A DNA stretch of 34,497 bases from Arthrobacter sp. AQ5-05 (lineage in GTDB: Bacteria; Actinomycetota; Actinomycetes; Actinomycetales; Micrococcaceae). Numbering within the stretch: the first letter of the stretch is position 1; each line of letters begins with the position of its first letter. The notes below the pieces were generated by a model, which did not search any database, had not been told where the DNA came from, and saw only the letters and a list, made by a program, of their open reading frames with translations. Where the stretch lies: assembly GCF_003287975.1 (NCBI RefSeq), contig NZ_QMKQ01000036.1, positions 1 to 34,497 of the forward strand. The letters are read 5' to 3'. Of the stretch, positions 1-34,497 are shown piece after piece. The position numbers and the translations under genes were made by a program.

Positions 1-1
1 G

Positions 2-97
2 CGCCTCCACGGCGAAATCGGATACATCCCACCCGTGGAAGCAGAAACCAATTACTACTCAAACCTGCCCGCCATCAAAACGATGGAACGGGTCTAA
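2..97 (+). CDS. IS3-family transposase (OrfB, DDE integrase), C-terminal 31 residues only
   Basis: This is the open tail of an integrase-core transposase, ending in NYYSNLPAIKTMERV followed by TAA at 95-97. The tail containing HGEIGYIPPVEAE and NYY is typical of the C-terminus of IS3-group OrfB proteins, after the last catalytic Glu. The catalytic part lies outside the window. The stop is 30 bp from the element's edge, as expected for the 3' end of an IS3 element. The same 31 codons recur on the minus strand at 34401-34496. Confidence 0.8.
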   Translation, partial: RLHGEIGYIPPVEAETNYYSNLPAIKTMERV

Positions 98-121
98 TAA
101 ACCCTCCACCAAACCCGGGGC

Positions 122-127
122 TTGACA
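122..127 (+). promoter_or_regulatory. Outward-facing consensus -35 hexamer at the IS3 edge
   Basis: The last six bases of the IS are TTGACA, a perfect sigma-70-type -35 box directed out of the element. No convincing -10 box lies 16-18 bp downstream here (CCGCAG at 145-150), so this junction may not make an active hybrid promoter. The opposite copy carries the same hexamer at 34371-34376 on the minus strand. Confidence 0.4.
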
Positions 128-1981
128 ATCCCCACCTATTTCTTCCGCAGCACCTTCGAACTCGGCCAAGGCGCCGCGGCGGAGGTCGGCGACATCATTG
201 GCGACGTCATCCACGACGACGCCTTGGCAGTCTGGATCAACGGCACAAAGGTTGCCGGATTCCTTGACGATCGTGCCACCGGCACCAAGAATCAGGAGTA
301 TGCCGGCACCAGCAACGGCGACCCGGTGGCCAATACCTTCCACGCCGATCCCGAGCTTTTGGTGGATGGCACCAACACCGTGGCCATTGCCCTCTACCAG
401 GACCGCGAGACCAGCTCGGACATCTACCTCGATGTCCCCTCGATCCGCCTGGCCAAGGTCGGCGAAACCGTTGCCGCACCACCCACGCGCGTCATCCTGA
501 CACCCACCACCACGCCAGAAACCTCCCAGTCCTTCTCCTGGCTCGCCGGAGACGCCTCGCAGGCCAGCGGCCAGCTGCAGATCCGTCTGGCCGCAGGTGG
601 CCAAACCCGCAGCGTGGATGCATACCTGGCCGGCACGGTGAACAACAACCCGAAGCCGCACTACTCGGCCACGGTCGAGGGCTTGTCCCCCGCGACCGCC
701 TACAGCTACCGGGTGGGGCTTGAGGGAAGCTGGAGCGAATGGCACGAATTCTCCACCGCCGACCCCAAGTCCAAGGACTTCCAGTTCATCTACTACGGGG
801 ATGCACAGATCGGCCTGGATTCAACCTGGCCAGAGGTCGTGCGCCAGGCCGAGGCCAAGGCACCGAACTCCATCGGCTCTGTCCACGCCGGCGACCTGAT
901 CGACACCGGCAGCAACGAGACCCAGTGGCTCAATTGGTTCTCCGGCATGGCCAAGTCCGCGGCAACCACCAACGTCATGGCCGCCCCCGGAAACCACGAA
1001 TACTCCGGCGACAAGAAGCTTGCCGCATGGAAGGCCAACTTCGAATACCCCCACAACAACCCGGACACCGAGACCATCGGCGCCATGGCGGAGCTCGCCG
1101 AAGGCGACACCGACGTGGCACGCCAGTATGCCGCCTACTTTGCCCACTGGGCCGAGTTCGCTGCCGAGACCGTGTACTTCACCGACTACCAGGACACTCG
1201 CTTCATCACCATCAATGCCACCCGCGACACCGCGTTCCTGACCCCGGACAACCTTCCTGCCTGCGCCGGCACCGAGTGCCCCTCCACCAAGGTCGCCCGC
1301 CTCTGGACCGAATTCCAGGGCGCCTGGCTTGATCACGTGCTGGAAACCAGCGAATCCAAGTGGAACGTCGTCACCTTCCACCAGCCGGTCTTCTCCACCT
1401 CGGCGGGGCGCAACGAGCCGATCCTGCGCGAGGTCTGGGTCCCGGTCTTCGAAAAGCACAACATCGATCTGGTCCTCATGGGCCACGACCACACCTACGC
1501 CCGCGGCTACGTCAATGCCAATGCAACAGACACCGAGGGACTGACCACCGGACCGGTCTACACCGTGGCCAACTCCGGGGCCAAGCACTACAACCTGGAA
1601 ACGGACGGGAAAAACGTCTGGACCAACAACGGCGCCACCCAGGTGCTGCGCGGTGCCGGCGTGACCACCTACCAGGTCATCGACGTCTCCAAGGACAAGA
1701 TGGTCTACCGCTCCTACATTGCCGAGAAAACCTCCAAGGCCACCACCGACCTGCCGGTCGGCGCTCTCTACGACGAGTTCACCATCACCAAGACCGACAA
1801 GGGCTCCAAGTGGGTCACCGAGGCAGGCATGGAGCCTCCCGCCACCCACGCATGCCTGGAGAACCGCTCCGAGAATGCCGGAACCAACAACGGGAAGGGC
1901 GCCGAGAAGCGCAACCCGAACGGCGACTCCACCAGCGGCAACAATGCAAACCGCCCGCTGTGTGCCATCGGGGGCAAGTAG
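128..1981 (+). pseudogene. Secreted calcineurin-like metallophosphoesterase (purple acid phosphatase type), 5' end removed by the IS
   Basis: The family hydrolyses phosphate esters at a two-metal centre outside the cell. Counting from the TTG inside the IS edge (122), the frame gives about 619 residues: the end of an N-terminal beta-sandwich (DDALAVWINGTKVAGF, 1-105), an Fn3-like phosphatase domain (about 120-212), then the catalytic domain with GDAQ (226-229), GDLIDTG (257-263), GNHE (290-293), H420 and GHDH (454-457). All metal-binding motifs are intact. The open frame begins inside a beta-sandwich strand exactly at the IS junction (IPTYFFRSTF), with no signal peptide. Relatives carry roughly another hundred residues and a secretion signal. 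It could be read from TTG 122 but would not be exported. The Asn/Gly-rich tail has no LPXTG motif. Confidence 0.8.
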
Positions 1982-2077
1982 AACCCGCTTGATCCGACTC
2001 GCTGGCCAGCAACTCCCCCATACTCGTGGGAGCCATCGGACCGGCGAACGCCTTCCGCAATAACCACGTAGCAGCTT

Positions 2078-2121
2078 AAGCCAAGGATCGCCCGACCTCA
2101 CGGTCGGGCGATCCTTGGCTT
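2078..2121. terminator. Bidirectional terminator hairpin
   Basis: A perfect 20-bp inverted repeat (2078-2097 and 2102-2121) with a 4-nt loop lies between two convergent genes, the phosphatase ending at 1981 and the HAD hydrolase ending at 2139. The AAG/CTT edges give only short U stretches on either strand. Confidence 0.85.
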
Positions 2122-2138
2122 GTGGGCAATAATCCGCT

Positions 2139-2978
2139 TCAGATAAGCCCGAGCTCTGCGAAAGCCGAGGCGATCCCGTCGCGGCTGGGCGGCGGCGCGG
2201 TGCGGTCGGCCAGGGCCAGCAGACCGGGATGCGAGCCCTCGATGGCAACGCCGATCCCCGCATAGGCAATCATTTCCAGGTCGTTCTCCCCATCACCAAA
2301 TGCAATGGTGTCCCCCTGGCTGATGCCCAGGCGTTCAATGGCCACGGCGACGCCGTCGGCCTTGCTGATGCCCCGCCGGAACAACTCCCCCGTATGGCGG
2401 CCTTCGTCGGCAATGGAGTTCTCGACGACGGCGACATCCTCGCCGATCTCGGCCGCAATGCTTCCCACCGGAAGCGGTGCCTCGAACACGGAGATCTTGG
2501 CGAAGGACGGCGACGCGGGGACCGGCGACAGGGAACCCACGATTGCCGAGGAGCCAGCAGCCCGGCCGTCGGGGCGTTGGTTGAAGTGCGCCTCGACGAT
2601 TTCCCGCAACCGTTCTTCCGCGGCACGGGGAACGTGGAGTGAATCCGGGGATTCCAGGACGTAGACCGCGTCGTGGGCGTCGAGGGCCGCAAGTGTCCGT
2701 GCCGCCATCTCGTCCGGGAACCGGCGGTCCATGAGCACCTCGCCGGCCACCTCAACGTAGGCGCCGGCACTGGCCACCAGTCCGTCGAATCCGGCCTCCA
2801 GGATGTGTGCCGGAAGCATGGAAAGGGGACGCCCGGTGCAGAGCAGGATCTTGTGCCCATCCGCGCGTGCCGTGCGGACCGCTTGCGTGTGGGCTTCCGG
2901 GACCACCCCGTAATCGGCATAGGTGCCGTCGACATCGAGGAAGACGGCGTGAATGGTCTTGGCGGGAGTTTGGGACAT
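2139..2978 (-). CDS. HAD-superfamily hydrolase, Cof type (HAD-IIB)
   Basis: A likely cytosolic sugar-phosphate or nucleotide phosphatase of 279 residues; the substrate cannot be read from the sequence. It shows the nucleophile motif FLDVDGT with D15 and D17, the second motif LLCTGRP near residue 50, a cap region in the middle, and the Mg-binding motif GDGENDLEM followed by AGIGVAIEGSHPG near the C-terminus, the order found in Cof proteins. The length is usual for the family. I chose ATG 2978 (MSQTPAKT); ATG 2987 (MHAMSQ) is in frame and equally possible because neither has a strong Shine-Dalgarno. The frame stays open upstream to 3260, but that extension does not look like protein. It ends at the bidirectional terminator. 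Confidence 0.85.
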   Translation of the reverse strand: MSQTPAKTIHAVFLDVDGTYADYGVVPEAHTQAVRTARADGHKILLCTGRPLSMLPAHILEAGFDGLVASAGAYVEVAGEVLMDRRFPDEMAARTLAALDAHDAVYVLESPDSLHVPRAAEERLREIVEAHFNQRPDGRAAGSSAIVGSLSPVPASPSFAKISVFEAPLPVGSIAAEIGEDVAVVENSIADEGRHTGELFRRGISKADGVAVAIERLGISQGDTIAFGDGENDLEMIAYAGIGVAIEGSHPGLLALADRTAPPPSRDGIASAFAELGLI

Positions 2979-3121
2979 GGCGTGCATATCCACAGACTCT
3001 ACCGGCCTCCGGCGCACGTGTCTCAACCCTCTCGCCCCCGGTCGCTTGCCCGCTTTTCGGCTTGGCAGCGCGGGCTGCGGCGTTACCTGCCGCGGCGTTA
3101 CCGGCCGCGACGCGGCATCAC

Positions 3122-3678
3122 CTACATGGACAAGACATCGGCCCCGTTCTTCGAGCTGAGGCACCGGGCATAGAACTCGATGCGCTCGCGGACCATGCAC
3201 CGGGCGCTGAATTGCGTCTCGGTGGCCGCGCGGCAATCCGCGCGCCGCAGCTCCAGGCACCGGGCCAGGGCCCCGGCCAGTGCCCTGGGGTGTCGCGGAT
3301 GAAGCCGGTGGCCCCGTCCTCCACGATCTCCGGCGCCGCGCCGCGCGGGGTGCTGATTACCGGGGTGCCGGTGGCCATGGCCTCGATCATCACCATCCCG
3401 AAGGGCTCGGACCATTGGATCGGTTTCAGCAGCGCGATCGCGCCGCCCAGCAGCGTGTACTTATCCTGGGGCCCCACCCCGCCCACGCACTCGATGTCCC
3501 CGCCCAGCTCGGGGCCGACCACGTCACGGAAGTACTCCAGCTCCTCGGCGTTTTGCATCTTGGCCGCGATCCGCAGCGGGACCCCGGCCCGGCGCGCGAC
3601 CCGGATCGCCGTGAGCACGCCCTTGTCCGGGTGCATCCGCCCCAGGAAGCAGGCACAGCCTCCGTCCCCGGCTCCCAC
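3122..3678 (-). pseudogene. Remnant of a group 4 glycosyltransferase: N-terminal half missing, frameshifted
   Basis: The frame matches the C-terminal nucleotide-sugar-binding half of a GT4 glycosyltransferase: FLGRMHPDKGV, LLKPIQWSEPFGMVMIEAMATGTPVIST and PEIVEDGATGFIRD, with the conserved E-(x7)-E type signature. No N-terminal acceptor domain is present: the recognisable sequence starts abruptly about 7 bp after the stop codon of the upstream GAF-ANTAR gene. Near 3290-3296 the frame must shift by one base in a C-run (GACACCCCAGG) to continue as ALAGALARCLELRRADC...SARCMVRERIEFYARCL and stop at 3122. Truncation plus frameshift makes function unlikely. A deletion that fused it to its neighbour is the simplest explanation. 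Confidence 0.75.
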
Positions 3679-3684
3679 GGTTGC

Positions 3685-4401
3685 CTAGTCTTCGAAGTGC
3701 GTGCCCACGGGTCGGCTGGTGGTGGAGGCGACGACCGCCTCGGCCACGTGGCGCAGCTTGATGTTCCTGGAGCTGGAGGCCCATTTCAGGATCTCGACCG
3801 CACGTTCCTGGCTGCACTTGTTCTGGCCCATGATGATGCCCACCGCGAGGTCGATGGTGGTGCGGGATTCCAGCGCCAGCCGCAGGTTTTCCTCGTTGTC
3901 TCGGTGCCGGGCCATCCGCACGGCCAGGTTCAGCAGGGCCGAGGCCTGGAGGGCGTATTGCTCCACTTGTTCAACGATGCGCTCATCGAAGGCGTTGGTT
4001 TCCATGGAATAGAGATTGATTGCGGCCGTGTCCTCGGATTCCAGGGTGAACGGCACCGCGAACATTGAACGGACCCCCGTGGCCTTGATCGTCTCGACGT
4101 ATTCGGGCCAGCGGACCTCCCGCTCGATTTCGGGGATGCGTATGGTCCGGTTCAGGCTGCATGCATTCAGGCAAGGACCTTCGCCAAAGTCGTACTGGAT
4201 CTCGTCAAGTTCCTGGGCCAGCGCGCTGTTGCTGGCAACGGTTCCGGCACGCTTGTGCCGGCGCAGGGTGATGCCGCAAAGGGCCGGTCCTTGGCCGTTG
4301 TCCAGCGCGTTCGCGCTCAAATGCGTCAAGGCATTGAGAAACGACTCGAGATCATGCGTTTCAGCCAAGAGGTCCCGAATGAATTCATTGACCGCGGTCA
4401 T
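3685..4401 (-). CDS. GAF-ANTAR domain protein, putative RNA-binding antiterminator
   Basis: 238 residues. The N-terminal part (about 15-160; GEGPCLNA, VRSMFAVPF, AINLYS) fits a GAF sensor fold. The C-terminal part (about 165-225; RTTIDLAVGIIMGQNKCSQERAVEILKWAS) is an ANTAR domain, which in this family binds two-stem-loop RNA and blocks termination. The protein probably couples a small ligand or redox cue to antitermination of unknown transcripts. I chose ATG 4401 (MTAVNEFIRD) because homology starts there; the frame is open to 4536 but the added sequence looks non-coding. AGAAG about 10 nt upstream is a weak ribosome site. The glycosyltransferase remnant follows after 7 bp. Function from family knowledge; target RNAs unknown. 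Confidence 0.85.
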   Translation of the reverse strand: MTAVNEFIRDLLAETHDLESFLNALTHLSANALDNGQGPALCGITLRRHKRAGTVASNSALAQELDEIQYDFGEGPCLNACSLNRTIRIPEIEREVRWPEYVETIKATGVRSMFAVPFTLESEDTAAINLYSMETNAFDERIVEQVEQYALQASALLNLAVRMARHRDNEENLRLALESRTTIDLAVGIIMGQNKCSQERAVEILKWASSSRNIKLRHVAEAVVASTTSRPVGTHFED

Positions 4402-4725
4402 TTCCGTACTTCTAACTCTCGGCGTTGCCCTTCGCCCGGAACCGGGACCCCTGGTCGCGGGGAAACCGTGTGCCTGGAACGACGGCCAACGCTTGGACCC
4501 CAAGCGGGAGGAACAACAGAATTGCCATTTCACCATCTATCCCAAGGCTACTTCCCTTTCGCCGGTTGGCAAGGGGGGCTCCGGCGGAACCCGGGCAACA
4601 GGCTCGCGAAACGGGCCTCCGGGCCGCCGCGCAGCGGCCCGTGTCCCCGCGCTCGGGGAGCGCGACTGCCCCCGGGTCGCGGATTCGGCACTGCTCGATG
4701 CGAAAGACGCGACACCGGCGAGGGC
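4402..4725. other. Gap of 324 bp without a recognised gene
   Basis: Holds the divergent upstream regions of the ANTAR gene (minus) and the small gene at 4726 (plus). I see GC-rich hairpins: CGCTTGG/CCAAGCG near 4491-4508 and GGGCCGC/GCGGCCC near 4620-4640. Neither has the paired hexanucleotide loops expected of an ANTAR target, and I recognise no riboswitch or promoter with confidence. Confidence 0.5.
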
Positions 4726-5025
4726 ATGGGAAGGCCCTGGGAACTCGACTGGATCGACCAGCTGCCGGCCCACGTGGCCAACCGCACCGGAAGGGCGGTC
4801 TTCGACGTGGACCTGCACACCATCGGGAGCGTGAGCGTGGAGGGGTGCCGGGAGTGGCGTTGCTCGGTGGACAAGCTGCCGGACGGCGAATTCATCGGCC
4901 TGCACTTCGTGCGGAAGGAAAGCGGCTGGGCCACCGCGCCGCCGCTTCCGGAAATGTCCTGGCGCAGCGCGGACTCCTCGGAGAAGAACTTCAAGCACAT
5001 CCCGCTGAACCACCCCGAGCCCTGA
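4726..5025 (+). CDS. Small protein of unknown function (99 aa)
   Basis: I do not recognise this family. The frame from ATG 4726 (MGRPWELDWIDQLPAHV) has strongly GC-rich third positions and a mixed, soluble, mildly acidic composition with several Trp and His residues and no signal peptide or membrane segment. GCGAGGG lies about 5-10 nt before the start and could serve as ribosome site. The frame is open far upstream to 4255, but that part overlaps the ANTAR gene on the other strand and looks non-coding. It ends at 5025, 55 bp before the IS30 element. Confidence 0.6.
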   Translation: MGRPWELDWIDQLPAHVANRTGRAVFDVDLHTIGSVSVEGCREWRCSVDKLPDGEFIGLHFVRKESGWATAPPLPEMSWRSADSSEKNFKHIPLNHPEP

Positions 5026-5080
5026 GCACCGCATGGATCCGCGCTGGCGGGAAGCGTGCGCGGGCCCCGTACGCGCAAAG

Positions 5081-5129
5081 CAGTTTGCCCCGACCGGCTT
5101 CGGCGAATTCTAGGAGTCGTTGCAACACC
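5081..5129 (+). repeat. Left long inverted repeat of the IS30 element
   Basis: Composed of an outer 18-bp block (5081-5098), a variable stretch, ATTCTAG (5107-5113) and GTCGTTGCAACACC (5116-5129). The right end repeats the blocks in the same order, with a spacer about 4 bp longer between the outer block and ATTCTAG. Confidence 0.8.
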
Positions 5130-5135
5130 TGGTGG

Positions 5136-5576
5136 CTAGGCTGCCAACAGTAGTCCACGCAGGCGCTCGGTTGGGGTATCCCAGCCGAGCGTTTTGCGTG
5201 GGCGTCCGTTGAGCAGCCTGCTGACCCGTTCGAGTTCCTCGGGGCCGTGGGCGCCGAGGTCGGTGCCCTTGGGGAAGTACTGGCGCAGCAGCCCGTTTGT
5301 GTTCTCGTTGGATCCGCGCTGCCAGGGGCTGGCCGGGTCGCAGAAATAGACGTCCATGTCGGTGGCGATGCTGAAGGCCTTGTGCGTGGCCATCTCGGCG
5401 CCCTGGTCCCAGGTCAGGGACCCCCGGAGCAGCCCGGGCAGCCCGCCCATGGTCTTGATCAGCCCGTCGCGGACGGTGGCGGCGGTGTGGTCGCCCTCGA
5501 GGTGCACGAGCATCACGTAGCGGGTGGTCCGCTCGACCAGGGTCGCGATCGCGGACTGGTTCAGCGTCCCGGCGAT
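5136..5576 (-). CDS. IS30-family transposase, 3' exon (C-terminal 146 aa)
   Basis: After removal of the intron this continues exon 1 in frame: ...EGDL joins IAGTLNQSAIATLVERTTRYVML. It carries the second catalytic Asp (LTWDQGAEM) and the catalytic Glu (SNENTNGLLRQYFPKG) of the IS30 DDE core, then the usual tail RLNGRPRKTLGWDTP and stop TAG at 5136-5138. The exon length (147 codons with stop) keeps phase with the 397 codons of exon 1, giving a 543-residue product. Without splicing this half would be made only from an internal start such as ATG 5516 and would lack the first catalytic Asp. Confidence 0.9.
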   Translation of the reverse strand: MAGTLNQSAIATLVERTTRYVMLVHLEGDHTAATVRDGLIKTMGGLPGLLRGSLTWDQGAEMATHKAFSIATDMDVYFCDPASPWQRGSNENTNGLLRQYFPKGTDLGAHGPEELERVSRLLNGRPRKTLGWDTPTERLRGLLLAA

Positions 5577-5639
5577 GTAGGGTCGGGCCGGAGCGCGACA
5601 CCGGGATTGCTCCCGGCTCGTTTCTCCGACCCGCCCTCC

Positions 5640-5675
5640 GCACCGGACGTGCGACTCTCATCGCATCCGGCGCTC
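5640..5675 (-). ncRNA. Group II intron domain V
   Basis: On the minus strand the segment starts GAGCGCCGGATGCGATGA and closes with GTCGCACGTCCGGTGC, pairing as the short domain V hairpin with a GAGA-type tetraloop and the AGC-like catalytic base (GAGC...GGTGC). It lies directly after the maturase stop (5689), the normal order: domain IV with ORF, then V, then VI. Confidence 0.9.
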
Positions 5676-5688
5676 CACGGATAGCCAC

Positions 5689-7128
5689 TCAGGCCATGCT
5701 GGCCGCCCACGGCGTCGGGATATTGTGCGCCCGCCACCGATACCGGGTGACCGGTACCGTCGCGGTGTCGAACATCGTGATTCCCTCGGCCTGCGGCTGG
5801 TTTCCGGGCCTTCCTGTCAGAAAGCGCCGGAACAGTTCCCGCCATGTAATGCCGGGGTGTCGTTTGCGGATCCATTGGGTCACCCGATGCCAAATAAACG
5901 CATCAAGGTAGCCGAAGGTCGCCTTGGATACCCCATGGCGGAAATAGTTGCACCAGCCACGCACGACCGCGTTCAGGCGGCCGAGCAGGACGTCCAACGA
6001 AGGATGCTTCGCTCGACGTGTCAGTGCCCGCACCTTCCCGAGAATCGTCAACAAGGACTTCTTCGACGGGTAGGTGTAGACACTCATCTTTTGGGTTCCG
6101 TTCTTCAGTCTTCGCTGGATGTGAAAACCAAGAAAGTCGAACCCCTCATCAACATGGCATACCCGGGACTTGGGCACGGAGATCTTCAACCCCAACGGGG
6201 CAATGACCTCCGCAACCTCATCCCAGAGGGCCTCCGCATGGGCTTGGGTGCCAAGGACCATGATCACAAAATCATCCGCGTAGCGGATGATTCGGTACGT
6301 GGCCCCGCCCCGTTTCCGGTGGGCTTCCCTGCGATACGGGGTGCCATGGGCATCCCATTTGTCGCAGAAATGCTTGTCCAAGACCGTCAAGGCGATATTG
6401 GCCAGAAGCGGGGAAATGATCCCTCCCTGCGGGGTCCCGGTGTTGGATTTTCGGATCTTCCCCTCGGCGGACATGATGCCCGCCTTGAGGAACTTCCCGA
6501 TCAGGCTCAGCACGCGCTTGTCCGTGACGCGCTTACGCACCTCGGCGATGACCGCCGAGTGCTTAAGCTCGTCAAAACACGCCTCAATATCTGCCTCGAA
6601 CACCCAGTGGTAATTGCGGGTGGCCATGGCATGAATTTCGGCTATCGCATCCTGCGCCCGACGCTTCGGACGGAAACCGTAACTGACCGGTTTGAAGTCC
6701 GCCTCGAAGATCGGTTCCAACACCAACGCCAGAGATGCCTGAACCACCCGGTCCCTTGCAGTGGGGATGCCAAGGCGGCGGAGTTTCGTGCTGTTCGGCT
6801 TGGGAATCAAACGTTCCCTCACCGGCAACGGGACAAAGGCCCGAGACTTCAGTAGCTCCCTGACCTCCTCCAGAAACTCCACGCTTTCGGCACCAACACC
6901 GATCAGGGCCGGAATGCGCCGGTCAACACCGGCAGTTCGGGCACCCTTGTTTCCCTTGACCCGGCCCCACGCAACGGTGAGGAAATCCCGGTCATGGACG
7001 AGGTTGAACACATCGTCAAAAAGACGGTCAGGATCGCTGACCGCCCAATGGTGCAGTTTCGTCTGCATCGCACGTACCCGCAGGCTCGCCTCATCGAAGT
7101 CGAGCCATCGCGGTTCACCGGTATTCAC
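5689..7128 (-). CDS. ltrA: Group II intron-encoded reverse transcriptase/maturase
   Basis: 479 residues. The protein helps fold and splice its intron and copies it into DNA at new sites. Reverse transcriptase motifs are in order: LGIPTARDRVVQ near 119, GFRPKRRAQDAI near 151, GTPQGGIISPLLANI (231-245), and the catalytic RYADDFVIM with YADD at 283-286. A maturase (domain X) region follows, with GWCNYFRHGVSKATF. No HNH endonuclease zinc-finger (CxxC pairs) is visible at the C-terminus, so mobility would rely on other primers. I chose GTG 7128: GGAGG lies 5 nt before it, whereas the in-frame TTG at 7131 is only 2 nt from GGAGG. The frame is intact, so the intron may be active. Confidence 0.93.
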   Translation of the reverse strand: MNTGEPRWLDFDEASLRVRAMQTKLHHWAVSDPDRLFDDVFNLVHDRDFLTVAWGRVKGNKGARTAGVDRRIPALIGVGAESVEFLEEVRELLKSRAFVPLPVRERLIPKPNSTKLRRLGIPTARDRVVQASLALVLEPIFEADFKPVSYGFRPKRRAQDAIAEIHAMATRNYHWVFEADIEACFDELKHSAVIAEVRKRVTDKRVLSLIGKFLKAGIMSAEGKIRKSNTGTPQGGIISPLLANIALTVLDKHFCDKWDAHGTPYRREAHRKRGGATYRIIRYADDFVIMVLGTQAHAEALWDEVAEVIAPLGLKISVPKSRVCHVDEGFDFLGFHIQRRLKNGTQKMSVYTYPSKKSLLTILGKVRALTRRAKHPSLDVLLGRLNAVVRGWCNYFRHGVSKATFGYLDAFIWHRVTQWIRKRHPGITWRELFRRFLTGRPGNQPQAEGITMFDTATVPVTRYRWRAHNIPTPWAASMA

Positions 7129-7493
7129 CAATGCCTCCGTTCCTTGCAGTAGCTACTGCGTCATATCCGCTGGGGCCCTTCGCCATGTACGAGGCTTTCC
7201 CCCGTTCGGACTACTACGGCCCCTCCGCCCCATCGTGCGCCGATCGGCGGACAACACGCCCACCCGAAACCATGGCCCTGGATGGGCCCACGATCACGGG
7301 AGATGCACGATGGTTCCCACGTTCACTGTTTACCGATTGGCTGGTTAGGTGCCCAGCTATGCCCCTGCGATATCGCCACGGCTACGCCGCAGGCCTTCAC
7401 CGTGGCCTCGAATGCCAACGATCTTAACCGGCATCCGAGTTCCCACCCCGTAATGAGGGGGTGGTGCGCATCGCAGGCCAGCCCATATCCACC

Positions 7494-7500
7494 GAATTTG
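7494..7500 (-). other. Candidate exon-binding site 1 (EBS1) of the intron
   Basis: CAAATTC on the minus strand, about 240 nt into the intron, can pair with the last seven bases of exon 1 (GGATTTG) with a single G-U pair. Its position agrees with where EBS1 usually lies in domain I. I did not find a convincing EBS2. Confidence 0.45.
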
Positions 7501-7738
7501 AGCTGGCGGGAGACTTGAGAAGCTTTTAGCACTGGTTCCTCTCGTACACCTTCCTGCCTTGCTTGCCGGACCCGACCCATTCGGTAGTGCTGGTCCGTCC
7601 CGGCGTTGTCGGGGCTGCTTTCCGCCCTTCCCGGTGTTTCCTCGGGTTAGACTGCCCCCAGCTTCGTCATGCTGCTGCGACAGCACAACGGCGAAGGTCT
7701 TCCACCTCCGCTCGGTAAAACAGCGCCTCGTGGCGCAC

Positions 7739-8929
7739 CAAATCCCCTTCCCAATGCCCCGGGACTGCGCGGTCTTCGACCTCGGCGGGGCGCTCGGAAA
7801 TGTTGACCATCTCATCGCGGAACCGGCTGGTGCGCTTTTCCGGGTCCGTGTGCGGCTTGCGGCGGGCGCGGCCGGTGCGCAGCGCCGCTGCAACCTCGCG
7901 CCTGAGGCCGCCGCGGGCCTGCAGGTAGAGCGCTTGGTAGATCGTTTCGTGGCACACGTGGAACTCCAGCCTGTCGGGGAGCAGTTTCCTGAGCCGGTTG
8001 CTGATTTGCTCCGGTGACCAGCCTAGGAGCAGCTTCGCCCCCACGTATTTCCGCAAGGTTCCCTCGCAGGCGAGCCTGCTGGTCTTGGGCCGTGGCCGGC
8101 GGCCGGCCGCGGCGCGGTGCGCGGCGTACGGCTGGTAGCCGTTCGGGCCGGTGTTGCGGGCGATCTCCCGGCTCACCGTCGAGACCGGCCGGCCCAGTGC
8201 CCTGGCGATGGCCCGCATCGAGGAGCCGGCCGCCAGCAGGTCGCGGATCTGCTCGCGTTCGGGCAGGGAGAGATAGCGGTCGCTGATTGGCTTCTCCAGC
8301 GCGGCAAGCCCCGGGAACGGGGTTGCGAAGGCCGAGCCGTCGACGGAATTGTAGGTAGTCACCCCTTGTTTGTAGTCGATGACCCGACCATCCGCGTAAT
8401 AACGTCGGCTGCCGACCTTGCGGTTGCCGTTGTCCCAGTCCTCTGCCGTGCGTTCATGAACCCCCGCTAAGGCGGCAGCCTCCCGGCGAGACAGTCCGCT
8501 GCCGCGCAGCCTGAGGAATTCCTCCCGCTTCCCTGCATGCGGCCCAATCGTCGCTATGCCGGCCTTGTACGCCCATTGGAAACACGTTCCCACGGGCATG
8601 CCGACCTCGCGAGCCGCCACCGAAACGCTCCCCACCCGATCCAGGGCGGTGAAGAATCCGTCCTTTTGGTCCTGGGTGTATTTGGTCTTCTTCTTGCCCT
8701 TGCTGCCACTGGCCGGGGACGTGGATTCCGGGGTGAGTTCGCGGGCCCACTGGTAGCACTTGCTCAGGCTGAACCCGAGCTCTGTGGCCGCCGCGGATAT
8801 GTTCCCGGTCCGGTCCAGGACCACCAGGAATCGCTCGCGATCCTCGGAGGAGTACTTCCGGGGACCTGAATGATTCTGGTCGGTTGGTGATTTCTTCGTT
8901 AAAGGCGACACGGTCGTTGCAACTCCCAA
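7739..8929 (-). CDS. IS30-family transposase, 5' exon (N-terminal 397 aa)
   Basis: Encodes two helix-turn-helix-like segments near the N-terminus (NISAAATELGFSLSKCYQWA and SVSVAAREVGMPVGTCFQWA), a third DNA-binding region (LSRREAAALAGVHERTAEDW), then the IS30 signature region (SMRAIARALGRPVSTVSREI; GWSPEQISNRLRKLLP; CHETIYQALY) and the first catalytic Asp in GHWEGD, residue 396. The group II intron begins one codon later. If unspliced, translation runs 24 codons into the intron and stops at 7667. The annotated start is TTG 8929; GTG 8911 (VSPLTKKS) is an alternative. The product is long for IS30 transposases, due to the extra N-terminal repeats. It is joined to 5136-5576. Confidence 0.88.
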
Positions 8930-8951
8930 GGATCTGGGTGTTGCAACGACC
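8912..8951 (-). promoter_or_regulatory. Inverted repeat over the transposase start
   Basis: GGTCGTTGCAAC (8912-8923) and GTTGCAACGACC (8940-8951) form a perfect 12-bp inverted repeat with a 16-nt spacer. The outer arm is part of the terminal repeat of the IS30 element and the inner arm lies within the first codons of the transposase. It could be a transposase-binding pair for self-repression, or an RNA hairpin that blocks translation from outside transcripts. Confidence 0.5.
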
Positions 8952-8989
8952 GCTAGAATCTGCCCTTCTGGGCCGATCGGGGCAAACTG
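8937..8989 (-). repeat. Right long inverted repeat of the IS30 element
   Basis: Inverted counterpart of 5081-5129: GGTGTTGCAACGAC (8937-8950), CTAGAAT (8953-8959) and the outer block ending GGGGCAAACTG at 8989. Confidence 0.8.
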
Positions 8990-9031
8990 TCATCAACTAC
9001 CTATAGGCAGTCGCTCGCTTTGGCGTGAACC

Positions 9032-10072
<1,041 letters not shown>

Positions 10073-10095
10073 TCAGTGTAAAGATTTTATGCGTA

Positions 10096-10614
10096 TCAGG
10101 CAGAGACGGAGCGCAGGGCGCGGTCCGACATCGATTTGGAGCCGCGTCCAACGGCAAGGGTGCCCGCCTGGACGATCTCGCGGATGCCGAAGGGCTCCAG
10201 CACCGCCAGCAGCGCGTGGATCTTCTCGGCGTTGCCGGTGGCCTCGATGATGAGCGAGTCGGTTGACACGTCCACCACGGAGGCACGGAAGAGGTCTGCA
10301 GCCTGGGTGACCTGCAGGCGGGTGGCCGCATCGGCGCGCACCTTGACCAGGATATGGTCACGCTGCACCGAAGCCTCGGGCATCAATTCAACGATCTTGA
10401 TGACGTTGATGAGTTTGTTCAGCTGCTTGGTGACCTGCTCGAGCAGGTCGCCCTCGGCGTCGACGACCACGGTGATCCGGGAAATCCCGCTGATCTCCGT
10501 GGGGCCAACGGCCAGCGAGTGGATGTTGAAGGCGCGGCGGGCAAAAAGGCTTGCCACGCGCGTCAGCACGCCCGGGACGTCTTCGACGAGTACGGAAAGA
10601 GTGTGTCGTGCCAT
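10096..10614 (-). CDS. ilvN: Acetolactate synthase small (regulatory) subunit
   Basis: 172 residues, the standard length. It binds valine and activates the large subunit. The N-terminal ACT domain is clear: LSVLVEDVPGVLTRVASLFARRAFNI, with GISRITVVV, followed by the C-terminal regulatory half (RDHILVKVRAD, DSLIIEATGNAEKI). It starts 7 bp after the ilvB stop, so translation is probably coupled. GAGGA in the end of ilvB lies about 13 nt upstream. Confidence 0.96.
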   Translation of the reverse strand: MARHTLSVLVEDVPGVLTRVASLFARRAFNIHSLAVGPTEISGISRITVVVDAEGDLLEQVTKQLNKLINVIKIVELMPEASVQRDHILVKVRADAATRLQVTQAADLFRASVVDVSTDSLIIEATGNAEKIHALLAVLEPFGIREIVQAGTLAVGRGSKSMSDRALRSVSA

Positions 10615-10621
10615 GGGATTT

Positions 10622-12499
10622 CTAGTCCTCTTCTTCCCACTCGGGCGTCATGCCGCGAGCAATCTGGATCAGGTCGTTGCTCACGCCGGTGGGGACCATC
10701 GGCCAGACCATCGAGTCGCGGGATACCACGAAGTCGATGACGACCGGGCGGTCGTTGATGGCCAGGGCCTGCTGAATCGTCGCGTCGATGTCCTCGTCGC
10801 GTTCGCAACGCAGGCCAACACAACCATAGGCGTCGGCGAGCTTCACGAAGTCCGGGACGCGCGCGGTGCCTGCCCCGGTGTTCAGGTCGGTGTTGGAGTA
10901 GCGCGAGTTGTAGAACAGGGTCTGCCACTGGCGGACCATGCCCAGCGAGGAGTTGTTGATGATCGCGACCTTGATCGGGATGTTGTTGATCACGCAGGTG
11001 GCCAGTTCCTGGTTGGTCATCTGGAAGCAGCCGTCGCCGTCAATGGCCCAGACCACGCGGTCGGGGTTGCCGACCTTCGCGCCCATGGCCGCCGGGACCG
11101 AGTAGCCCATGGTGCCCAGTCCGCCGGAGTTCAGCCAGGAGGCGGGACGCTCGTACTTGATGAACTGCGCGGCCCACATCTGGTGCTGGCCCACGCCCGC
11201 GACGTACACGGCCTCGGGGCCGGTGAGCTCGCCGATCCGCTGGATCACGTGCTGCGGGGCGGAGAGCCCGTCCTGGGTCGGGGTGAAGCCGATCGGGTAG
11301 GTCTCGCGCAGCCGTCCGATGGTGTTCCACCAGGCCGACAGGTCCGGGGCGCCGCCCTCGGTGAAGCGGGTGCGGCAGGCCTCGGTGAGCTCCGGGATGA
11401 TTTCCTTGACCGAACCGACGATCGGGATGTCCGCGGTGCGGTTCTTGGAGATCTCCGCCGGGTCGATGTCCGCGTGGATGACCTTGGCGTTGGGCGCGAA
11501 GGTGTGCAGCACGCCGGTGACCCGGTCATCGAAGCGGGCACCGAGGGTGATCAGCAGGTCCGACTGCTGCAGCGCGGTGACCGCGGAGACCGCGCCGTGC
11601 ATGCCGGGCATGCCCACGTGCAGCTCGTGGGAGTCCGGGAACGCGCCGCGGGCCTGCAGGGTGGTGACCACCGGGGCGCCGACCAGCTCGGCGAATTCCT
11701 TCAGCTCGGCCGCGGCGTGCGCCTTGATGACGCCGCCGCCGACGTAGAAGACCGGGCGGGAGGAGGCTGCGATCAGCTTGGCGGCCTCGCGGACCTGCTT
11801 GTTGTGCCCGCGCACCACGGTCTTGTAGCCGGGCAAATCGATCTTCGGCGGCCAGGAGAACATCATCTTGGACTGCTGGGCGTCCTTGGTGATGTCCACC
11901 AGCACCGGGCCGGGACGGCCCGTGGCGGCGATGTGGAATGCCGAGGCAAGGATCCGCGGGATGTCCTCGGCCTTGGTGACCAGGAAGGAGTGCTTGGTGA
12001 TGGGCATGGTGATGCCCACGATGTCGGCCTCCTGGAAGGCGTCCGAGCCGATGAAGGCGCTGTGCACCTGGCCGGTGATGGCAACCATGGGGACCGAGTC
12101 CATGTGCGCGTCGGCAATGGAGGTGACCAGGTTGGTGGCTCCGGGTCCGGAGGTGGCGATGCAGACGCCGACCTCGCCGGTGACCATGGCGTAGCCCTGG
12201 GCCGCGTGGCCCGAGCCCTGTTCGTGGCGGACCAGGATGTGGTTGATCTTGGTCGAATCCATGAGCGAGTCGTAGGTGGGCATGATGGCCCCGCCCGGCA
12301 ACCCGAAGACGTCCTTGACGCCCAATTCTTCCAGTGAGCGCACAATGGCTTGTGAGCCAAGCATCTCGGTGGGAGCGATGATGTTGTTCGGGCCCTGGAC
12401 CAGGCTCGACGCTTCCACGACGGAAGAGACAGTGGCATCCTTGCTACGGTTGGCGGGTTTGGCCGGCAGCCCGGGGCTGGCGGTGGTTCCGTTACTCAT
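10622..12499 (-). CDS. ilvB: Acetolactate synthase large (catalytic) subunit
   Basis: 625 residues; a thiamine-diphosphate, FAD-dependent enzyme condensing pyruvate with pyruvate or 2-oxobutyrate, the first common step of branched-chain synthesis. The catalytic Glu is E93 in [14 protein letters not shown]; the central FAD domain is present; the diphosphate-binding motif is [14 protein letters not shown]...[13 protein letters not shown] chose ATG 12499 ([10 protein letters not shown]), preceded by GAAGGA about 10 nt upstream; the frame is open to 12538, but that part overlaps the leader terminator. The Ser/Pro/Lys-rich first 40 residues are an actinobacterial-style extension. Expression is controlled by the attenuator at 12539-12656. 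Confidence 0.96.
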
Positions 12500-12538
12500 G
12501 GGGATATATCCTTCTCTATCTCTTCTAACCCTGCACAT

Positions 12539-12576
12539 AAAAAAACCCCAAAGGCACCTTGCGGCGAATGGGGTTT
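12539..12576 (-). terminator. Rho-independent attenuator of ilvBNC
   Basis: On the minus strand AAACCCCA (12569-12576) pairs with TGGGGTTT (12543-12550), with an inner AAGG/CCTT pairing, and is followed by an unbroken T-run (12539-12545). It lies between the leader peptide stop (12618) and the ilvB start (12499), the arrangement of a transcription attenuator. Confidence 0.88.
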
Positions 12577-12590
12577 GCGCGTCACCGAAG

Positions 12591-12609
12591 CCCTCCAGGT
12601 TGTGGAGGG
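12591..12609 (-). promoter_or_regulatory. Upstream leader hairpin (pause or anti-antiterminator)
   Basis: CCCTCCA and TGGAGGG (12603-12609 and 12591-12597) form a 7-bp stem with a 5-nt loop just after the leader peptide stop and before the attenuator. A ribosome stalled on the Val/Leu/Ile codons would free this region for other pairing. I did not establish the exact alternative antiterminator helix. Confidence 0.6.
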
Positions 12610-12617
12610 ACTCAAGC

Positions 12618-12656
12618 TCAGCGCTTGATAACTAGTAGTACGGTGCGGTTGTGCAT
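12618..12656 (-). CDS. ilvBNC leader peptide (12 aa)
   Basis: The peptide [12 protein letters not shown] has a run of five consecutive branched-chain residues (Val-Leu-Leu-Val-Ile), encoded GTA CTA CTA GTT ATC. The two CTA leucine codons, and GTA, are rare in this GC-rich genome, which would sharpen the response to low charged tRNA. The stop TGA is at 12618-12620, 42 nt before the attenuator stem. CTGGATGC before the ATG gives a weak ribosome site, and the candidate promoter puts the transcript start at or next to this ATG. Too short for ordinary gene finders. Role inferred from arrangement and codon content. Confidence 0.85.
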
Positions 12657-12662
12657 GCATCC

Positions 12663-12691
12663 AGTTTGGTCGCCGCCGCATCCGGAGTCAA
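12663..12691 (-). promoter_or_regulatory. Candidate promoter of the ilvBNC leader
   Basis: TTGACT (12686-12691) and CAAACT (12663-12668) are separated by 17 bp on the minus strand. Transcription would begin at about 12656, the first base of the leader peptide, so the leader mRNA could be leaderless. The -35 is good; the -10 is weak in its first base. Confidence 0.5.
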
Positions 12692-12781
12692 ACACCAACA
12701 CCCACAATCTCACTATTTGAGACTGTTGTCCGATGGGTGGACGCCTTGGCGGCTTCCACCCATCGCTCCAAGGCCTATTGC

Positions 12782-14485
12782 CTAGCCACAGTATGCTCCG
12801 GTCGAAGCGGACTTGACCAGCTTGGCGTACTTGGCCAGCACGCCGGTGGTGAACTTGGCCGGCAACGGCTCCCAGCCCACCTTGCGGGCCTCGAGCTCCT
12901 CCGGCTCGACCAAGAGGTCGAAGGAGCGGGCGGCGATGTCCACGCGGATCTTGTCGCCGTCCTTGACGAAGGCGATCGGGCCGCCGTCGACGGCCTCGGG
13001 GGCCACGTGGCCGATGCACAGGCCGGTGGTGCCTCCGGAGAAGCGCCCGTCGGTCAGCAGCAGCACGTCCTTGCCCAGGCCCGCGCCCTTGATGGCGCCG
13101 GTGATGGCAAGCATCTCCCGCATGCCCGGTCCGCCCTTGGGGCCCTCGTAGCGGATGACCACCACGTCCCCTGCCTTGATGGCGCCGGCATCCAGCGCGG
13201 CCAGCGCGCCCTGCTCGCGGTCGAAGACCCGTGCGGTGCCCTCGAAGACGTCGGCGTCGAAGCCGGCGGACTTCACGACGGCGCCCTCGGGTGCCATCGT
13301 GCCGTGCAGCACGGTGATGCCGCCGGTCTTGTGGATCGGGTTGTCCAGTGCGCGCAGGATCTTGCCGTCGACATCCGGCGGGTTGATCTCCGCGAGGTTC
13401 TCGGCAACGGTCTTGCCGGTGACGGTCAGGCAGTCCCCGTGCAGCAGGCCGGCATCCAGCAGGGCCTTCATGATCACCGGCACGCCGCCGATCTTGTCCA
13501 CGTCGGTCATGACGTAGCGGCCGAAGGGCTTCAGGTCCCCCAGGTGCGGGATCTTGTCGCCGATGCGGTTGAAGTCCGCAAGGGTCAAGTCGACCTCGGC
13601 CTCGCGGGCGATGGCCAGCAGGTGGAGCACGGCGTTGGTGGAACCGCCGAAGGCCATGGTCACGGCAATGGCGTTCTCGAAGGCCTTCTTGGTCATGATG
13701 TCGCGGGCCGTGATGCCCAGGCGCAGCAGGTTGACCACTGCCTCGCCGGAGGCGCGGGCGAACATGTCGCGGCGGCGGTCGGCCGAGGGCGGGGCTGCGG
13801 AGCCCGGAAGACTCATGCCCAAGGCCTCGCCGATGCAGGCCATGGTGTTGGCGGTGTACATGCCGCCGCAGGCGCCCTCGCCGGGGCAGATCGCCTTTTC
13901 GATGCGGGTCAGGTCCTCGAGGCTCATCTTGCCGGCGGCGCATGCCCCCACGGCTTCGAAGGCGTCAATCAGGGTGACTTCCTTTTCGGACCCGTCCTCC
14001 AACTTGACCCAGCCGGGCATGATCGAACCGGCGTACAGGAACACCGAGGCCAAATCCAGGCGGGCAGCTGCCATCAGCATGCCGGGCAGCGACTTGTCGC
14101 AGCCGGCCAGCAGCACGGAGCCGTCAATGCGCTCGGCCTGCATGACGACCTCGACCGAGTCGGCAATGACCTCGCGGGAGACCAGCGAGAAGTGCATGCC
14201 CTCGTGGCCCATCGAGATGCCGTCGGAGACGGAGATGGTGCCGAACTGCATGGGGAACCCGCCACCTGCGTGGACGCCTTCCTTGGCGCCGGCGGCCAGT
14301 CGGTTCAGCGAAAGGTTGCACGGGGTGATTTCATTCCACGAGCTCGCCACTCCGATCTGGGGCTTGGCGAAGTCGTCATCGCCCATGCCCACGGCGCGGA
14401 ACATCCCGCGCGCCGGGGCGGCGTGGATGCCGTCCGTGACCACTCGGCTGCGAGGTTTAATATCTGGGGCAGTGTCCTGGCTCAT
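12782..14485 (-). CDS. ilvD: Dihydroxy-acid dehydratase, Fe-S enzyme
   Basis: 567 residues; dehydrates dihydroxyisovalerate and dihydroxymethylvalerate to the 2-oxo acids, the step after IlvC. The three cluster-binding cysteines are C56 (NEITPCN), C129 ([10 protein letters not shown]) and C206 ([14 protein letters not shown]), consistent with the IlvD/Edd family; [11 protein letters not shown] and the C-terminal GAYCG are also present. I chose ATG 14485 ([13 protein letters not shown]); the open frame runs to 14644 but crosses the promoter. A TAGAAT box lies 7 nt before the ATG, suggesting a leaderless mRNA. It is transcribed in the same direction as ilvBNC but separated by 126 bp with its own promoter and the attenuator, so it is regulated at least partly apart. 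Confidence 0.96.
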
Positions 14486-14492
14486 GCCCTTG

Positions 14493-14498
14493 ATTCTA
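14493..14498 (-). promoter_or_regulatory. -10 box for a leaderless ilvD transcript
   Basis: TAGAAT on the minus strand, with 7 nt (14486-14492) between it and the A of the ilvD ATG, places the transcript start on the start codon. No strong -35 is seen; TTCGGT 18 bp upstream is the best match. Confidence 0.45.
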
Positions 14499-14590
14499 GG
14501 GCTGGCAGGCACCGACACCGAACCCGTGACGGCAACCCGACATATTTGGCCCCGCGGATACAAGACATATGTTCGAAACATCCCATTGGC

Positions 14591-14596
14591 TAGAGT
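14591..14596 (+). promoter_or_regulatory. -10 box for a leaderless transcript of the gene at 14604
   Basis: TAGAGT lies 7 nt before ATG 14604, the same geometry as for ilvD on the other strand. The two promoters are divergent within about 120 bp. A -35 is not evident. Confidence 0.4.
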
Positions 14597-14603
14597 GGGT
14601 GGC

Positions 14604-15068
14604 ATGGAGACACTCAACGTTGAATCCAGTGACGATATCCTCAAGCAGCTTTTGCACGAGGCCTTCGATGCTCAAATCCCCAACTTCGGCAGCTACAACC
14701 TGGTGGCAGCCGCGGGCACGTCCGGCTCCGCGGGACTCAAGGTGATCGGCTTCCGCCGGGAACCTGCCGAACTCATCTTGTGCCCGCTGAACCCCAGGAC
14801 CCTGTGCCCTTCCGAGCGCGCGGTGTCGGTGAACAACACCAATGTCTCGCACGTGGCCTTGGTGCGCGACGGAGGCTACGAGGTGGGCACCAGCACCGGA
14901 CGCGTCTATCGCTTCAACGTCCCGGCCCTGCTGTCGCTGAACATCCCGGGGGCCGAGGGCCCGGCGGCCTGCGGCCTGCTGGCCCAGCACGACGATGCGG
15001 CCGACTTCGCGGACTTCATGGACGGTTTCATGGACCGCCTTGACCCCGCGGTCGAAGCACCGCAGTAG
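14604..15068 (+). CDS. Protein of unknown function (154 aa), divergent from ilvD
   Basis: I do not recognise the family. The predicted protein is soluble, acidic toward the C-terminus ([23 protein letters not shown]), with a central beta-rich region ([36 protein letters not shown]). It has no signal peptide and no membrane segment. ATG 14604 ([17 protein letters not shown]) is chosen from the -10 spacing and a GGGTGG ribosome-like site; the frame is open upstream because it mirrors ilvD. Strong GC bias at third positions supports real coding. The divergent pairing with ilvD says little about function. Confidence 0.75.
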
Positions 15069-15098
15069 TTTCGAACATCCAACAAGCCCTTGATTGAT

Positions 15099-15139
15099 GC
15101 CTTGGCCTCCGCGATTGCGGGAGCCAGGGCATTTGTTTT
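15099..15139 (+). terminator. Terminator after the gene at 14604
   Basis: GCCTTGGCCTCC (15099-15110) pairs imperfectly with GGGAGCCAGGGC (15119-15130), followed by ATTTGTTTT. Confidence 0.6.
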
Positions 15140-15320
15140 CACTGCCGCTGCCCGCGTCGCGATCCTTCGCGGGGAACCTGCGCCGGCAATTCCAGCCCCC
15201 CGGCTCCCCCGCGGGCGCCATCCTCGATCGCGCCAGATGCATTCCCTAGAAAAGGCGTCGCCGGCAAGTTCCCACGCAGAGCTCGCCAACGGGCAACGGA
15301 CGCTGTGCATCGGTGCGCCC

Positions 15321-15349
15321 TTGTCTCACCCACCCGGGAAGCATAGGTT
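15321..15349 (+). promoter_or_regulatory. Candidate promoter of the lapA-like gene
   Basis: TTGTCT (15321-15326) and TAGGTT (15344-15349) are 17 bp apart, about 80 bp before ATG 15430. The rest of 15140-15320 shows no gene. Confidence 0.45.
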
Positions 15350-15429
15350 TGTTCCATAGATCTTTGTTCCCACCAGGTATTGCCCCACCCGATCGCGGCG
15401 GCAAAACCGCAAGAGAAACGGGGAAGAAC

Positions 15430-15768
15430 ATGGGTAACGAATCATTGCAGCCGGAGGCCACCAACGGGCCCGCACCATCGCCCGCCCCCGCGGCACCGGT
15501 CGGCGGAACACGAGCAGCCGTCATTTGGACGTCCACGGTGGTCGCGGTCGCGGTCTTGATTCTTCTGGTCATTTTCATGGTGCAGAACCAAGATCAAGTC
15601 GCCGTCTATTTCCTGGGGTTCCAGGGACAGCTGGCACTTGGCGTGGCCATGCTCATTGCCGCTGTCGGCGGCGCCGTCGTGGTGTCGATCGCCGGTGCGG
15701 TGCGCATCATCCAGCTGCGGGCCCGCGCCCACACCGCCAACAAGGCCCGAGCCAAAAACGGTCCATAG
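15430..15768 (+). CDS. LapA-family (DUF1049) membrane protein
   Basis: 112 residues. After a Pro/Ala-rich cytoplasmic N-terminus (1-28) there are two membrane segments, about 29-51 (AVIWTSTVVAVAVLILLVIFM) and 64-88, separated by the family's signature loop QNQDQVAVYFLGFQGQLAL, then a basic tail. LapA-type proteins sit in the inner membrane; in enteric bacteria the homologue helps control lipopolysaccharide synthesis, but in Gram-positive actinobacteria the role is unknown. ATG 15430 has GGGGAAG 4 nt upstream. It is probably co-transcribed with the gene at 15831 after a 62-bp gap. Confidence 0.8.
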   Translation: MGNESLQPEATNGPAPSPAPAAPVGGTRAAVIWTSTVVAVAVLILLVIFMVQNQDQVAVYFLGFQGQLALGVAMLIAAVGGAVVVSIAGAVRIIQLRARAHTANKARAKNGP

Positions 15769-15830
15769 ACCTTGGACCGACGACCTGTTCCCGAGAAGCA
15801 AAAGATCACGCCACAAGGAAAGGATCTGAC

Positions 15831-16256
15831 GTGTCTGACCTCGAAAAGCAAATGAAATCCATCCAGGACCACCTGGCGCTCTGGGCGCGAAAGGCGAAGA
15901 AGGATTACCCGGAACAGCTGGAGCATTCGGTGCGCAGCGCCGTGGACCGGCTGGATCCAGCCGCGCTGGCCCACGCTTCGGAGGAGGTGATTGCCACCGT
16001 GACGGGCAACCGAAAAACGGCCCGCCGCGCACGCAAGGCGATCGAGAAGTCTCTGGTCAACGCCAAGCGCAAGGCCGGAACCCGGCATCGGGGCAAGGGC
16101 AGGGCCCTGACATGCCTGGCCATCCTCGCCGCCGTCGGCGTTCTTGTCGCGGTGGCAGTACGAAGGGCATCGCACGGAAGCGAGCCGGTGGCCTACCGCG
16201 GGTCGAAGCCGGCACCCGGGAATGATGCCACTGCGGATTCCGACGAAAAACACTAG
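15831..16256 (+). CDS. Small single-pass membrane protein of unknown function (141 aa)
   Basis: Not a family I can name. The protein starts with a charged helical region of about 85 residues rich in Ala, Arg and Lys (MSDLEKQMKSIQDHL...), followed by one membrane segment (about 92-110, ALTCLAILAAVGVLVAVAV) and a short polar tail ending DSDEKH. GTG 15831 is chosen because AAAGGA lies 6 nt before it. It probably forms an operon with the LapA-like gene. Confidence 0.7.
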   Translation: MSDLEKQMKSIQDHLALWARKAKKDYPEQLEHSVRSAVDRLDPAALAHASEEVIATVTGNRKTARRARKAIEKSLVNAKRKAGTRHRGKGRALTCLAILAAVGVLVAVAVRRASHGSEPVAYRGSKPAPGNDATADSDEKH

Positions 16257-16620
16257 AAGCAATCCGGAGGACCGCCGCCAAAGTCGATGGCCTTGGCAGC
16301 GGTCGTCGGTGCGCTTGGCAGTTGCCGCTTCTGGCCCGCTCCGCACGCCGCCACCCAGTCCGGGAACGAACCATGCGGCGCGTAGGTTACCGCACGGTAT
16401 AACCGTCTTGGCTTGGACATGCCGCAATTGACTTTGGCTTCTCGTTTAGTTGATAGCTATCGAATAACGACCGTCATTGTGCACCACAAGGGCAACACAA
16501 ACAAGCCAAGATAACGATTAACTAAAAAGCTGGCCATTGGAATGTTTATGCCTGTAGTCTCGCAACAAGCATCGCCACCATGATGCTGAAACTGCACCTT
16601 CATCCGAACGGAGAAAAGTC
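16257..16620. other. Gene-free 364 bp with an AT-rich control region
   Basis: The first half looks like ordinary GC-rich spacer. From about 16430 the base composition drops sharply in GC, typical of a promoter. It includes the palindrome at 16450-16464. I could not find a convincing -35/-10 pair for the glsB-like gene at 16621. Confidence 0.5.
16450..16464. promoter_or_regulatory. Palindrome resembling a CRP/FNR-type operator
   Basis: TTGATAGCTATCGAA contains the perfect palindrome GATAGCTATC and matches the FNR half-site pattern TTGAT-N4-ATCAA except for one base. It lies about 160 bp before the stress-type membrane protein at 16621. The regulator is a guess. Confidence 0.35.
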
Positions 16621-16881
16621 ATGGGTTTCATTGGTTGGATCATCCTGGGCCTCATTGCCGGCGCCATCGCCAAGGCCATCAAGCCGGGCGAGCAGGGTGG
16701 CGGCTGGATTGCCACGTTGATTCTGGGCGTGGTCGGGGCCGTCCTGGGCGGCTGGATCGGGTCGGCGATCTTCGATGTGGGGATCAGTAGCTTCTGGTCG
16801 CTGTCCACTTGGCTCCTGGCCATCGGCGGCGCACTGATCGTCCTGGTTATTTGGGGCTTCCTCACGCGCAAGAAGGCCTAA
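16621..16881 (+). CDS. GlsB/YeaQ/YmgE-family stress-response membrane protein
   Basis: 86 residues, usual length. Three hydrophobic segments rich in Gly and Ala: MGFIGWIILGLIAGAIAKAI, GWIATLILGVVGAVLGGWIG and TWLLAIGGALIVLVIWGF, the pattern of the transglycosylase-associated/GlsB family. Members are induced by general stress; the molecular function is unknown. GGAG lies 7 nt before the ATG. A strong terminator follows directly, so it is a one-gene unit. Confidence 0.88.
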   Translation: MGFIGWIILGLIAGAIAKAIKPGEQGGGWIATLILGVVGAVLGGWIGSAIFDVGISSFWSLSTWLLAIGGALIVLVIWGFLTRKKA

Positions 16882-16895
16882 ACCCAGGCAAAGCT

Positions 16896-16945
16896 GGCGG
16901 TGGGTGCCTCGGTTTTCAACCGGGGCACCCACCGCCATTTGTCTT
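16896..16945 (+). terminator. Terminator after the GlsB-like gene
   Basis: GGCGGTGGGTGCC (16896-16908) pairs with GGCACCCACCGCC (16924-16936), with an inner CGGTT/AACCG stem, followed by ATTTGTCTT. It may also serve the convergent dehydrogenase ending at 16997. Confidence 0.85.
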
Positions 16946-16996
16946 CTAACTGCCGAGCGGCGGGTTGCGATCTTGCCCCGCAGCACGGCTCGCAGT

Positions 16997-17938
16997 TCAG
17001 CCCCGCGGTCGCTCCACGAGGTTTTCGCCAAGCTCACCCTGGGCCCACGCGACCATCTGCCGTTTGAGCAACGCGGTCATCCGCGGCAGGAAGGCCTCGG
17101 TGTTCCCGCCGTTGTGCGGAACGATCAGCGCATTGGGCAACTGCCAGATCGGGTGGTCGGCCGGAAGCGGCTCGGGGTCAAAGACATCCGACGCGCAGCG
17201 CAGCCGTCCGGTCTTGAGCTCGGCAACCAGCGCATCGGTGTCCACGACCGGGCCACGGGCGACATTCACGATGACCGCATCATCGGGCAGTGCGGCCAGC
17301 AGCTCGGCGTCGACCAGGTGGTGGGTGCCGGCATTGTGCGGGACGATCAGGATCAGCACCTCGATGTCCTTGGCGTGATCCAGCAGGTTGTCGACCGCGA
17401 GGATTTCCCCGTGCTCATCGGTGCGGGCGCGCGTGCCGAAGCGGCTCAGCTCGACCTCGAAGGGATCAAGCCGCTTGCGGATCTCCTCGCCGATTCCCCC
17501 GACGCCCACGATGGCGACCTTGCGGTCGGCCAGGCCGGGCCAGCGGGTCGGGTTCCAGTGGCTGGCCGCCTGGTCGCGGACCGACTCCCCGAGGCCGCGC
17601 AACGAGGCGATGGCAAGGCCCACGGCCAGCTCGGCCGTCGAGGCCGCGTGCACGCCGGCCGCGGTGGCCACGGAAACGCCGGGACCGGCCAGGTCGTGCA
17701 CGCCGTCATATCCGGTGGTCTGCGTCTGGACCAGCTTCAGGTTCCTGGCCCGCCTGATTCCCTGCAGCATCGAGAAGTTCGCCATGTATGGAAACACCGC
17801 AACGTCGATCTCGTCCAGCTCCACACCCACCGGATCCCCTTCGATGTCCCAGATGCCGGCCACGAGGCCTTCGGGCAACGGGCCAACGGCCTCGAGCAGT
17901 TGGGTGCTGGGAAAGGTCACAACGCGAATCGGCTTCAT
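16997..17938 (-). CDS. D-isomer-specific 2-hydroxyacid dehydrogenase
   Basis: 313 residues; reduces a 2-oxo acid or oxidises a D-2-hydroxy acid with NAD(P)H in the cytosol. Substrate not determinable. Motifs: nucleotide loop GVGGIG (145-150), the substrate Arg in NVARGP (R228), the acidic partner in DVFDPEP (E256) and the catalytic His in VPHNGG (H275). The length matches family members such as phosphoglycerate/phosphite dehydrogenase-like enzymes. I chose ATG 17938 (MKPIRVVTFPS) where similarity starts; the frame is open to 18118. A TTGGGT-18-TACGCT promoter ends 6 nt before the ATG, so the mRNA is probably leaderless. Confidence 0.88.
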   Translation of the reverse strand: MKPIRVVTFPSTQLLEAVGPLPEGLVAGIWDIEGDPVGVELDEIDVAVFPYMANFSMLQGIRRARNLKLVQTQTTGYDGVHDLAGPGVSVATAAGVHAASTAELAVGLAIASLRGLGESVRDQAASHWNPTRWPGLADRKVAIVGVGGIGEEIRKRLDPFEVELSRFGTRARTDEHGEILAVDNLLDHAKDIEVLILIVPHNAGTHHLVDAELLAALPDDAVIVNVARGPVVDTDALVAELKTGRLRCASDVFDPEPLPADHPIWQLPNALIVPHNGGNTEAFLPRMTALLKRQMVAWAQGELGENLVERPRG

Positions 17939-17944
17939 GCCCCC

Positions 17945-17974
17945 AGCGTAGGTCGCCGTAATGGGCCGACCCAA
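17945..17974 (-). promoter_or_regulatory. Candidate leaderless promoter of the dehydrogenase
   Basis: TTGGGT (17969-17974) and TACGCT (17945-17950) on the minus strand, 18 bp apart, with only 6 nt to the ATG. Confidence 0.45.
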
Positions 17975-18083
17975 GGACGAAACGCTGCATGGACATAAAT
18001 GCGTGCGCATATGACGCGGCACCGCCGCCGGCATCCGGAACCTTGCAACGACCCAACTCAAGACGATATTTGTGACGTCAATC

Positions 18084-18129
18084 GCAAACCATCGTTTCGG
18101 TTTGCATTCGGCCGGCAAGCTGGTAGAGT
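18084..18129 (+). promoter_or_regulatory. tRNA-Lys promoter with an overlapping inverted repeat
   Basis: TTGCAT (18102-18107) and TAGAGT (18124-18129), 16 bp apart, lie about 50 bp before the first tRNA-Lys. GCAAACC (18084-18090) and GGTTTGC (18099-18105) form a perfect 7-bp inverted repeat with an 8-nt spacer, overlapping the -35 box; it could be an operator. Confidence 0.45.
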
Positions 18130-18181
18130 TTCATGTCGTTGCAGAGCGCGGGAGCCACGAACTCCCAGCGAAACAACAGCC

Positions 18182-18254
18182 GCACCTCTAGCTCAATTGG
18201 CAGAGCAATTGACTCTTAATCAATGGGTTTCGGGTTCAAGTCCCGAGGGGTGCA
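18182..18254 (+). tRNA. tRNA-Lys (anticodon CTT), copy 1
   Basis: 73 nt folding as a cloverleaf: acceptor GCACCTC/GGGGTGC, D arm GCTC/GAGC, anticodon stem ATTGA/TCAAT around loop CTCTTAA (anticodon CTT), T arm CGGG-TTCAAGT-CCCG, discriminator A. The 3' CCA is not encoded. Identical in all 73 bases to 22848-22920. Confidence 0.97.
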
Positions 18255-18260
18255 CAGTCA

Positions 18261-18296
18261 AGAAGGCCCGGTTTGCCAAAGCGAACCGGGCCTTCT
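18261..18296 (+). terminator. Terminator after tRNA-Lys copy 1
   Basis: A perfect 13-bp stem, AGAAGGCCCGGTT (18261-18273) with AACCGGGCCTTCT (18284-18296), followed by GCTTT. Confidence 0.85.
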
Positions 18297-19781
18297 GCTT
18301 TCCCCGGAACCCGCACGAGGCATCCGCGGCACGCTCGTTGAACGCGTCCGCCGGACCGACCGAGTGAGAAATTGGTCCAGAATTCAGTGGACCGGCGAGA
18401 AACCAGTCGCGGAACCTCGGCTGTTTGGGACGATGCCCCGAATGACGCTTCGAGAACGGTCCTGCGACAGGGCCCCAGCGAAGGTCAAGTAGTCCGACGG
18501 CCAGGCAGCGCCACTGGTATTGACGGTCGGCCATTCCACCCGGCATGTAAACCTAGGTGATTCTGCTGCTGCGTTCGAACGGGGTCACCGAACTGGTTGA
18601 TGTGTGGCCATTTCCGCGCCTGTGGAAGTCCCCGCGATGGAACCAGCCGGCGGCTCGAGAGGCTCGGCCCGGCCGGCACGGATTCCCTCAGCGGTGGATG
18701 GCTGGTCAGGGCCTTCGGTGGCCAGTCCGTTTGCTTGGCCCGCCGGTTCGCTCGCTTCCGGGCGCTCGGAACCCGTGGGCCTCGCCAACAACCCGGTGCC
18801 GGCAATCTTGCGCGGTGAAGCGGTCCCGTGGCGCTGCTGCCGGCGAATGCCCACCGGCTCCCTGGTTGCCGCTGAGGTCTACGTCCCGGTCACCAGCTCG
18901 CCCACCTCGATCCGATGGCGGAACCGACGACCCTCGCCAAGATGCACGACGGGACGATCAGCCATCCCGCATCCGACGAAGGAAGTGAATGGATCTGGCG
19001 GAGGAACTCCGCGCAATGTATCAATCCCTGCGGATGCCATGACAGGCTGCGGCAGGATTGGAAGGTTGACGGGCCTGGGTGCGCACGCTGGTCCGGTCGC
19101 CTTGTTGCACGGCTCGACGACGGCGTGCCGTGGCGGCGGGTCTTGCCTTCCGATGGAACTCCGGCAACGTGCGACGACTGAGGCGCGGGAGTTGCCCGGG
19201 GCCAAAGGCAATCCGTTGCGTGCGGATCGCATCGACACTGAGAAGATTCGCGTCGATGAAACTCCCGGGGATAATTAGCCGCAGGAGCGAAGCGGTTCCG
19301 ACGGCGCTTCCGATCCTGCGGCAGGACTGCAAGCGGTTCGGGATTCGGCCTCTCGCGTTGGTGCATACCGCGTTTCCACGGTTGCGGCCTCGACATCAAT
19401 CCCGAACCCGTTGCAACGCCCCTGCTCCCGGCACCGTATCGAAGCCATCCGTGCAGGCCGCTGCAGATCCCCAAACCCGCAACGGCCCACAGCCCCCTCA
19501 ACTTCACCTTCGCGCTTCATGCTGGTGGCCTCCCACCAGCGTGCGGCGGCAACCCTGCGCGTCCCCAAGGATGCAGGGCCGATGATAGAACGCCTCACAC
19601 GGAGGGCTCGCGCCCTGCTGGTGGCCTCGGCCGTCGAGCGGCCTCGTCCAGGGTTTCCCCTTGAGGACCTGCCGGTGATAATTGCTGTCTGTTGCCCGGA
19701 CGGAGCCCGAGAGCTGCTCTGGTGCATCCGGCTCGACTCGGGCTCCAGGACACCGTTCCGGGCCTCTACAGCACCATTTGG
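18297..19781. other. About 1.5 kb with no recognisable gene
   Basis: Several frames are open on both strands, but none gives a sequence with domain-like composition; they are rich in Arg, Pro and Ser with no consistent codon bias, as in shadow frames or decayed DNA. Ribosome sites are not found at their starts. I see no integrase, IS end or RNA gene. One hairpin, GGTCCA/TGGACC, occurs near 18375-18396. This could be a decayed gene or a foreign segment. Confidence 0.5.
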
Positions 19782-22358
19782 CTACGGCATCTTGCCGGCA
19801 AGGATTCTCTTGGCGGCGGTCCCGCGATTCCCGGAGCAGTTTTTGGTGTAGCCGGCGTTTCGGATGTCCCCACCCATGGTCTTGGCCATGCAGTCAGCCA
19901 CCTGCTCTGAGCCGCCGCCATTGTTCCGGCCGTATATCTTGTTCAGCCGGGCCTCCATTTTGTCCATGCCGTTTTCCCCGTGCAGCTTGACCGCGAGTTT
20001 GTATGTCCGGATGTGGGCGCATTCGTGCAGGGCCACGAATTTCATGCCGCCGCCCTTGGAATAGTTCGGGGACATTTCAATGCGGTAGGACGGGTACCAA
20101 GCGGTGCTGGTGTAGTTGAGCTGTCCCCCGAACCTCTTCGGCGCGTAGACCACGACTTGGTTCGGGCAGTAACGCTTCATGTAGTCATGGGCGGTCTTGA
20201 TGTACCCCTTGTAGTGTTTCGGGTTCATGTGCTTGATCTTCGTGGACGGGCTGGTCCAGGGCTTTTCATAGGCAGTCTCGGATACCCGAACCCGGTACTT
20301 GACGGAGACGGTTGCAGCTTCCTTCGGGGTCGTGAATCGGCCGGTGGCATCGCCGTACTTGCCCTTTTTCAGGGTCACCTTCTGCACGTTCTTCCACTTG
20401 CCGCCGCGGTATTGCTGGAGGTAGGCGGTCCTTGCGGAGAGGACGTAGCTGAGTTGCACCGAATCCGAACGCCGATCGCCGGAGGCAATGTTCCCCTCGG
20501 CATCCTGGAACAGGTTCCCCCATCCACCCAGGTAGCCCTTCGTGGTCTTCCTCGTGTATTTCGCGGTCGTTGCCTTGGATGTTGCCTGGATTTTTCCGGC
20601 TCGAGTGACTATCGCGCGCAGGGCAACGGTTCCTTCCTTCGGAAGGGTGAAGCTGGCGCTGGCGGAGTATCCCTCGGTGGCAATCTTGCGCGTCCATACC
20701 TGCTTCCAGGTCTTGCCCTTCAGAGCCTGGACGGACAGAACGCCGCCCTTGGGCAGATCGCCTTGAATTTTCAACGTCTTCTTGGGGTTGTGCTGCTGCC
20801 CGCTGGCATGAATGCTGACGAAGGGTTTCGATGGCCCCTTTCCGGCGACGGCGCGGTACCCCACCGCGGACGAGTAGGCGGTTCCCTGGCCGGGCTTGGC
20901 GCCTTCGGCCCGAAGTTCAATGTTCGCGGCCTTGGCTAGCTTGAAGGGGATGCGCAGCGTGTAGTTGCTGGCAGTGGCGGGCTTCGACGCCTTCCACAAC
21001 GTCACGTCCTTGCCGGCGATTTGCATAAGCTTGACGGTCAATCCGCGCCCGTCGGACACCTTGACGAAAGCCACGTTGATCTTCTTGTCGGGGATGACGA
21101 GCTGGAGTTTAGGTTTGGTTGGTGCATGATAGGCGAGCTTCAGGATCGGCGATGTGTGTTTCACGCTAGTGCCGGACAGGATGACGGCTCGGAAAGAATG
21201 GGTCCCGTTGCCGGTGAGTTTGTAGTCCAGTTCCACGGATTCCGCGAAGTGGTCGCCGAACCTCTCCCCGGATCCAACCTTTGTCCAGGTCTTGCCGACG
21301 AGCCGCTGAAGGACCGGGGCCTGCCCCAGCAGGCCCGACCCAACCACGGTGAAGCTGGCTTGGTTCTCCCACATCTGGCGGGGAGCTGACGAGAGCTTCA
21401 GGGTTGGCATCGGAATCGAAGAGAGGACGACGACGGTGTTGGAAACCGTCGCGACCTTGCTACCTGAAAGAGCCACCACACGGTAGGAGAACTTTCCTGG
21501 AGCGGTCACATCGTGGCTCAATTCGTCTTGGGCATCAAAGGGGTCGTCGAATGCTCCGGATGTCGCCACCGTTTTCCATGCCGTGCCCTGGAGCACCTGA
21601 AGGCTGACGCTCTTCCCCGCCAGTCCTCGACCCTGGACATTAAAGCTTGCAAAAGTGTCCCACTGGGTCGGCTGCTGCACCGTCAATTTGAGGCTGGGCA
21701 TCGGGATCGACGAGGTGACCGTCACGATGTTTGAGACCGACTTGGCAGTTGTGCCCTGAAAGGCAACTGCGCGGTAAGAGAACTTTCCTGAAGAAGTCAG
21801 CTCGTCCTCGAGGTCGATTTCCTCGTCAAAGTGGCCGTAGAACTGTTCACTCGTGCCGACGGTCGCCCACGTGGACCCGCGCAGCACCTGAAGCCGAACC
21901 TGATGTCCTTCCAACCCGTTGCCGAGCACGTTGAACGAAACAAATGTTGCGCCGAGGCCCGGAGCAGTGGCGGTCAGCTTCAAATGTGGCGTAGGAATCG
22001 GCGATGCGACAGTGATTGCCCTTGAGACAGTCGTCCCGGAGCTGAGGGCCGCCCGGAAGGTCTTGGAGCCGGAATCGGTGAATACATGATCGAACACGAT
22101 TTCTTCACCATCGAAATCCACCGTCCAATCAGAACTCTGAACCGTTTTCCACGTTGCGCCCGACTGCATCTGCAGGATGATCTTCTTGCCGATTACCCCT
22201 TTTGCCGTGGCCGTCATTTGCACCCAGCTGTCGCCGGGCGAAGCCGACTGGGCACTCAGGCTCAACGCCCCCGTCACGGCGGCGGCAGGTCCGCCGGCGG
22301 CAAGAACCCCTGCCAAAGCGACGATCATCGCCATCAATATTGCGGTCATTTTTCTCAA
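19782..22358 (-). CDS. Large secreted protein: Ig-like repeats plus C-terminal HExxH domain
   Basis: 858 residues. A signal peptide (1-27, MRKMTAILMAM...GGPAAA) is followed by four repeats of about 97 residues (30-118, 125-215, 222-312, 319-409) joined by S(S/P)IP(M/T)P linkers and sharing the pattern LQ(x)G-WKTV...FD...G-FSYRA. Two or three divergent beta-sandwich-like units follow to about 720. The last 120 residues carry HECAH (778-782), a HExxH zinc site, and E818 in SEQVADC as a possible third ligand, with several Cys that could pair. This suggests a secreted zinc peptidase displayed on an adhesive or wall-binding stalk; no LPXTG anchor. The start is TTG 22358 with GGGGGA 6 nt upstream; ATG 22349 is possible. 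Codon use looks less GC-biased than neighbours. Peptidase role inferred. Confidence 0.75.
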   Translation of the reverse strand: MRKMTAILMAMIVALAGVLAAGGPAAAVTGALSLSAQSASPGDSWVQMTATAKGVIGKKIILQMQSGATWKTVQSSDWTVDFDGEEIVFDHVFTDSGSKTFRAALSSGTTVSRAITVASPIPTPHLKLTATAPGLGATFVSFNVLGNGLEGHQVRLQVLRGSTWATVGTSEQFYGHFDEEIDLEDELTSSGKFSYRAVAFQGTTAKSVSNIVTVTSSIPMPSLKLTVQQPTQWDTFASFNVQGRGLAGKSVSLQVLQGTAWKTVATSGAFDDPFDAQDELSHDVTAPGKFSYRVVALSGSKVATVSNTVVVLSSIPMPTLKLSSAPRQMWENQASFTVVGSGLLGQAPVLQRLVGKTWTKVGSGERFGDHFAESVELDYKLTGNGTHSFRAVILSGTSVKHTSPILKLAYHAPTKPKLQLVIPDKKINVAFVKVSDGRGLTVKLMQIAGKDVTLWKASKPATASNYTLRIPFKLAKAANIELRAEGAKPGQGTAYSSAVGYRAVAGKGPSKPFVSIHASGQQHNPKKTLKIQGDLPKGGVLSVQALKGKTWKQVWTRKIATEGYSASASFTLPKEGTVALRAIVTRAGKIQATSKATTAKYTRKTTKGYLGGWGNLFQDAEGNIASGDRRSDSVQLSYVLSARTAYLQQYRGGKWKNVQKVTLKKGKYGDATGRFTTPKEAATVSVKYRVRVSETAYEKPWTSPSTKIKHMNPKHYKGYIKTAHDYMKRYCPNQVVVYAPKRFGGQLNYTSTAWYPSYRIEMSPNYSKGGGMKFVALHECAHIRTYKLAVKLHGENGMDKMEARLNKIYGRNNGGGSEQVADCMAKTMGGDIRNAGYTKNCSGNRGTAAKRILAGKMP

Positions 22359-22439
22359 GATGATTCCCCCAAGAGGCCGTGGCCCCGAACTGTGCCTGCG
22401 AGTCGGTTGGCCCGCACGAGCGCTCTCCCTATGCCGGCC

Positions 22440-22466
22440 GTCACGAACATTACTACAATTCGTGAC
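22440..22466. promoter_or_regulatory. Inverted repeat upstream of the secreted HExxH gene, likely operator
   Basis: GTCACGAA (22440-22447) and TTCGTGAC (22459-22466) form a perfect 8-bp inverted repeat with an 11-nt spacer, about 80-110 bp before the start of the gene at 22358 and in an AT-richer patch. The arrangement fits a dimeric repressor site; the regulator is unknown. Confidence 0.5.
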
Positions 22467-22499
22467 AGTTTCACCGACTGACTAGTAGCGAGTTATTCA

Positions 22500-22847
22500 C
22501 GGACAATGATGAAGGCCAGAAAAGTGGTGATGGGTGCAAGATTCCGGGGCCCGGGCGAAACATGCGGCCTCGGACCATGCCTGGAAGGCGACTCGTTCGG
22601 GCTGCTCAGTCACGAAAGAGGCCCGAATCGCAAACTGTGCTCACCATCACAAAACCCTTTTCGTCCCCGAAGGAACAAAAGCATCATGTTTCGCACCTGG
22701 AAAGGTGCTGAATTCCGCATGAAATCACGGTATTCAGCATGCCGCGCGCCCATGGAATCACGGATTTTATTTCCACACCACTTTCTGGTTATGATTATCT
22801 GCGTCGCAAGGACGGGCTCCGCATGGGGCGCTGACCGAAGCGACTAA
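22500..22847. other. Gene-free AT-richer spacer before tRNA-Lys copy 2
   Basis: About 350 bp, clearly lower in GC than its surroundings. It holds a stem-loop at 22706-22739 (TGCTGAAT/ATTCAGCA extended by CCG/CGG). TATGAT at 22790-22795 with a poor -35 (TTATTT, 22767-22772) may be the promoter of the tRNA. No gene is supported. Confidence 0.5.
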
Positions 22848-22920
22848 GCACCTCTAGCTCAATTGGCAGAGCAATTGACTCTTAATCAATGGGTTTCGGG
22901 TTCAAGTCCCGAGGGGTGCA
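22848..22920 (+). tRNA. tRNA-Lys (anticodon CTT), copy 2
   Basis: All 73 bases are identical to copy 1, with the same cloverleaf and CTT anticodon and no encoded CCA. It is followed by a different terminator from copy 1. Confidence 0.97.
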
Positions 22921-22926
22921 CGGTGA

Positions 22927-22962
22927 GAAAGACCCGATCTGTTCCGACAGGTCGGGCCTTTC
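22927..22962 (+). terminator. Terminator after tRNA-Lys copy 2
   Basis: GAAAG-CCCGA-CTGT pairs with ACAG-TCGGG-CTTTC across two single mismatches, followed by GTTTTCCC. Confidence 0.75.
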
Positions 22963-23015
22963 GTTTTCCCGCTGACGTCGCCCGAACCGCTGGAGCCCGC
23001 TGATAGGCCTCGGTC

Positions 23016-24521
23016 ATGGACGAAGAGCTGGCATCCTTCCTTCGCGGTTTTTCCAGGCTCACGACCCTGGCCTCCGAGATCATCGGCCGCACCCCGCTGT
23101 TGCCGACCGTCGCAGCGCACCTCGGCACGGAACCCGGACGGCTGCCCGTGGTGGTCGAACCCTTTCCCGCCCACCGGCTCGCCGACGCCTCCGGGATCCT
23201 GGATGGCCTGGCTGGGGCCGACCCCGGCGCAAGGATCCACGGCCTGGCCGGCCAGCAGCGCCACCACCTGGATCTCTCGGACCTCGTGGCCGGCAACGGC
23301 ATGCATGCCGGGTGGCTCGGTGAACCGGACGATGAAACCGTTTCGGTCGGCCCGGCCGAGGAACGCCGAATAGTCCCCTTCGGCTTCTTCCCCTTCACCC
23401 GCGCCGGCAATCCCCTGGTGGTGCTGATGCGGCCAGTCAATCCCCAGTACGGGCGCCTACTCGCCACCATGGAAGTGCTTGGCACCAGCCCGGATGCCGT
23501 GGATGGGTTCATCAGGGATTTCAAGACGAGCCTGCGCGAAAACAGCATTCTCCGCGGCCGCGTCATTTCCTTCACCGCCAACGACTACTCCTCCTCCGCC
23601 GCGGGGATCACCTTCCACCGCCGCGCAAACGTGGCGGCCGGCGACGTGGTGCTGCCACCGGGGACGCTTGAGCGGATCGAGGCACAGGTCTTGGGCGTCG
23701 GTGAGCACCGCGAAAAGCTCCTGGCGCACGGAGCCCACCTGAAGCGCGGTGTGCTGCTCTACGGCCCTCCGGGCACCGGCAAGACACACACGGTGCGCTA
23801 CCTGGCCTCGGCCGCGGCCGGGCACACCGTCATCCTGCTTTCGGGAAACACCCTTGCCTTCGTCAGCGAGGCCGCGCGCATGGCGCGCGCGCCACAGCCG
23901 ACGATCGTGGTACTCGAGGACTGCGACCTCGTTGCCGAGGACAGGAGCTTTGGCCATGGGCCCCAGCCTCTGCTCTTCGAGGTGCTCGATGCCATGGACG
24001 TCTTGGACACCGATGCGGATGTGGCGTTACTGCTCACCACCAACCGCGTGGAACTGCTCGAGGAGGCCCTGGTGCAGCGGCCGGGACGCGTCGACCTTGC
24101 CGTCGCACTGCCGCGTCCCGACACGGCGGCCCGGCGCGCGCTGCTGGAGCTCTACGGGCGCCGGCTCAACCCCTCTGCGCGGACCATTGGGTCCATCGCC
24201 AAGCAGATCGACGGGACCACCGCCTCATTTGCCAGGGAGCTGACCCGGCGGGCCATCCTGCTTGCGGCCCTGGTCGGCGAGGAGCCGGGAGATGCACATT
24301 TGTCGGCGGCGGCCACCGAGCACGTCGGATGCCGCGTCGCTGACCCGCAGCCTGCCGGGAGGCGCCGGGGAGAACGTCTCGAACCAGGAAGGGGAATCGG
24401 CCCACGGGCACTTCGGCTTCGAGCCCGGGATCGCCCCGGAAGTGCCCGGATCCATGGGCTGGTCATGAAACCCTTGAATCTCCAAGCGCCTCGGCAGAAC
24501 CGCAGTCGCCCGTCGGCCTAG
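23016..24521 (+). CDS. AAA-family ATPase, C-terminal tail frameshifted
   Basis: Read directly, 501 residues. The N-terminal 200 residues form an unrecognised substrate region. The AAA core has Walker A GPPGTGKT (250-257), Walker B TIVVLEDCDLV (296-306, acidic pair ED), sensor 1 LLLTTNRVELL and the arginine-finger-like QRPGRVD. It probably remodels proteins or complexes using ATP; the substrate is unknown. After about residue 430 (HLSAAATEH) the frame turns Arg/Pro-rich and implausible, whereas the next frame reads DAASLTRSLPGGAGENVSNQ...HFGFEPG and stops at 24468, a typical acidic/Gly tail. A small indel near 24315-24330 is therefore likely; the ATPase core is not affected. The start at ATG 23016 lacks a strong ribosome site. 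Confidence 0.8.
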   Translation: MDEELASFLRGFSRLTTLASEIIGRTPLLPTVAAHLGTEPGRLPVVVEPFPAHRLADASGILDGLAGADPGARIHGLAGQQRHHLDLSDLVAGNGMHAGWLGEPDDETVSVGPAEERRIVPFGFFPFTRAGNPLVVLMRPVNPQYGRLLATMEVLGTSPDAVDGFIRDFKTSLRENSILRGRVISFTANDYSSSAAGITFHRRANVAAGDVVLPPGTLERIEAQVLGVGEHREKLLAHGAHLKRGVLLYGPPGTGKTHTVRYLASAAAGHTVILLSGNTLAFVSEAARMARAPQPTIVVLEDCDLVAEDRSFGHGPQPLLFEVLDAMDVLDTDADVALLLTTNRVELLEEALVQRPGRVDLAVALPRPDTAARRALLELYGRRLNPSARTIGSIAKQIDGTTASFARELTRRAILLAALVGEEPGDAHLSAAATEHVGCRVADPQPAGRRRGERLEPGRGIGPRALRLRARDRPGSARIHGLVMKPLNLQAPRQNRSRPSA

Positions 24522-24525
24522 TCCG

Positions 24526-24729
24526 TCACCGGCCGTCGTTGCGGATGGCCGCACGCGTCCGTGCGGAGCGCGAGCCCACCCGATTGGTCGAGCCGGTGCG
24601 ATGGATGCGGGAGAGCTGGTCCTCGTGTGTCCCGGCGGCACCCGATGCCGCGAACGCCACGCGCTGGGCAACGAGCGCCTTGGGCAGGGCGAAGCCCGCG
24701 GACGAAGCGGAAGATTTGTTCTTGGACAT
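24526..24729 (-). CDS. Small basic protein of unknown function (67 aa)
   Basis: Sequence begins MSKNKSSASSAGFALPKALV and ends in an Arg-rich tail. No domain is recognised, and it is too short for confident assignment. ATG 24729 is preferred; an in-frame GTG lies at 24744 with GAAG just before it. The codon pattern is reasonably GC-biased. An inverted repeat just upstream (24750-24769) supports a real regulated gene. It is convergent with the AAA ATPase. Confidence 0.5.
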   Translation of the reverse strand: MSKNKSSASSAGFALPKALVAQRVAFAASGAAGTHEDQLSRIHRTGSTNRVGSRSARTRAAIRNDGR

Positions 24730-24749
24730 GAAACCGGCCCTCACTTCAA

Positions 24750-24769
24750 TGATTGATGTCTCTCAATCA
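24750..24769. promoter_or_regulatory. Inverted repeat upstream of the 67-aa gene
   Basis: TGATTGA (24750-24756) and TCAATCA (24763-24769) with a 6-nt spacer, in an AT-rich patch about 25-40 bp before the start at 24729. Probable operator; regulator not identifiable. Confidence 0.45.
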
Positions 24770-24970
24770 CTAATGTTAGGGCCTTGATCCCCAAACACCA
24801 ACGATTGGCCTACCGCCGCCGCCGGAGCCCCTGGACCCTGCCTTACTGCCACGGACCTGAACCACCGGCATGCTGCCGGCAGTCAGCCACGGGCTTGCCG
24901 CTCCCCATTCGAGATAGGCTCATTGGTAGAACCCGTCGCCACCCCAAGACCCTAGGGAGCACCCACACCG

Positions 24971-25468
24971 ATGAGTGAGAACACCACCGCCGAAGCCGTC
25001 CGCCTGTCCGTCGGAGACACCGCACCGGACTTCACCCTGACCGATGCCCGCGGCCAGGAGCTCGCCCTGTCCTCGCTGCGCGGGAAGAAGACCATCGTGT
25101 ACTTCTACCCGGCCGCCTCCACCCCAGGCTGCACCAAGCAGGCCTGCGACTTCCGCGACTCGCTGGAATCCCTGGCGTCCGCCGGCTACCAGGTCGTGGG
25201 CATCTCCCCCGACGCCCCGGCCAAGCTGGCCAGGTTCACCGAGAAGGAGGAACTGACCTTCCCGCTGCTGGCCGACGAGGACCACGCCGTGGCCGCGGCC
25301 TACGGGGCCTGGGGCGAGAAGAAGAACTACGGCCGCACCTACGAGGGCCTGATCCGCTCAACGATCGTGGTTGACGAGAACGGAATCGTTCAGGCGGCGC
25401 AGTACAACGTGCGTGCCACCGGGCACGTTGCGAAATTGCGTCGTGATTTGGGTATTGACCCCAAATAA
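24971..25468 (+). CDS. bcp: Thioredoxin-dependent thiol peroxidase (Bcp/PrxQ type)
   Basis: 165 residues; reduces hydrogen peroxide and organic peroxides in the cytosol with electrons from thioredoxin. The peroxidatic Cys is C54 in YPAASTPGCT and the resolving Cys is C59 (KQACDF), the CxxxxC spacing of the two-Cys Bcp subgroup. GDTAPDFTL (15-23) and FPLLADED are further family marks. ATG 24971 with AGGGAG some 12 nt upstream. A single-gene unit with no strong terminator; tRNA-Leu follows after 90 bp. Confidence 0.93.
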   Translation: MSENTTAEAVRLSVGDTAPDFTLTDARGQELALSSLRGKKTIVYFYPAASTPGCTKQACDFRDSLESLASAGYQVVGISPDAPAKLARFTEKEELTFPLLADEDHAVAAAYGAWGEKKNYGRTYEGLIRSTIVVDENGIVQAAQYNVRATGHVAKLRRDLGIDPK

Positions 25469-25516
25469 AGTTCCGCCCTCAGCCCAAAAGCGATAAATCG
25501 GGCCGAAAATCTCCGC

Positions 25517-25522
25517 TAGACT
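25517..25522 (+). promoter_or_regulatory. -10 box of tRNA-Leu
   Basis: TAGACT lies 36 bp before the tRNA. No good -35 is present at 16-18 bp. Confidence 0.4.
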
Positions 25523-25558
25523 GATTCCTGCCGAACTTCGAAAGCGGTTCGCTGCCTT

Positions 25559-25640
<82 letters not shown>

Positions 25641-25684
25641 CTCCCGAGCCGCATGCATCCCCCCTGGGGACCAGCGGCATCGCG

Positions 25685-25714
25685 CAGGGCCCCCGGATGA
25701 TTTCGGGGGCCCTG
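25685..25714 (+). terminator. Hairpin after tRNA-Leu
   Basis: CAGGGCCCCCG (25685-25695) pairs perfectly with CGGGGGCCCTG (25704-25714) around an 8-nt loop. The following bases are not a clean U-run. Confidence 0.75.
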
Positions 25715-25779
25715 CTCGTTAACAACCGGCAGCGGCCAGCCACGATCGTGGAGCCCAAAACACTGACGAGGAGTCTTTG

Positions 25780-27621
25780 GTGCCAAGCCAGCCGCACAGC
25801 CTTCAACCACCGAGCGCCACCCGCCGTGCCTTCCTCGCCGGGGGCCTGGGGCTCGGCGCCCTGGCCCTGGCCGGTTGCGTCCCGAAGGAAACCCCGGCAC
25901 CCCCGAGCCCCACCGCCAGCACCGAACCGGTCATCCGCACCTTCCACTTCGGCTCCGCCGCCGACCCGCTGACCCTTGACCCGGGAATCTCCGGGGACAA
26001 CGAGACGTTCCGCGTCACCCGCCAGGTCTACGAGGGGCTCATCGGGGTCGACCGCGAGACCGGCACCCCGATCCCGCTGCTGGCCACCGACTGGATCGTG
26101 AGCCCGGACCGGCTCCAATTCACCTTCATCCTGCGCCGCGGGGTCAAGTTCCACGACGGAACCGACTTCGACGCGGCGGCAGTGGTCACCAATTTCGAGC
26201 ACTGGGTGGCCCTGCCCGCCGACGTGCGCGCCAACTCCGACCAGGGCTTCACCCAGGTGTTTCGACCCAACGACCAGCTCCCGGTGCTGCCCAAGACCAT
26301 CCCCGAACCCAAACCGACCCTCGATGCCAACGGCGACGAAATCGTCGACCCGCAGCAGGTTGCCCACCACGCCGCGCAGCTCCAACTGCTCGAATCGCTG
26401 CGCAAGCAACTCAAGGACGACCCCTTCGTGGGCGCCAACACCGGCGGGACCGCCAGCTACTTCGGATCCATCAAGGCCGCCGACACCCACACCGTGGTGC
26501 TCACGCTGCGCAAGCCCATCACCGGCCTCATCGAGGCGCTCTCGTTGCCGGGCCTGGCCATTGCCTCGCCCAAGGCGCTGGCCGCAGCACCGGAGTCGGG
26601 GCGGACCGATTCGGCGATTTCCGCGCACCCGGTGGGCACCGGGCCCTACAAATTCTTGTCCTGGAAGGACGGGGCCATCACGCTGCGTTCCTTCCCCGGC
26701 TACTGGGACGCGGACGCCGTCGCGGCCAACACCACCTCCCCCACGCTGGTGATCTTCCAGGAGATCCGCACCCCGTCCGCGCGCCTGGGCGCACTGGGCC
26801 GGAAGAAAATCGACGGCTTCGACATGGTTACGGTGACGGGCCTGCGCGAGCTGGTGCGCGAGGGCAAGCTGATCGTGCAGCGCGACCCGTACTCGGTCAC
26901 CTACCTGGGCATGAACCGGACCAACGAGTGGCTGGCCAAGGACGAGTTCCGCCGCGCGATCGCCCACGGCATCGACCGGAACAGGATCATCGAGCAGTTC
27001 TTCATCTCCGGCACCAAGGAGGCCCGCGGCTTTTTGCCGGCCTCGCTGGGCATCAAGACCTCCGACACCTACTACGGGCCCGACGCCAAGCGCGCCAAGG
27101 AGCTGCTCGAATCCTGCGACTACGACGGCACCCCCATCCCGTTCCTGTATCCGCTGAACATTTCCCGGGCCTACCTGCCGCTGCCCGAGCTCATCTACGC
27201 CGAAATCTCCCGGCAGCTGGCACTGGTGGGCATCAAGATCCGGCCCGTGCCCATTGACTGGACCGACGGCTACGTGTCCAAGGTCCGCTCGGGGAACATG
27301 CCGGGGCTGCACCTGCTGGGCTTCAACGGCGGCTACCGGGACCCGGACGATTTCATGGGCGCGCTGTTTTCCTCGAACAACCGGCAATTCGACTACGATT
27401 CCCCCATCCTCACCGCCCAGGTGCTGCTGGCCCGATCCATGCCCGCCGGCGAGGCACGCGTGGCCGCCTACGAGGATCTGTCCAACACCCTGGCCCGGGA
27501 TTTGCCGGCGCTGCCGCTGGCCTTCCCGATCTCCGCGCTGGCATTCAATGACACGGTGAAGAACTACCCCTCGTCCCCGGTGCTGGACGAAGTCTTCTCG
27601 GATGTGAAACTCAACACTTAA
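25780..27621 (+). CDS. ABC transporter substrate-binding lipoprotein, oligopeptide type (SBP family 5)
   Basis: 613 residues. The N-terminus has a twin-arginine type signal (RRAFLAGGLGLGALALAGC) ending in a lipobox with C33, so it should be anchored outside the membrane. The mature part has family 5 features: DPLTLDPG, RQVYEGLIGVDRETG, WIVSPDRLQFTFILRRGVKFHDGTDFDAAAVV and GTGPYKFLSW. It would bind peptides or a related solute. No permease or ATPase genes lie next to it, so its transporter partners are elsewhere or it works alone. GTG 25780 is chosen with GAGGAG 6 nt upstream; TTG 25777 is too close. An insertion around 26220-26460 (acidic/Asn-rich) is longer than in typical DppA. Confidence 0.9.
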   Translation: MPSQPHSLQPPSATRRAFLAGGLGLGALALAGCVPKETPAPPSPTASTEPVIRTFHFGSAADPLTLDPGISGDNETFRVTRQVYEGLIGVDRETGTPIPLLATDWIVSPDRLQFTFILRRGVKFHDGTDFDAAAVVTNFEHWVALPADVRANSDQGFTQVFRPNDQLPVLPKTIPEPKPTLDANGDEIVDPQQVAHHAAQLQLLESLRKQLKDDPFVGANTGGTASYFGSIKAADTHTVVLTLRKPITGLIEALSLPGLAIASPKALAAAPESGRTDSAISAHPVGTGPYKFLSWKDGAITLRSFPGYWDADAVAANTTSPTLVIFQEIRTPSARLGALGRKKIDGFDMVTVTGLRELVREGKLIVQRDPYSVTYLGMNRTNEWLAKDEFRRAIAHGIDRNRIIEQFFISGTKEARGFLPASLGIKTSDTYYGPDAKRAKELLESCDYDGTPIPFLYPLNISRAYLPLPELIYAEISRQLALVGIKIRPVPIDWTDGYVSKVRSGNMPGLHLLGFNGGYRDPDDFMGALFSSNNRQFDYDSPILTAQVLLARSMPAGEARVAAYEDLSNTLARDLPALPLAFPISALAFNDTVKNYPSSPVLDEVFSDVKLNT

Positions 27622-27714
27622 TACCATTGGTGTCAAGCCGCCAATTTCCTGGAGACCCCCGCATCAAGCTAGCCTTGCGTAGAGTCTAGAAGAACTTTCA
27701 ATGGAGAACCCCTC

Positions 27715-29196
27715 GTGCCTTCTGAATCCACCAGCCAATCATTCGACGTCGTCCTCATCGGCGCCGGTGTCATGAGCGCAACGCTCGGAACCCTGATCAA
27801 GCAGCTGGAGCCGGGGTGGAGCATTGGACTTTTCGAGAACCTGGACCAGGCCGGCCTCGAGTCCTCCTCACCATGGAACAACGCCGGCACCGGCCACTCG
27901 GCCCTGTGCGAGCTTAACTACACCGCCGCGGGCCCCGACGGCACCGTCGACCCGGCCAAGGCCATCGGCATCAACGAGCAGTTCCAGGTCACGCGCCAGT
28001 TCTTCTCGCACCTGGTGAAAAACAAGCAGGTCGGCGATCCGTCCACCTTCATCAACGCGCTGCCGCACATGAGCTTCGTCATCGGCGAGGACAACGCCAG
28101 GTACCTCAAGACCCGCTACGAGGCCCTGAAGCCGAACACGCTGTTCAACGAGATCGAACACACCGAGGACCTGGACACCATCAAGTCCTGGACCCCGCTG
28201 GTGGCCAACGGCCGCGACGGGTCCCAGCGCGTGGCAGCCTCCCGCGTCGCCTCCGGCACCGACGTGGACTTCGGTTCGCTCACCCGCCAGATGACCGACG
28301 ACCTCGCCGCCAACGGCGCCGAGGTCAACTACGGCCACCGCGTCAAGGGCATCAAGCGCGACGGCGCCGGATGGACCGTCACGGTCCGCGACAACGCCAC
28401 CAAGGCCAAGCGCACAGTCAAGGCCAAGTTCGTGTTCGTGGGTGCCGGCGGCGGCGCCCTGGGCCTGCTGCAGAAGGCAGGCATCGACGAAATCAAGGGC
28501 TTCGGCGGCTTCCCGGTATCCGGGCAGTTCCTGCGTTGCACCGACGATGCCATCATCGACCAGCACCACGCCAAGGTCTACGGCCAGGCCTCGGTCGGCG
28601 CCCCGCCGATGAGCGTGCCGCACCTGGACACCCGCTTCGTCGACGGCAAGCGTTCGCTGATGTTCGGCCCCTACGCCGGATTCTCCACCAACTTCCTCAA
28701 GACTTCCTCGCTGCTGGACCTGCCGCTCTCCATCCGCGCGCACAACATCCTTCCGATGCTGGCCGTGGGCAAGGACAACCTGGACCTGACCATGTACCTG
28801 ATCAAGGAAGTGCTCAAGTCCCGAACCAAGAAGGACGACGCGCTGCGCGAGTACCTTCCCGAGGCCGTGGGTGAGAACTGGGAATTGATCACCGCTGGAC
28901 AGCGCGTCCAGGTCATCAAGAAGGACGCCAAGAAGGGCGGGGTGCTGCAGTTCGGCACCGAGGTCATCACCTCCGAGGACGGCACCATCTCCGGCCTGCT
29001 CGGCGCATCCCCGGGTGCCTCGACCGCGACCCCGATCATGATCGGGTTGCTGGGCCGCTGCTTCCCGAAGCAGTTCTCCGGCTGGGAGTCCAAGCTCAAG
29101 GAGATCATCCCGTCCTACGGCGTGAAGCTCAATGAGAATCCTTCCCTCTACGCAGAGGTGCGCGCCGAGACCGACAAGGTCCTCAAACTCGCCTGA
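27715..29196 (+). CDS. mqo: Malate:quinone oxidoreductase
   Basis: 493 residues, the usual length. A peripheral membrane FAD enzyme oxidising malate to oxaloacetate and passing electrons to menaquinone, a TCA cycle and respiratory entry step. FAD site [14 protein letters not shown] near residue 12; family motifs [50 protein letters not shown] and [16 protein letters not shown]. The start is GTG 27715 with GGAGA 8 nt upstream. A strong terminator follows, so it is a one-gene unit. Corynebacteria and relatives use this enzyme as main malate oxidising route. Confidence 0.96.
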
Positions 29197-29217
29197 TTCA
29201 CTGCTCCGGCTTTGCTG

Positions 29218-29255
29218 CCAAGGCCCGGTCCCCGATCACGGGGGCCGGGCCTTGG
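29218..29255 (+). terminator. Terminator after mqo
   Basis: CCAAGGCCCGG (29218-29228) pairs with CCGGGCCTTGG (29245-29255), with an inner CCCCG/CGGGG stem. The U-tract is weak. Confidence 0.8.
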
Positions 29256-29433
29256 CCGTATCTCGGGACTCCGGACCTTGAAAGGCCGCGCGCGCGGTGC
29301 TTTGCTTGAGGTGGATGCCCGGGAGAACGTGCCTGCCATGATCTTGCTTGCCTTGATCGGTTGCGGCTTGTTGACCTGCACCAGCTGGTGCAGGCGGCCG
29401 CGCCCGGGAGGCCCATCCGGTGAGGACACCGCA

Positions 29434-29769
29434 ATGCTTGGCCACGGCTACCTGAATGCGCTGAAGAAGGCGAAGAGCACCGTCTACGGGCCGGCGCGGG
29501 AGAAGGTCGGCACGCTGGGGAACATCTTCATGGACGTGCGCACCGGCGACGCCGACTTCGTCAGCATCCATCTGGGGCTCTTCGGCTCCGAGGAGGCCTT
29601 GGTCTCGCTCGAGGGCGCGGTGTTCACCGACGGCCACCTGCAGGTCCGTTTCCCCAAGGACGTCATCAAGCACGCCCCGAACATCGACCCGGCCGCCGAG
29701 CTCAACGATGCGGCCAAGGACATGCTCGAGAAGTACTACGCGGCCATGGATCCGGGCTCCGGCGGGTAG
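29434..29769 (+). CDS. PRC-barrel-type protein A (111 aa)
   Basis: The core (AKSTVYGPAREKVGTLGNIFMD, GLFGSEEALVSLEGAVFTDGHLQVRFPKDVIKHAPNID) is a single PRC-barrel-like beta domain, a small fold found in RNA-processing and photosynthetic proteins and in many stress-linked actinobacterial proteins. The C-terminal helix (AAKDMLEKYYAAMD) is conserved with the neighbour at 30183, its clear paralogue. ATG 29434 has GTGAGGA 8 nt upstream. Precise role unknown. The 178 bp between the mqo terminator and this gene show no further gene. Confidence 0.8.
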   Translation: MLGHGYLNALKKAKSTVYGPAREKVGTLGNIFMDVRTGDADFVSIHLGLFGSEEALVSLEGAVFTDGHLQVRFPKDVIKHAPNIDPAAELNDAAKDMLEKYYAAMDPGSGG

Positions 29770-30182
29770 ACCTTGGCCTCCGCGGGTCCGCGGCAGATTT
29801 CGGTCCGCGACCCGGGAAGGATCGACACCGGCCACGGAAACACCACGGCACGCACCCTTCCGCATAGTCAGTACCGTCCCGCGCGGCAACGAGTTGGAAT
29901 TTTGGCTACAACCGCAACCCGGTTCCGAGAATCGTTCCCGGGCCGCCCAATACGGTCTTGATCTGCGTCGTTGGCGGTGTTTTGCTAGCAACATGGACGG
30001 ACAGGCGGTAGCGGTATTTCCACCGTTTTCCACGATGCGCCCCAAGGAACGGCGGCAGATCGCGGTTTCCCGCAGCGCGGCACCGCATGGTTCCGCAACC
30101 GGCATGTGGTCGGTTCGACCCCGCGCGGGGCTGCACGGCGAGCCGGGAATCGCTTGCGTAAACAGCAGGGAAAGGAAACGCC
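29770..30182. other. Gene-free spacer of 413 bp between the PRC-barrel genes
   Basis: Open frames here are shadows without ribosome sites. Composition around 29890-30010 is a little less GC-rich and may hold the promoter of the second PRC-barrel gene, but I cannot name a -35/-10 pair. Confidence 0.4.
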
Positions 30183-30680
30183 ATGTTGCAACATGACGAC
30201 CTCAGGCCCCTGATCGAAACCAAGACCGACGTGTTTGGCTCGGACGGGGAAAAGATTGGAACTCTCGGCCAGGTCTACCTGGACGACGGCACCGACCTGG
30301 CGCATTTTGCCACAGTCAACACCGGGCTCTTCGGATCCCGGAAGAATATTGTGCCGCTCACTGAAGCAGAGATTTCCCACGGCCAGCTCTATGTGAAATT
30401 TCCCAGGCACTTCGTCAAGGAAGCACCGCACATCGATGCGCTCGGACGCCTCTCACCCGAAGACGAGGACCGGCTCTACGCATACTATTCACAGGCCGGT
30501 CTCGGCCGAGGCCATGACCGGGAACCGGAGTCCGCCAGCCATCCCCCGGACCGCCAGGGGACGGGAGCGCTCCACCGCAACCCGACAAATCCGGGTGGGA
30601 CGGCGCAGGGCCGGCACCGCACAACACCCGATGGAGCCCAGACCCCCGCCCCGGGCGGCGTGGACCGTCCGGAGCCCTGA
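30183..30680 (+). CDS. PRC-barrel-type protein B (165 aa)
   Basis: Paralogue of the protein at 29434: FGSDGEKIGTLGQVYLD, GLFGSRKNIVPLTEAEISHGQLYVKFPRHFVKEAPHID and EDEDRLYAYY align without gaps in the first 105 residues. It adds a disordered tail of about 60 residues rich in Pro, Gly, Arg and Thr. ATG 30183 has GAAAGGAAA 6 nt upstream. It is followed after 52 bp by the membrane protein at 30733, so the two are probably co-transcribed. Function unknown; cluster context with CsbD suggests stress response. Confidence 0.82.
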   Translation: MLQHDDLRPLIETKTDVFGSDGEKIGTLGQVYLDDGTDLAHFATVNTGLFGSRKNIVPLTEAEISHGQLYVKFPRHFVKEAPHIDALGRLSPEDEDRLYAYYSQAGLGRGHDREPESASHPPDRQGTGALHRNPTNPGGTAQGRHRTTPDGAQTPAPGGVDRPEP

Positions 30681-30732
30681 GGCCCGGCCCACCACGCCAT
30701 CGTCCGAAGTCGATCCGAAAAGAGGTCATTCG

Positions 30733-31332
30733 ATGGAAACCACAGCATCAGGATCCGGCACCGCCAACGAGCGCGCGCGAGAGAGGTTCTCCCGCGAAAG
30801 CGGAGAGTTCGGCGGGGTCAAGGTCGGCAGCGCCTTCTTCGGCTGGGTCGTCGCAATGGGGATGAGCGTGCTGCTCACGGCCCTGATCACGGCCTTCGGT
30901 GCCGGGGTCGGGTTGGCCACGCACACGGACCTGGGCTCGGCGGCGGAGCAGATCACCCGGAATCCGGGCGTTGCCGCATGGATCTCCGCCGCCGTCCTGG
31001 TTCTCGTGCTGTTTGCCGCCTACTTCTGCGGCGGCTACGTCGCCGGCCGCATGGCCCGCTTCAACGGCGTCCGCCAGGGCGTGGCCGTGTGGATCTGGGC
31101 GATCATCGTCGCAATCGTCGTGGCCGTCCTCTCGCTCTTTGCCGGCAACGCCTTCGACGCATGGAACCAGCTCAACGGCAGCCCGATGGTTCCCTTCCAA
31201 TGGAACATGGGCCCGATCGGGTGGATCGTGCTGGCCATCGCGGTGGCGGTTCCCCTGCTGGCCGCCATCCTCGGCGGGCAATCGGGCATGCACTACCACC
31301 GCCGCATCGACAAGGGCAGCCAGGCCCTCTAG
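30733..31332 (+). CDS. Four-helix integral membrane protein, unknown function (199 aa)
   Basis: After a charged N-terminus (1-30) there are membrane segments at about 34-60, 80-104, 115-137 and 160-182, with the first followed by a soluble loop (THTDLGSAAEQITRNPG). FCGGYVAGRMARFNGVRQG in the second loop is a recognisable conserved stretch of small actinobacterial membrane proteins found next to PRC-barrel genes. AGAGG lies 7-8 nt before ATG 30733. Probably in one transcript with 30183 and the CsbD gene. Confidence 0.78.
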   Translation: METTASGSGTANERARERFSRESGEFGGVKVGSAFFGWVVAMGMSVLLTALITAFGAGVGLATHTDLGSAAEQITRNPGVAAWISAAVLVLVLFAAYFCGGYVAGRMARFNGVRQGVAVWIWAIIVAIVVAVLSLFAGNAFDAWNQLNGSPMVPFQWNMGPIGWIVLAIAVAVPLLAAILGGQSGMHYHRRIDKGSQAL

Positions 31333-31486
31333 CGCAGGTCGCCGGGGTGCCGGGAAGCCACGGACAAGGAGGGAACAGCGGGCGCCGAAGCATTCACCGG
31401 CGGGAACATGTCCCGGGCCCGCCCCCGGGCGCCTTCCCACACCAACCACAGCCATCATGTTGCCCCACAGCGGGAGGAGCACCCCC

Positions 31487-31672
31487 ATGGGACTCGGGGA
31501 CAAGATCAGCAACAAGGCCAAGGAGACCGTCGGCAAGTTCAAGGAAAAGACCGGCGACGCGATCCATAATCAAAGCCTGCGCACCGAGGGCCTGAAAGAC
31601 CGGGCGGCGGCCGCGGCCAAAGAGGCCGGCGAACAGCTCAAGGAGAAGGTCAGGCACAGCAACCGCAAGTAG
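31487..31672 (+). CDS. CsbD-family stress-response protein
   Basis: 61 residues, the standard size. A hydrophilic, Lys/Ala-rich helical protein (MGLGDKISNKAKETVGKFKEKTGDA...EGLKDRAAAAAKEAGEQLKEKV) matching the CsbD repeat pattern; the Bacillus homologue belongs to the general stress regulon. GGAGGA lies 8 nt before ATG 31487. It is the last gene of the apparent cluster 29434-31672 and is followed by a terminator. Confidence 0.85.
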   Translation: MGLGDKISNKAKETVGKFKEKTGDAIHNQSLRTEGLKDRAAAAAKEAGEQLKEKVRHSNRK

Positions 31673-31683
31673 CCGCCGCAAAA

Positions 31684-31729
31684 GGGACCACGGGTGCCAA
31701 CCCTCCAACGGGTCGGACCCCGTGGTCCC
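31684..31729 (+). terminator. Terminator after the CsbD gene
   Basis: GGGACCACGGG (31684-31694) pairs with CCCGTGGTCCC (31719-31729) around a 24-nt loop. Confidence 0.65.
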
Positions 31730-31836
31730 GACCGCAGGTCGAGCCTCGATCGACCCGTGTTGCCATTTGCGAGGCAGGTCAGCCGGCGCCGATATGCCCG
31801 TCGTGCCCGGAGGTGCCTATCTTCCGGAACCTGCTC

Positions 31837-32103
31837 TCAGGAATTGCGCAGGGACTCGATCAGCTGGTCTTTCCTCTGCTTCGAATATCCGCGCAATCCG
31901 ATTTCCCTGGCGCGTGCCTTGAGGTCAGGCACGGTCCAGTCCTCGTAGTCGCCGGCCTTTCCACCGCGCTTCCCCACGGCCGAGCGACCTTCCTTGGCCG
32001 CCGCATTGGCGATCCGCGCGGACTTCTGCTTGGAATTTCCTTCATCGCGCAGCTTCTCGTACAGCTCGTCGTCCTTGATCTGTGGGGTCTTGTCCTTGGG
32101 CAA
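31837..32103 (-). CDS. Rho N-terminal-domain small protein (88 aa)
   Basis: First half: a basic KDD/NSKQKSARIANAAAKEGRSAVGKRGG region, as in the small DUF7218-type proteins of actinobacteria. Second half (54-86, WTVPDLKARAREIGLRGYSKQRKDQLIESLRNS): a Rho-N/SAP-like helix-extended-loop-helix that binds single-stranded nucleic acid in Rho. It may be a nucleic-acid-binding stress protein. The start is TTG 32103 with GGGAG 6 nt upstream. It is convergent with the stress cluster. Confidence 0.8.
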   Translation of the reverse strand: MPKDKTPQIKDDELYEKLRDEGNSKQKSARIANAAAKEGRSAVGKRGGKAGDYEDWTVPDLKARAREIGLRGYSKQRKDQLIESLRNS

Positions 32104-32440
32104 GCTGTGCTCCCTTCCCGATGGGTTGGTGCGGGCCGGTGTCCCGCTGGTTCAAGGGCGATCCACCGATCCCGGGGCGTCGCCGAGGGGCGTTTCCCCT
32201 GTCCGTGGTTGCCACGCTACTGCCCGCGCCACGACTCTCCAACCACCCGGCCGCGGGGAGGCGCAAGACGGCGGTCAACCGATGGCCCAGGCACGGCGAT
32301 GTCCCAGCCGGGGTGCAGGTGCCGAGGCCGAAGGCAGGAACCGGCCGGCAGCAAGATGCGCGGGGCCGGATGACACCGGGGGAATCCACCGCGATGCCGC
32401 ACATCCTCGGCCTGCATCGCGGCCTTCCGGTGATGCGCGC
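32104..32440. other. Gene-free gap of 337 bp
   Basis: Lies between the start of the Rho-N gene and the end of the XRE gene, both on the minus strand. Open frames here are Arg/Pro-rich shadows. No promoter or terminator is certain. Confidence 0.4.
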
Positions 32441-33457
32441 TCAAAGCTCGGACAGCGGGGTGTCCAGCATCCAGGCCAACGAGGACCCGTCCACCACGCC
32501 GCGGCGCATGCCGAACAGGTGGGCACCGAACAGGTCGGCCGGAATCCGCGGGGCCCGGTACGCCCTGGCCCGGTGGTGGCTCAGGCACTCGGGATCCTGC
32601 CAGACCAGCAACTGCAGGGTCCCCTCGTCGGCATGCACCAGCGCCGGGCCGCGGCCGATGCCCAGCACGTCGAGACGGTGCGCCAGCGCCTTGGCCGAGA
32701 CCCCGGACTCCCACAGGAACCCGGCAAGCCCGCGCGGGGTCTGCCGGTTCCAGTCGATCGACCGCACCCTCGCGGCGGGCAACAACAGCGACAGGGCGAA
32801 GTCGCGGGCCCAGCCGTCCTCGGCCTGCGTTCGGATGCCGATGTCTTCATGGCGTCCGCCCAGCAGCGCGCCCAATTCGCGGGCGAGCACCAGGTTGGCC
32901 TGGTACCAGGCACCGGTGCCGCGCACCATGATGTAGGTGACGTCGCGGCTCCGCATGGCCCGGGCGTCGAACGCCGGCCCCTCGGCCGCCACGAACACCC
33001 CGATCCCGTAGGCCCGCTCGATGGCCGCGGGCAGGTCGTGCACGAAGTCCTGGCCCAGGGCCGCATTCAGCAACGTCGCGACCGCTGCCGCTCCCTCCTC
33101 GGGGCCCAGGCCGGGCTCAAGCTGCGGCACCGTCCCGGTGGACAGCCCCACCTCCCGATACGCCCCGGCGGGGAAGGCCACGGTTTCCGCCACGGAATCG
33201 TGCTTCCAGCCCTCGCCCTGCCCGACCCGGCCATTGGGCCCTTCGGGGCGCGGATCCCCGGTGACCAGCCAGCTCAGCGACACCTCGAGCACCTTGGACA
33301 GCTTCGCCAGCTCGGTGGCGCTGAAGTTCCGCTGCCCGCTCAGTGAACGGCTGAGCGCATCGCGGCCCATGCCGATTGCACGGGCCATCTTCGCCTGCGT
33401 CAGGCCGTCGTTGTGCGATTGCATGGCGTCCTGGACGCGCAAGCGGATTCCTTCCAC
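32441..33457 (-). CDS. XRE-family regulator with a decayed ImmA/IrrE-like domain (338 aa)
   Basis: The N-terminal helix-turn-helix (19-67, LTQAKMARAIGMGRDALSRSLSGQRNFSATELAKLSKVLEV) is of the Cro/CI type. Residues 125-330 resemble an ImmA/IrrE peptidase-like domain: NLVLARELGALLGG (188-201) lies where active family members have xxHELGHLL. Both zinc His are changed (R193, A197) while Glu194 is kept, so peptidase activity is unlikely; ligand sensing is possible. The start is GTG 33457 with GGGGA a few nt upstream. It probably regulates its own locus or the divergent gene at 33759. No phage genes nearby. Confidence 0.82.
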   Translation of the reverse strand: MEGIRLRVQDAMQSHNDGLTQAKMARAIGMGRDALSRSLSGQRNFSATELAKLSKVLEVSLSWLVTGDPRPEGPNGRVGQGEGWKHDSVAETVAFPAGAYREVGLSTGTVPQLEPGLGPEEGAAAVATLLNAALGQDFVHDLPAAIERAYGIGVFVAAEGPAFDARAMRSRDVTYIMVRGTGAWYQANLVLARELGALLGGRHEDIGIRTQAEDGWARDFALSLLLPAARVRSIDWNRQTPRGLAGFLWESGVSAKALAHRLDVLGIGRGPALVHADEGTLQLLVWQDPECLSHHRARAYRAPRIPADLFGAHLFGMRRGVVDGSSLAWMLDTPLSEL

Positions 33458-33758
33458 CAGTCCCCACGCTCCTCACGCATTCATCCTTCGGCCCGCCGGC
33501 CTCGGTCCTGGGACGGCGGGAGTGCCGTTGCGGCACTAGGGACAGCATTCACCACCGACCGGCGGCGTGTAAAGGAAGCCCACCGGGCTTCCGTCCGTTG
33601 GCACCCCGCCGGTCCCCTGCGCTCGGGGACGGAATCCGGGCCGCGTTTTCGGTGCCGCGGGTACTTGACGCCCGGGGCGCGGAGCGAGACGGTGGCAGGG
33701 AGGGAATCCACCCGACAACGGCAGTCGGCCCACGCGGGCGGGAACGAGAGGAAGCACG
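33458..33758. other. Divergent intergenic region of 301 bp
   Basis: Between the XRE regulator (minus) and the gene at 33759 (plus). It likely holds both promoters and XRE operators. I see no clear palindrome or -10/-35 pair. Confidence 0.4.
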
Positions 33759-34229
33759 ATGGATATGTTCCCCGGAGCTCCGGGGCAGGAACCCGAACTG
33801 CCCGATTCGACCCCGCTGGATCCGGACCTGCCCGGGATCGACGGGCTGGACGGCATCGAGTCCATCTGGGGAAGCGGCTACGCGGTCACCGTGCACACAC
33901 CAGGTTCCGCCGCTGTCGGGGGCGCCGCCGCGCTGTCCATCGAGATCCGCTCGGTCGCCGGAATCAACGAACCGCTCACCCTGTGCATCGATCTGGGCTA
34001 TCTGGATGCCTGGGGCACGATCTCGGTTTCCCCGGCCGCAGAAGCCGAGTCCAGCGACGGCATGTACAAGATCCTGGATTTCCCGGCGCCCCATGCCCCG
34101 GAATTCCGCATCGACATCTCCGGCACCGTCCCGGGCGGCGATGCCCTGCCGGGAACCGGGGACCTGAACGTGTACGTGGGCGGAATCCATGTTGCCTCCA
34201 TCGACCTGCGCACCGGCCGGGCCATGTAG
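33759..34229 (+). CDS. Acidic protein of unknown function (156 aa)
   Basis: The N-terminal 40 residues are acidic and Pro/Gly-rich (MDMFPGAPGQEPELPDSTPLDPDLPGID), followed by an all-beta-looking domain (YAVTVHTPG; AALSIEIRSVAG; LTLCIDLGYLDAWG; DLNVYVGGIHVASIDLR). No signal peptide or membrane segment. I do not recognise the family. ATG 33759 is supported by GAGAGGAAG about 5 nt upstream; the second ATG (33765) is possible. It ends 141 bp before the IS3 copy. Divergent from the XRE regulator, so it may be its target. Confidence 0.7.
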   Translation: MDMFPGAPGQEPELPDSTPLDPDLPGIDGLDGIESIWGSGYAVTVHTPGSAAVGGAAALSIEIRSVAGINEPLTLCIDLGYLDAWGTISVSPAAEAESSDGMYKILDFPAPHAPEFRIDISGTVPGGDALPGTGDLNVYVGGIHVASIDLRTGRAM

Positions 34230-34370
34230 CCCTGCTTCTTCAAGGAAGGCTGTATCGATTTTCCCAACACCCTTCCGGTGTCCCAAGAAAATCCGTCCCG
34301 GAAACCGTCCTTCCACTCCCCTCTGACCTGTACCTTCGGTAACGTCACCACCAGCACATCTAGCAGGGAG

Positions 34371-34497
34371 TGTCAAGCCCCGGGTTTGGTGGAGGGTTTA
34401 TTAGACCCGTTCCATCGTTTTGATGGCGGGCAGGTTTGAGTAGTAATTGGTTTCTGCTTCCACGGGTGGGATGTATCCGATTTCGCCGTGGAGGCGC
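34371..34497 (-). mobile_element. Right (3') end of a second IS3-family copy, inverted to the first
   Basis: Exact reverse complement of 1-127. The element edge is at 34371 (TGTCAAG...), with GAG just outside. An outward-facing TTGACA occurs at 34371-34376 on the minus strand; the spacing to TGGTGG gives no -10 box. The element continues beyond the window. Confidence 0.85.
34401..34496 (-). CDS. IS3-family transposase (OrfB), C-terminal 31 residues, second copy
   Basis: Same 31 codons and TAA stop as the tail at 2-97, identical at the nucleotide level. The catalytic region lies outside the window. Confidence 0.8.
   Translation of the reverse strand, partial: RLHGEIGYIPPVEAETNYYSNLPAIKTMERV

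What the first reader, a model, noticed from the sequence alone, without database searches (positions are those of the whole stretch)
5577..7738. Group II intron inserted one codon after a catalytic Asp of an IS30 transposase, with an exactly repairable frame
Removing 5577-7738 joins GAT TTG to ATC GCC and restores EGDLIAG, a core IS30 motif, in frame (397 + 146 codons). The intron has GTGCGCC at its 5' end, ends in AC, and has an intact maturase, domain V and domain VI. A mobile element thus sits inside another, with the host transposase dependent on splicing. The insertion lies between the first catalytic Asp and the other two catalytic residues, so no unspliced fragment can be active.
Basis: partly seen in the sequence, partly recalled or inferred. 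Interest (0 to 1): 0.75.

Follow-up and report, generated by a model that had tools for sequence, protein, structure and literature searches.

The report
Intron that homes to transposase catalytic codons
A self-splicing genetic parasite sits inside another parasite's gene, exactly at that gene's catalytic site, and the same intron lies at that same site in very different relatives of the gene, so the most conserved part of a jumping gene seems to serve as its address.

Summary
On the minus strand, 7738→5577 is a complete group II intron of 2,162 nt: a 480-aa reverse transcriptase/maturase, domain V, and domain VI with a bulged A. It splits an open IS30 transposase frame (397 + 146 codons) between D396-L397 and I. 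The exons match NCBIfam IS30 at 1-140 and 141-267; W-E-x-D is present in 26 of 26 homologues examined without the intron. A blind covariation scan over 89 related introns recovered EBS1, EBS2 and EBS3, so it is IIB-type.

An intron inside an IS is not new (RmInt1 in ISRm2011-2). What stands out is the address: EBS2 and EBS1 lie on the Trp and Asp codons of HWEGDL. Close relatives of this intron occupy the base-exact site in at least nine other IS30 copies. Over nine elements compared, host identities range from 30 to 92% and do not follow intron identities (Mantel r = 0.08), which points to horizontal retrohoming. Introns of the wider lineage sit at the presumed first catalytic Asp of six further IS families (34 of 89 in all).

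Splicing of this copy is likely but untested. In seven of the nine other cases host gene or intron is visibly broken, so host dependence on splicing does not explain the pattern.

The parts
5102..8964 (-). composite element: IS30-family insertion sequence (1,701 bp without the intron) carrying the intron, 3,863 bp
   Evidence: ends found by alignment with five intronless G014 copies and with G007:C16; terminal inverted repeats around TTCTAG...GTCGTTGCAACACC
8965..8968 (.). GAAG, flanking direct repeat (left in element orientation)
5098..5101 (.). GAAG, flanking direct repeat (right)
7739..8929 (-). transposase 5' exon, 397 codons, ends ...GHWEGDL; HTH domains and first catalytic Asp (D396)
   Evidence: NF033563 transpos_IS30 profile 1-140; W393 E394 D396 in 26 of 26 homologues
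5577..7738 (-). group IIB-type intron, 2,162 nt
5689..7131 (-). intron-encoded protein, 480 aa, RVT_1 + GIIM, no endonuclease domain found
5638..5675 (-). domain V
   Evidence: Rfam RF00029, fold
5579..5637 (-). domain VI; bulged branch-point A at 5583
   Evidence: fold
7508..7513 (-). EBS2 (intron nt 226-231)
   Evidence: mutual-information scan
7420..7425 (-). EBS1 (intron nt 314-319)
   Evidence: mutual-information scan
7359..7359 (-). EBS3 (intron nt 380), pairs with +1
   Evidence: 1.40 bits, 88% Watson-Crick in 72 introns
7747..7752 (-). IBS2 (-14 to -9), mostly the Trp and Glu codons
7739..7744 (-). IBS1 (-6 to -1), the catalytic Asp and Leu codons
5139..5576 (-). transposase 3' exon, 146 codons, with the other two catalytic residues
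   Evidence: NF033563 profile 141-267; D57 26 of 26, E91 25 of 26
8972..8989 (-). half of an 18-bp hairpin stem split by the IS, just downstream of an ilvC-like gene (the other half is 5081-5098)
   Evidence: empty-site fold

Best explanation
It is a mobile, endonuclease-less group IIB-type intron that lives by retrohoming into the DNA encoding the first catalytic Asp of IS30-family transposases. SHOWN by comparison: the intron RNA is matched to its target through EBS2 (W-E codons), EBS1 (D-L codons) and EBS3 (+1); Trp has one codon and Asp two, so this DNA stays pairable when transposases diverge to about 40% identity; close relatives of the intron occupy the base-exact site in divergent IS30s, independently of host similarity. 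INFERRED: it moves by reverse splicing into target DNA and reverse transcription by its IEP; when the IS is transcribed the intron splices out and restores the transposase; riding a mobile IS and sitting where target loss would kill the transposase keeps it supplied with targets. A wider lineage has re-addressed its EBS loops to equivalent catalytic codons of other transposase families.
For: Complete ribozyme ends, DV and DVI and an open IEP frame; window against G007, dN/dS from the values is about 0.14 for the IEP, 0.11 for the 3' exon and 0.32 for the 5' exon. Blind covariation finds EBS1/2/3: own-target pairing 8.61 of 12 against shuffled mean 5.13, maximum 5.90 in 2000 shuffles; shifted registers give at most 5.83. 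The window's EBS pair at 9-12 of 13 positions in 26 of 26 IS30s without the intron; the homologous site ranks first in 16 and in the top 1% in 26. Same site in G007, G006, G065 (two different IS30s), G472, G496, G644, G708 and Actinomadura L006. A search of 207 family genomes with intron DNA alone: the 7 places of at least 80% identity that show the 5' end (own, G006, G007, two in G065, G472, G496) are all at this site. Intron and host identity uncorrelated over nine elements, Mantel r 0.08, p 0.27; G006 intron 97.6% with host 46.6%. The eight IS30-site IEPs used form one group, 98/83, next to a twintron and then the IS3 catalytic-Asp group.
Against: No RNA or mobility data. In the window EBS1 mismatches at -1 and EBS2 has one mismatch. 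One G065 copy (L170) has a C/A mismatch at -4. Of the 89 introns, 55 are not at a first Asp, two of them inside the IS3 first-Asp group (L014, L016), so the lineage also uses other sites. L083 and L108 entered the set through an IS30-directed search, looked only for this junction, and the genome searches scored only two candidates per genome. The reversed-pattern control gave 4 hits, so one-mismatch hits there mean little.
Confidence: 0.8

Rival explanations
1. Host-control reading: as proposed for RmInt1, the intron splices poorly and chiefly silences its IS, restraining a harmful element; its persistence reflects benefit to the bacterium.
For: RmInt1 precedent: <1% of exons correctly spliced and IS spread limited (PMC4238363, abstract and passages). 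In the window genome only the intron-bearing copy of this IS30 was found, while intronless G014 has five near-identical copies.
Against: Only two genomes compared. Introns antisense to IS630 (L003, L049) cannot be spliced from the transposase mRNA yet use a catalytic-Asp site, so target conservation alone can account for the site.
Confidence: 0.3
2. Composite element reading: the IS30 with intron is one functional unit that transposes using spliced transposase, so the intron spreads mainly with the IS.
For: Both exons and the intron are open in the window and G007; 3' exon dN/dS about 0.11 between them. G007 contig C16 (3,865 bp) is exactly the composite element, as if collapsed from repeats.
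Against: The ends of C16 were found on no other contig of G007. Intron and host similarities do not agree. Elsewhere: L006 and L142 3' exons cut by an IS110-like and an IS3-like element, L143 intron cut by an IS21-like element, stops in L172, frame lost in L170, intron truncated in L173, 5' exon broken in G496.
Confidence: 0.2
3. Dead insertion: the intron no longer splices or moves and the IS30 is a relic.
For: Single place in the genome; no expression data.
Against: All recognisable catalytic parts present, low dN/dS of IEP and 3' exon against G007, intact IS ends with GAAG repeats.
Confidence: 0.12
4. Vertical inheritance: the intron entered an ancestral IS30 once and descended with it.
For: Same base-exact site in each case.
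Against: G006: intron 95-98%, host 47%; two IS30s 40% identical occupied in G065 by sister introns; lower synonymous divergence of the IEP (pS 0.163) than of the exons (0.268, 0.26) between window and G007.
Confidence: 0.03

Closest known systems
RmInt1 of Sinorhizobium meliloti in ISRm2011-2 (IS630 family), class IIB3/D
   Same: Endonuclease-less IIB intron homing into an IS transposase gene. The printed 25-nt site CCTCGTTTTCATCGATGAGACCTGG (PMC8914252, passages), with the insertion placed by me after IBS1 GAUGAGA (PMC4238363, passages), translates as VFIDE|T, by my reading the IS630 first-Asp motif
   Different: IS630 instead of IS30; insertion inside the Thr codon rather than between codons; IEP relationship and class not tested here
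c-Ha.de.I1 in Hamiltonella (ISPlu15-like and IS427-like elements)
   Same: Group II intron copies at a fixed position in more than one type of IS, also in copies of itself (PMC3522654, passages)
   Different: Relation to catalytic codons not stated in the passages read
Group IIC introns at terminators and attC sites
   Same: Endonuclease-less, with a recurrent genomic address (PMC4424553, passages)
   Different: They insert at terminator or attC motifs; this one has EBS2 and reads a coding motif
IStrons (group I intron + IS)
   Same: Self-splicing RNA joined with an IS (PMC4227781, abstract start in a search listing only)
   Different: Group I ribozyme, and the IS moves the intron

Membership tests
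Group II intron | Domain V with conserved structure | tested here: met
   RF00029 58.4 bits against gathering 40; fold
Group II intron | Domain VI with bulged A 7-8 nt from the 3' end (distance recalled) | tested here: met
   A at window 5583
Group II intron | GUGYG 5' end and AY 3' end (motifs recalled) | tested here: met
   GTGCGCC...CTAC
Group II intron | Reverse transcriptase/maturase ORF | tested here: met
   RVT_1 121.4 bits, GIIM 73.1 bits; PDB group II maturases, best E 2.3e-53
Subgroup IIB | EBS1, EBS2 and EBS3-IBS3 (rather than delta pairing; criterion recalled) | tested here: met
Endonuclease-less IEP class | No endonuclease domain | tested here: met
   only RVT_1 and GIIM in Pfam at E 0.001
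RmInt1-like (IIB3/class D) | IEP phylogenetic placement | not tested
   no reference class sequences compared
Group II intron | Splicing in vivo or in vitro | not testable with these tools
   needs RNA
Group II intron | Retrohoming to an empty allele | tested here: inconclusive
   comparative evidence only
IS30 family | IS30 transposase profile | tested here: met
   112.3 and 158.7 bits for the two exons, cut-off 80
IS30 family | Terminal inverted repeats, short direct repeat, palindromic target (target habit recalled) | tested here: met

The most novel reading that the evidence does not exclude
A widespread, mainly actinobacterial guild of endonuclease-less group II introns has the catalytic codons of transposases as its ecological niche. 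EBS loops evolve from one catalytic-Asp address to another (IS30, IS3, IS630, ISL3, IS256, IS66, IS1634, with catalytic-Glu and tyrosine-recombinase motifs as further sites), because such DNA is among the most conserved sequence shared by mobile elements and cannot mutate away without killing the target. RmInt1 in IS630 would be the known tip of this rule.
Probability: 0.55. Interest if true: 0.68.

Novelty: new member of a known kind. Interest (0 to 1): 0.52.

Why it matters
Group II introns inside insertion sequences are usually read as parasites sheltering in dispensable DNA. Here the site is predictable: the codons that a transposase can least afford to change. That would explain how an intron restricted to a short target can cross transposases only 30-50% identical and why related introns recur at catalytic motifs of several IS families. 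It makes target choice by group II introns testable as codon-level reasoning, and it offers natural EBS/IBS series for retargeting studies.

Tried and rejected
Rejected: vertical descent of the intron with IS30. Rejected: T at -15 as a strict requirement of the intron; it is T in 66 of 89, and in the twintron L002 it is C while GG at -14/-13 is kept. Rejected as chance pattern hits: L174 (G037) and L175 (G529), one mismatch each; the sequence after the junction is not the intron. The one-mismatch G859 hit was not examined. Controls: the reversed pattern gave 4 hits in the 395 genomes (11 places for the pattern, 9 without mismatch) and 3 in the 396 (2 for the pattern, the window one of them). 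Corrected: I first called the L022 host IS21 from its motif, but its right exon matches the IS1182 model, while L050 matches IS21; neither is counted as a first-Asp site. Led nowhere: looking for further copies of the G007 composite by its ends; a target-blind intron 5'-end pattern found only the window and G472 in 396 genomes.

Limits of the counts: the 89 introns are those whose 5' end aligned. Of these I dropped L041, L137 and L138 by hand, L005, L039, L114 and L115 as near-duplicates, and L139 as too short. Loci without an aligned 5' end are not counted. L083 and L108 came from the IS30-directed; without them the first-Asp count is 32 of 87. One search kept the best 80 of at least 579 relatives. 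The trees used 84 and 88 IEPs. The 26 homologues are from the 29 best new loci, a capped list; some carry stop codons (for instance L094), so they are 'without the intron', not 'intact'. Catalytic roles of motifs are recalled family knowledge. The binomial figure treats related introns as independent, so I do not rely on it.

Full report
WHAT IS THERE. The window is contig C36 of a 4.65-Mb genome; the loci with similar introns are mainly from Actinomycetota. Nothing in the parts of the window that I read looked to me like a resistance, toxin or virulence gene. On the minus strand lies an IS30-family element, 8964→5102, with terminal inverted repeats and GAAG on both sides. Its transposase is cut by a 2,162-nt insert, 7738→5577. 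The insert begins GTGCGCCACGAGG and ends CCGACCCTAC, carries the Rfam group II signature at its 3' end, and folds into a domain V and a domain VI with a single bulged A 7 nt from the end. Its ORF, 480 aa, has reverse transcriptase and maturase domains and no endonuclease domain in Pfam; the best matches among solved structures are group II maturases.

THE HOST GENE. The exons are 397 and 146 codons. NCBIfam's IS30 model is matched at 1-140 by the first and 141-267 by the second, so nothing is missing at the joint. I compared 26 homologues without the intron: of the 29 new loci, two are occupied (L083, L108) and in L101 the match stops short of the site. R387, P390, W393, E394 and D396 are the same in 26 of 26; L397 in 25 of 25 aligned, and the 26th (L094) reads P there. 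In the second exon D57 is kept in 26 of 26 and E91 in 25 of 26. The intron thus follows directly on a highly conserved stretch, between the first catalytic Asp and the other two catalytic residues. The catalytic roles rest on recalled knowledge of DDE transposases; the conservation is measured.

HOW IT READS ITS TARGET. I aligned the first 640 nt of 89 related introns and asked, without any model, which intron columns co-vary with exon positions. The top eight signals fall into two antiparallel runs: intron 226-231 with exon -9 to -14 (EBS2) and 314-319 with -1 to -6 (EBS1); intron 380 with +1 is EBS3 (1.40 bits, 88% Watson-Crick, n = 72; the next column has 0.42 bits). Each intron pairs with its own target at 8.61 of 12 positions on average, against 5.13 for shuffled targets (maximum 5.90 of 2000) and at most 5.83 for shifted registers. 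For the window this puts EBS2 on the Trp-Glu codons and EBS1 on the Asp-Leu codons, with one mismatch each. In the 26 homologues without intron, TGG stands at -15 and GAY at -6 in 26 of 26; the window's EBS would pair at 9-12 of 13 positions, and this site ranks first of 814-1,624 positions in 16 and within the top 1% in 26. Among the occupied IS30s the -4 pair varies: T-A in the window and L172, C-G in L141, L142 and L143, T-G in L169 and L173, but C/A, a mismatch, in L170; compensation is frequent, not complete.

THE SAME INTRON ELSEWHERE. The base-exact site is occupied in G007, G006, G065 (twice, in transposases 40% identical), G472, G496, G644, G708 and Actinomadura sp. KC345. One search looked for this junction, up to one mismatch, in 395 family genomes: 10 had a match; eight of these (nine places, own genome included) without mismatch are real, and the two with one mismatch are chance hits; the reversed control pattern gave four hits. 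In 396 genomes of the phylum only the window matched without mismatch, plus one unexamined one-mismatch hit, against three control hits. To avoid circularity I also searched 207 family genomes with the intron DNA alone (two candidates scored per genome): the seven places of at least 80% identity that show a 5' end are all at the IS30 site; an eighth, in G086, is an internal fragment. G496 shows its 5' end in one IS30 and its 3' end beside another (84% identical to the window's 3' exon), both at contig ends, which suggests several copies. Intron and host do not share a history: over nine elements (G496 left out; first 655 nt of intron, last 180 aa of the 5' exon) identities are uncorrelated (Mantel r 0.08, p 0.27; -0.04 without the window-G007 pair); G006 has an intron 97.6% identical to the window's in a transposase 46.6% identical. 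Between window and G007 the IEP has lower synonymous divergence (pS 0.163) than the exons (0.268 and 0.26).

THE WIDER LINEAGE. Among the 89 introns 34 sit at what I read as the first catalytic Asp: IS30 5, IS3 17, ISL3 5, IS630 3 (two of them antisense), IS256 2, IS66 1, IS1634 1; 32 of 87 without the two from the IS30-directed search. I submitted exon pieces of 12 of these 34 to NCBIfam and the expected family came out in 12: IS30 2, IS3 5, IS256 2, ISL3 1, IS66 1, IS630 1... counted by locus these are the window, L006, L004, L007, L010, L031, L113, L018, L052, L043, L032 and L012, with L126 (IS1634) as a thirteenth, so 13 of 13. Scores of L004, L010, L012, L031, L032, L113 and L126 are below the whole-protein cut-off, as fragments may be. 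The other 21 were assigned by motif or by similarity to the window's exons only. Seven more introns are at other presumed catalytic motifs: ISL3 MDPFHV 3, IS5 WVVER/WIVER 2, ISAzo13 WNKVE 1, tyrosine recombinase HDMR|HTHAT 1. Forty-eight are elsewhere, among them six at an IS3-orfA-like FFAAE motif or variants (by eye) and three in sister introns. On the IEP tree the eight IS30-site introns used form one group (98/83), joined first by a twintron and then by the IS3 group, which also holds two introns not at a first Asp (L014, L016); the first-Asp label needs ten changes, at least nine on well-supported branches, so the address was gained or lost repeatedly.

MECHANISM. Best reading: an endonuclease-less IIB-type retroelement that reverse splices into DNA at catalytic codons of transposases; splicing then hides it in the transposase mRNA. 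Target pairing, site identity and horizontal spread are shown by comparison; splicing, reverse splicing and their efficiency are inferred. Dependence of the host on splicing can be real only where the host works. The window and G007 look intact on both counts, and in G006 I saw no break in the stretches compared. In the other seven, L006 and L142 have their 3' exons cut by other IS and L143 its intron by an IS21-like element, L172 has stops and L170 loses its frame, L173 has a truncated intron, and the G496 5' exon is broken. The two antisense cases show that the address matters even when splicing from the transposase mRNA is impossible.

COMPARISON WITH WHAT IS KNOWN. RmInt1 is an endonuclease-less IIB3/D intron in an IS630 element, with base pairing from -13 to +1 (PMC8914252, passages), very poor splicing (PMC4238363, abstract and passages) and a role proposed in limiting its IS (also PMC5894124, passages). 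Its printed target translates as VFIDE|T, by my reading also a first-Asp motif. Passages of reviews and surveys say that bacterial introns often lie in or beside other mobile DNA (PMC4424553; PMC8919778). My nine searches of the held library listed no paper whose title or abstract start ties group II intron sites to catalytic codons across IS families; most listed papers were not opened and most subscription papers are not held, so this is no proof of novelty.

VERDICT. The element is a new member of a known kind. The catalytic-codon address, its breadth across IS families and the mismatch of intron and host histories are what raise it above the ordinary.

Noticed in passing
window 8972-8989 and 5081-5098: The IS30 landed in the loop of an 18-bp hairpin just downstream of an ilvC-like gene (named by eye; ORF ends at 9032, same strand); it may split that operon's terminator, so the transposase may be transcribed from the ilv operon. 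Several G014 copies also sit between short inverted repeats (by eye).
   Followed up: partly
window 18182-18275 and 22848-22941: Two identical tRNA-Lys(CTT) genes within a 94-nt direct repeat (93% identical) 4,666 bp apart, enclosing an 858-aa ORF on the minus strand; could mark an integrated island or a duplication.
   Followed up: no
L002 4398; L059 4407; L068 4406: Twintrons: introns of the same lineage inserted in sister introns, at about nt 42 (L002) and nt 18 (L059, L068) of the outer intron.
   Followed up: partly
L003 508; L049 4377: Introns inserted antisense at the IS630 CxDEK motif (by motif only), where they cannot be spliced from the transposase mRNA.
   Followed up: partly
L006 6925-8339; L142 4808-6183; L143 3048-5624: Occupied IS30s hit again: the 3' exon cut by an IS110-like and an IS3-like element, and in L143 the intron ORF cut by an IS21-like element (element names by eye).
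   Followed up: partly
window 7739-8929 (minus): This IS30 transposase has a long N-terminal extension with extra helix-turn-helix matches before the usual IS30 one at residues 218-259.
   Followed up: no
L055 718: An intron of the lineage in a tyrosine recombinase gene, in the HDMR|HTHAT motif (model scores below cut-off).
   Followed up: no
G496 C51 and C47 (L171, L195): Contigs end 127 and 125 nt inside the intron, in two different IS30s, as expected if the intron is repeated in that genome.
   Followed up: partly
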